From positions 1-37,944 of IMG/VR virus record IMGVR_UViG_3300036944_000491: a DNA stretch of 37,944 nucleotides, one strand, 5' to 3'. Shown in pieces: positions 1 through 37,944 of this stretch. Under the pieces are notes generated by a model that did no database searches, was not told the DNA's origin, and worked only from the letters and a program-made list of their open reading frames with translations. Origin of the DNA: a virus. Each line of letters begins with the position of its first letter. Within the stretch, counting starts at the first letter, position 1. The translations under genes and the position numbers were made by a program.

Positions 1-1159
1 TGTCGGCGCTCGGGGCGGCAAATAAACCAGCAACGATCTTTTCAGCCTCAAGCGCAGCCTGTTTGGTTCCGACTTCCAGTGCCCTGTGTCCGCCGTCGCC
101 GTGAATGACTGCCAGCAGGTTTCCTAGCGCTTCCTCGCCTTCCGGCGCAGACGAACGGGCGCGAGCCTGCCAGCCCTCCCATTTTCCGTTCAACGTGTGA
201 CGGTGCTTCCCGTATCCATCGCCATCCCGAAGCCTTGAGATTTCCTTTGGTGTCATATTGAGGCCGCTCACCGCAGCATCGGCGCAATACCAAGCCTCGA
301 AAGCTTCACGCTCCCCCGCCCCCTCGGCTGGGGCTTCCTTGGAGAAGGCCGTCTTGGCTGGTGTGAAGAAGTCGTCGTCCGTGCCTTGTCCCGTCCATTC
401 AGCAGGAACCGGGTCTTCGGCTGGGGCCAACTCTTGAGGATTGCTCAATAGTTCGGCTGGGGCTTCATGGCAGGCGTCGGACTGAGCGCGGTCCATGTAA
501 TCCGCCATTTCCTCCCACGTGATAAGCAACATGGGACTGTCCTCCGGCGAGTTTCGGTCGGCCTTTTCGAGAAGGTCGGCCCACGCCTGTTCCGCGGTAA
601 AGCGCTCCCCTTCCGAGGCTGGGGCTTCATGGCGGGGGGTGAGGGTGGCGCGGAGACGGTCGGCCTGTGATTTCGTCAGCCGGAACAGGGTGCTTGCCAC
701 GCCGCTCCATTTCTGACGGTCCAACGCTTCGACCAAATAAGCGTCGAACTTATCCATCGGACCATCCCGCGCTGGGGCTTCCGGGGATAGGGCGGCGAGG
801 TACTCACGAGCGGCAGCAACGGCTGGCGCATCGACGTGAGGCTTAAATCCGCCTTCGTCGTCCGCCCATTTCCGTCCGCAGTCTTCGCAAATGGTCCAGA
901 TAGCGCCGCCGCGCTTGATGCTTTCGTGCGTGCAGGTCTGAATATCGATGTAGTCAAGCAGAGCCTTCAGCACCTCCCCACCCGCCAGCGATGACGGGGT
1001 GTGGGCGGCTGCGAGCATGGCTTCAACGGCAAGGCGCGCATTGTGGCCGGGAGAGCGAGCAGCGCTGCCGTAGATGCGCTCCATCAGCAGATCGCGCACC
1101 TCCTCAAGGTCTGCACGGCGCACGACGACGCTCAGGGGGGATGGGGTTTGGTCGTTCAT
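1..1159 (-). CDS. Ea22/Ead-like phage accessory protein, 3' end cut by window edge
   Basis: Translating leftward from the ATG at 1159-1157 gives an uninterrupted frame of 386 codons that reaches base 1, so the C-terminus is outside the window. Early in the protein (about residues 80-105) a Cys-rich stretch (CTHE...CEDCGRKW) looks like a small zinc ribbon. The rest is hydrophilic, with short EAPA(E/S/R) linkers repeated four times between segments rich in E, A, W and R. The N-terminus (NDQTPSPLSVVV) resembles that of the protein at 7827-8039 (SDKAPSPQSVVV), so they share a leader module. The ATG overlaps the stop of the upstream gene (CCATGA). Modular, poorly conserved proteins of this kind are common in phage accessory operons. 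Function unknown; the Ea22/Ead label is by style only. Confidence 0.75.
   Translation of the reverse strand, partial: MNDQTPSPLSVVVRRADLEEVRDLLMERIYGSAARSPGHNARLAVEAMLAAAHTPSSLAGGEVLKALLDYIDIQTCTHESIKRGGAIWTICEDCGRKWADDEGGFKPHVDAPAVAAAREYLAALSPEAPARDGPMDKFDAYLVEALDRQKWSGVASTLFRLTKSQADRLRATLTPRHEAPASEGERFTAEQAWADLLEKADRNSPEDSPMLLITWEEMADYMDRAQSDACHEAPAELLSNPQELAPAEDPVPAEWTGQGTDDDFFTPAKTAFSKEAPAEGAGEREAFEAWYCADAAVSGLNMTPKEISRLRDGDGYGKHRHTLNGKWEGWQARARSSAPEGEEALGNLLAVIHGDGGHRALEVGTKQAALEAEKIVAGLFAAPSAD
328..781. repeat. Dispersed 11-bp coding repeat (GCTGGGGCTTC)
   Basis: Exact copies of GCTGGGGCTTC start at 328, 456, 618 and 771, with a partial copy at 420. On the minus strand they encode Glu-Ala-Pro-Ala linkers in the large accessory gene. 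Spacing is irregular (128, 162 and 153 bp), so this is a protein linker repeat and possible recombination point between modules, not a CRISPR array. Confidence 0.7.
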
Positions 1160-1326
1160 GGCCGATAATCCTTGCGAGCGACAAACCCTTGAGGGTTTCT
1201 GATTGCTGAAGCCACGTCATTCCTATGGTCCCAGCATCCAGCCCGAACCTCTTGAGCAAAAACCGTTTCGCCTTCTTTTTCCGCCAGCCGGGCGATAATC
1301 TCACGCCCTTTATCGGTGTCACTCAT
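1156..1326 (-). CDS. Hypothetical small phage protein (56 aa)
   Basis: The ATG at 1326 follows a strong GAGGAGAGAGAG ribosome-binding site. The start of the operon promoter lies only about 25 bp further upstream. The product (MSDTDKGREIIARLAEKEGE...) is charged, with a probable N-terminal amphipathic helix and no recognisable domain. The stop codon overlaps the start of the long Ea22-like gene, so the two are probably translationally coupled. I do not recognise a family. Confidence 0.65.
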   Translation of the reverse strand: MSDTDKGREIIARLAEKEGETVFAQEVRAGCWDHRNDVASAIRNPQGFVARKDYRP

Positions 1327-1348
1327 CTCTCTCTCCTCTTCTATCCAG

Positions 1349-1376
1349 ACCATACACCGTCAAGCAGTGCGGTCAA
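1349..1376 (-). promoter_or_regulatory. Phage promoter, TTGACC-N16-TATGGT, leftward
   Basis: On the minus strand TTGACC (1376-1371) and TATGGT (1354-1349) are separated by exactly 16 bp. The same boxes and spacing recur at 3158-3185, 12920-12947, 13192-13219 and 13991-14018. It lies just upstream of the ribosome-binding site of the gene at 1326, so it gives the last two genes of the leftward operon their own promoter. Confidence 0.7.
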
Positions 1377-1681
1377 TCCGCTTTCTTCGCAGCCCATGAG
1401 TTTCGCCCGGCCTTTGCGCTGACCTCACGAAGACGCTCAGGATCAAGGGCCTTCATCTTCGCAAATCCCCTGTTTTTCACGCCAGCAGGAACGGGGAATT
1501 CGATGGGGTCTGTATTGGCTGGAATGGTGAACTCTTTCACCCATCCCTGCTCGACCTTACGCTTCCAGATAGTGACGGGGCCATCCTTGATGTGTTCGGC
1601 GGCTAGAGCCTTGGCCTCATCATTGGTTGAGGCCTGGAACAGTTCCGTTTTGGCTCTTCGGCCTTCGATCCACTTGCTCAC
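1373..1681 (-). CDS. Hypothetical protein (102 aa)
   Basis: GTG at 1681 is preferred because it overlaps the stop of the upstream gene (GTGA) and lies 7 nt after a G-rich ribosome-binding site. A second GTG two codons earlier is too close to that site. The protein (MSKWIEGRRAKTELFQASTN...) is basic. A central segment (WKRKVEQGWVKEFTIP) suggests a small beta-rich fold, and the C-terminus is Lys/Ala-rich (SAKAGRNSWAAKKAD). No domain recognised. It sits in a tightly overlapped leftward gene string. Confidence 0.65.
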   Translation of the reverse strand: MSKWIEGRRAKTELFQASTNDEAKALAAEHIKDGPVTIWKRKVEQGWVKEFTIPANTDPIEFPVPAGVKNRGFAKMKALDPERLREVSAKAGRNSWAAKKAD

Positions 1682-1947
1682 GCGCACACCCCCCTTTGAC
1701 TCCGCGCCACAATATCCCGATCAACCGCAGCCCGACGCTCGGCCTGCTTGATCTCCAGCTTCATCGCACGGATCGGACCACGCAGCTTGCGAAGGTCGTC
1801 CTCAGCGCGTCTGAGGGCTGTTTCTGCCTGATGCAGAGATTCCCATGTCGTCCACCCGTTAAGCCCCGTCGCGGCCCTGCTGAGGGCTTGGGAGGCGTTG
1901 TGGACGGATTGGTGGATGGTGGGGGCGACTGCGATTCGGACGGTCAT
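1678..1947 (-). CDS. Hypothetical protein with coiled-coil (89 aa)
   Basis: Start ATG 1947 overlaps the stop of the preceding gene, and the stop overlaps the GTG of the next one. Residues about 40-80 (LHQAETALRRAEDDLRKLRG...MKLEIKQAERRAAVD) have the heptad-like, Glu/Arg/Leu-rich look of a coiled coil. No catalytic or DNA-binding motif is visible. Function unknown. Confidence 0.6.
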   Translation of the reverse strand: MTVRIAVAPTIHQSVHNASQALSRAATGLNGWTTWESLHQAETALRRAEDDLRKLRGPIRAMKLEIKQAERRAAVDRDIVARSQRGVCA

Positions 1948-2120
1948 GCGCACCACCGTTGATGATTGGCGTTGTCGTACTTCGTAACGAAGTCAGACCA
2001 TCCAAAGTCCTCAATGATCTCCATGAGCAAGGTGTCTTCTCGCGAATGGATCGCCTCGTCGTCTCCAGCGCATTCGGCGTATATGTCCGACAGGCGCTTG
2101 ATTGCTTCGTCCTCGGTCAT
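1944..2120 (-). CDS. Hypothetical acidic protein (58 aa)
   Basis: ATG 2120 follows GGAGGGAGTTGAG, a good ribosome-binding site that lies inside the end of the upstream membrane-protein gene. The product (MTEDEAIKRLSDIYAECAGD...) is small and acidic. No domain was recognised. Placement in the overlapping gene chain and the good ribosome-binding site support that it is real. Confidence 0.6.
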   Translation of the reverse strand: MTEDEAIKRLSDIYAECAGDDEAIHSREDTLLMEIIEDFGWSDFVTKYDNANHQRWCA

Positions 2121-2121
2121 C

Positions 2122-2244
2122 TCAACTCCCTCCAATCATAACGGCCAGAAACAAAAAGCTGACCAATGAAGCTGCGGCCATAGTCAGAACCATGACGATG
2201 AATGCCGCGATCTCTACGGCGGTGCGGATGCTGGAGCGGGTCAT
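2122..2244 (-). CDS. Single-pass small membrane protein (40 aa)
   Basis: A 41-codon frame starts at ATG 2244, overlapping the TGA of the upstream gene (ATGA). The sequence MTRSSIRTAVEIAAFIVMVL followed by further Leu/Ala/Phe/Val residues forms one long hydrophobic segment (about residues 9-36) after a short positive N-terminus. This predicts an inner-membrane protein with its N-terminus in the cytoplasm. Function unknown; small membrane proteins are frequent in phage accessory operons. Confidence 0.6.
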   Translation of the reverse strand: MTRSSIRTAVEIAAFIVMVLTMAAASLVSFLFLAVMIGGS

Positions 2245-2453
2245 TTCTTGGCTCGCACGATGACGGTTTGGCCGTTGTTTAGAAGCAGCATCAAGCGCGT
2301 CTTTCGTCCGACCGTAGCTATCTGCTCACGGGCATATTTTAAGTCGCACGACCATCCGACCTGTCGCAGAAGAGAAAGATTCTCAACCCTTGACCGGTTG
2401 CGCTCCTCATTCCACCCGCGCACCGGAACCGGTGCTTCTCTAACCTCAATCAC
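2241..2453 (-). CDS. Hypothetical basic protein (70 aa)
   Basis: GTG 2453 is chosen because it overlaps the upstream stop (GTGA) and follows GAGGAGAAGG. The protein is rich in Arg and Val (MIEVREAPVPVRGWNEERNR...), and its end (LMLLLNNGQTVIVRAKK) looks like paired beta strands. This could be a small nucleic-acid-binding or regulatory fold, but no family is recognised. Confidence 0.6.
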   Translation of the reverse strand: MIEVREAPVPVRGWNEERNRSRVENLSLLRQVGWSCDLKYAREQIATVGRKTRLMLLLNNGQTVIVRAKK

Positions 2454-2632
2454 CACACCTTCTCCTCTTTCAAAGCGCCAGCCGCCTTAACAGCCGCGCG
2501 ATCCAGGCGCTGAACGGCCCAATAAAGCCTATCCGCTTCGTCCTTCGTGGTCGGCGCATGGGCTTCGATGCATCCGGTGGCGAAGGTGAGGAGGGATAGG
2601 GCGGATTCGTAGTTTGTGGGGTGGGGGATCAT
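2450..2632 (-). CDS. Hypothetical alpha-helical protein (60 aa)
   Basis: ATG 2632 overlaps the stop of the gene before it. The product (MIPHPTNYESALSLLTFATG...) looks mostly helical with an Ala/Lys-rich tail. No recognisable domain. Its reality is supported by start/stop overlaps on both sides. Confidence 0.6.
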   Translation of the reverse strand: MIPHPTNYESALSLLTFATGCIEAHAPTTKDEADRLYWAVQRLDRAAVKAAGALKEEKVW

Positions 2633-2934
2633 GCGACAACCTCCAAAGCCGCAGCAATCGCGCAGGCCGCTAGAAACTTGGCCTCGTCCTTGCCGTCGAT
2701 GTCGTGGTTTTCGTCAATGAAGCCCGCCGCTAAGTCGTCGGCAGCATCGCCAGCAACCTCGGCACCGGAAGAGTATTTTTCGCATAGGGCGGCGACTTCT
2801 TTTGCCATCGCCTCAATCCACTCCGCCACTTCATGCGCATCATCGCGCGTCGCCTTGCATTCGCCATGCCGCTCAACGTAGTCCGCGATGAACTCGTTAT
2901 AGGCGGTTTGCTGGGCTTTCTGTGCGGGGGTCAT
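2629..2934 (-). CDS. Hypothetical acidic helical protein (101 aa)
   Basis: The start is MTPAQKAQQ at 2934, overlapping the upstream stop. The protein is strongly acidic and Ala-rich, with predicted helices (YNEFIADYVERHGECKATRD, then WIEAMAKEVAALCEKYSSG). Small acidic phage proteins sometimes act as DNA mimics or inhibitors, but nothing specific is visible here. No domain recognised. Confidence 0.6.
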   Translation of the reverse strand: MTPAQKAQQTAYNEFIADYVERHGECKATRDDAHEVAEWIEAMAKEVAALCEKYSSGAEVAGDAADDLAAGFIDENHDIDGKDEAKFLAACAIAAALEVVA

Positions 2935-3131
2935 TTGGCAAAACCCCAAGCGCCTGCCGGAATGCGGTAATCGTCTGCGTGGTGCCGACTGGCAATCACC
3001 CGAACGCCCATATCCTCAAGGCGCTCTGCATCGTCAGGATGTCCGCTCCTGCGGTATTGCTGAAGCGCAGCCAGAACCTCAATGTCGATTTCGTTGTCGT
3101 GGTTGATCTCAATCAGCGTCCGAATGCTCAC
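2931..3131 (-). CDS. First gene of leftward accessory operon, hypothetical (66 aa)
   Basis: GTG 3131 follows GAGGAGAG and lies 27 bp downstream of the -10 box of the leftward promoter at 3158-3185. The product (MSIRTLIEINHDNEIDIEVL...) looks helical and carries a GVRVIAS strand motif near residue 42. No family recognised. As the first gene of the operon it is probably expressed early. Confidence 0.6.
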   Translation of the reverse strand: MSIRTLIEINHDNEIDIEVLAALQQYRRSGHPDDAERLEDMGVRVIASRHHADDYRIPAGAWGFAK

Positions 3132-3157
3132 AACGTCTCTCCTCTTCCAATACCTCG

Positions 3158-3185
3158 ACCATACACCGGCCCGAGTTATGGTCAA
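3158..3185 (-). promoter_or_regulatory. Leftward phage promoter TTGACC-N16-TATGGT with inverted repeat
   Basis: Minus-strand TTGACC (3185-3180), 16 bp, then TATGGT (3163-3158). Here the promoter boxes extend into a perfect inverted repeat, GACCATA-N13-TATGGTC (3157-3183), which could be an operator overlapping both RNA polymerase contact sites. It drives the operon from 3131 to the left edge. Confidence 0.75.
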
Positions 3186-3219
3186 GTGCATAAATCGACA
3201 CCGATGCGCGTATTTATCC

Positions 3220-3247
3220 TTGAGCATATCCACAGCTGCGATATGGT
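3220..3247 (+). promoter_or_regulatory. Rightward early promoter TTGAGC-N16-TATGGT
   Basis: TTGAGC (3220-3225), exactly 16 bp, then TATGGT (3242-3247). One base in the -35 box differs from the repeated phage promoter. It lies 38 bp before the first gene of the rightward early operon and back-to-back with the leftward promoter, forming a divergent control region. Confidence 0.65.
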
Positions 3248-3284
3248 GGGTGTGCCGACGTTTGGTCGGTGAGGAGATGATGAA

Positions 3285-3491
3285 ATGGATGAAGACCTGA
3301 TGGATGATGCAGAGCGCACCGTTCTTGCATTCATGGAGCGACATCAAGCAGCCGCCATTCCGGCACTAATCGGCTATTGCGTTATGTGGACCGTCGATAA
3401 CGGCGGGCTGTCACTGATCAAAGACACGCTGGCTCGCGTTTCGGCTGCGGCTGACGATATGGAGGCCGTTCGCCAAGAGACGGCACAATGA
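3285..3491 (+). CDS. Hypothetical early protein (68 aa)
   Basis: ATG 3285 is placed 8 nt after GAGGAG (3271-3276); earlier ATGs at 3277 and 3280 are too close to it or out of frame. The protein (MDEDLMDDAERTVLAFMERH...) has an acidic N-terminus, a moderately hydrophobic centre (IPALIGYCVMWTVDNGG) and an Ala/Glu-rich tail. It leads the operon with the GcrA-like genes. No domain recognised. Confidence 0.65.
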   Translation: MDEDLMDDAERTVLAFMERHQAAAIPALIGYCVMWTVDNGGLSLIKDTLARVSAAADDMEAVRQETAQ

Positions 3492-3652
3492 CCCCCCGCG
3501 ATCAAGTCATCGCCGCCGTCACCGCATCAGGCGGACCCGACGCATTCGGCAAGAAGCATGACATCCAGGTCGGCCACATCCACGCCGTTATCAAGGGTAC
3601 GATGCAGCCCGGTAAGCGGACGTGCAAGGCGGCGGGGGTTAAGCTGCCGTGA
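3488..3652 (+). CDS. Mini helix-turn-helix protein, Cro-like size (54 aa)
   Basis: A 55-codon frame overlaps both neighbours (ATGA at 3488; its TGA overlaps the GTG of the next gene). The sequence aligns by eye with the 66-aa protein at 8156-8356. Shared positions are DQV near the start, a turn rich in G/A/K, then G-x3-P-x2-R-x-C-x3-GV towards the end. The layout (helix, FGKKHDIQVGHIHAVIKG recognition-like segment, short tail) fits a minimal DNA-binding HTH of the kind that follows phage early promoters. It probably regulates the divergent promoters at 3158-3247, but the target is inferred. Confidence 0.65.
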   Translation: MTPRDQVIAAVTASGGPDAFGKKHDIQVGHIHAVIKGTMQPGKRTCKAAGVKLP

Positions 3653-3909
3653 TCTGGACGGAAGAGAACATTGCACGTGCTGTAATGATGCGTCGGGGAG
3701 GCTATTCGGCTCAGTTGATTGCCGATGCTCTTGGATTCACGCGCAACGCCGTGATTGGCAAACTGCACAGGCTAGATGAGCCAGCCGTGGGTCAGGTTTA
3801 CACGAAGAAGCCAAAGAAGCGTCAGACGAAAGAGCGATGGTCAGCAGAACGCCTTACAGAGACATGGGAAGCTCGAAAAGCCCGCTTGGCCCGCGAGCGT
3901 GCAGCATGA
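3649..3909 (+). CDS. GcrA-like cell-cycle regulator homologue, short (86 aa)
   Basis: GTG 3649 overlaps the upstream stop. Residues 1-42 (MIWTEENIARAV...SAQLIADALGFTRNAVIGKLHRL) closely follow the N-terminal signature of GcrA, whose known form is MxWTDERVExLKxLW...SAsqIAxxLGgvTRNAVIGKvHRL. GcrA is an alphaproteobacterial factor that binds sigma70-RNA polymerase and GAnTC-methylated promoters; its HTH is in this N-terminal part. Host GcrA is about 170 aa. This copy keeps the HTH and has only a short basic tail (KKPKKRQTKERW...), so the sigma-binding C-terminal domain appears to be missing. It may compete with host GcrA for sites. The family call is strong; the effect is inferred. Confidence 0.8.
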   Translation: MIWTEENIARAVMMRRGGYSAQLIADALGFTRNAVIGKLHRLDEPAVGQVYTKKPKKRQTKERWSAERLTETWEARKARLARERAA

Positions 3910-4376
3910 CGGTCAAGCCTCTGACTGAAGATGAAATGTCCGTGGCTGTTAAGATGCGCCTAGCTGGCAAGTCCTTCGTAGAGATCGGTCGCGAGATTCA
4001 CCGTGATCCTGGAGCGGTTTCGGCGTCTCTTCGCGAAGTCGGTCACGACAAGATGAACGCGACGTGGACCGATGCTATGGACGAGGTCGTTCGCTCCATG
4101 TGGAGTGAAGGCGCGCGAGCTTCGGACATAGCCGAAAAGCTCGGCAACGGACTGACCGCAAGCGCCGTCTCTAACCGCATCACGCGTTTGGGATTGCAGG
4201 GTCGCAAGCGGGGCAGATACCGGAAGTCCGACGAAAAGAGAAAGCGTCAGGATACGCCGAGAAACGTATTTCCGCGAGAGAACGGATCGTGGGACAGCAG
4301 GACTTTTCTACCGTGGCCATTGTGGCGAGAGTGGAAGAAAGAACAGAGGAGAATGGGTAATGCTGAGCGAGTATAA
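3906..4376 (+). CDS. Two-domain HTH protein with GcrA-like second domain (156 aa)
   Basis: ATG 3906 overlaps the TGA of the first GcrA-like gene. Residues 8-46 (EDEMSVAVKMRLAGKSFVEI...) form one helix-turn-helix. Residues 53-102 (TWTDAMDEVVRSMWSEGARA, then SDIAEKLGNGLTASAVSNRI TRLGL) form a second HTH with the GcrA pattern W-T/D...W-xEG-xSAsxIAxxLG...AVxxRxxRLGL. The tail is Lys/Arg-rich and ends with a Trp-rich segment (WPLWREWKKEQRR). A tandem arrangement suggests binding to paired or long sites. With the preceding gene it makes a GcrA-like pair in one operon. Function inferred. Confidence 0.75.
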   Translation: MTVKPLTEDEMSVAVKMRLAGKSFVEIGREIHRDPGAVSASLREVGHDKMNATWTDAMDEVVRSMWSEGARASDIAEKLGNGLTASAVSNRITRLGLQGRKRGRYRKSDEKRKRQDTPRNVFPRENGSWDSRTFLPWPLWREWKKEQRRMGNAERV

Positions 4377-4539
4377 GACCACGCGCGACATCATCATTCC
4401 CGCTGGTACGCGAGCCATCCATCTTGACGGAAAGCTTGTGTTCGGTGCGTTCGAGTTTGCGCCTAAGTGCCAAGGCGGGTTCTCTATGGGGATCGACGCG
4501 GCAACGGAAGCCGGTGTGATTGAGGCGTACAATGACTGA
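4360..4539 (+). CDS. Hypothetical protein (59 aa)
   Basis: ATG 4360 lies within the last codons of the preceding gene and follows AGAGGAGAATGGGTA. The protein (MLSEYKTTRDIIIPAGTRAI...) has an alternating hydrophobic pattern that suggests a small beta barrel or sandwich. The stop overlaps the start of the next gene. No family recognised. Confidence 0.6.
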   Translation: MLSEYKTTRDIIIPAGTRAIHLDGKLVFGAFEFAPKCQGGFSMGIDAATEAGVIEAYND

Positions 4540-4768
4540 ATGGATAATAGAGCGCGGCCACATGATTCCGGTCGTGGACCGGACCACAACGCCGAACTCT
4601 GAGCTTCGCGCAGCCTTTACGGATATGACAGTGGGGGAGTCCCTGTTTACCCGCACTATCGACCGCATGAGGCTCGCTAACGCCTATATGAAGGTCTCCT
4701 ACGCCAAGAGATACAGCTTCGTGTCTCGCGCTATGGATGGCGGCGTGCGTGTGTGGAGGGTGGCGTGA
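4532..4768 (+). CDS. Hypothetical protein (78 aa)
   Basis: The start is MTEWIIERGH at 4532, overlapping the end of the upstream gene. The protein is basic in its second half (TIDRMRLANAYMKVSYAKRY), with a FVSRAMDGGVRVWRV end that looks like a beta hairpin. This resembles small phage proteins predicted to be nucleic-acid-binding, but the assignment is weak. It sits directly before a winged-helix-like gene. Confidence 0.6.
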   Translation: MTEWIIERGHMIPVVDRTTTPNSELRAAFTDMTVGESLFTRTIDRMRLANAYMKVSYAKRYSFVSRAMDGGVRVWRVA

Positions 4769-5007
4769 TCCTCCTCCGCGACCGCATCCTCATAGCCCTT
4801 AACTGGACCGATCTAAGCCTGTCTGATCTTGCAGCAGCTACGGCCACCACTGAGGGTTCCGTTAAGTCCGCCCTGCCAGACAACCTCGCCCCTGGTTACG
4901 TCGAGTGGATCGGCAAGCCCATGAACCGCGCGTCAGGGCCTAACCTGTTACGCCTGACCAATGCGGGACGGGATCGGCTGTCTGTTTGTGCTGTGAGGTT
5001 GGGGTGA
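4765..5007 (+). CDS. Small winged-helix-like DNA-binding protein (80 aa)
   Basis: GTG 4765 is preferred: it overlaps the previous stop and follows GGAGGGTGGC, while the GTG at 4753 lacks a site. The residues LLRDRILIALNWTDLSLSDL are followed by a turn and a recognition-like helix (TEGSVKSALPDNL), then a wing-like segment ending in LLRLTNAGRDRL, which is typical of winged-helix proteins. It is likely a regulator of early genes. The target is unknown. Confidence 0.55.
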   Translation: MILLRDRILIALNWTDLSLSDLAAATATTEGSVKSALPDNLAPGYVEWIGKPMNRASGPNLLRLTNAGRDRLSVCAVRLG

Positions 5008-5351
5008 GGAACACGCGAGGCTTTGCACTAGGCCGCCTAAAGGTCGGGCAAATGAACAAGGGGGAGGCGGCATATGCCGCTGAACTCGCAGAGCAGCTTC
5101 ATCGTGGCGAGATTGTCTGGTTCAAATTTGAGGGCGTGAAGCTTCGGCTAGCCGACAACACGTTCTACACGCCAGACTTTGCGGTAATGTCCGCTGACGG
5201 CGTGATGGAGATGCGCGAGGTCAAAGGCCACTGGCAGGACGACGCTCGCGCAAAAATAAAAATAGCTGCTGGCCTATACCCCTTCCGCTTTCGGGCCTAT
5301 CGCGTCAGGCCAAAGAAAGACGGAGGGGGCTGGTCGGAGGAGGATTTCTAA
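5004..5351 (+). CDS. DUF1064 family phage protein, endonuclease-like (115 aa)
   Basis: The start GTG 5004 overlaps the previous stop and follows GAGGTTGGG. The conserved core NKGEAAYAAELAEQLHRGEI, then VKLRLADNTFYTPDFAVM and REVKGHWQDDARAKIKIAA, matches what I know of DUF1064 phage proteins. The pattern E...PDF...E-V-K-G resembles the PD-(D/E)xK nuclease active site: E near residue 20, D near residue 62 and the ExK of REVKG near residue 78. Such proteins are suspected Holliday-junction or recombination endonucleases. Last gene of the rightward early operon, followed directly by a terminator. Confidence 0.8.
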   Translation: MRNTRGFALGRLKVGQMNKGEAAYAAELAEQLHRGEIVWFKFEGVKLRLADNTFYTPDFAVMSADGVMEMREVKGHWQDDARAKIKIAAGLYPFRFRAYRVRPKKDGGGWSEEDF

Positions 5352-5376
5352 GGGGGCTTCGGCTCCCTTTTTTATT
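5350..5376 (+). terminator. Rho-independent terminator between convergent operons
   Basis: Immediately after the DUF1064 stop: GGGGGC, a TTCG loop, GCTCCC, then TTTTTTATT. The tetraloop hairpin with a T-tract ends the rightward early operon. The leftward operon's last gene (stop 5372-5374) runs into the same element from the other side. Confidence 0.85.
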
Positions 5377-5758
5377 GGCTCAGCGGCACGTCGTTCTGAG
5401 CGGCCCAAGCATGGATCAGATCAATCAGGTTGGAGAACTGTTCCTTGGTTAGCTTTGAGCTGCTGTTGCCGATGGGGACCATGCCTCGCCCGTCTAGCGA
5501 TGGAACGAACCTGATCTCTGCGCCTAGAGCCTGAAGGAACAGGGCCTTGTATGTCTCTCGGTCCATATCGTAACCGAAGTGCTGCGGACGGGCCTTCACG
5601 ATCTCGTCCAGCACAGGCCAGAGCTTAGCGTTCTGATCTAGGGACCGCTTAGGCCCTTCAAACGTAACCCGCGTGCCGTCAGAGCATCCCTGACACCATC
5701 TAACGGCTTTCGCCCTCATCTCAGAAGAGACAAGGGCGAGAGTTATCCGGTCGGTCAC
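5372..5758 (-). CDS. ninB: NinB-like recombination protein
   Basis: The 128-aa product carries the NinB core: an N-terminal strand region, KRSLDQNAKLWPVLDEI at about 37-53, and LFLQALGAEIRFVPSLDGRG with a downstream SSKLTKEQFSNLIDLIHAWA helix. This order is typical of lambda NinB/Orf, which binds SSB and single-stranded DNA and loads recombinases in phage recombination. It ends the leftward recombination block, consistent with a role beside the ERF annealing protein and the SSB-like protein. Length is close to the usual 140 aa. Confidence 0.85.
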   Translation of the reverse strand: MTDRITLALVSSEMRAKAVRWCQGCSDGTRVTFEGPKRSLDQNAKLWPVLDEIVKARPQHFGYDMDRETYKALFLQALGAEIRFVPSLDGRGMVPIGNSSSKLTKEQFSNLIDLIHAWAAQNDVPLSQ

Positions 5759-5764
5759 GGCTGG

Positions 5765-6106
5765 CTACCAGCTCAGGAAGGGTAGATCATCGTCTAGAAT
5801 GTTATAGGCCTTCTCGCGCAGATCGCGCCCGCCCGGTTCCTGATAATCTCCACCGCCACCGCCCCCGGCCACAGAGCGAGTACCTGAGCCACGAAATTGA
5901 TCAGGGTTTTTGTCGATCAGGTATTGGTCAACCTCGATCTTGCCCGCAAAGAACTTCTGACCGTTCTTGTCAGTCTTGAGCCACAAACCGCCCTTGATCG
6001 GCAGGCCATCAATGCCAAGTCCGCTCAGGCGGTAATCAGGGTGGGTGTCTTTTTCCTTCTTGTCGTTGCGGAAGATTGCAACGTCCCCAGGTCGCTTCTC
6101 GTACAT
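5765..6106 (-). CDS. DUF736-like protein with SSB-type acidic tail (113 aa)
   Basis: ATG 6106 follows TAGGAGAATAAA. The first half (RPGDVAIFRNDKKEKDTHPD YR..., then GLWLKTDKNGQKFFAGKIE) matches the DUF736 pattern common in alphaproteobacterial plasmids and phages. It predicts a beta-rich OB-like core. A Gly-rich linker (AGGGGGGDYQ) and an acidic, aromatic tail (DDDLPF near the end) resemble the C-terminal tip of single-strand DNA-binding proteins, which recruits partner proteins. Located between NinB and the GapR-like gene, it may serve as the phage SSB. The SSB role is inferred. Confidence 0.65.
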   Translation of the reverse strand: MYEKRPGDVAIFRNDKKEKDTHPDYRLSGLGIDGLPIKGGLWLKTDKNGQKFFAGKIEVDQYLIDKNPDQFRGSGTRSVAGGGGGGDYQEPGGRDLREKAYNILDDDLPFLSW

Positions 6107-6135
6107 TTTATTCTCCTATCTTTCCGCGTCATTGC

Positions 6136-6154
6136 GGAACCGCATCACGGTTTC
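6136..6154. other. Small hairpin upstream of SSB-like gene
   Basis: GGAACCG, a 5-nt loop and CGGTTTC can pair over 7 bp (one G-T). It lies in the 54-bp gap between the GapR-like gene and the SSB-like gene. There is no T-tract, so it is not an ordinary terminator. It may attenuate or stabilise the leftward message. Weak evidence. Confidence 0.3.
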
Positions 6155-6160
6155 AGTGTA

Positions 6161-6400
6161 TCACAGATCGCCAACGGACGACTGATAAAGTGCGTCTAGC
6201 GCGTCTTCATTCTCGCGTTTCGTTGGGTCTTTGGCTCGGCGGCGGATCAGTCGGCGCAATGCCCCTTGATCCCACCCGTTAGCCTTGGCCTCAGCAAGCA
6301 CCTCGTTGTAGTCGTCACGAGCTGCGGCCTTCTCGTCGTTAATGCGCTCAAGGCGGTCAACGATGGACTTGAGTTGGTTGTTAGGAATGCTGTCGGTCAT
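6161..6400 (-). CDS. GapR-like (DUF2312) nucleoid-associated protein
   Basis: The 79-aa product (LKSIVDRLERINDEKAAARD, DYNEVLAEAKANGWDQGALR, RLIRRRAKD...NEDALDALYQSSVG) follows the DUF2312/GapR layout almost end to end. It has a long first helix with the RIERLxEEK-type motif, the DxKEVxAEAKANGFD block and a C-terminal LDxYL-like helix. In Caulobacter, GapR is about 89 aa, binds overtwisted AT-rich DNA as a clamp and aids replication and topoisomerases. Its place between ERF and SSB-like genes suggests help at phage replication or recombination forks. The family call is good; the phage role is inferred. Confidence 0.85.
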   Translation of the reverse strand: MTDSIPNNQLKSIVDRLERINDEKAAARDDYNEVLAEAKANGWDQGALRRLIRRRAKDPTKRENEDALDALYQSSVGDL

Positions 6401-6585
6401 TTGTTTTGCTCCTTTAGCCAGCGGGTGAATATGGATGCATGATATTTCATCGGTCGCACGGTGGCCTTTGTGCGCTTCGGAGTTCCGTAAAACTCATCTC
6501 GCGCATTGGTCGGCTGAACGATTGAGATTGATGCGTCTCTCGACTTCCATCCAGCCCTAAAAGCCCGGGCCATGTCGTCGCTCAT
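6397..6585 (-). CDS. Hypothetical basic protein (62 aa)
   Basis: It overlaps both neighbours: its stop overlaps the GapR-like start and its ATG overlaps the stop of the ERF gene. The protein (MSDDMARAFRAGWKSRDASI...) is basic, with many Arg/Lys and an aromatic tail (FTRWLKEQNK). No known domain. Coupling with ERF and GapR-like genes points to a recombination or replication accessory role, which is only guilt by association. Confidence 0.6.
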   Translation of the reverse strand: MSDDMARAFRAGWKSRDASISIVQPTNARDEFYGTPKRTKATVRPMKYHASIFTRWLKEQNK

Positions 6586-7256
6586 AGCTCAGCCTTTCGT
6601 GCGTCCATTTCTGCCCTCAGATCAACCCGCCAGCCCTTCGGAAGCGTCTTGATAAGCTCGTCGTTATCACGCGCCCACGCCTGCCACGCAGCAAGCGTTG
6701 GGATCATGGGAATCTCGCCCATCCATTTATCAAACGTCTCGCCATGACCTTCCTTCTTGGCTTGCGCGGCGCTCATTCCGAATCCCTCAGCCTTCCACCA
6801 ATCCTCGCCCTCGGAATGAACCGAAACGGTGGGGTTCATAGGCTCAGGCTTTTTTGGCGGCGTCCGTGTCATAGCCGCCTCCCCGTCGTCATCCAGAGCC
6901 GGAAGGCCAAGAATACCCATCAGGCTATATCGACGTGCATAGGTGGACGCAGAGGCCGTGCCTTGAGGGTCCGCCTTACCTACGGGCATCTGGAAGTCGC
7001 TTTCGATCCACTCACCGCTCTCGTGGATGATGCGGGTGGATACCGTCATGGCCCCGCCGACATACTCGCCAAGCCCCTGCATGAAGGCTAGGCCGTGCGC
7101 AGCCAGAACCGGCTTGGCCGTCTCAATGACGGATTCCAGGCTGGCGTAGTCGTTGCGGAAGTGCGGGTTCTTGCTGTCTTTCAGCGCCCCCCGCATCTCG
7201 CTCAAGGCCGCAACCAAAGCTGGCGCGATCTTGGTTAGCGTCTCAGATTGTTTCAT
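6582..7256 (-). CDS. erf: ERF family single-strand annealing protein
   Basis: The start is set at MKQSETL (7256), preceded by CGGGAGAGAAAA. An ATG 12 codons upstream lacks a ribosome-binding site and overlaps the previous gene further. ERF-family hallmarks are present: an N-terminal helix, NPHFRNDYASLESV (30-43), the AHGLAFMQ strand, and PQGTASASTYARRYSLMGIL (97-116) followed by an acidic DDDGE. These proteins anneal complementary single strands and circularise or recombine phage DNA, as in P22. The C-terminal third (residues 150-224) is less conserved and may bind partners. 224 aa is normal for the family. Confidence 0.9.
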   Translation of the reverse strand: MKQSETLTKIAPALVAALSEMRGALKDSKNPHFRNDYASLESVIETAKPVLAAHGLAFMQGLGEYVGGAMTVSTRIIHESGEWIESDFQMPVGKADPQGTASASTYARRYSLMGILGLPALDDDGEAAMTRTPPKKPEPMNPTVSVHSEGEDWWKAEGFGMSAAQAKKEGHGETFDKWMGEIPMIPTLAAWQAWARDNDELIKTLPKGWRVDLRAEMDARKAEL

Positions 7257-7638
7257 TTTTCTCTCCCGTAGTTTTAGAGAATGTGCGAACAACCACGGTT
7301 CGTTCTTGCTCGGTAACGCTCAGGTCATAAGCGGAATCCATCCAGTCTATTTCTTCTGGATTTCCGTGTTTTCCTCCGCCGTACCAGTACGTCCATCCCA
7401 CCCATTTCCCGTCGTGCATTTGCGCGGCGACAGATCGAGCCTCGTAGTGACGGGACCAATCGCATTCCACATCGGTGGTTATTTCGCCCTCTCGAAACTC
7501 ATTAGCGGCATCGTAAACGTCACAGTTGTCTGAAGTTGCATCTTCGTAAACATCGTCAACGTTTTCTTTCGTTACCGCCTCCATGTCGCATCCGGCACGG
7601 ACCATAATAGTGTATTTGATTTTTTGCTCAGGCGTCAT
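7243..7638 (-). CDS. Hypothetical acidic protein (131 aa)
   Basis: The start MTPEQKIKYT at 7638 follows GAGAGGAGAAGACG; the frame extends further upstream but without a site. The protein is strongly acidic and rich in Asp/Glu (ENVDDVYEDATSDNCDVYDA), with an aromatic, Trp-rich centre (WVGWTYWYGGGKHGNPEEID). This composition suggests a DNA-mimic or protein-interaction role, but no family is recognised. Its stop overlaps the ERF start region. Confidence 0.6.
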   Translation of the reverse strand: MTPEQKIKYTIMVRAGCDMEAVTKENVDDVYEDATSDNCDVYDAANEFREGEITTDVECDWSRHYEARSVAAQMHDGKWVGWTYWYGGGKHGNPEEIDWMDSAYDLSVTEQERTVVVRTFSKTTGEKNETI

Positions 7639-7840
7639 CGTCTTCTCCTCTCTGTTTCTTAGCCTCGGCAACTGCCGCTGCTATCTCGTCAGCCCATTTC
7701 GTGTGGCCCTGATCGCGGAAGATACCCTCCCACGCCCATGCGCCAAGATCGGACATAGGCCAGTAGTATCCGCCCTCGTCACGCATCGGAACGCCATCAA
7801 TCGCAATGGCTATGCGTCCGTCTGATTTAATCGGCTGCAT
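7628..7840 (-). CDS. Hypothetical protein (70 aa)
   Basis: The start MQPIKSDGRI at 7840 lies within the end of the upstream gene, and translation of the overlap is plausible. The protein has an Asp/Glu-rich tail (KKQRGEDDDA) and a Trp-containing centre (MSDLGAWAWEGIFRDQGHTK). No domain recognised. Confidence 0.55.
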   Translation of the reverse strand: MQPIKSDGRIAIAIDGVPMRDEGGYYWPMSDLGAWAWEGIFRDQGHTKWADEIAAAVAEAKKQRGEDDDA

Positions 7841-8039
7841 CGCGGGCTTCCGGGGCGGGGGCGGCTGCGAGCATGGCGGACCAGCATTTTTCGAACAGCA
7901 TCTGCGGCGAGATGCGGAACCCAAGTGGGCTGATGTCTCCCAACCTAAAGCTGTCCACGTCGATTGCTGCATTCAGCATTTCATGCGTCGGCTCAACCGG
8001 CACGACGACGCTCTGGGGGGACGGGGCCTTGTCGCTCAT
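7827..8039 (-). CDS. Small Ea-type accessory protein, first gene of leftward block (70 aa)
   Basis: ATG 8039 follows GAGGAGAGAGAG. The leader SDKAPSPQSVVVPVEPTHEM matches the start of the long Ea22-like protein at 1159, and the tail (SAMLAAAPAPEARDAAD) has the AAAP-type linker seen there. So this is a short member of the same modular family: a typical N-terminal cassette with a small insert (NAAIDVDSFRLGDISPLGFR). Function unknown. It heads the recombination operon. Confidence 0.65.
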   Translation of the reverse strand: MSDKAPSPQSVVVPVEPTHEMLNAAIDVDSFRLGDISPLGFRISPQMLFEKCWSAMLAAAPAPEARDAAD

Positions 8040-8059
8040 CTCTCTCTCCTCTTTATCCC

Positions 8060-8091
8060 ACCATATACGCACGGCAAAACAAACCACGCAA
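8060..8091 (-). promoter_or_regulatory. Probable leftward promoter of the recombination operon
   Basis: A minus-strand TATGGT (8065-8060) sits at the same place relative to the GAGGAGAGAGAG ribosome-binding site as at 1349 and 3158. The -35 is not TTGACC: GTGGTT lies at the usual 16-bp spacing and TTGCGT (8091-8086) at 20 bp. It is either a weak copy of the promoter family or one that depends on an activator. Confidence 0.4.
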
Positions 8092-8155
8092 GCCCAAACT
8101 TCGGCTTGACCCGCGAAGAAAGTTTGTTCACTGTGGCGAAAGTTCAGGAGGTTCA

Positions 8156-8356
8156 ATGACAGAAGATCAAGTCCGTAAGGCGCTGGTGCGATCCATCGGC
8201 AATCTATCACAGACGGAATGGGCTCGGCAGAACGGTGTAAACAAAACCGTTCTCTGCGATGTCCTCGGAGGCCGCGCGCCTACCGCTCGACTGTGTGAGT
8301 TGGTCGGCGTTCGCAAGCATATCGTCACAAGCATCAAATACGAGAGAATCAAATGA
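8156..8356 (+). CDS. Mini helix-turn-helix regulator (66 aa)
   Basis: ATG 8156 follows CAGGAGGTTCA, a strong site. The residues LSQTEWARQNGVNKTVLCDV LGG form a compact HTH, followed by PTARLCELVGVRK, similar in layout to the 54-aa protein at 3488. Proteins like this are often the first gene of a phage replication operon and act as Cro-like switches. It lies in a divergent intergenic region (8040-8155), opposite the recombination operon, and probably controls that region. Confidence 0.7.
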   Translation: MTEDQVRKALVRSIGNLSQTEWARQNGVNKTVLCDVLGGRAPTARLCELVGVRKHIVTSIKYERIK

Positions 8357-8520
8357 AAAACATCTTGGGAACAATCGCCATCCTGTCGGTCCCAGCCGCA
8401 TGGCTAACGCACGTCATCGTGTGTCTGGCGGCGGGTAAATGGGGATTCCTGATTGCTGGCGCGCTGCTCGCACCTATCGGAATCGTTCACGGTTACGGCA
8501 TCTGGCTCGGAGCGTGGTGA
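8353..8520 (+). CDS. Two-segment small membrane protein (55 aa)
   Basis: ATG 8353 overlaps the previous stop (ATGA). The sequence has hydrophobic stretches at about 3-22 (NILGTIAILSVPAAW...) and 31-50 (FLIAGALLAPIGIVH...), predicting an inner-membrane protein. The stop overlaps the start of the next gene (TGATG). Function unknown. Confidence 0.6.
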   Translation: MKNILGTIAILSVPAAWLTHVIVCLAAGKWGFLIAGALLAPIGIVHGYGIWLGAW

Positions 8521-8750
8521 TGAAGTGGTTTGCAGATTTCTTCGGAAAGAAAAAAGTTTCCGCATCGCCCGTCGATCAAGCCTGGAACGACGAACTGTTC
8601 AATCTGTGCTGGGAACGTGAGGCGTTGTATGTCGAGATCGACACGGCGAAGAGGCACAAGAAAAAATCCTCGCACCTGATCGAAGCCTTAGCCAAGAACA
8701 CGGCTCGGCGGCTGGAGATCGAAACTGCGCACAACGGCAAGCGTGCGTGA
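8520..8750 (+). CDS. Hypothetical basic coiled-coil protein (76 aa)
   Basis: ATG 8520 overlaps the stop of the membrane-protein gene. The N-terminus MKWFADFFGKKKVSASP looks like an amphipathic or membrane-touching helix. The rest (LFNLCWEREALYVEIDTAKR, then HKKKSSHLIEALAKNTARRL) is helical and charged. No family recognised. It overlaps the HNH gene downstream by 8 bp. Confidence 0.55.
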   Translation: MKWFADFFGKKKVSASPVDQAWNDELFNLCWEREALYVEIDTAKRHKKKSSHLIEALAKNTARRLEIETAHNGKRA

Positions 8751-9114
8751 GCCTGTAGAAATCCACAAGCGCAAAGCCTTCTCCAAGAAGGAACGCGCTA
8801 GGCTCTTCGCCCTGTATGACGGCATTTGCTATCTGAGCGGGGCCAAGATCGGGCCGGGGGATGCGTGGGACATAGAACACGTAATCCCCTTGGCGCTCGG
8901 CGGCACAAACGACGACGACAACCTTCGCCTAGCCCTCTGCGATCCACACAGGGCAAAGACGAAGGCCGACGTTAGCTCCATCGCCAAGTCCAAGCGCCTC
9001 GAAAAGAAAGCGGACCCGCTAACTCGCAAGCCTTCTCGGATGCAGTCGCGCGGATTTCAGACCAATCTCACAAAACGATTTGACGGCAGCGTCGTGCCAC
9101 GGAAGGGCAAATGA
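8743..9114 (+). CDS. HNH endonuclease (123 aa)
   Basis: GTG 8743 overlaps the preceding gene. An HNH motif is clear: ICYLSGAKIGPGDAWDIEHV with DIEH at 43-46, then N60 (TNDDDNLRLALCDPHRAKTK) and H69. Single Cys residues flank the site (C29, C66). Freestanding phage HNH nucleases act in packaging, host DNA cutting or homing. The surrounding replication genes and the absence of NUMOD or DNA-binding repeats leave the role open. The C-terminus is basic (KKADPLTRKPSRMQSRG). Confidence 0.85.
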   Translation: MREPVEIHKRKAFSKKERARLFALYDGICYLSGAKIGPGDAWDIEHVIPLALGGTNDDDNLRLALCDPHRAKTKADVSSIAKSKRLEKKADPLTRKPSRMQSRGFQTNLTKRFDGSVVPRKGK

Positions 9115-9506
9115 ACCACATATTCAAAACCGACCAGAAAGGCCGCACGTGGCTGATCCTGGACGAGTCGGCCATCACACCCCGAATGAGGCGCATCGCC
9201 TCTGTGGAGCGCGTTATCAAGCATACAGGCGTGTCTTTTGCGGAGATCGAGGGCGATAGCCGAGAGAAATCTGTCTGCGCAGCGCGATGGCTAGCGATGT
9301 ATCACCTGCTAGAAATCATGGGGCTGTCAGCGGCAGAGGCTGGACGCGTCATCAACAAGGACCGAACCTCTGTGATGTACGGGGCGGCAAAGGAGAAACT
9401 GCGCAGGACCGGGGCCGTGTCCAAGATCATTACGAAGGACTGCAAGACCCCCAGCGCCCTACCCTATGGAAACAGCGTACAGCCTCGTTGTTCTTTGGCT
9501 GCGTAA
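9111..9506 (+). CDS. DnaA domain IV-like DNA-binding protein
   Basis: The product is 131 aa. Residues about 30-100 resemble the C-terminal DNA-binding domain (domain IV) of DnaA: VERVIKHTGVSFAEIEG, SREKSVCAARWLAMYHLLEI, MGLSAAEAGRVINKDRTSVM YGAAKEKL. They match the DnaA order of basic helix (SRKREIVLARQIAMYLLRE), helix-turn and signature loop (GRDHSTVLHA). No AAA+ ATPase (domain III) is present, so it can bind DnaA-box-like sites but not initiate as DnaA does. It may recruit or block host DnaA or mark the phage origin. It lies just upstream of a replication-initiator-like gene. Confidence 0.8.
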   Translation: MNHIFKTDQKGRTWLILDESAITPRMRRIASVERVIKHTGVSFAEIEGDSREKSVCAARWLAMYHLLEIMGLSAAEAGRVINKDRTSVMYGAAKEKLRRTGAVSKIITKDCKTPSALPYGNSVQPRCSLAA

Positions 9507-9590
9507 GTGCTATTGAGAGGGCGGGCGAGGGACGCGACAGCCAGAAGCGTCTCCCCGCCCTTATCTCCACCGGCTGATAAGGAGCCTGAT

Positions 9591-9650
9591 GTGACTAAGC
9601 GGATATACCGCAACAGCTATAACCACGCAAGCCGTCAGGCGTATTCCTGA
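9591..9650 (+). CDS. Possible 19-aa microprotein upstream of replication gene
   Basis: GTG 9591 follows AAGGAGCCTGAT and opens a 20-codon frame (MTKRIYRNSYNHASRQAYS). Its stop overlaps the ATG of the replication gene (TGATG). The product is basic. The coupling suggests a translational leader, or a real microprotein. It is too short to judge by composition. Confidence 0.35.
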   Translation: MTKRIYRNSYNHASRQAYS

Positions 9651-10468
9651 TGTCGCGTTGGTTCCGTTTTTACGCAGAAGTTGTGAACGATCCGAAGGTG
9701 CAGAAGCTTCCCTGTGAGGACTTCCGCGCGTGGGTCAACCTGCTTTGCCTCGCCTCTGAGAACGGTGGGAAAATCCCACCTTTGAATGATGTGGCGTTCT
9801 CTCTGCGAATGAGTGTGGACGCTGCCTCGACGGTGCTTGAACGCCTGTCGAGCGGTGGCCTTATCGACCGCATGAGTGGTGGCCCTGACGGGTGGCACTA
9901 CGCCCCGCACTCGTGGGACAAAAGACAATACAAATCAGACACTTCAACTGCTCGCGTGAAACGTTTCAGGGAACGTTCCGAAAACGTTTCTGAAACGCCC
10001 CCAGAGACAGAAGCAGATACAGAACAGAAGAAGAAAGATAAGACTACGTCTTATCCAAAGAAATCCGTCGAGGGGTTCGATGATTTTTGGAAAGCCTACC
10101 CGAACAAGAAAGCCAAACCACAAGCCCTGAAGGCATACGCCAAGGCGCTGGAGAAAACAGACCATGCAACGCTTGTCGCCGCAGTCCATGCTCAACGCGG
10201 TTGGAGAACCTGGATCGACGGATTCGTCCCACACCCCGCAACGTGGCTTAACGCAGAGCGATGGACCGACGAGCCTGACGCAAATGCGGGACAAGCTTCT
10301 CACGCAAAGCCCAGCGGAAACGGATCGAAACCTCGTTCAATGGCTCAAATCATGCTTGATGGTCGAGCCGCGCGAGGAAGTCAGCCTGACCTATCCGACG
10401 ACGGGTGGGTACAAACGGAACGTGACGGGGTATTCATTCAAGGGCCTGACGGACGACAACCGTTCTGA
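9650..10468 (+). CDS. Replication initiator-like protein (lambda O / DnaT-like organisation)
   Basis: The 272-aa product begins with a winged-helix-like domain (SRWFRFYAEVVNDPKVQKLP through RMSVDAASTVLERLSSGGLI, residues 1-85). A linker rich in Glu/Lys follows, then a second domain with the signature FDDFWKAYPNKKAKPQALKA and FVPHPATWLNAERW at about 140-210. This pattern is typical of phage replisome organisers that combine an origin-binding wHTH with a helicase-loading C-terminus. The final 60 residues are disordered-looking (SGNGSKPRSMAQIMLDG). With the DnaA-like gene upstream it marks the replication module. No helicase or polymerase is visible, so the phage likely uses the host replisome. 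Confidence 0.7.
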   Translation: MSRWFRFYAEVVNDPKVQKLPCEDFRAWVNLLCLASENGGKIPPLNDVAFSLRMSVDAASTVLERLSSGGLIDRMSGGPDGWHYAPHSWDKRQYKSDTSTARVKRFRERSENVSETPPETEADTEQKKKDKTTSYPKKSVEGFDDFWKAYPNKKAKPQALKAYAKALEKTDHATLVAAVHAQRGWRTWIDGFVPHPATWLNAERWTDEPDANAGQASHAKPSGNGSKPRSMAQIMLDGRAARGSQPDLSDDGWVQTERDGVFIQGPDGRQPF

Positions 10469-10493
10469 AGCAGAGAGGGCTATTCGAGGAGCC

Positions 10494-10769
10494 ATGACCC
10501 CCGCCACGCCTGAGCAATGCGAGGAATGGGTTGTGACCCTGCACGCCATGACGGCTCGGCGGAATGATGATGAACTGTCGCAGACGCTGATCCTGAAGTT
10601 CTACGGTCAGGCTCTCGGAAGATACCCCGCTGATGTGGCGCAAGCGACGTGGGATTATTTTTTGCGGCGAAAGGACAAGCCCAACTTCTTCCCGACGCTG
10701 AGCGATCTTGAGGACCATTGCGACAAGCTGGCCGTCACACGGAAAATGATGATGGAGAACGTGCGATGA
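10494..10769 (+). CDS. Hypothetical replication-associated protein (91 aa or longer)
   Basis: ATG 10494 follows CGAGGAGCC and gives MTPATPEQCEEWVVTLHAMT followed by AALGRYPADVAQAT-like helices and FFPTLSDLEDHCDKL. The same frame stays open upstream to at least ATG 10284, overlapping the end of the replication gene (10468) by 185 bp, so a longer start with dual coding is possible. The motif RYPADVAQATWDYFLRR...FFPTLSDLED recalls small proteins next to helicase loaders in alphaproteobacterial phages. Function unknown. Confidence 0.65.
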   Translation: MTPATPEQCEEWVVTLHAMTARRNDDELSQTLILKFYGQALGRYPADVAQATWDYFLRRKDKPNFFPTLSDLEDHCDKLAVTRKMMMENVR

Positions 10770-10996
10770 CCCCGAACCTTGTTTTGACTGTCTCCCGCAA
10801 GCTGTGGGACGACATCGCGGAATCCGAAGGCGGCGCGTATGCGGATAGCTACCTGTCTGGCGCGATTGAAACGGACGGGCGATTGCTGCCGAGAACCAAG
10901 ATAGCCTGGAACCGGCTGAGGGAGCGTGCCTTTGTCCAGAAGATCATTCGGGATAACGGATTGGTCCTGATCGAACCGCCGTATTACGTGGCCTGA
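10766..10996 (+). CDS. Hypothetical protein (76 aa)
   Basis: ATG 10766 overlaps the stop of the preceding gene. The product (MTPNLVLTVSRKLWDDIAES...) has alternating charged and hydrophobic residues and ends LVLIEPPYYVA. No domain is recognised. An 85-bp gap follows before the next gene. Confidence 0.55.
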   Translation: MTPNLVLTVSRKLWDDIAESEGGAYADSYLSGAIETDGRLLPRTKIAWNRLRERAFVQKIIRDNGLVLIEPPYYVA

Positions 10997-11081
10997 CTTG
11001 CCGAAGAGCCCACTAAAGGCTAACATCATCAACCGATCCTGAGCAAAGAGCTACGGCGCAAGGCCAGCGGTCGAAAACGAA

Positions 11082-11291
11082 ATGAGCGATATGAAAATCT
11101 CGGAACTCATCCACGATTTGACGGAAATGCTGGTCTCATACGGCGACTGCATCGTCACGCTGAATGACGAAAGCCGGTTTGCAGAGCCGGAAGCCTGGAT
11201 GATGGCTGACGACATTCTCTGCCTGTCTGCCGATGCTGACGGATGGAGCGCACCGCACGCTGAAAAGCCAAAGCTTACGGTGGTGTCATGA
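11082..11291 (+). CDS. Hypothetical acidic protein (69 aa)
   Basis: The frame starts at ATG 11082; a second ATG at 11091 is also possible. Neither has a strong ribosome-binding site. The protein (MSDMKISELIHDLTEMLVSY...) is acidic with a likely N-terminal amphipathic helix and a Trp/Met patch (EPEAWMMADDILCL). Its stop overlaps the next start. No family recognised. Confidence 0.55.
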   Translation: MSDMKISELIHDLTEMLVSYGDCIVTLNDESRFAEPEAWMMADDILCLSADADGWSAPHAEKPKLTVVS

Positions 11292-11593
11292 CGGCGGTTA
11301 CAAGCATCTCAGCCATGAAGGGCAAAAAGCAGGGCGCGGCCTCTCGAAACAGCGACGGCAAGCCCAAGCCTGGAACGTTGCTTCGCCAGAAATACGATGA
11401 GCTTCGTGCTGGAGGTGTCGTGGCGCTCGGTAACGCAGGATACAAGAACCAGCTCAGTGATTTTTACGGAATGGAACTCGCCGTAGTGACTGAGGGCCGA
11501 AAGAAGATCGGTTGCCGCCTCCTCGGAGAATGGGAAGGCCCCTACTACGTGCCTATTGAACGGATTGTTGCAGGAATGGCGGGTGAGGCGTGA
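11288..11593 (+). CDS. Hypothetical basic protein upstream of small terminase (101 aa)
   Basis: ATG 11288 overlaps the previous stop (ATGA). The N-terminus is Lys/Gly-rich (MKGKKQGAASRNSDGKPKPG) and looks disordered and nucleic-acid-binding. The C-terminal half (GRKKIGCRLLGEWEGPYYVP) may form a small beta fold. It overlaps the small terminase start and could be part of the packaging module. No family recognised. Confidence 0.6.
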   Translation: MTAVTSISAMKGKKQGAASRNSDGKPKPGTLLRQKYDELRAGGVVALGNAGYKNQLSDFYGMELAVVTEGRKKIGCRLLGEWEGPYYVPIERIVAGMAGEA

Positions 11594-12036
11594 GCGACCC
11601 TCAAGACGTTCCAGAAGCCGATAAGGTCATGGCTATTCTGGCTATGATCGAGTCAGGCGAGAGCGAACGTGCTTCGTGCATGGCGCACGGTATGAACCGC
11701 ATGACGTTCCGGTCCCGTGCGCTTAAGCTTGGCGCTGCTAGCCAATACGCGGAGGCTACTAGCGCGTTGGCCCGGTTCCAGGTCGAGCAGCTTGAGGCGG
11801 TCATTGAGAAGGCTGAGCGAGGAGAGATCGACCACCAGACCGCTCGCCTTGTCATGGATGCAAGGAAGTGGATGGCGTCCAAGCTGTTTCCGAAGCAATG
11901 GGGCGACAAGATCGCCCACGTCGGCGGCGACCCTGCTACGGACAGCCCCATCCAGTCGCAAGGCACGATCAAGGTGGAGGGGCTGAGCGAATCGGCGCTG
12001 CGGGAGATTGCGGCGTTGAGGGTGGACGAAAAATAA
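11590..12036 (+). CDS. terS: Terminase small subunit-like protein
   Basis: GTG 11590 overlaps the upstream stop. The 148-aa product has an N-terminal HTH-like region (VMAILAMIESGESERASCMA through MTFRSRALKLGAA). A helical core (LEAVIEKAERGEIDHQTARL) leads to the recurring small-terminase motif DARKWMASKLFPKQWGDKI at about 95-113. The Ser/Glu-rich tail is typical. Small terminases recognise the packaging site and feed DNA to the large subunit. It is separated from the large subunit by about 2.8 kb holding the methyltransferase and small genes, which is unusual. Confidence 0.8.
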   Translation: MSDPQDVPEADKVMAILAMIESGESERASCMAHGMNRMTFRSRALKLGAASQYAEATSALARFQVEQLEAVIEKAERGEIDHQTARLVMDARKWMASKLFPKQWGDKIAHVGGDPATDSPIQSQGTIKVEGLSESALREIAALRVDEK

Positions 12037-12056
12037 GCGCACGGTGCATTTAGTGC

Positions 12057-12084
12057 TTGCGTAATATCTGCCGTGCGGTATGTT
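12057..12084 (+). promoter_or_regulatory. Promoter-like site TTGCGT-N16-TATGTT
   Basis: TTGCGT (12057-12062), exactly 16 bp, then TATGTT (12079-12084). The spacing equals that of the repeated TTGACC/TATGGT promoters, with changes in both boxes. It lies 50 bp before the gene at 12134 and just after the small terminase, where a new transcript is plausible. Confidence 0.5.
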
Positions 12085-12133
12085 CAGTCATCGGCGCAGG
12101 GCAATCACGCACTAGCCGGGAGGAACGAAGCAG

Positions 12134-12295
12134 ATGCAAAACCAAATCGTCAGCCACTACGAAGTCACGAACACACGGACTGGTGCCGTTAAGTCCTACG
12201 CAACGAGCGCTGCGGCCATTCGCGCCATGGACTCCATGAATCGCGCTCACGGTTCGTCTATTGCGGCGCGCAGGGCAATCTGGGCGGCTTCGTGA
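12134..12295 (+). CDS. Hypothetical protein (53 aa)
   Basis: ATG 12134 follows GGGAGGAACGAAGCAG. The sequence (MQNQIVSHYEVTNTRTGAVK...) has a short beta-like N-terminus and an Ala/Arg-rich helical tail (MDSMNRAHGSSIAARRAI). No domain recognised. Its TGA overlaps the ATG of the next gene. Confidence 0.6.
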   Translation: MQNQIVSHYEVTNTRTGAVKSYATSAAAIRAMDSMNRAHGSSIAARRAIWAAS

Positions 12296-12561
12296 TGCCG
12301 CGAGGTAAAGTGATTGAGGCTGTGCGGAACTTCATTCGTTGGGCCGAGAACCCTGCGGACGACGCTTGCGGCATGGCTCGCGAACAGGAGTGGCTTCAGC
12401 AGGCGCGAGACGTGCTGAGGCGGGAAGAAGTGCGCGAGGCCGAGAAGGTTCGCGCACTGGATGGCCTGTCTCATGCGCTCAATATCGCTGAGCAATCCGA
12501 CAACACGGTCAGCGCTCACTTCATTAAGAACGCCATGGCGTTTATTGAGGGTGAAGCATGA
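12295..12561 (+). CDS. Hypothetical alpha-helical protein (88 aa)
   Basis: ATG 12295 overlaps the preceding stop; a GTG one codon earlier is also usable. The product (MPRGKVIEAVRNFIRWAENP...) is helical, with repeated Arg/Glu/Ala (QARDVLRREEVREAEKVRAL), so it may form a coiled coil. No family recognised. The stop overlaps the next gene. Confidence 0.6.
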   Translation: MPRGKVIEAVRNFIRWAENPADDACGMAREQEWLQQARDVLRREEVREAEKVRALDGLSHALNIAEQSDNTVSAHFIKNAMAFIEGEA

Positions 12562-12878
12562 CCCCCTCCGAATACCGTACCGCCCTATCCACCCTAGGCC
12601 TGTCGCAGCTCGCTGCCGGTCGATGGCTAAACGTATCCCCCAAGACCGCGCAGAACTACGCCAGCAAGGGGCCTAGCGGTCCTGCTGCTGTGGCGATTAG
12701 GATGGCGCTGACGATCAAGGCTAAGGCAGAGATGTACGAGGCAAAGCGCGACGACGCTGATCCATTCGGCCCTGAAAGCAGCACCCTTTGGGATGAGCGC
12801 AATCACTCGTTTGAGGCAATGTCCGCGTTGATGGCTGACGTTGGGCTTGCAGATGCGTTGAGGGTGGAGGAGGGGTGA
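12558..12878 (+). CDS. HTH DNA-binding protein (106 aa)
   Basis: ATG 12558 overlaps the upstream stop. Residues about 12-45 (LGLSQLAAGRWLNVSPKTAQ NYASKGPSG) match a helix-turn-helix of the XRE/Cro type, with a turn before the recognition helix SPKTAQNYASKG. The remainder is helical and acidic. It may control the neighbouring ncRNA and methyltransferase promoters (12920, 13192), but this is inferred from position only. Confidence 0.65.
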   Translation: MTPSEYRTALSTLGLSQLAAGRWLNVSPKTAQNYASKGPSGPAAVAIRMALTIKAKAEMYEAKRDDADPFGPESSTLWDERNHSFEAMSALMADVGLADALRVEEG

Positions 12879-12919
12879 TGGAGTCTCCAGTCAAGGACGA
12901 CTGAAGCAAGACCGTGCGC

Positions 12920-12947
12920 TTGACCCGCCAGCCTGATCGCGTATGGT
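12920..12947 (+). promoter_or_regulatory. Phage promoter TTGACC-N16-TATGGT for the putative ncRNA
   Basis: TTGACC (12920-12925), 16 bp, TATGGT (12942-12947), with the extended start GCGCTTGACC shared with 13192. It lies 42 bp after the end of the HTH gene. A terminator follows about 190 bp downstream with no good coding frame between. Confidence 0.75.
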
Positions 12948-12953
12948 GGTGGT

Positions 12954-13170
12954 GTGAACTAAACGACGACCCCGACCGCTGTTTCCGACAGCGGCCCGGA
13001 GTTAGTAAGCGTAACGAGAATGCGAGCAGCACGGAATGGACGCGCTACCGTGAACGCCTAGCGAGCGAGACGGTCAAATCTGAGCCAAGCGGCAATACGA
13101 TGTCAGCCAGTATCAATCCTGGCCTCGCATAGCCCCGGTGTCCGTTAGTTCGGGTGCCGGGGTTTTTCTT
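12954..13170 (+). ncRNA. Candidate phage small noncoding RNA (about 215 nt)
   Basis: A consensus phage promoter ends at 12947 and a strong terminator closes at 13170; the start near 12954 is estimated. The frames between contain no sensible start after the promoter. One frame is open to 13132, but its only start (GTG 12914) lies upstream of the -35 box. The transcript holds a 7-bp perfect hairpin, CCGCTGT-ttccg-ACAGCGG (12976-12994), a smaller one, CGCTA/TAGCG near 13040-13063, and the terminator stem. It is immediately followed by the promoter of the methyltransferase. An RNA regulator is the best explanation, but expression is unproven. Confidence 0.5.
13133..13170 (+). terminator. Strong rho-independent terminator
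   Basis: CCCCGGTGTCC (13133-13143) pairs with GGGTGCCGGGG (13152-13162) over 11 bp, three of them G-T, with an 8-nt loop and a following TTTTTCTT. It closes the candidate ncRNA just before the methyltransferase promoter. Confidence 0.85.
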
Positions 13171-13191
13171 TGGCTGGTGTGCGATTGGCGC

Positions 13192-13219
13192 TTGACCATT
13201 GGGGCGGGTGGGGTATGGT
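13192..13219 (+). promoter_or_regulatory. Phage promoter TTGACC-N16-TATGGT for the methyltransferase
   Basis: TTGACC (13192-13197), 16 bp, TATGGT (13214-13219). The first three bases of the spacer continue the -35 as TTGACCATT, and the -10 is followed by C, giving a near-inverted repeat (GACCAT...TATGGTC). It is followed by GAGGAG and the ATG of the methyltransferase at 13239. Confidence 0.75.
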
Positions 13220-13238
13220 CTGCGCCAGAGGAGAAACC

Positions 13239-13994
13239 ATGCGCGTATTAGATTTGTTCAGCGGAATAGGCGGCTTCTCGCTCGGATTGGAGCGCGCCGG
13301 CATGGAGACCGTAGCGTTCTGCGAGATTGATCCACACGCTCGCGCCGTCCTAAACAAGCACTGGCCAAGGGTTAGAACCTATGACGACGTATGCAAACTC
13401 ACAGCAGACAGACTGGCTTCCGATGGAATCGGACCAATCGACGTCATCACGGGAGGATTCCCATGCCAGGATGTTTCTGTTGCGGGAAAGCAAGCAGGGA
13501 TCGAAGACGGCACTCGATCCGGACTTTGGTCTGAAATCGCTCGACTCGTTGGCGAGCTACGACCCAGGTTCGTCATTGTGGAAAACGTCTCAAACCTGCT
13601 TGCTGGCCCAAGCGAGCGGCCTGGGAGGTGGTTTGGCAGAGTTCTCGGAGACCTGGCCGCGCTCGGGTATGATGCGGAATGGCACTGCATACCAGCTTCC
13701 TACCTTGGGGCCTGGCATCAACGGGACAGAGTATGGCTGGTTGCCTACTCCCACGAAGTCCAGCGCGAAAGCGGCTTGCAAGTCCCGATACTTCGGCAGT
13801 CCCACCTATCGGACAAACTTTCACGAGGCTTTGAGGACTGGCCCGGAAGACGGAACCTACCCCGATCCGTACTTCACAGAAAGTGTAATGGGGTTCCCCG
13901 ACTCATGGACCGAATTGAGCGACTCGGAAACTCCGTCGTCCCGCAAATACCGGAAATGATCGGACGCGCGATCATGGCGACACAAACCGCTTGA
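13239..13994 (+). CDS. DNA (cytosine-5) methyltransferase, Dcm-like
   Basis: ATG 13239 follows GAGGAG. The 251-aa product has the C5-methyltransferase motifs: LFSGIGGFSLGLERAG (I, residues 6-21), the catalytic GGFPCQDVS (IV, C76), VIVENVSNL (VI, 112-120), QRDRVWLVAY (VIII, 161-170) and RLGNSVVPQIPEMIGRAI (IX/X, 228-245). It transfers a methyl group from SAM to cytosine C5. It is short: the target-recognition region between VIII and IX is only about 55 residues, so specificity cannot be read. Possible roles are protection of phage DNA from host restriction or gene regulation. A second long frame, unrelated in phase, lies inside it (13381-13959). Confidence 0.9.
   Translation: MRVLDLFSGIGGFSLGLERAGMETVAFCEIDPHARAVLNKHWPRVRTYDDVCKLTADRLASDGIGPIDVITGGFPCQDVSVAGKQAGIEDGTRSGLWSEIARLVGELRPRFVIVENVSNLLAGPSERPGRWFGRVLGDLAALGYDAEWHCIPASYLGAWHQRDRVWLVAYSHEVQRESGLQVPILRQSHLSDKLSRGFEDWPGRRNLPRSVLHRKCNGVPRLMDRIERLGNSVVPQIPEMIGRAIMATQTA
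13381..13959 (+). CDS. Overlapping second-frame protein inside the methyltransferase gene (192 aa)
   Basis: In a different phase from the methyltransferase, an ATG opens a 193-codon frame wholly inside it. The protein has ordinary composition and ends with motifs I recall from independent phage proteins linked to C5 methyltransferases: LASYDPGSSLWKTSQTC (57-73), FSETWPRSGMMRNGTAYQLP (88-107), WLPTPTKSS (120-128) and YFTESVMGFPDSWTELSDSE (164-183). Both frames therefore look selected. No ribosome-binding site is obvious, so expression could need internal initiation or coupling. The family memory is moderate and no search was run. Confidence 0.55.
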   Translation: MTTYANSQQTDWLPMESDQSTSSREDSHARMFLLRESKQGSKTALDPDFGLKSLDSLASYDPGSSLWKTSQTCLLAQASGLGGGLAEFSETWPRSGMMRNGTAYQLPTLGPGINGTEYGWLPTPTKSSAKAACKSRYFGSPTYRTNFHEALRTGPEDGTYPDPYFTESVMGFPDSWTELSDSETPSSRKYRK

Positions 13995-14018
13995 CCATTC
14001 CCCATCCTGTCGTATGGT
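13991..14018 (+). promoter_or_regulatory. Phage promoter TTGACC-N16-TATGGT
   Basis: TTGACC (13991-13996), 16 bp, TATGGT (14013-14018), overlapping the stop codon of the methyltransferase. It is followed by AAGAGGAGAG and the small gene at 14041, so it drives the five small genes before the terminator at 14817-14849. Confidence 0.75.
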
Positions 14019-14040
14019 GGTGCGAGAAAGAGGAGAGATG

Positions 14041-14196
14041 ATGATGTTGGGCGTGAATTGGGTTAAATTCCACTGGTCGCGACATTGGGTAACGCCAATG
14101 TGGATGAGCACTTGGTACGGTCCCCAAATCCAGTTGGGGTGGCTGGTGATAGCCGTAAACACAGAGCGTAAAAACGCAGCCCGAGGGGGTAAGTGA
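14041..14196 (+). CDS. Tryptophan-rich small protein (51 aa)
   Basis: Three ATGs follow AGGAG (14038, 14041, 14044); 14041 gives about 5-nt spacing. The protein is unusually rich in Trp (MMLGVNWVKFHWSRHWVTPM..., then WMSTWYGPQIQLGWLVIAV), with 7 Trp in 51 residues and a hydrophobic centre. It could be membrane-associated or bind flat ligands. No family recognised. The stop overlaps the next gene. Confidence 0.5.
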   Translation: MMLGVNWVKFHWSRHWVTPMWMSTWYGPQIQLGWLVIAVNTERKNAARGGK

Positions 14197-14477
14197 TGGC
14201 TTCGGCGCTTGAGCGAGCTGAGCTGGCTCTTCGCGTAGAGGTGGAGCGCCAAGTTCAGGCCAATGGATCATACAGTGGCCCGGCCAACGGAAGCCCAAAC
14301 TACGTTGATACAGAGATTGATTACGGGCTGCTGACCCGCGCTGTCCTGATGGCTGTGCGTGACATCAGGCAGGAGGATCAGATGGGCGCATTCGACGCGT
14401 TTTCGTATGATGATGAGCGGACCTTCACCGACATGATAGACGCCATCCTCAACGAAAAGGACACGACCAATGACTGA
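14196..14477 (+). CDS. Hypothetical protein (93 aa)
   Basis: ATG 14196 overlaps the upstream stop and follows CGAGGGGGTAAG. The product is helical and acidic (MASALERAELALRVEVERQV..., tail DMIDAILNEKDTTND). No domain recognised. It overlaps the next gene's start by 8 bp. Confidence 0.6.
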   Translation: MASALERAELALRVEVERQVQANGSYSGPANGSPNYVDTEIDYGLLTRAVLMAVRDIRQEDQMGAFDAFSYDDERTFTDMIDAILNEKDTTND

Positions 14478-14649
14478 CGAACTGACGCTGCGGGAGAAGG
14501 TGTGGTGGGTGGCGTATCGCTTAGCCTCAATTGATCCGGGAAGTTGTGGAGATGACGCTGACGCTGCCCTTCTCGAAATCGCCGCCATCCTAGAAGACAC
14601 CGGCTCTCCCGCTCATATGCGGGTGGCGGCTGAGTTTAGGGGGGAGTGA
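14470..14649 (+). CDS. Hypothetical protein (59 aa)
   Basis: ATG 14470 lies within the end of the upstream gene. The protein (MTDELTLREKVWWVAYRLAS...) is helical and acidic, with DDADAALLEIAAILED in the middle. No family recognised. Its TGA overlaps the ATG of the next gene. Confidence 0.6.
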   Translation: MTDELTLREKVWWVAYRLASIDPGSCGDDADAALLEIAAILEDTGSPAHMRVAAEFRGE

Positions 14650-14810
14650 TGGGCGACGACGGCGCGATTATCTACGTTTGCCAAGGGCCTCCCGCCTGTG
14701 ACTTTGACGGGGAAGAGCCATGGAAGGTTCAGCCATCCTGTCATTTCTGCCAAAAGATTTACATGAACGACGACGGCTCTGAGGAAGTTGTGGAGCCGTC
14801 CCGTCAATAA
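14649..14810 (+). CDS. Small putative zinc-binding protein (53 aa)
   Basis: ATG 14649 follows GGGGGGAGTG. Two cysteine pairs, VCQGPPAC and SCHFCQK, give C-x5-C and C-x2-C knuckles about 20 residues apart, which would suit a zinc ribbon. The tail is acidic. It sits just upstream of the terminator and the large terminase. Function unknown. Confidence 0.6.
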   Translation: MGDDGAIIYVCQGPPACDFDGEEPWKVQPSCHFCQKIYMNDDGSEEVVEPSRQ

Positions 14811-14816
14811 CACCCC

Positions 14817-14849
14817 ACCCCCGCTCCATTGCCCCGGAGTGGGGGTTTC
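14817..14849 (+). terminator. Terminator-like hairpin before the late genes
   Basis: ACCCCCGCTCC (14817-14827) pairs with GGAGTGGGGGT (14836-14846) over 11 bp with one G-T, loop ATTGCCCC, then a short TTT. The T-run is weak, so read-through into the terminase gene, which starts 15 bp later, is likely. Confidence 0.6.
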
Positions 14850-14863
14850 GCTATGTGTGAGGG

Positions 14864-16459
14864 ATGGAGATAACAACGGCCCACGTCATGCGAGCGCGTC
14901 AGTTGCTCGCTCAGCGCAACGTGTGTGATTTCGCCTGTCTCGTGGACATCCCAACCGTCCCGCTATCCGACGAAAGCGACGAAGACGGCTTCAGCGTCAT
15001 GAAGCTCGGCAAGTTGGTCGCGCACCATGAGCTGGTGCTGCGCAAGCTACAGGGCGTTGAGGACGGCAGCGTTCCGAACCTGATGCTGTTGCTTCCACCA
15101 GGGTCCGCCAAGTCCACATATGCCGACGTTGTGTTCGTGCCGTGGTATATGGCCCGCAAGCCGCGTCGCAACGTCATCCTTGCATCCTACGCCTCGGACA
15201 TTGCCGCCAAGCAGGGGAGGCGCGCTAGAACGCTGGTCAAGTCGCGGGGCTTTGAGCGGCTGATGGACGTGACGCTCAGCAACACGACAAGCGCCGTCGA
15301 TCAGTGGGCCATGAGCAACGGGTCAGAGTTCATGGCGGGCGGCATACTGTCGGGCCTGACGGGCAACCGTGCGGCGCTTGGCATTCTTGACGACCCGATC
15401 CGAGGACGCGAGGCCGCAGAGTCCCAGACGATCCGCGATAAGACGTGGGATGCGTATGTTGATGACTTTTGCTCGCGTCTGATTCCAGGCGCTCCCCAAG
15501 TGATGATCCTTACGCGCTGGCACGCCGATGACCCTGCTGGCAGAATCCTGCCGGAAGATTGGTCGGGTGAGTCTGGCGTGTTTCAGGGGCAAGATGGTCG
15601 CGTTTGGCACGTCGTGTGCTTGCCTGCCATTGCAGATCGTCACGATGATCCGTTAGGCCGAGAGATCGGAGAAACCCTGTGGCCCGAGTGGTTCACGCTG
15701 GATCACTGGAAGCCGTTCCAGAAGAACAACCGAACCTGGACAAGCCTCTATCAACAGAAACCCTCAGCGCCAGAGGGTACGTTCTTTAAGCGAGAATGGT
15801 TTAAGCGGTATCGTGTGTCCGAGCGCCCTGCCCGCCTAAACTACTACATGACGAGCGACCATGCTCCGGGCGGCACGCAAGACAGCGACTGGAACGTGTT
15901 TCGGGTATGGGGCGTCGATAAAGATCAGAACCTGTGGGAAGTGGATGGCTACCGAGTTCAGGGGACCATCGACAAGGCGATGGGCGTCAAGCTTGACGAG
16001 CGAACCGGAGAGCAAACAGTAGCGGATCAGGGTGCGTTGCCGCTGATCAAGAAATGGAAACCTCTTTGCTGGTTCCCTGAGAACGACAATAACTGGAAGT
16101 CAGCAGCTCCGTTTGTTCGCGCCGCTATGCGCAAGCACAAAATCAGGTGCAGGATCGAAGAGATCAGCACGCAAGGCGGCGATAAGGCGAACAAAGCTCA
16201 GCCGTTCCAGGCCAAGGCGACTATGGGCGAGGTTTATATCCGAGCTGGAATGGAGGGTGACGAAATCATTAACGAATACGTGGCGTTCCCCGGTGGGAAG
16301 CATGATGACGAGGTTGACGCCGCGTCCAACATGGGTCGCGCTTTGGACATGGCGCATCCGGCCATTGTTCCGGTGAGCGAAATCGTAGATACTAACAAAC
16401 CAAGCGACCGCTACAGCAGGGGCCGCGATGAGCATGACGATGGAGGTTTTTATGGGTGA
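14864..16459 (+). CDS. terL: Terminase large subunit
   Basis: The 531-aa product has an ATPase domain with a Walker A-like loop LLPPGSAKST (76-85), Walker B LGILDDP (172-178) and coupling motif TRWH (217-220). The nuclease domain has DHAPGGTQDSDW near 333, FPENDNNW near 405 and the terminal GKHDDEVDAASNM (478-490), whose acidic residues bind metal. The protein threads concatemeric DNA into the prohead and cuts it. ATG 14864 follows TGTGAGGG; a later in-frame ATG (MRARQLL) is possible. Length and layout are typical of headful-packaging podoviruses. Confidence 0.95.
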   Translation: MEITTAHVMRARQLLAQRNVCDFACLVDIPTVPLSDESDEDGFSVMKLGKLVAHHELVLRKLQGVEDGSVPNLMLLLPPGSAKSTYADVVFVPWYMARKPRRNVILASYASDIAAKQGRRARTLVKSRGFERLMDVTLSNTTSAVDQWAMSNGSEFMAGGILSGLTGNRAALGILDDPIRGREAAESQTIRDKTWDAYVDDFCSRLIPGAPQVMILTRWHADDPAGRILPEDWSGESGVFQGQDGRVWHVVCLPAIADRHDDPLGREIGETLWPEWFTLDHWKPFQKNNRTWTSLYQQKPSAPEGTFFKREWFKRYRVSERPARLNYYMTSDHAPGGTQDSDWNVFRVWGVDKDQNLWEVDGYRVQGTIDKAMGVKLDERTGEQTVADQGALPLIKKWKPLCWFPENDNNWKSAAPFVRAAMRKHKIRCRIEEISTQGGDKANKAQPFQAKATMGEVYIRAGMEGDEIINEYVAFPGGKHDDEVDAASNMGRALDMAHPAIVPVSEIVDTNKPSDRYSRGRDEHDDGGFYG

Positions 16460-16676
16460 TGAGGTGCGGTCAAAAGCCGGTCATGTTCTAGCCACCTCGG
16501 ACGATAAAGACGCACGATCTGTTGCGAGCTACGTTTTGTCTGGCGGCGAACCCGTCGCCCCACCCGTTAAACGAACTAGAGAAGACCTGACCCGCATCCT
16601 CGCCAAGATCGACGGGGTTGAGGGGCAGACAGAGCGGGCTAATGCTATTCGGGCTCAGCTGGAGGCGATGGGGTGA
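16452..16676 (+). CDS. Hypothetical protein between terminase and portal (74 aa)
   Basis: ATG 16452 follows GGAGGTTTTT. It overlaps the terminase stop. The product (MGDEVRSKAGHVLATSDDKD...) is charged, with a helical C-terminal half (TREDLTRILAKIDGVEGQTE). No family recognised. It is probably translated with the structural genes. Confidence 0.6.
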   Translation: MGDEVRSKAGHVLATSDDKDARSVASYVLSGGEPVAPPVKRTREDLTRILAKIDGVEGQTERANAIRAQLEAMG

Positions 16677-16894
16677 AAGATCGCGCCCTTAGATTTTACC
16701 ACGAGTGGGTTCTTGCCCTTCCCGTGGCTGACAACCGCGTCCGCTGCACCAAGTGTGACGCCGCCCATGCGATAGGTAGCGGGCCTTGGCCTAAGTCGTG
16801 CGCTAAGGGCGAGATGGTTCCTTTGTCGTGGTTGCCGAAGACCGAGCGAGAAGAGATTTCTTTAGAGCTATCTAAACGGGCGAGTGAATCCTAA
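16673..16894 (+). CDS. Hypothetical protein with Cys cluster (73 aa)
   Basis: GTG 16673 overlaps the previous stop, and its own stop overlaps the portal ATG. A short Cys motif (VRCTKCDAAHAIGSGPWPKS C) could coordinate zinc. N- and C-terminal parts are helical. Such small genes often sit before podovirus portals. Function unknown. Confidence 0.6.
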   Translation: MKDRALRFYHEWVLALPVADNRVRCTKCDAAHAIGSGPWPKSCAKGEMVPLSWLPKTEREEISLELSKRASES

Positions 16895-18825
16895 TGATCG
16901 ACAACGGCGACGCGCTTGGCCGCTACAAGAAGATGCTGGACGAGGCGCGATCTGCCCTTGAAGAGCCCCGCACCCTGTCTCAGCGGGACCGCGACTATTA
17001 CGACGGCAAGCAGCTAACGGCCAAGCAGCGCAACACGCTGAAACGCCGCAAGCAGCCCGAGACGATCCGCAACCGCATTGGCCCTGCCATTGACGGGATG
17101 CTTGGTATTCTGGAGCAGGCCAAGGTTGACCCGCGCGCCTATCCTCGCAATCCGCAGGACGAGGATTCTTCGGACGTTGCCACCAAGTGCTTGCAGTTCG
17201 TGGCGGACAAAAACCGCTTCCACAAGCTCAAGATCGACTGCGCGGATAATCATCTGGTCGAGGGTGCTTGCGCGGCTATCGTGGAGGCGGACGACCAGGG
17301 CGAGGTTCGCATCCAGCAAATCCGGTTTGAGGAGTTCTTCTACGACCCCTACAGCCGACAAGCCGACTATTCCGACGCGCGCTACATGGGCGTTGGAAAG
17401 TGGATGTATGCCGACCAACTGGCGATGATCTACCCGGAAGACCGTGAAGAGATCATGGCGACGATTGGTTCGTCTGGCACGGTCATTGGCGGTGATATGT
17501 CGTGGGACGACAAGCCCGACTCTGCTATGCCGTGGATCGACCGCAAGATGCGCCGCCTCATGGTCGTGGAGATGTATCACAAGGAAGAGGGTGGCTGGCG
17601 TCGCTGCGTCTTTAGCGCGGCTGGCGTGCTGGAAGAGGGTCCGTCTCCCTACGTGGACGACGAGGGCCTGCCAGAGAACCCCATCGTCGCATCCTCTTGC
17701 TTCGTGGACCGTGAACTTGCGCGCTATGGCCTTGTGCGTCGCATGGTCAGCTTGCAGGACGAACTGAACGCCCGCGCCTCCCGCTCGCTGCATCTGCTGA
17801 ACAGCCGCCAGCTTCGGGTTCTGCCCGATCAGGTTCCGAACGTGGACGTGAACACGGCGCGTGCCGAGGCTGCGCGTGCGGACGGCGTTCTGCCCGAAGC
17901 CTATGACGTGGTGAACACGTCTGACATGGCTCAAGGCAATCTTGCCATCATGCAGGAGGTCAGCCAGTCTCTTGATCGACTCGCTCCCACGCCTGCCGTT
18001 CTGGGCCGTACTGACGGGTCTTCTCAGTCAGGACGTTCGCGCCTTGTGCTGCAACAGGCGGGCATGACGGAGATTGCGCGTCCCCTCGGTCGTTTCGAGG
18101 ATTGGGAAAACCGCATCTATCGTCAGGTTTGGCTGCGGTGCAAACAGTTCTGGACCGATAGCAAGTTCGTGCGTGTGACGGACGACGAAGGCGCACCCGA
18201 GTTCCTGCAAATCAATGAGCCGATCTACCAGCGCGTTCCGCTCATGATGCCTGATGGTTCGCCTGCGATGGATGAAGAGACGGGCGAGCCTATGACGGAA
18301 GTTGCGATGATCCCGCAGCCCGTTCCTGGCCCTGATGGTCAGCCGCAGATTGACCCGCAGACCGGCATGCCCGTCATGCAGCCGCAGCCGCTTGTGATCG
18401 GTTACGACAACCGCATCGCTGATATGGACATGGACATCATCGTTGATACCGTGCCTGACACGGCCAACCTTGCCGCTGAGCAGTTCCAGACGCTTGCGCA
18501 ACTCGCCGGTCAGTATGGTCCCGAGGCTGTGCCGTTTGAGGACTTGGTTGAGCTGTCCGCCATGCCAGACAAGCGCAAGTGGCGTGAGAAGCGCGAGGCG
18601 CGTCAGGCTGAGCAAACCAACCCGCAAGCCCAAGCCATGCAGCAGCAAGCCCTACAACTGGCCGCACGCAAGGAAGAGGCGACCATCGCCAAGGACGAGT
18701 CGTCGGCTATCCTGAACCAGGCCAAGGCCAAGCAGGCTGAGGCGGGCATTCTGAAGGATGCCGCCGAGGTGACGCAGATGGGGCTTAATGCGGCGGGTCT
18801 TGGCGCGCCTACAGTGATGGGCTAA
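16894..18825 (+). CDS. Portal protein (P22-like)
   Basis: The 643-aa product begins with helices and the DYYDGKQLTAKQRNTLKRRK segment, then IRNRIGPAIDGMLGILEQAK, typical of the P22-like portal family. The core with EEFFYDPYSRQADYSDARYM and VVEMYHKEEGGWRR matches as well. Long C-terminal helices (REKREARQAEQ..., QQQALQLAARKEEATI) should form the portal barrel. Portals are dodecameric channels for DNA packaging and ejection. Length is in the usual range. The stop lies 10 bp before a tRNA-like element. Confidence 0.9.
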   Translation: MIDNGDALGRYKKMLDEARSALEEPRTLSQRDRDYYDGKQLTAKQRNTLKRRKQPETIRNRIGPAIDGMLGILEQAKVDPRAYPRNPQDEDSSDVATKCLQFVADKNRFHKLKIDCADNHLVEGACAAIVEADDQGEVRIQQIRFEEFFYDPYSRQADYSDARYMGVGKWMYADQLAMIYPEDREEIMATIGSSGTVIGGDMSWDDKPDSAMPWIDRKMRRLMVVEMYHKEEGGWRRCVFSAAGVLEEGPSPYVDDEGLPENPIVASSCFVDRELARYGLVRRMVSLQDELNARASRSLHLLNSRQLRVLPDQVPNVDVNTARAEAARADGVLPEAYDVVNTSDMAQGNLAIMQEVSQSLDRLAPTPAVLGRTDGSSQSGRSRLVLQQAGMTEIARPLGRFEDWENRIYRQVWLRCKQFWTDSKFVRVTDDEGAPEFLQINEPIYQRVPLMMPDGSPAMDEETGEPMTEVAMIPQPVPGPDGQPQIDPQTGMPVMQPQPLVIGYDNRIADMDMDIIVDTVPDTANLAAEQFQTLAQLAGQYGPEAVPFEDLVELSAMPDKRKWREKREARQAEQTNPQAQAMQQQALQLAARKEEATIAKDESSAILNQAKAKQAEAGILKDAAEVTQMGLNAAGLGAPTVMG

Positions 18826-18834
18826 GGTGAGTTA

Positions 18835-18907
18835 CGGTGTGTAGCTCAGCATTGCGATAGAGCGCACTCTCCTAGTGAAGGTCGTCGGTTAAAGTCCGAC
18901 CACACCG
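18835..18907 (+). tRNA. tRNA-like element, anticodon arm shortened, CCT triplet
   Basis: A cloverleaf can be drawn by eye: acceptor CGGTGTG/CACACCG (7 bp), T8-A9, D-stem GCTC/GAGC and T-arm GTCGG-TTAAAGT-CCGAC (5 bp, T-loop of normal size). The anticodon region is abnormal: CACT-CTCCT-AGTG pairs over 4 bp with a 5-nt loop, where 5 bp and 7 nt are expected. The CCT within it would read Arg AGG. The D-loop is long (12 nt). Total length is 73 nt, with no encoded CCA. This is either a decayed tRNA-Arg(CCU) or a tRNA mimic. A terminator follows 8 nt later. Confidence 0.6.
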
Positions 18908-18915
18908 GTTTCAGA

Positions 18916-18948
18916 CCCCGATGGCTCAGGCTGTCGGGGTTTTGTTTT
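18916..18948 (+). terminator. Rho-independent terminator after the tRNA-like element
   Basis: CCCCGA (18916-18921) and TCGGGG (18934-18939) form a 6-bp stem, followed by TTTTGTTTT. It separates the packaging genes from the scaffold-capsid genes, which have their own promoter. Confidence 0.8.
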
Positions 18949-18954
18949 GGATGA

Positions 18955-18983
18955 TTGCCATCAGCATAACTTCTGCTTATACT
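18955..18983 (+). promoter_or_regulatory. Sigma70-like promoter TTGCCA-N17-TATACT
   Basis: TTGCCA (18955-18960), 17 bp, TATACT (18978-18983), close to the sigma70 consensus and different from the TTGACC/TATGGT family. It lies 70 bp before the scaffold gene and just after a terminator, so it probably drives the capsid genes strongly. Confidence 0.6.
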
Positions 18984-19052
18984 ACCATCCATCGTCTGAC
19001 CGGACGTTAAACGGTTTTTCGAGCCGCTCGCGATAGGAGCAAAAGGGACTGA

Positions 19053-19808
19053 ATGACTGACACTCTCGACGCTGACGTTGGCAATATGCTTTTCGGTGAC
19101 CTGCAAGGGGAGCCAGAGGCCGTTGAGCAGGCACCGGAACAACCCCAGGCTCAGCCTGATCCGTCGCCCGCACTGGAACCTGCCCTAGAGCCGGAACCGG
19201 TTATCGAACAGCAACCCGAGGAGCCAAAGGGCGCGCATCTTGTGCCTCTGGCGGTTCTTTTGGACGAGAGGGAGAAGCGCAAGGATTACGAGCGCAAGCT
19301 GCGTGAGTTTGAAGAGCGCGACGCTAGAGCCAAGGCCGCAGCGACTCCGCAAGCCATTCCTGATCCTTACGAAGACCCTCAAGGTTATCAGTCGTATGTC
19401 CAGAATCAGGTCGATCAGCAGGCGTTCAACCTGCGGGCCGAAATGAGCGGACAGTTTGCCGAGCAGAAGTTTGGCAAAGAAACGGTTGAGGCGGCTATTG
19501 CGTGGGCCACGTCCCAGACGGCTGATCCGTTCTTGGGACAACGCGTCCAGCAATCCCGCAGCCCTGTTGAGTTTGTCGTAGAACAGTATCAACGCGAGCA
19601 GTTCTTCCAGAATCGCGGGTCTGATCCGAGCGCTAATCAGCAGCTTGTGGCTACTCCGGGGACTGCCGCCCCGCAACCGATGGCGGCTCAGCCGCTACAA
19701 AAACCACAGGCTCCCCCGAGAAGCTTGGCGGCGGCACCTAATGCGGGTGGCGGACATCAGGCGGCTAACGGCTCAATCTTTGAAGGCATCAAGCTGAATC
19801 TGGATTGA
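19053..19808 (+). CDS. Scaffolding protein
   Basis: The 251-aa product lies directly before the major capsid gene. It is rich in Glu, Gln and Pro at the start (EPEAVEQAPEQPQAQPDPSP, then ALEPEPVIEQQPEE). A helical middle follows (LAVLLDEREKRKDYERKLRE), and the C-terminal part is again low in complexity (APQPMAAQPLQKPQAPPRS). This composition and position fit the internal scaffold of podoviruses, which guides capsid assembly and then leaves. No sequence family was recognised with certainty. Confidence 0.75.
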   Translation: MTDTLDADVGNMLFGDLQGEPEAVEQAPEQPQAQPDPSPALEPALEPEPVIEQQPEEPKGAHLVPLAVLLDEREKRKDYERKLREFEERDARAKAAATPQAIPDPYEDPQGYQSYVQNQVDQQAFNLRAEMSGQFAEQKFGKETVEAAIAWATSQTADPFLGQRVQQSRSPVEFVVEQYQREQFFQNRGSDPSANQQLVATPGTAAPQPMAAQPLQKPQAPPRSLAAAPNAGGGHQAANGSIFEGIKLNLD

Positions 19809-19843
19809 CCTTGGCCCGGTGAGCCTATCCTGAAGGATGGGCC
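19805..19843 (+). promoter_or_regulatory. Capsid leader: TTGACC box and hairpin over ribosome-binding site
   Basis: TTGACC (19805-19810) is followed after 15 bp by TATCCT (19826-19831), a possible promoter with non-standard spacing. The same region can fold: GGCCC (19813) pairs with GGGCC (19839), and ATCC (19827) with GGAT (19835), placing the AAGGATGG ribosome-binding site in a stem. It may tune capsid translation. Weak evidence. Confidence 0.35.
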
Positions 19844-19846
19844 GAA

Positions 19847-21004
19847 ATGGCTGAGACTATTCTGAACGGCAACCTCGCTGAGCGCCGCTGGCTCTCGGAC
19901 GAATACGTCACCCCCTATCTGCGCCAGTCTGGCTTTGATCGCTACATGGGCTCCGGCACCGATGCGATCATCCGCCTGCTGCGTGGCACTGACATCGGCA
20001 ACGGCGCTAAGTCCGTGGTTATGCCGCTGGTCGGCCTGCTGCGTGGTGATGGTGTTTCGGGCTCTCAGGTGCTTGAGGGCAACGAAGAGGATATGGACAC
20101 CTACGCGGACGAAATCCGTGTCAACTATCGCCGTAACGGCGTGAAGGTTCCCAAGTCCGAATCCTACAAGACCACGCTGGACCTCCTGCGTGTTGCTCGT
20201 CCGCGTCTGCGGAATTGGGCTTCTGAGGTCGTTCTCAAGCGCGGCCTGATCCAGCAAATGCAAGGCATCGTCGTTCCTGGCGTTGCTGTGACTGAGGGCG
20301 ACGGCTCGACCTATCAGGGCCCCGACTCGGTCATCCCCTACTCGCAAGCCACCGCTGGTCAGCGCAACACCTTCGTCACCAACAACAGCGACCGCATCCT
20401 GTTCGGTGCGGACATCGCCAATGCGTCGTCGGGCATCATGGCTACGGCCCTGGCGACCATCGACAACACCAACGACAAGCTGACCCCGGCCTTGATCTCC
20501 AAGGCCAAGCGGATCGCTCAGGCTACGGCGACCATCGACGCCACCGTGGCTAACAACATTGCGCCGATCACTCCCTACATCACCAAGGACGGTGAAGAGT
20601 GGTTCGTCATGTTCGTGCATCCGCGCGCCATGCGCGACCTGCGTAACGATCCGACCATGACGCAGGCCAATCGTGAGGCCATGGAGCGTGGCAAGGACAA
20701 CCCGCTGTTCCGTGGCGGCGACCTGCTGTGGGATGGCGTCATCATCCGGGAAATCTTCGACCTGGAGTTGATCGCTGGTGCTGGCGCTTCCGGTATCGAC
20801 GTGGCTCACAACTTCCTTGCCGGTCAATCGGCTCTGGCAGTTGCCTACGGCGAAGAGCCTCGCATCATCGTGGATCGGGACCAAGACTATCAGTTCCGTC
20901 CTGCGGTGGCCGTGCAGGAGCTGATCGGCATCAAGAAGACCTCGTATGCCGGTCGTCAGTACGGCGGCGTATCGGTTATGACCGCCGCTGCGGCAGACGC
21001 GTAG
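19847..21004 (+). CDS. Major capsid protein
   Basis: The 385-aa product follows the scaffold and is the expected size for a podovirus capsid of the N4-gp56/DUF4043 type. The start (MAETILNGNLAERRWLSDEY...) leads into a helix-rich half (KSVVMPLVGLLRGDGVSGSQ). The second half has FVHPRAMRDLRNDPTM and DGVIIREIFDLELIAGAGAS, typical of such HK97-fold capsids. The strong bias to common codons supports high expression. ATG 19847 follows AAGGATGG. Family assignment is by layout and motif. Confidence 0.85.
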   Translation: MAETILNGNLAERRWLSDEYVTPYLRQSGFDRYMGSGTDAIIRLLRGTDIGNGAKSVVMPLVGLLRGDGVSGSQVLEGNEEDMDTYADEIRVNYRRNGVKVPKSESYKTTLDLLRVARPRLRNWASEVVLKRGLIQQMQGIVVPGVAVTEGDGSTYQGPDSVIPYSQATAGQRNTFVTNNSDRILFGADIANASSGIMATALATIDNTNDKLTPALISKAKRIAQATATIDATVANNIAPITPYITKDGEEWFVMFVHPRAMRDLRNDPTMTQANREAMERGKDNPLFRGGDLLWDGVIIREIFDLELIAGAGASGIDVAHNFLAGQSALAVAYGEEPRIIVDRDQDYQFRPAVAVQELIGIKKTSYAGRQYGGVSVMTAAAADA

Positions 21005-21005
21005 G

Positions 21006-21533
21006 TCAAGTAACGTGAAGCCATCCGCGTCCGTAGCAAATGCGCTGAAGGGTCTGCTTGTCTACAGGATAGTCTTTGGCCATCTTGTAGCAGGACTCTC
21101 CCGCTTTGTTGCGGGCGCGGATTTCACGAACTTGGTTTTCGGTAAGCTTTGCCGAGCCCTGTTTTTCTCCTCTGGCTGGTCGGGTGTTCGCGCCCTTTCG
21201 ACCAAGAGTGCGGAAAGAATGAAGCTGATTACCTCGATTGTCCGTGGTCTCAAGATTTTCCACCCGGTTATCATCTTTGATGCCATTCAAGTGGTTAATC
21301 ATGAGGCCACGCTCAATCGGGCCAACGAAGGCTTCGTAGACCAGTCGATGGACCTTCAAGGTCCGAACTTCTGGAGTTCGCGTACCAAGGGTAAGGATGG
21401 CGTATCCGTCCTTGTCCCGACTCCCGCTAATAAGTTTGCCTCGGCGGCCCGTAAGGCGGCCAAGGCTAGAAACCTGATACCCCGGCCATCCGGGAATATC
21501 AGACCAAATCTCTTCAGTGTTTTCGTTTTCCAT
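21006..21533 (-). CDS. HNH homing endonuclease with NUMOD4 domain, antisense to head genes
   Basis: The 175-aa frame on the minus strand contains a NUMOD4-like start (EIWSDIPGWPGYQVSSLGRL), an HNH core (VHRLVYEAFVGPIERGLMIN, then HLNGIKDDNRVENLETTDNR) and a C-terminal DNA-binding region (LTENQVREIRARNKAGE). These are the parts of freestanding homing nucleases, which cut intron- or gene-less alleles and copy themselves. It lies in the gap between the capsid and the next head gene, opposite in strand, so it does not break either. A selfish insertion is likely. Confidence 0.9.
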   Translation of the reverse strand: MENENTEEIWSDIPGWPGYQVSSLGRLTGRRGKLISGSRDKDGYAILTLGTRTPEVRTLKVHRLVYEAFVGPIERGLMINHLNGIKDDNRVENLETTDNRGNQLHSFRTLGRKGANTRPARGEKQGSAKLTENQVREIRARNKAGESCYKMAKDYPVDKQTLQRICYGRGWLHVT

Positions 21534-21631
21534 ACTGAAAGATTGCCCGTTTGCTCATTCCGAGTCAACGGTATTTCCAACGGGGCAATGGGCGGAAACC
21601 CCGCTTACACCCATGCTAAGGAACAAGACTA

Positions 21632-22078
21632 ATGGCTGATTTCAAATCCAACGCCGTCACTCGCCGCCTCCCGGTTCCGGGCTTTGGCGCTGGCGGTGGT
21701 CAGGTTCGCACTCAATACACCTCGGTTGCTATCGCTGCCGGTGCGACCACGACCGACACCATCCAACTGTTCGACCTGCCGCCCAACGCTCGCGTTATCG
21801 GTCACGTCGTCAAGTCGCCCGCTCTGGGCGGCGCAACCACGCTTAACATTGGTGATGGCGGTTATGGCACTGTTGTTGCCGATCCTGACCGCTATCTGGC
21901 GGCTGGCACCGTCACCACGGCTGGCGGTGTCGTTACTGCTATGGCCGCTACCGGCGTCTTCTTCCAGACCGGCCCGCGCAAGCTGCGTGTGACGGCTGCT
22001 TTCGCCGCTGGCACTGTCGCCACGGCTGGCAACCTGGAAGTCGCAATGCAGTACGTGGTTGAAGAGCCGCAAGCCTAA
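21632..22078 (+). CDS. Head protein, possible capsid decoration (148 aa)
   Basis: ATG 21632 follows CTAAGGAACAAGAC. The protein is rich in Ala, Gly, Thr and Val (VAIAAGATTTDTIQLFDLPP, VVTAMAATGVFF...) with the alternating pattern of a beta sandwich. Its position right after the capsid gene (allowing for the homing nuclease) fits decoration or head-stabilising proteins. No family recognised. Confidence 0.65.
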   Translation: MADFKSNAVTRRLPVPGFGAGGGQVRTQYTSVAIAAGATTTDTIQLFDLPPNARVIGHVVKSPALGGATTLNIGDGGYGTVVADPDRYLAAGTVTTAGGVVTAMAATGVFFQTGPRKLRVTAAFAAGTVATAGNLEVAMQYVVEEPQA

Positions 22079-22094
22079 CTGATGCGTTAAGCCG

Positions 22095-22121
22095 GGGTCG
22101 CTGCTATAATGGCGGCGACCC
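22095..22121. other. 10-bp hairpin with TATAATG loop
   Basis: GGGTCGCTGC (22095-22104) pairs with GCGGCGACCC (22112-22121), one G-T, around a 7-nt loop TATAATG. There is no T-tract. The loop contains a perfect -10 hexamer, but no -35 stands at 17 bp. It sits 20 bp before the gene at 22142 and may act as a processing site or a promoter exposed on cruciform formation. Confidence 0.4.
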
Positions 22122-22141
22122 TAACTTAAAGGAAAGCGAAC

Positions 22142-22474
22142 ATGGCTCAGGTTAAATATCACGGCGAATATCCCGAGGGCGCTGATTCCATCAGCCAGTA
22201 CGGGTATGAGTTCGCGGGCGGTAAGGCCGTCAACATCACCGACAAGGCTGTGCTGGGGAAGCTGGCTGGCAATCGGTTCTTTGAGGTGTCTGGCGAGTCC
22301 GACAAGAACGACGTGAAGGCGGGTCAGGAAGAGGCAGAGGAAGCCGAGGCCGAAACTCTGCGTGCATGGCTGGACGACAAGAGCGTTCCGTATCGCGCTA
22401 ACGCCTCGCTGAAGTCGCTGCGTGAGGCTCGCGCTGACTATGAAAAGCGTCTTGATGAGGCGCAAGAAGACTAA
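22142..22474 (+). CDS. Hypothetical acidic head protein with HeH-like C-terminus (110 aa)
   Basis: ATG 22142 follows AAAGGAAAGCGAAC. The first half looks beta-rich (VKYHGEYPEGADSISQYGYE), then an acidic linker (GQEEAEEAEAETLRAW) and helices resembling the small HeH/LEM fold (LRAWLDDKSVPYRANASLKS, LREARADYEKRLDEAQED). Such proteins often sit between capsid and connector genes in podoviruses. Function unknown. Confidence 0.65.
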   Translation: MAQVKYHGEYPEGADSISQYGYEFAGGKAVNITDKAVLGKLAGNRFFEVSGESDKNDVKAGQEEAEEAEAETLRAWLDDKSVPYRANASLKSLREARADYEKRLDEAQED

Positions 22475-23145
22475 TGGCTACCGCGACGCTCAGGGACACT
22501 ATCACGCTTGCCCTCAAGAAGCTGTCTGTTATCCGTGGTGACGGTCAGCCCACGGCTTCTCAAGCGGCAGACGCGTTGGCGTCTCTGGCGTCGTTCTACA
22601 ACGAGCTTATTGAGAACGGAACGTGCGGACGGGTTCTATCCGTTCCGCTGGATCAGGCGTTTAACGGAACGGCTGGCCACAATCAGCAAATCAACGTCCT
22701 CACGGAAGAGGCGGTTACGATTGAGCTTCCTGCGACCATGCCGATGGATTGGTGCGGTTCGTGGCGTCCGTGCAGGGACTATGGGTGGGGCCTGAATATC
22801 CCATACCCCGACAGCGGCGCTAACGTTCCGCAAGACCTGTCTGTTGTGCGCGTGACGGATCAGTTCGGCCCTAGCCGCGCCACGTACCTTTATGACGGCC
22901 CTGCACAGCGCTGGATGCGTATAGACGACCTTTCCACGCAAGACGACAGCGCCGTTCTGAACCGAGAGTCGCCGCTAAGCCAGAGGAACCCGGACGGGCT
23001 GGCTTCTGTGCTGGCCACCAGGATTGCGGATCAGTTTGGCGATACGCTTCTAAGCGCGCTCACGGTTCGCTCGGCTAACACTTATCAAAAGGCGCTGGCG
23101 GTCGGGTTCGGCAGGGCTGATTCCTACTGCGGAGAGTTTCACTGA
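22474..23145 (+). CDS. P22 gp4-like head completion / tail accessory protein
   Basis: ATG 22474 overlaps the upstream stop (TAATG). The 223-aa product has an N-terminal helical part with ALKKLSVIRGDGQPTASQAA DALASLASFYNELIENG, a pattern typical of P22 gp4 family proteins. It ends with VLATRIADQFGDTLLSALTV and a FGRADSYCGEFH tail. In P22 such proteins close the portal and start tail assembly. Length is close to the family's usual 170-230 aa. Confidence 0.8.
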   Translation: MATATLRDTITLALKKLSVIRGDGQPTASQAADALASLASFYNELIENGTCGRVLSVPLDQAFNGTAGHNQQINVLTEEAVTIELPATMPMDWCGSWRPCRDYGWGLNIPYPDSGANVPQDLSVVRVTDQFGPSRATYLYDGPAQRWMRIDDLSTQDDSAVLNRESPLSQRNPDGLASVLATRIADQFGDTLLSALTVRSANTYQKALAVGFGRADSYCGEFH

Positions 23146-24251
23146 TGGTTGACATTGTTCTCCCGCGCGCCATTGGCCAGTCTGCATCCGTAGCGGTCGG
23201 GACCACGACCACGCTGCCGCCCGGTTCGCCTGCGTCCGTCGTTAATGTCGGTTCGGCTCAGAACGCGGTCTTGAACTTCTCCATTCCTGCGGGGGCGTCT
23301 TCCGGTTCTGGTGATGTTGTTGGCCCTGCATCGGCTACAAGCGGCGCTCTGGCGGTCTATAGCGGCACAACGGGCAAGCTGATCGCTAACGGTCCTTCGC
23401 TTGGCGTAGGGGCATCAGGAAGCGTCCCCACACGCGCAGACGCTGATGCACGGTATCAGGCCATAGACGCGGGGCTGACCTCGCTGGCCGGACTCTCAAC
23501 GGTTGGCCTGTATTATCTTTCGGCGGCTGATGTTTGGTCGCCCGTAACCATCGGCACGAACCTGACGTTCACGGGAGGCACGCTGTCCGCCACTGGCGGC
23601 GGTGGTGGATCGGGTGATGTGGTCGGGCCTGCGTCGTCCACTGATAATCAGATCGCTCTTTTCAACGGGACGACGGGCAAGCTCCTTAAGACGGGCGCGC
23701 TTGTCTCGACGTTTGCCCCGCTCTCTGGTCCCACGTTTACGGGCGTTCCCGCCGCGCCCACGGCAACGGCAGGCACTAATACCGCCCAACTTGCCACGAC
23801 GGCTTTTGTAACGGCTGCTGCGGCACTGAAGGCTAACATTGCCTCTCCTGCATTCACAGGGACGCCAACAGCCCCCACAGCCACCGCAGGGACCAATACC
23901 ACTCAGCTTGCGACTACGGCTTTCGTTGCGGCAGCGAACGCGCTCAAGGCCGACATTGCCGATGTCATAAACACGCAGACCGGCACAACCTACACCCTGC
24001 AAGCCAGCGACAACGGCAAGGTCGTGGAGCTTAGCAACGCTGCGGCGATTACGCTGACCATTCCCGTTCTGACGGTTGGCTTTAACTGTCTGATTCGTCA
24101 GGTTGCGGCTGGCGTTCCGTCTTGGACCGCATCAGGCACGACTCTGCGCAATCGCCAGTCCCACACCAAGCTTGCGGGCCAATGGGCCGAGGCGTCCATT
24201 TCCTACCGCACCACGACCGAGGTTGTGATTAGCGGGGACACCGCAGCATGA
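23145..24251 (+). CDS. Tail fibre protein with repeat modules (368 aa)
   Basis: ATG 23145 overlaps the preceding stop. The protein carries two copies of GDVVGPAS...GTTGKL (near residues 57 and 157) and two about 40-residue repeats FTGxPxAPTATAGTNTxQLA TTAFV at about 193-232 and 233-272. Such repeats are characteristic of trimeric phage tail fibre shafts. The C-terminal block (LQASDNGKVVELSNAAAITL T, SYRTTTEVVISG) is beta-rich and may be the receptor-binding tip. The low-complexity Gly stretch (TGGGGGSGD) is a hinge. Confidence 0.75.
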   Translation: MVDIVLPRAIGQSASVAVGTTTTLPPGSPASVVNVGSAQNAVLNFSIPAGASSGSGDVVGPASATSGALAVYSGTTGKLIANGPSLGVGASGSVPTRADADARYQAIDAGLTSLAGLSTVGLYYLSAADVWSPVTIGTNLTFTGGTLSATGGGGGSGDVVGPASSTDNQIALFNGTTGKLLKTGALVSTFAPLSGPTFTGVPAAPTATAGTNTAQLATTAFVTAAAALKANIASPAFTGTPTAPTATAGTNTTQLATTAFVAAANALKADIADVINTQTGTTYTLQASDNGKVVELSNAAAITLTIPVLTVGFNCLIRQVAAGVPSWTASGTTLRNRQSHTKLAGQWAEASISYRTTTEVVISGDTAA

Positions 24252-24763
24252 GCCGGGTTCATCGCAGGGGGGTGATCGCGGGGCCAAGGGGCGGGGGAAC
24301 TACAAAGACCTACGCCGAGTTCCAAGCCTATATCGACGCTCAGGCGGGCGGGGGCGTGTTAGACTGGTATGACGCATTCCCTGTGGGCGACGGAACGTAT
24401 AGATCAACAGCCAAGAACACAAACCCGACGTTCACCTCGCTCACAGGCACATCTTGGGGGCCTTCCTCCGCTAATGGGTTTGCGAGAGCGGTAAGCTCTG
24501 TGTCGGGCGTTGCTATCCACGGATTTACAACCCAGGCGCTGATAGACGCTCAGGTGGCGGCGGGGCGAGAAATCATGTTCAAAGTAACCGCACTCACACC
24601 CAATGGGGCTGTCATCGCCCTTACAAGAAACGGATTAACGTCATTGTCGAGTGCATCGACCAGTCGCGTTCGGCTTGATGAAATAAAATATTTTGATGAT
24701 ACGCTTGGTCCCGTCGTTGTTGACCCGTTCAACGGCACCGGGCCAACGCCCTTTACGTGGTAG
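24248..24763 (+). CDS. Hypothetical tail protein (171 aa)
   Basis: ATG 24248 overlaps the fibre stop. The N-terminus is rich in Arg and Gly (MSRVHRRGVIAGPRGGGTTK), while the rest is Thr/Ser-rich and beta-like (PTFTSLTGTSWGPSSANGFA, ALTRNGLTSLSSASTSRVRL). It follows the fibre gene directly, so it may be a fibre tip or chaperone. No family recognised. It ends 92 bp before a strong terminator. Confidence 0.6.
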   Translation: MSRVHRRGVIAGPRGGGTTKTYAEFQAYIDAQAGGGVLDWYDAFPVGDGTYRSTAKNTNPTFTSLTGTSWGPSSANGFARAVSSVSGVAIHGFTTQALIDAQVAAGREIMFKVTALTPNGAVIALTRNGLTSLSSASTSRVRLDEIKYFDDTLGPVVVDPFNGTGPTPFTW

Positions 24764-24854
24764 CCCATTGACGCCGCTCACCGCTTAACGCACTATCCTT
24801 TTGTGCAGCGCCGTTTCTCCTCCGATTAGCGCGCACGGTCTGTAAGGCCGATCA

Positions 24855-24898
24855 GCCCACCGGGTGTTCCCTCATCTCCGCTCGGTGGGCTTTTCCTT
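24855..24898 (+). terminator. Rho-independent terminator after head/tail-fibre genes
   Basis: GCCCACCG (24855-24862) and CGGTGGGC (24883-24890) form a perfect 8-bp stem with a 20-nt loop, followed by TTTTCCTT. It ends the scaffold-to-fibre transcript and is followed by a new promoter. Confidence 0.85.
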
Positions 24899-24914
24899 GT
24901 CTGCGTCCTAACAT

Positions 24915-24943
24915 TTGCTTATGCGCTGTGCGTTTAGTATAAG
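24915..24943 (+). promoter_or_regulatory. Sigma70-like promoter TTGCTT-N17-TATAAG
   Basis: TTGCTT (24915-24920), 17 bp, TATAAG (24938-24943), with the start codon of the gp10-like gene 27 bp later. Like 18955, it is closer to host sigma70 than to the TTGACC/TATGGT family. It follows a terminator directly. Confidence 0.5.
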
Positions 24944-24970
24944 CTCAGGTAACGGTCGCGCGGACGGATC

Positions 24971-26344
24971 ATGCCTCAACTTCCCCTCGGACTCTCCAGC
25001 AAGCGCCGTAAAACGGCATGGATGCCGCAGGTTCGCGTCGTGAACTATCTTGTCGAGAAAGACGAGACGAACCAGTTTGACGGCGTAACCCACATTCAGC
25101 GCGCGGGCCTGTCGCCATTCTCTGATGTCGGGACCGGTCCTATTCGTGGCCTGTCTCGCCAAGCAGGCACGTTCAACGGTGATTTCGTCGTCGTCTCTGG
25201 CGACGAGCTTTACCGCGTTGACGACACTGGCGGATTCACTCTGGTCGGTGACGTTCCTGGCTTGCTGAGAACCACCTTCGCCGCCACGCCATCCCGCGCC
25301 ATCATCGTCAGCGACGCGCTGGCCTATTCGACAAACGGAACCACTGTAACCGCCGTCGTCATGCCAGACGCCCGCCCCGCTGGCTCTGTGGCGCAGCTAA
25401 ACGGCTACTTCGTCATTCCTGAATATGGATCGGCGCGCTTCTACTGGATTGAGCCGGGGCAGACCGATCCTGATGGCCTATCATTCGCCACGACCGAATC
25501 CACCCCCGGAGACATTGTCATCGTGGTTCGTGTTGGCGATGAGCTTTGGTTCCTGAAGGAAGAGGGTGCAGAGGTTTGGACTCCAACCGGAGACGCTGAC
25601 TTGCCGTTCCAGCGCGTTTCGGGTCGCAACTATGACAAGGGTTGCCGCAACGGTGACACGGCTGTCCGGTTCGACAATACGCTTGTCTGGGTCGGTAATG
25701 ATGGCGTTGTGTATCGCGCCGATAACTCGCCCATCCGTATTTCCGACAATGCCCTTGAGGAGCAAATCAGGAAGAGCGATCCCACCACGCTCAGGGCTTG
25801 GCAGTTCGCCGTTGACGGTCACTTGCTCTATTGCCTGACGACGGAGCAGGGAACCTACGTCTATGACGCATCCTCGCAGCAGTGGAGCGAGTTCCGGTCC
25901 TATAACCGCACCTACTGGCGCGCTCACGTAGGGGACGAGGGCGAGACATTTACGGTCACTGGAGACGCAGAAACTGGCACGCTGTGGCGTATCGACCCAG
26001 AGGCCAGCAACGACGACGGAGAGCCCCTTGAGCGCATCCTGACAGGCGGCATTACGGTCATGCGCGGCCCTGACCGCTGCAATACGCTATCCCTTTACGT
26101 CACGACGGGCGCGGCGGCTGACCCTGCAAGCTATCCCAAGGTCCGCGTTCGGTGGTCCGACGACCTTCAGACCTATGGCGATTGGGAAGACGTGTCGATT
26201 GGACGACAGGGGCAATACGGTCGTCCGGTGCAGCTGACGCGACTTGGCGCGATGTATTATCCGGGTCGCCTGTTTGAGTTCGCCATAACGGATGATGTGG
26301 TGGCGACGATTACAGCGGCTTCCTATAATGAGCCTGTCGGCTGA
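24971..26344 (+). CDS. P22 gp10-like packaged-DNA stabilisation / tail accessory protein
   Basis: The 457-aa product opens with PLGLSSKRRKTAWMPQVRVV NYLVEKDE and has GDELYRVDDTGGFTLVGD-like strands. The regular pattern of short beta strands (FVVVSGDELYRVDD, ELWFLKEEGAEVWTPTGDAD) suggests a propeller, as in P22 gp10. In that phage the protein sits between gp4 and the tail needle and stabilises packaged DNA. Size is close to P22 gp10 (472 aa). Confidence 0.8.
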   Translation: MPQLPLGLSSKRRKTAWMPQVRVVNYLVEKDETNQFDGVTHIQRAGLSPFSDVGTGPIRGLSRQAGTFNGDFVVVSGDELYRVDDTGGFTLVGDVPGLLRTTFAATPSRAIIVSDALAYSTNGTTVTAVVMPDARPAGSVAQLNGYFVIPEYGSARFYWIEPGQTDPDGLSFATTESTPGDIVIVVRVGDELWFLKEEGAEVWTPTGDADLPFQRVSGRNYDKGCRNGDTAVRFDNTLVWVGNDGVVYRADNSPIRISDNALEEQIRKSDPTTLRAWQFAVDGHLLYCLTTEQGTYVYDASSQQWSEFRSYNRTYWRAHVGDEGETFTVTGDAETGTLWRIDPEASNDDGEPLERILTGGITVMRGPDRCNTLSLYVTTGAAADPASYPKVRVRWSDDLQTYGDWEDVSIGRQGQYGRPVQLTRLGAMYYPGRLFEFAITDDVVATITAASYNEPVG

Positions 26345-27027
26345 TGGCTATGTTTCGCCTTCCTCGCCTTAAGGCCAATCTTGCCATCGTGAACGGTCAA
26401 GGCAAGCCGATTGATTACTTCCTCCGGTTCTGGAACATCGACGTTGTGCCGCTAATTGAGCGTCAGGAAGCGTCTCAGGAGTCCACGCTAGCCGCTATTC
26501 AGGCAATCCAGGCACAACAGGCGCAGCAACTTGAACTGATCAACGATGCGCTGGAGCTTGCTGGCCTGGCACTGGCGACGGCTGATGGCGGCACGCCTAC
26601 AAAGTCCGGTTCCGCTACCGGCACGTTCAGCCTGTCGGGAACATCATTCAATACCGCTACCACGGTTGCCCTTACAAGCGTGTCGGCGGGCGATCTGACT
26701 ATTCCCGGCACCGGCCCAACCGTTTCGCCAAGCATTACCGCTATGACGGGCGGAACGGTCTTGAATGGCGAGTATCAAATTATAGAGATCGACAACGGCG
26801 TCGATAACGGAACCGTATTTACGGGAACGTTCGTTGTGACCGACGTAACGACCGACGAGCCAAATCAGATTTTCTCCATCAACCACGTCTCGGCCTCTGC
26901 GGTTGCGGCATTCCTCGACGCCAGGACCACCACGGGTGCCATTAGCTACCGCGCCGAGGTTCGTCGCGTATCTGGCGCTAACATGACTGGGATGCGGTTC
27001 TATCTGTTTGTTAGGCGGGCTGCATGA
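26344..27027 (+). CDS. Tail needle/fibre-like structural protein (227 aa)
   Basis: ATG 26344 overlaps the previous stop. The N-terminus (MAMFRLPRLKANLAIVNGQG...IDYFLRFWNIDV) is followed by a coiled coil (QESTLAAIQAIQAQQAQQLE...). A beta-rich C-terminus rich in Thr/Ser follows (SGTSFNTATTVALTSVSAGD). The coiled coil plus beta tip resembles short fibre or needle proteins, but the needle call is not secure. It sits between the gp10-like protein and the GNAT-like gene. Confidence 0.65.
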   Translation: MAMFRLPRLKANLAIVNGQGKPIDYFLRFWNIDVVPLIERQEASQESTLAAIQAIQAQQAQQLELINDALELAGLALATADGGTPTKSGSATGTFSLSGTSFNTATTVALTSVSAGDLTIPGTGPTVSPSITAMTGGTVLNGEYQIIEIDNGVDNGTVFTGTFVVTDVTTDEPNQIFSINHVSASAVAAFLDARTTTGAISYRAEVRRVSGANMTGMRFYLFVRRAA

Positions 27028-27482
27028 TTAACCGCGACGCATCTTTCTGGGACTCGGTTGCACAGCATCCAGAGGTTGCCCCCCATGTTTTCATGGGGAG
27101 AGAGGCCGGGTCGCTGGCTGGATTGGTAGAGAATGAGGGGTGCCTTCCTCTGGCAAGCGAGAACGGCGGGCTGCTGTTCGTCAAGATGGACTTGGTTGGC
27201 TTGGTGCGTGAGCTTCATACCATGTATCGACCCGAAGGATGGGGGCGTGAGGTCGCAAAGAATGCACCCCACTTCATGAATGAGGCGTTCAACCATTGCT
27301 CGCTCGTCACCACGCACGAGCAAGAAGGGCGCTGGAGAACACGCCCGCCGAGGTCACACGGATGGAAGCCCGTAGGGGATTACAAAGACTGCGGTTTCAG
27401 TTATAAGCTCAGGTTATGGATTTTGCCGCGAGACGCTTGGTTTGCTTCTGCTGTAGGTCGGAGATTTAATACGTGCCAGTAG
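27024..27482 (+). CDS. GNAT-like acetyltransferase (152 aa)
   Basis: ATG 27024 overlaps the previous stop. The product has the phage GNAT layout: N-terminal strand-helix (INRDASFWDSVAQHPEVAPH), then LVRELHTMYRPEGWGREVAK with the acyl-CoA-binding-like loop, NEAFNHCSLVTTHEQEGRW, and a C-terminal strand (KLRLWILPRDAWF). Similar proteins sit among tail genes in many podoviruses. Their substrate is unknown. It could modify a virion or host protein. Confidence 0.65.
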   Translation: MINRDASFWDSVAQHPEVAPHVFMGREAGSLAGLVENEGCLPLASENGGLLFVKMDLVGLVRELHTMYRPEGWGREVAKNAPHFMNEAFNHCSLVTTHEQEGRWRTRPPRSHGWKPVGDYKDCGFSYKLRLWILPRDAWFASAVGRRFNTCQ

Positions 27483-28312
27483 TTCCGTTTATTCCGGCCA
27501 TTGCTGGCGTCGCAGGCGCAGCGATTGGCGCGAACGCCACGAACAAGGCGGCTAAACAGGGCGCTGCGGCGTCTCAGCAAGCCGCAGACGCAACGATTGC
27601 TGAACAGCGTCGTCAGTTTGATATTGGTCAGCAGAATCAGCAGCCGTGGCTCACGGCGGGCAATAGCGCGCTCAATCAGCTTGCGGGGCTGTATGGCCTG
27701 AACACGACACCGGGTGGAGCGTCGGCTCAGTCCTACGCCTATTTGCAGGCCAATCCCCAAGTCAAAGCCGACATTGACGCTGGCGCGTTCGGTGGCCCCG
27801 GCAACTATGACGCAGCGGTGAATTGGCGTCGCAACGAATACGGTGGCGTTGATAACGGCACGGGTCAGGTTATGGCTGGCGGTCAGCCGGGCGCACCGGG
27901 TCAACAAGCTGGCGGCAACAGCGCCATGAACGCCTTCTTCACGTCGCCTGACTATCAGTTCCGACAGAACGAGCAGATGCGCGCCCTGACGGCCCGCAAT
28001 GCTCAACTCGGGATTCAGGACAGCGGCGCGGCTCAACGGTCAGCCCTGCAACTGTCGGGCAACCTCGCAAGCGGAGAGTTCAACAACTACGCCAACCGCC
28101 TGTCGTCTCTGGCTGGCGTGGGTCAGACTGCGGCGCAAAACACAGCGGCTGCGGGTCAGAACTTCGCGAACAGCATGGGTCAGGTTCTCGGCAATAACGC
28201 TCAGAACCTCGCATCCAGCTACGCCACGCAGGGCCAAAACAACGCTAACCTGTGGTCCGGCATCGGCGGGGCTGTCGGTGCTGGGGTTAATCAATTCATC
28301 GGGCGGCGCTAA
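27473..28312 (+). CDS. Ejection / internal virion protein, Ala-Gln-rich (279 aa)
   Basis: GTG 27473 overlaps the GNAT gene and follows GGTCGGAGATTTAATAC. The product opens with a hydrophobic Ala/Gly stretch (VPFIPAIAGVAGAAIGANAT) and continues in Gln/Ala-rich helices (AASQQAADATIAEQRRQFDI, NLASGEFNNYANRLSSLAG). This matches the small ejection proteins of podoviruses, which leave the virion with the DNA and form a transenvelope channel. Gene order (before a hydrolase-domain protein and a large internal protein) agrees with P22 gp7/gp20/gp16. Confidence 0.7.
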   Translation: MPVVPFIPAIAGVAGAAIGANATNKAAKQGAAASQQAADATIAEQRRQFDIGQQNQQPWLTAGNSALNQLAGLYGLNTTPGGASAQSYAYLQANPQVKADIDAGAFGGPGNYDAAVNWRRNEYGGVDNGTGQVMAGGQPGAPGQQAGGNSAMNAFFTSPDYQFRQNEQMRALTARNAQLGIQDSGAAQRSALQLSGNLASGEFNNYANRLSSLAGVGQTAAQNTAAAGQNFANSMGQVLGNNAQNLASSYATQGQNNANLWSGIGGAVGAGVNQFIGRR

Positions 28313-30102
28313 TGGCGACTCCTTTCAACGTCTGGCAGGGTGTCCAATCGGGTCAGCAGCTTGTCGATGGCCTGTTCCAGCAGCAAGACCAGATGCGCGC
28401 GGGACGTGCGCTGGCTGGCGGCAACTACGCTGACGCCATGAAGGCTCTCGGGGCTGGGGGCGATGTGCAGGGCGTTCGCCAGATTCAAGCCGATCAGGCA
28501 GCGGATCAGACGCGTCAGCAGACACAAAACAAAGAGCAGCAGGCGCAGCAGCTAAACACCACGCTCCAGGTTGTGCGCACGCTCAAACGCGCCCGTTCGG
28601 AAAACCAAGACCTCGGCGCTCTGGTAGAGCAATATCGCCCTGCCTTCGCGGCTATGGGAACAGACCCCGCGCAGTTTGATGTCATCGCACAGCAGATTTC
28701 GGCTAACCCTGCCTTCCTCGACCAGATTGAGGCGGTGATTGGCGAGCAGGCGCGCAACCTTGAGGTCGTCAACTTCGGCTCGGGACGCGGAGCGTCGGTT
28801 GTCGATCTCGACACGGGAAATGAAGTCCGCCGCCTGACGCCCGAACAACAGCCCATCACGGTCGCCAATAATAGCGTCCTGTATGATCCTATCACCGGAG
28901 AGGCGCTCGTTGACACGCGCTCGAATGAGTATATCCAGCGCGACCCCTACAAAGAGTTTGTCGAAGTTACTCCTCGGGCCGCTACGACGGGTGGAAGTCA
29001 GCCGCGTGGGATTCGCAACAACAACCCCGGCAATATCGAAGACGGTCCGTTCGCTCAGTCGCTTCAGGGCTACAAGGGGTCGGATGGTCGGTTCGCTATC
29101 TTTGAGACGCCGCAGGATGGCGTAAACGCTGGCGCTCAGCTCCTCGGCTCCTATGCGCGTCGCGGGGTGGTCACGCCTGCACAAGTTATCAATCGGTGGG
29201 CTCCTCCGTCTGACAACAACCCCACGCAAGCCTACGCTCAGTATGTGGCGCAGCGCCTCGGCATTGGCGTAAACGACCCCATTCCTGAGAGCCGTCGCGG
29301 CGAAGCGTTCCAGGCCATCAACGAGTTTGAGAATGGCTCACGCGGACCTTCTCAGGGTTCGGGTGGCGGCGCGCGAGTCGTATCCGGCGCGCAGGCTCCG
29401 CAAGAGACGCCAGCACAACAAGCCGCGTCGGCTGCGCGAAACTTCACGCAAGAGCGCCAACTTCGCAGCGACATTGGCAACAACCCTGCCGCTAAAGAGC
29501 TTGCCCTTGTCCGTCCGCACATTCAGACTATTGGACGGATTGCGGGTCAGGTTCGCGACGGACGCAACGTCAGCGCGCAAGACGATCTGGCGCTAATCTT
29601 CGCCTTCATGAAGGTGCTAGACCCCACGTCGGTTGTCCGTGAGGGCGAGTTCGCCAACGCTCAGAATACGGGCGGCATCGCTGAAAACGTCGTCAACGCC
29701 TACAACAAGGCGCTGAACGGAGAGCGCCTGACTGATCGCCAACGGTCGGAGTTCTTCCGCACGGCTAACGGCATGATGCGGGACCGGCAGGCCAATTATC
29801 AGGAGGTGGTGAATCGTCAGCGGGATTTGGCCTCGCAATATGGCCTGAACCCTGATCGCGTTGCGCCATCGCAGCCTGCGGGCGGTCAGCAGGGTCCGCG
29901 CGTTCGGTTCTCCCTTTCGCCCCAACAGCAGGCATGGGTGAGTCAGAATGGGCGGGCTGAAACGAGCGGAGCCGCAAGGCGCGCTGGGTCGCGCGATAAC
30001 CCGCGCCTGATTAACCCTGCAAGCGCCACGCAAAGCTACAACAACATTCCGTCAGGCTCATACTTCCTTACGCCTGACGGACAACTGAGGCAGAAGCGCT
30101 AA
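28312..30102 (+). CDS. Internal virion protein with muramidase-like domain (596 aa)
   Basis: ATG 28312 overlaps the previous stop. After a Gln/Ala-rich N-terminal region, residues about 231-335 (RGIRNNNPGNIEDGPFAQSL, then DGRFAIFETPQDGVNAGAQL) form a domain found in phage structural peptidoglycan hydrolases. It probably opens the cell wall during DNA entry. The rest is helical (QQAASAARNFTQERQLRSDI) and ends with SPQQQAWVSQNGR. Like other ejection proteins it lacks a signal sequence. Catalytic residues are not certain. Confidence 0.75.
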   Translation: MATPFNVWQGVQSGQQLVDGLFQQQDQMRAGRALAGGNYADAMKALGAGGDVQGVRQIQADQAADQTRQQTQNKEQQAQQLNTTLQVVRTLKRARSENQDLGALVEQYRPAFAAMGTDPAQFDVIAQQISANPAFLDQIEAVIGEQARNLEVVNFGSGRGASVVDLDTGNEVRRLTPEQQPITVANNSVLYDPITGEALVDTRSNEYIQRDPYKEFVEVTPRAATTGGSQPRGIRNNNPGNIEDGPFAQSLQGYKGSDGRFAIFETPQDGVNAGAQLLGSYARRGVVTPAQVINRWAPPSDNNPTQAYAQYVAQRLGIGVNDPIPESRRGEAFQAINEFENGSRGPSQGSGGGARVVSGAQAPQETPAQQAASAARNFTQERQLRSDIGNNPAAKELALVRPHIQTIGRIAGQVRDGRNVSAQDDLALIFAFMKVLDPTSVVREGEFANAQNTGGIAENVVNAYNKALNGERLTDRQRSEFFRTANGMMRDRQANYQEVVNRQRDLASQYGLNPDRVAPSQPAGGQQGPRVRFSLSPQQQAWVSQNGRAETSGAARRAGSRDNPRLINPASATQSYNNIPSGSYFLTPDGQLRQKR

Positions 30103-32258
30103 TGGCGAATCCTTGGGACAACGACCCCATTGTGCGTTCGCGCAAAACTGACCTGCGCATTGATGAGCGCGAGCAGGCCGAGACGCGTTATCGCAACCTG
30201 ACAGGAGACGCGAACCCGCTTGCTCAGCCGGTTATCCTGCCCGGTGAAGAAGGTTATGCGGGGGCTGGTCAGTATCTGCCAGAGGCTGACGTGGTCGTGC
30301 GCGGCAACGTGCCTTGGGCCAACGACCTGCAAGTCACGCCGGGGTCTGAAGCTATTCGAGCTAACGCCAACCCCGTAGGGGCCTATGCACAGAGTGCGGC
30401 TGAGCAACTCCCGTGGATTGATGAGGCTGCGGCATGGACTGTTTCCAAGCTGACCGGCGAGCCAATTGAGTACGTACGCGAAACGCAGCGGATGGGGATG
30501 CAGATTGACAGAGAAGAGCAGCCGCTCGCTAGAAATCTAGGCGGTGTGTCTGGTTTCGCGGCTGGTATAGCCGCGCCAGGAGCGGCTTACGTTCGGGGCG
30601 CTCGGGGGGCGGCTCAGATTGGACGGGCTACGGCTCTTGGCACTGGATACGGCGCAGCATACGGATCGGGCGCAGCAGAAGACGGCTACGCAAGTCGTTT
30701 GGCTGGTCTAGGAACCGGCGCTGCTGTTGGCGGCGTGACGGGTGGAACCTTGCAAGCTGCTGCACCTCTGGTGTCTCGCGCCACGGGTGCGGTTGGTCGT
30801 GGCGTAAGCTCCATCGTCAATCCTACAGGCCGTCTCCGCGCACGCGGCAACATCACGCCGGAAGTCTCGGCGGCGTCTCGCTTCTCAGAGTTTGTCACGC
30901 CCGAGGCTCTGACCGAACGCCAGCGCCTGATTGATCTTGGCCTTCAACCCGCCGCTATGGATGTTCTCGGCGGGACTGCTGAGCGCCTTGTTCGCACCGC
31001 CGCCGGTCCTGCTGGTCCCGGCGCAGAGATGGCCGTTCAGGGTGCGGTTCAGCGTCAAGCCAACTTGCGCCCCGAGGTCATGAGCGTAACGCGAGGGCTA
31101 TCGGATGATCCTCGCTCGGCTGAGGCCGTTCGTGAGGGGCTGCTAGAGACAAGGGACGCGCTTGCAACAACTCAGTATGCGGCTCCTTACTCGCAGCAAG
31201 TTCCGCTTACCCCAGAGGCTGTTCGCTCGCTTCGTGGGCAATATGGAGCATCCGCCATCCGCGAAGCCATTGAGGATGAGCTATCTTCCCCAACCTATAA
31301 CGCTGACGTTGTTGCCGAGTTGGAGGGATTGCTTGGTTCTGACATCGGTGACGTTTCGTCCCTTTCGGGTCGCGCCCTTGACCGCGTTCGTATTGCCCTT
31401 CGGGACACTTCAGAGGGGCTGATGCGCGGTGAACGGCCAGCAAGAACAAGGGCGCGTGGCGTCGCCCAGAGAGTCGAGGGCGTCGATACTGCCCTTGACG
31501 CAGCGGACGGCCTAAGGGAAGCTCGTGCAAGCTACCGAAACCTGTCTGGAGCCGCAGATGTCATTGACAATCGCCCCGACATTTTCTCGACTGATCCGCA
31601 GGACTTCCGCGCATGGGTGGACACGCTTTCTCCTGAGGCACGAGATGCGGCGATTATCGGTGTCAGGCAGGATATTCTGGACACTCTCGGACGGCAGCGT
31701 AGTGCCGGTTCCTCATCGTTGGATTCGCTGACGCAGGCGCAATACAGCCGAGCCAACCTCGCCTCGCTTCTTGGACCGGAAGAGGCTCAACGCTACCTCG
31801 ACAGCGTTGCGGCACGTGTCCAAGGCGCACAGCGCGCACAGCGCGTATCTCCGAACACGAACAGCCAGACTTTCGGACGCGGCATGGACGAAGAGACGCT
31901 AGGCGTTGCTGAGCGTCTAGGCGCTGTTACCGATGCAGCTACTGGCGTCATGGGCAATCTTGGCGGCATTGCACGAACCATCGACCGTGTTCGTGATAGC
32001 GTGCGTGGCGCTACCATGTCGCCTCAAGAGCGCGCCGCCATCGTTCAGATGGGCTTCGGATCGGCTGACGAACTAGAACGCATCGTTATGCTGGCCGATC
32101 AGGCCCGCGCTAACCGTCGTCCGCCGCCGCGTGAGGTTCGCGCATGGATTACGTCAGCCACTAGCAGGCTCGGCGCTAACAACCCTGCGGTAAGAGAGCT
32201 TCAGCAGCTTCTTCTGCCCGCAGTCTCGCCAGCTCAAGAAACAGAAACGCAGCCATGA
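30102..32258 (+). CDS. Large ejection / internal virion protein (718 aa)
   Basis: ATG 30102 overlaps the previous stop. The protein has a Gly/Ala-rich segment near residues 150-225 (GVSGFAAGIAAPGAAYVRGA, GAAYGSGAAEDGY) that could be membrane-active, followed by long Arg/Ala/Glu-rich helices (AIREAIEDELSSPTYNADVV, RALDRVRIALRDTSEGLMRG). It is the last of three ejection genes, matching P22 gp16 in place. Such proteins insert in the envelope for DNA passage. No catalytic motif was seen. Confidence 0.7.
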   Translation: MANPWDNDPIVRSRKTDLRIDEREQAETRYRNLTGDANPLAQPVILPGEEGYAGAGQYLPEADVVVRGNVPWANDLQVTPGSEAIRANANPVGAYAQSAAEQLPWIDEAAAWTVSKLTGEPIEYVRETQRMGMQIDREEQPLARNLGGVSGFAAGIAAPGAAYVRGARGAAQIGRATALGTGYGAAYGSGAAEDGYASRLAGLGTGAAVGGVTGGTLQAAAPLVSRATGAVGRGVSSIVNPTGRLRARGNITPEVSAASRFSEFVTPEALTERQRLIDLGLQPAAMDVLGGTAERLVRTAAGPAGPGAEMAVQGAVQRQANLRPEVMSVTRGLSDDPRSAEAVREGLLETRDALATTQYAAPYSQQVPLTPEAVRSLRGQYGASAIREAIEDELSSPTYNADVVAELEGLLGSDIGDVSSLSGRALDRVRIALRDTSEGLMRGERPARTRARGVAQRVEGVDTALDAADGLREARASYRNLSGAADVIDNRPDIFSTDPQDFRAWVDTLSPEARDAAIIGVRQDILDTLGRQRSAGSSSLDSLTQAQYSRANLASLLGPEEAQRYLDSVAARVQGAQRAQRVSPNTNSQTFGRGMDEETLGVAERLGAVTDAATGVMGNLGGIARTIDRVRDSVRGATMSPQERAAIVQMGFGSADELERIVMLADQARANRRPPPREVRAWITSATSRLGANNPAVRELQQLLLPAVSPAQETETQP

Positions 32259-32344
32259 CAAACAACACTGGATTGGCGGGCCACCAGAACAGAGCCGACA
32301 GAAAAAATATCTTCATGACCACCACTTATCATAAGGCGTCGTAA
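32255..32344 (+). CDS. Possible 29-aa microprotein before the tailspike
   Basis: ATG 32255 overlaps the ejection-gene stop (ATGA) and gives a 30-codon frame (MTNNTGLAGHQNRADRKNIF...), ending 1 bp before the tailspike ATG. The overlap suggests translational coupling, perhaps to pass ribosomes to the tailspike. The product has no recognisable feature. Confidence 0.3.
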   Translation: MTNNTGLAGHQNRADRKNIFMTTTYHKAS

Positions 32345-32345
32345 A

Positions 32346-34310
32346 ATGGCAGCAGGTCGCATTGTATTCGGCGCATGGATGCCCGCCGTTGACGCCAATG
32401 GGGTTCCTATCCCCAACGCGCGCATCTTCTTCTATGACAACGAAACCACGATCCTGAAGTCGGTCTATGCCAATCAGGCGTTAACGATTCCGCTGCCTAA
32501 TCCGGTGTCTGCCAACTCGTCGGGGCAATTCCCTGACATCTGGGGCGATGACGCTGAGATTTACAGCGCGACGATTGATGCGCCTTATGGTCCGCCTGGA
32601 ACGCCCTTCACCTATGACAACGTTGTTCCGGGTCAGAATACGGGCGGCGGTGGCGGTGGCGGTGCCGATAAGCTAGACATCAGCGGGGCCAACATCCCAC
32701 CGCCGTCTGAGGTTGCACCTTCTGGCGCGCTAGCCCTGCGTCAGAGTCAAAACCTGTTCTTCGTTACGCCTGAAGACTTCGGCGGCGTCTCGAACGATGA
32801 CACGTTTGATAACTCCGTCGCCATCACGCGGGCAGAAACGTATCTAAAGGCGCTTCCCGAGGGTGGTGCGCTCGTCTTTGGTGAAGGCCGCGACTACTAT
32901 TTCAAATCCACCATCGGCGGCGCACGCAATCGCCTTGTCTGGCGGGGTTCTAGGACTCGGCTGATCTACAATGGCGCATCGACCACGACCGATCTGCTGG
33001 TGTTTGGAGACGGGATCAACGCTTACAGAGAGCAAAGCGTTTCGGGCGTGGAGCTTTGCAGCCTTACGAACATGACTGCTGGCTCAGGGGTCCGCACTCC
33101 ATTTGCCGTGCGTTCTGACTTCGACTTTGACAACATCAATGGTCAGGATTGGCAAGAGGCAAACGGAAACACCCTTTATCACGGGTTCTGGGCCGAAAAG
33201 GTAGATAACGTTCGCGTCATGGCCAACGCCATTAATGCCAAGGCTGACGGATTCCGCGTCAATGGCGCGCTGGGAGACGGCCCCAAGGCTGACTGCTGGT
33301 TGATGGTCGGCAAGATTGGGTCGTGTGCGGTTGGGGTCCGTATGGGTGGTGGCTTCGGCGGACTCTACCTCACGCCAAACACCACCATGATTAATAATCG
33401 TGTGAATTTCATTGTGGATAGAACCCTTACGGCAGAGGGAAACCGAGAGTTCTTCGCTACGGGTGCTATTTTCGACGTTTCGTTGGGTGATGACCTGGAG
33501 AACGAGGCCAACGTCATCATTGATGATGACGGAGGTCTTCGCGCCAACTTTACTGGCTGCTGGTTCTCGGCTGGTCAATCTCACGGCGTCTGGATTAAGG
33601 CGCTGCAAGGTGTTCTGACCATCTCCGGTTGCCGCATTGTTCAGATGGTTGGCGATGGGTTCCGTACCTCTGTGGCAGGGACCGGGTTCACTCTAATAAA
33701 TGGGTGCCAGATCACAAGCTGCGGCGGGTGGGGCATCAATGGTCTGGTGGAAAATTACGCAGTATCCATTGGCGCTTGCGAGATCGGCGCGAACACGGAA
33801 GGCGACATCAATCCTGAGTTCGTCAACTCCAGCCGCACCACGAACGGGGCGGCTCGGTTCCTCGGCACCGCCGAGGGAACGCAGTTCCAACTTGATGCTA
33901 ACTCAGCTTGGCGGTTCGTGCTGGGAAACCCTCGCTTCCAAAGCGACGTGGGCGACTACTACGGCTTTGATCGGGCGCTGAACAAGCACATCTGGGCCAT
34001 CGGCGGGCAAGAGGCACTGGTCGCCAAGCCCGGCTACGCGAAGGTCATGGGCGGCGACTACTATTCCCCCGGCGTGCGGATGACCGGAACGGCAGATGGG
34101 TCAGGGATCGCCCTTGTTGCGCACTCAGACGCAAGCCTTCCGAGAAAGATCAAGCGGGTTAGCGGATTTTACTATCTCGCTGACGGGTCGTCGTGGAGCT
34201 TCCCCGGCGCAGCAAACATCACGGCAAGCTATATCGCGTTCCAAGCCCATGCACCGGCAGCGGGTTGTCCGTTCGTCATCGACTATGAGTACTACGAGAC
34301 TTCATGGTAA
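32346..34310 (+). CDS. Tailspike with P22-type head-binding domain
   Basis: The 654-aa product begins with GRIVFGAWMPAVDANGVPIP NARIFFYDN and FTYDN, the pattern of the P22 tailspike head-binding domain (residues 1-97). A Gly-rich linker (GGGGGGGADKL, about 98-108) precedes a beta-helix region starting at VSNDDTFDNSVAITRAETYL and FGEGRDYYFKSTI, as in pectate-lyase-like spikes. The tip (SYIAFQAHAPAAGCPFVIDY) is short. Tailspikes bind and often cut surface polysaccharide. The catalytic residues and substrate cannot be read. Confidence 0.85.
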   Translation: MAAGRIVFGAWMPAVDANGVPIPNARIFFYDNETTILKSVYANQALTIPLPNPVSANSSGQFPDIWGDDAEIYSATIDAPYGPPGTPFTYDNVVPGQNTGGGGGGGADKLDISGANIPPPSEVAPSGALALRQSQNLFFVTPEDFGGVSNDDTFDNSVAITRAETYLKALPEGGALVFGEGRDYYFKSTIGGARNRLVWRGSRTRLIYNGASTTTDLLVFGDGINAYREQSVSGVELCSLTNMTAGSGVRTPFAVRSDFDFDNINGQDWQEANGNTLYHGFWAEKVDNVRVMANAINAKADGFRVNGALGDGPKADCWLMVGKIGSCAVGVRMGGGFGGLYLTPNTTMINNRVNFIVDRTLTAEGNREFFATGAIFDVSLGDDLENEANVIIDDDGGLRANFTGCWFSAGQSHGVWIKALQGVLTISGCRIVQMVGDGFRTSVAGTGFTLINGCQITSCGGWGINGLVENYAVSIGACEIGANTEGDINPEFVNSSRTTNGAARFLGTAEGTQFQLDANSAWRFVLGNPRFQSDVGDYYGFDRALNKHIWAIGGQEALVAKPGYAKVMGGDYYSPGVRMTGTADGSGIALVAHSDASLPRKIKRVSGFYYLADGSSWSFPGAANITASYIAFQAHAPAAGCPFVIDYEYYETSW

Positions 34311-34336
34311 TGTCTCAACTCAATAAGGAACCCACA

Positions 34337-34582
34337 ATGACCGCACAGAAACACATCGACGCCATCGGCAAGTCTCTTCTGGAGATCGAGGCGCGCAGTA
34401 AGGATGTTCGCAAGGCCGCTCGCAAACTCGACGCCGCCGTTCTGAAGCATCACGAACTACTTGATGAAGCTCAGAAAGCCTATGCAGCCGAACCGTATCA
34501 GGGTGGTGGCGTTATCGTTCCATTCTCGGGCGGAACGAACAAAACAGTCCCTGACAATCCTGACGAGCCGGTGGAGCCCTAA
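34337..34582 (+). CDS. Hypothetical helical protein after the tailspike (81 aa)
   Basis: The start MTAQKHIDAI at 34337 follows AATAAGGAACCCACA; an upstream ATG in the same frame overlaps the tailspike and has no site. The product has two amphipathic helices (GKSLLEIEARSKDVRKAARK, LDAAVLKHHELLDEAQKAYA) and a disordered acidic tail. No family recognised. It opens the lysis region. Confidence 0.55.
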   Translation: MTAQKHIDAIGKSLLEIEARSKDVRKAARKLDAAVLKHHELLDEAQKAYAAEPYQGGGVIVPFSGGTNKTVPDNPDEPVEP

Positions 34583-34585
34583 CCC

Positions 34586-35071
34586 ATGATGGTCGCGTTC
34601 GGCATTGCGTGCCTCTTCGTCTATGCAATCAATGCATGGGCGGCTGCGGACGCCAAACCACGCCATGCCGACGCGGCTGGGGTGGCTTCCCTGCTCTGTC
34701 TGTCCTACGGCATGACTAACGCCCTGGTGACGCTCTACGGCTTCCCTGAGGCTGTTCTGGCCTTCCCCGCTCTGGATGCGGTCTTGGCCTTCATGGTCTG
34801 GCGCGCGTGCAAGAGGCACACTCGACGGTGGAAGGTCGGCTTGCTGGCCCTGCTCGTTTTCCAGCTCGCCTTGCATATGCTATGTGTGGCTGCATGGAAG
34901 CTCGGCACTATGACCAACGCGGGAATATACAACTACGTCGTCATGCTGAACGTTAGTTTTGCGGCTCAACTAGCCGTTGTCGGGAGTGCAGGCCTTGGTC
35001 ATGCTGTGGCTCGCATTTCCCATTATCTGTCTAATCTACGGCGCTCTCTTGCTTATGGAGGTCATAAGTGA
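34586..35071 (+). CDS. Integral membrane protein, about four TM segments (161 aa)
   Basis: ATG 34586 (or 34589) follows the previous gene by 3 bp. Hydrophobic segments appear near 3-20 (VAFGIACLFVYAINAWAA), 30-50 (AGVASLLCLSYGMTNALVTL), 83-105 (WKVGLLALLVFQLALHMLCV) and 112-135 (NYVVMLNVSFAAQLAVVG). It lies before the holin candidates, so a role in lysis or superinfection exclusion is possible. No specific family. Confidence 0.6.
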   Translation: MMVAFGIACLFVYAINAWAAADAKPRHADAAGVASLLCLSYGMTNALVTLYGFPEAVLAFPALDAVLAFMVWRACKRHTRRWKVGLLALLVFQLALHMLCVAAWKLGTMTNAGIYNYVVMLNVSFAAQLAVVGSAGLGHAVARISHYLSNLRRSLAYGGHK

Positions 35072-35256
35072 CCCCCGCCGAAAAAATCGCGGTGCTGGAG
35101 ATAGAGGTCAAACACCTCCGAATGGATCACGAAGAGATCAAGGCCGTGGCCCTTGGGAATCAACGGATGCTTAGGTGGGGCATGGGGGCCTGTGCTGGCA
35201 TGGGGGCGCTGATTCCGATTGTGCTTCCAAAGCTGGCCACGGCGTTGGGGTTGTGA
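35068..35256 (+). CDS. Holin-like small membrane protein (62 aa)
   Basis: GTG 35068 overlaps the upstream stop. An N-terminal coiled coil (EKIAVLEIEVKHLRMDHEEI) is followed by one hydrophobic segment (GMGACAGMGALIPIVLPKLA). This is the XhlA/hemolysin-like layout seen in many phages next to holins. It could be a holin helper or pinholin. Stop and next ATG overlap (TGATG). Confidence 0.65.
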   Translation: MTPAEKIAVLEIEVKHLRMDHEEIKAVALGNQRMLRWGMGACAGMGALIPIVLPKLATALGL

Positions 35257-35495
35257 TGAAACTAGCGACATTCATTGGCGAGATCGCTAGGCCGTTCGCG
35301 ATCATCTGGACCTCCCTTTGCGGAGGTATTGCCATGGTCGTCACATCATGGCGTGTGGACAACGGAAACGACGGCGGCGTTCTGATCGGAGCCATCGCTC
35401 TGATCGTCACCGGCATCTACACCGCGAAAGCCGTCGAGTCGTGGAAGGCCAACAAGGCTGATGCTGAGGTGAAGATTGCGGAGGCTAAACAGTGA
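35256..35495 (+). CDS. Holin candidate, two TM segments (79 aa)
   Basis: ATG 35256 overlaps the previous stop. Hydrophobic stretches near 10-30 (ARPFAIIWTSLCGGIAMVV) and 40-57 (GGVLIGAIALIVTGIYTAKA) with a charged C-terminus (SWKANKADAEVKIAEAKQ) match class II holins. The gene precedes the endolysin and overlaps it by 4 bp, as usual. Holins time lysis by opening the inner membrane. Confidence 0.7.
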   Translation: MKLATFIGEIARPFAIIWTSLCGGIAMVVTSWRVDNGNDGGVLIGAIALIVTGIYTAKAVESWKANKADAEVKIAEAKQ

Positions 35496-36172
35496 CCAAG
35501 GCAGCCGATAACGAAGCCTTCGTCCGAGAGTATCAGCGACGCAACGGCCTGACTACGGACGGCTGGGCTGGCGAGAAAACGTGGGCTTCGCTGGGCGTTG
35601 AGGAATATGAGTTTGATGAGGCCGCTTTCTTCGCCAAGCTTCGCGCCGAGTTCGGTTCGCTATCTCAACAGATGGTCGATGGCTGCAAGACGCTGATTGC
35701 GGCTCTTAGCGATTGGCCTGTGTCGTGGATCGCCTATGCCCTCGCGACTGCAAAACATGAGACAGCCGACACCATGCAGCCGATCAAGGAGCGGGGTGGT
35801 GAGGCATACTTCAAGCGTATGTATGACATCATGGGCGAGCGCCCCGCCAAGGCTCGCGAGTTAGGTAACGTCAAGCCTGGAGATGGTGCGCGCTACGCCG
35901 GTCGCGGATACGTCCAACTGACAGGACGCGCCAACTACGCTCAATACGGACTGGCAGACAACCCAGACGACGCCATGAAGCCCGAGATTGCCGCTCGCGT
36001 TCTGAAAGACGGGATGGAGAAGGGCCGATTTACGGGTAAGTCGCTGAAGGATTATCTGCCCGGTGACTACATCGGAGCGCGCCGGATCGTCAACGGCACG
36101 GATCGTGCGCAGATGATTGCGGATTATGCTGTAAAGTTTGAGAAGGCATTGAAGGCAGGCGGTTTCAAATGA
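35492..36172 (+). CDS. Endolysin with peptidoglycan-binding domain and GH19-like domain
   Basis: GTG 35492 overlaps the holin stop. Residues 9-36 (AFVREYQRRNGLTTDGWAGE KTWASLG) are a small peptidoglycan-binding domain. Residues 50-215 resemble GH19 chitinase-type lysins: the ATAKHETADTMQPIKE segment (86-100) holds the likely catalytic Glu, and GRGYVQLTGRANYAQYG (137-153) is the substrate-site motif. It cleaves the glycan strands of the cell wall. There is no signal peptide, so export needs the holin. A length of 226 aa is typical. Confidence 0.9.
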   Translation: MTKAADNEAFVREYQRRNGLTTDGWAGEKTWASLGVEEYEFDEAAFFAKLRAEFGSLSQQMVDGCKTLIAALSDWPVSWIAYALATAKHETADTMQPIKERGGEAYFKRMYDIMGERPAKARELGNVKPGDGARYAGRGYVQLTGRANYAQYGLADNPDDAMKPEIAARVLKDGMEKGRFTGKSLKDYLPGDYIGARRIVNGTDRAQMIADYAVKFEKALKAGGFK

Positions 36173-36471
36173 TCCTCCCCACCACCCTCTATAACCGCGT
36201 CCTGACCATCTTCGCGGTCGTCATCCTGCTCATCATCATCGGCCTGTCGCTGGCGTGGTGCGGTCAGCGAGGGGCGAACCAGAAGCGGGATGCCGTGGTT
36301 GCCAAGACGACGGGCAGGGCTCTGGATAAGGTCGCAGAGCAAACGCCTGTCATTCGCCAGGAACAGAAGGAAAAAGAGAATGAAGTTTCCGCAATCGAAG
36401 GTTCTGACGCTCGCTTGCCTGATGGCTTCGGCGCTGATCTTGAACGCGTGCGGCGGGGCAAGCGTGATTGA
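36169..36471 (+). CDS. Rz: i-spanin (Rz-like)
   Basis: ATG 36169 overlaps the endolysin stop. The 100-aa product has one N-terminal transmembrane segment (ILTIFAVVILLIIIGLSLAW region, residues 11-31) and a periplasmic charged, helical part (TTGRALDKVAEQTPVIRQEQ, KEKENEVSAIEGS). This is the inner-membrane half of the spanin pair, which fuses the inner and outer membranes at the end of lysis. Confidence 0.85.
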   Translation: MILPTTLYNRVLTIFAVVILLIIIGLSLAWCGQRGANQKRDAVVAKTTGRALDKVAEQTPVIRQEQKEKENEVSAIEGSDARLPDGFGADLERVRRGKRD

Positions 36472-36655
36472 AATACCCGCCAGCCTGAAAGCCCCGTGCG
36501 TATCGACCGTTGACGTGTCTGCGGCCCAGACCGTTGGCGATCTGGGCCGCGCTATTGTGCAGTCTGATGGAGACCTCCGCGTGTGCGATGCCCGTCGTGA
36601 GGCCGTCGTTACGATTGCGGAGGCGGGGAAGAAGCGGTTTCTAGGGCTTTTCTGA
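36380..36655 (+). CDS. Rz1: o-spanin lipoprotein (Rz1-like), overlapping Rz
   Basis: ATG 36380 lies inside the i-spanin gene in another phase. The product (91 aa) has a signal peptide and lipobox: FPQSKVLTLACLMASALILN ACGG, with LNAC giving Cys24 as the lipidated residue. The mature part is Ala/Val-rich (CVSTVDVSAAQTVGDLGRAI). Overlap by 92 bp is usual for Rz/Rz1 pairs. It is the outer-membrane half of the spanin complex. Confidence 0.85.
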   Translation: MKFPQSKVLTLACLMASALILNACGGASVIEIPASLKAPCVSTVDVSAAQTVGDLGRAIVQSDGDLRVCDARREAVVTIAEAGKKRFLGLF

Positions 36656-36827
36656 CCTTCTCTCCGTTCGCCTTGTCGCAACGAACTGTCCACCCTCCAG
36701 ACATCGTAATAGTGTAGGCCCCTGCGCTGTTTTCCCCAAGACGTTCAAGATAGATTGCTGCAATGTGCGCCACGACTAAATCTATCGACTTTCCAGAGAG
36801 CCTGTCGGTTACAACCGTGACGATCAC
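36609..36827 (-). CDS. Hypothetical protein, last gene of right-end leftward operon (72 aa)
   Basis: GTG 36827 follows GGGAGAGGTGGA and overlaps the upstream stop. The product (MIVTVVTDRLSGKSIDLVVA...) has alternating strands and a GWTVRCDKANGEKVRKALE C-terminus, possibly a small alpha-beta fold. Its 3' end overlaps the o-spanin tail by 47 bp, so the two operons converge without a clear terminator. No family recognised. Confidence 0.65.
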   Translation of the reverse strand: MIVTVVTDRLSGKSIDLVVAHIAAIYLERLGENSAGAYTITMSGGWTVRCDKANGEKVRKALETASSPPPQS

Positions 36828-36994
36828 TCCACCTCTCCCGTAACTGTGCAAACTACCACACAAGGCTCACCATGAGCCATGTTCTCGAAATAGACTAGAC
36901 CGTTCTCAGCATAAACGCGCCATAGTCCGGGGTATGCTACGTTATGCTCGCGACCCTCAGCTACGTTATAGATGGCTTGGGCTATGGGATTCAT
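36824..36994 (-). CDS. Hypothetical protein (56 aa)
   Basis: ATG 36994 overlaps the upstream stop, and its TGA overlaps the next GTG. The product (MNPIAQAIYNVAEGREHNVA...) has WRVYAENGLVYFENMAHG in the middle and a strand-rich end (PCVVVCTVTGEVE). It looks like a small beta-rich protein. No family recognised. Confidence 0.6.
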   Translation of the reverse strand: MNPIAQAIYNVAEGREHNVAYPGLWRVYAENGLVYFENMAHGEPCVVVCTVTGEVE

Positions 36995-37170
36995 GTCTTC
37001 CTCACAATCACAGGCCGATCTCCAACGTAATAAACAGATTCCCGACGCACGTTGACGCCCATTTTTCTGAGCCGTCCTATGGTGCTTTTGATGTTCTCGT
37101 AATCTGGCGCTGACTTGTCATATAGCAGGACGCCGGTTGATAGAATTTCAAGGCATTCGTCGGCTGTCAT
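36991..37170 (-). CDS. Hypothetical protein (59 aa)
   Basis: ATG 37170 follows GGAGAGGTCGG. The protein (MTADECLEILSTGVLLYDKS..., then IKSTIGRLRKMGVNVRRESV) has a helix followed by a basic helix-turn segment and a strand ending VGDRPVIVRKT. This could be a small DNA-binding fold, but that is weak. It overlaps both neighbours. Confidence 0.6.
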   Translation of the reverse strand: MTADECLEILSTGVLLYDKSAPDYENIKSTIGRLRKMGVNVRRESVYYVGDRPVIVRKT

Positions 37171-37340
37171 CCGACCTCTCCATCAGGGGGCGTGGTGGGG
37201 GTGCGGAGGCGGGCGCGGCGCTCGGACCATTCCTGCACGAGTTCGGTTGCGGCGAGCGGCCCGTCTTCGGCCAAGGTCCGCGCGAACTCACGGGCAATCT
37301 CGGTCTCCTGCTTGTCATACAGCCTGACGACCTCGCTCAT
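37167..37340 (-). CDS. Hypothetical helical protein (57 aa)
   Basis: ATG 37340 overlaps the preceding stop. The product (MSEVVRLYDKQETEIAREFA...) is a long charged helix (ATELVQEWSERRARLR) with a Pro/Thr tail. No family recognised. Confidence 0.6.
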   Translation of the reverse strand: MSEVVRLYDKQETEIAREFARTLAEDGPLAATELVQEWSERRARLRTPTTPPDGEVG

Positions 37341-37807
37341 CCGCCATCTCCCTGTGCCTTGGCTTTGAGATTAGGGGAGACTTCGCCTGCGGCTTCGTAC
37401 CTGTGGGGGATGGGGTTGGCGGTATCGGACAGACGGTAAGGGTCGCGATAACCGCGCGCGAGCCGTCGAACCTTTTCAGCTGTCGCGATGTGCAGCTTGC
37501 CCTTCCCAAATACCTTGCCTTCAGGGCTGACGAAGCGGCGGGTGAAGAACACTCGCGTGGGGAACCTGCCGGGCTTGAATGTGGCGACGACGGTGAAGAT
37601 GGCCTGACCTTCAGCGTCGGCTACGGGTTCAACGTCTTCTGGACCGCAATCTTCATACCGAACGCCGGGCCGCCACGTCGGCATAGAGCATCCGCCCTCA
37701 TCGTCGTAGGTTGTGTAGGTTTCCCGCACGAACGGATAAGTGACGGTGAGCACCGCCCCATCCTCAAACTCGACAGGTATGGAGCCGTCTTCGGCGGAAT
37801 GAACCAT
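37337..37807 (-). CDS. Hypothetical beta-rich protein (156 aa)
   Basis: ATG 37807 follows GGAGGCTGGAGAGTG; a GTG one codon earlier is also possible. The product (MVHSAEDGSIPVEFEDGAVL...) has alternating strands (VTYPFVRETYTTYDDEGG, AIFTVVATFKPGRFPTRVFF) and a basic C-terminus (EKVRRLARGYRDPYRLSDTA). It is the largest gene of the right-end leftward operon. No family recognised. Confidence 0.65.
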   Translation of the reverse strand: MVHSAEDGSIPVEFEDGAVLTVTYPFVRETYTTYDDEGGCSMPTWRPGVRYEDCGPEDVEPVADAEGQAIFTVVATFKPGRFPTRVFFTRRFVSPEGKVFGKGKLHIATAEKVRRLARGYRDPYRLSDTANPIPHRYEAAGEVSPNLKAKAQGDGG

Positions 37808-37944
37808 CACTCTCCAGCCTCCTTTGCTTGGTTAGGGGCGGATGGGAGGCAAGCACGACCCTCTTTGATCCAGCCGAACCACTTGGGATAGTTCATCTCA
37901 ACCCATGTGACCGCGCCGCGCTTGTAGGCGACGAGGACCGCCTG
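37807..37944 (-). CDS. 3' end of a hypothetical gene cut by window edge
   Basis: On the minus strand 45 codons are open from the right edge to the stop at 37807-37809. The C-terminal peptide (YKRGAVTWVEMNYPKWFGWI, then EGRACLPSAPNQAKEAGE) is Trp-rich. The start lies outside the window. Joining base 37944 to base 1 does not put this frame in phase with the long leftward gene at the left edge, so they are not one gene by simple circularisation. Confidence 0.55.
   Translation of the reverse strand, partial: QAVLVAYKRGAVTWVEMNYPKWFGWIKEGRACLPSAPNQAKEAGE

Follow-up and report, generated by a model that had tools for sequence, protein, structure and literature searches.

Does the 192-codon reading frame nested inside a phage cytosine methyltransferase gene encode a protein of its own and, if so, what does that protein do? 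The question is raised by the window, i.e. the whole stretch of 37,944 nucleotides analyzed here, where an earlier note had described a second frame lying wholly within the methyltransferase frame. The frame is present exactly at positions 13381-13959 of the + strand, as are all the elements of the two genes given below at their own positions, and starts with ATG; in the ORF list of the window it is entirely contained within the methyltransferase ORF, in the +1 phase. The outer frame, M (13239-13994, 251 aa), is read as the catalytic chain of a C5-cytosine DNA methyltransferase and holds motifs I-VIII plus X; the nested frame, S (192 aa), is a putative target-recognition and motif IX subunit. 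Outside small viral genomes, long stretches that code for two conserved proteins are, to our knowledge, rare. As judged from the sequence, the window very probably encodes a single cytosine-5 DNA methyltransferase made of two polypeptides in two frames, S being its recognition and motif IX part.

M matches PF00145 (E=9.8e-45, residues 1-177) and phrog_363 (E=6.6e-75), and carries the PF00145 hallmarks, i.e. motifs I, IV (PCQ), VI (ENV), VIII and X. They were read as VLDLFSGIGGF for motif I (13245-13277), GGFPCQDVS for motif IV (13452-13478), which includes the catalytic PCQ with C76 invariant in alignment A4, PRFVIVENV for motif VI (13563-13589), QRDRVWLVA for motif VIII (13719-13745) and RLGNSVVPQIPEMIGRAI for motif X (13920-13973), where the predicted structure has a C-terminal helix (residues 236-250). 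The start of M is likely ATG 13239, behind a Shine-Dalgarno-like site read at 13227-13233 (GAGGAG region, CCAGAGGAGAAACCATG), rather than TTG 13170. The AlphaFold model of M aligns with M.HhaI (327 aa) over 226 residues, with a Z of 23 and an rmsd of 3.0; its residues ~180-229 show a pLDDT of ~50 and no strands, and a folded small domain is absent. The earlier note had M keeping motifs I-X, which is correct for I-VIII and X; motif IX is located in the S frame. Neither motif IX nor the recognition region is found in the chain of M, and the best frame-0 motif IX score in nested genes is 0. M alone would be an incomplete single-chain enzyme, and M plus S a complete one.

The methylase locus lies between the small (11590-12036) and the large (14864-16459) terminase genes of a tailed phage. 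The interval between them (12037-14863) contains the methylase and several small ORFs, and has the look of a cargo site inside the packaging cluster. A small protein encoded upstream of the methylase (12558-12878, SQLAAGRWLNVSPKTAQNYASKG) reads like a helix-turn-helix regulator; it has no PHROG match.

An open second frame might be an untranslated echo of the conserved residues and codon usage of M. The comparison was therefore made on 76 non-identical methylases selected by M only, each against 50 synonymous shuffles of the same gene, preserving protein and codon usage. The +1 frame is open in all 76 (156-307 codons, mean 214), against means of 85 for the shuffles and 52 for the +2 frame. When scored with the S profile, the real +1 frame beats the best of its 50 shuffles in 76/76 genes, with a mean of 265 vs 133 bits and a mean of the shuffle maxima of 165. 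Part of the similarity is an echo of M, since shuffled M still reaches 133 bits, and this speaks for the echo explanation; against it stand the real genes, above all shuffles in every case, a codon constraint confined to the span of S, and a recognition region better conserved in S than in M, as detailed below. A simple echo was rejected on the shuffle test and on the restriction of synonymous constraint to S, and an untranslated S is regarded as extremely improbable. The conservation of S far exceeds what the conservation of M explains, and the long dual coding of two conserved proteins, proposed in the earlier note, is real.

Synonymous constraint, expressed as the same-codon probability over its null, was evaluated on 183 nonredundant nested genes, an analysis that the earlier note had suggested. 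The excess falls mainly inside the span of S: median z is 1.2 before S, 8.0, 18.5, 24.5 and 14.6 within it, and 0.5 after it, the constraint beginning at the S start and ending with S. The target region of M (columns 173-214) has a z of 0.6, which reflects how little M itself is conserved in that stretch. In the window, codon analysis and reading of the sequence place the strongest double constraint at 13642-13701, where FSETWPRSGMMRNGTAYQLP of S lies over VLGDLAALGYDAEWHCIPAS of M; further upstream, LASYDPGSSLWKTSQTCL of S (13549-13602) was read over motif VI of M. A free accumulation of stops in the S frame of relatives, which would have spoken against it, is not borne out: stops occur at 0.0046 per codon, against 0.0256 expected, in the 183 genes, and within the S recognition region in 2 of 179 genes. 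Among 80 relatives selected by S, two (L005 and L064) contain an S-frame stop inside the matched region, with M intact in both; decay, a later start or a sequencing error are the alternatives for these two.

The start of S is ATG in 103 of the 183 genes, and the M tyrosine overlapping it is biased towards TAT (116:32, vs 293:553 at other tyrosines, P=2e-23); other tyrosine columns of the overlap are biased in opposite ways (TAT 145:26; TAC 148:3), each as S needs. GGAGG, GGAG, GAGG or AGGAG precedes 70% of the 103 ATGs, vs about 10% of random places, mostly at a spacing of 9; M residues (WPEV) may contribute to this GGAGG-type motif. In the window, a Shine-Dalgarno-like AAGGG was read at 13367-13371, 9 nt before the ATG at 13381.

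To see which of the two frames selection follows, substitutions at each position of the M codons were counted in 35 independent pairs of relatives. Before S, the values for positions 1/2/3 are 0.085/0.050/0.327; the core of the overlap gives 0.068/0.025/0.095, the target-recognition region 0.274/0.133/0.161 and the part behind S 0.166/0.147/0.339. The M position that is fastest in the recognition region, the first, is position 3 of S, so the S frame is constrained there. In the same 35 pairs, amino-acid differences in this region amount to 0.32 for M vs 0.20 for S. Selection in the recognition region is therefore shown to follow S. If S alone mattered, M would be expected to be broken in 82% of the genes; it stays open. 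At the level of the sequence, these comparisons show both frames to be conserved protein-coding sequence.

On the DNA, the usual order of C5-methylase elements is kept across the two frames: I-VIII in M, the recognition region and motif IX in S (13738-13917), and X (counted here as 13920-13946) again in M. The recognition stretch in the S frame, assigned from the substitution pattern, begins with WLPTPT and covers 13738-13857 (the peptide WLPTPTKSS was read at 13738-13764), while M reads there as a weakly constrained spacer, with a pLDDT of ~50. Motif IX follows at 13858-13917 (YPDPYFTESVMGFPDSWTEL; the M frame reads ..NGVPRLMDRI). The C-terminal part of S, LNPxWVEWLMGFPxGWT in relatives, aligns by hhalign to single-chain actinobacterial methylases immediately before their motif X (E=3.9e-7, over 26 columns only). 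A segment directly before motif X is in the place of motif IX, and the C-terminal part of S is read as such on this ground; in the single-chain relatives motif IX is in the frame of M, and their alignment with M is limited to motifs I-VIII. Modelled alone by AlphaFold, S gave a pLDDT of 59, poor except for the motif IX helix, so that its domain is without structural confirmation and the model was too poor for a fold search; such low confidence might be expected for a chain that folds with a partner.

Among the PHROG families, S has a match to phrog_1008 (E=2e-19), which bears the label 'DNA methyltransferase'. S matched no Pfam family, and its profile gave only a chance match (E=1.5) among PDB sequences. 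S-frame proteins are matched by PHROGs 1008, 26627, 27243, 31772 and 16143, three of them labelled DNA methyltransferase and the rest unknown; all five are probably translations of the nested frame.

Alternatively, S could be an independent protein, such as a regulator or an anti-restriction protein, whose only link to M is the shared DNA. In favor of this, no known domain was matched in Pfam by its N-terminal half (WKTSQ, SETWPRSGMMRNG). Against it stand the recognition region and motif IX in the C-terminal part of S, and the result that no S was found without an overlapping methylase; we consider this explanation very unlikely. A search of viral_contigs with S as the query returned 109 confirmed relatives, of which 80 were kept; all 80 have S within M, always in the +1 phase. 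Stand-alone S genes were found neither among the S-selected loci of viral_contigs and genome_contigs nor in the phage records opened. The earlier note had taken peptides of S for motifs of separate phage proteins; each relative examined proved to be a nested +1 frame of a methylase, sometimes annotated instead of M. It had also counted the lack of homologues outside overlaps against S. None was found, yet S is not refuted, because codon constraint, the start site and selection in the recognition region show that it is coding. It is improbable that S is a protein unrelated to the methylase.

The nested frame is found in phages of several hosts, such as Mycobacterium phages Zerg and Rhynn, Microbacterium phage MoxS-R1, Lactobacillus phage Lc-Nu, Salmonella phage S9-5 and Paenibacillus phage Lily, and also in Stenotrophomonas, Vibrio and Bacteroides phages. 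In the isolated phages that were profiled, the S profile scores 114-197 bits in the +1 frame and nothing in +2. Database records are inconsistent: some report M only, some S only (as 'hypothetical protein' or 'DNA methyltransferase'), and few both. In the Paenibacillus larvae phages Lily (LILY_63) and Rani (gp51), the nested frame is annotated as 'internal gene'. The S frame is annotated and M omitted in Vibrio 1.291 (L091), SOVA965 (L089), Rctr197k (L090) and Mwe-JY08 (L086); it is called hypothetical protein in Vibrio 1.291 and Rctr197k, and DNA-cytosine methyltransferase in SOVA965. No earlier report of the phage M/S overlap was found in the papers searched.

In the proposed enzyme, M (frame 0) would act as the catalytic subunit, providing SAM binding, the PCQ nucleophile and motifs VI, VIII and X. 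S (frame +1) would be translated from its own ATG behind the Shine-Dalgarno site inside M, and would supply the target-recognition region and motif IX. The two chains, both presumably required, would assemble into an enzyme with a large and a small domain, which would methylate DNA at a site set by S and might protect the phage DNA. The canonical order of I-VIII, recognition region, IX and X over the two frames, together with the existence of single-chain relatives, could instead suggest programmed ribosomal frameshifting, by which a +1 slip after motif VIII and a return before motif X would yield one full-length chain. Two slips of opposite sense would be needed, both frames are open throughout, and the constraint on S reaches about 350 nt upstream of the point where such a slip would need it, as far as an ATG that is conserved and preceded by a Shine-Dalgarno site. 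Frameshifting is accordingly judged very unlikely, and translation of S as a separate subunit is preferred.

The location of motif IX was determined in 296 loci: it is in the +1 frame within M in 266, in the frame of M in 16, and in the +1 frame past the end of M in 3, being undecided or not found in 11. The 16 single-chain loci are nearly all from Actinomycetota. The 3 loci with motif IX past the end of M (out of 269 with a +1 motif IX) include Streptomyces phage RemusLoopin, where genes 34/35 (L084:2314-3367) form a split methylase, with relatives such as phiBT1 9.1 and L217. In L084 the +1 frame already overlaps gene 34 far ahead of where gene 35 is annotated to begin, and it contains the recognition region, IX and X; the start of gene 35 may lie further upstream than its annotation.

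A tree built on motifs I-VIII, whose root is not fixed, joins the single-chain and split forms (SH-aLRT 99), with the exception of one row on a long branch; four changes are needed to explain the three arrangement states. Single-chain rows were found through the S-frame pattern, and their sampling is thus biased. A single-chain ancestor with frameshifts flanking the recognition region is the simplest path, with the root of the tree not fixed. We lean, by a modest measure, towards the wider view that a very large family of phage and prophage methylases (phrog_363 with phrog_1008) has the nested recognition subunit as its usual layout, and that this layout originated once, when frameshifts flanking the recognition region arose in a single-chain ancestor, specificity evolving in one frame and catalysis being held in the other frame of the same DNA.

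The M/S dual coding is met repeatedly in phages and prophages from many hosts, and is open to laboratory tests. If S is required, a 'single-gene' phage methylase would lose its activity on codon optimisation, since S does not survive the recoding of M. M/S would be a natural case of recognition and catalysis evolving in different frames of one stretch of DNA.

Among the closest known systems is M.EcoHK31I (YGGCCR), a two-polypeptide C5-methyltransferase. Lee, Kam and Shaw reportedly described in 1995 a small EcoHK31I gene lying inside the large one in another frame, with both proteins needed in vitro; the S gene of the window is likewise nested in M in another frame. Of the two M.EcoHK31I polypeptides, the larger has motifs I-VIII and X and the smaller has IX alone (PMC3404938), and M and S share this layout as described. 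The predicted recognition domain of M.EcoHK31I is placed in the larger subunit (PMC3404938), whereas selection in the family of the window puts recognition on S; moreover, M.EcoHK31I belongs to a bacterial restriction-modification system and M/S is a phage gene. A plasmid search with the S-frame query from L177 found no enterobacterial restriction-modification locus. M.AquI (CYCGRG), also made of two polypeptides, is split into alpha and beta chains, the smaller one with the distal recognition region, IX and X (PMC3404938); the window resembles it in the recognition region and motif IX of the smaller chain but differs in motif X, which is in the frame of M. RemusLoopin genes 34/35, whose S frame includes motif X, resemble the M.AquI split, unlike the window. 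The methylase gene of phage ShiLan likewise hosts a protein in a different frame, an out-of-frame HNH endonuclease (PMC11855218); there the nuclease is carried by a mobile insert, whereas S is no insertion but part of the methylase. LILY_63 and Rani gp51 are the same nested frame as S, but their records give neither function nor generality. The nested arrangement, known from one laboratory enzyme, appears to be the rule in many phage methylases, where it has mostly gone unnoticed; new are the breadth of the nested form, the evidence for recognition in S, and the series of single-chain, split and nested forms.
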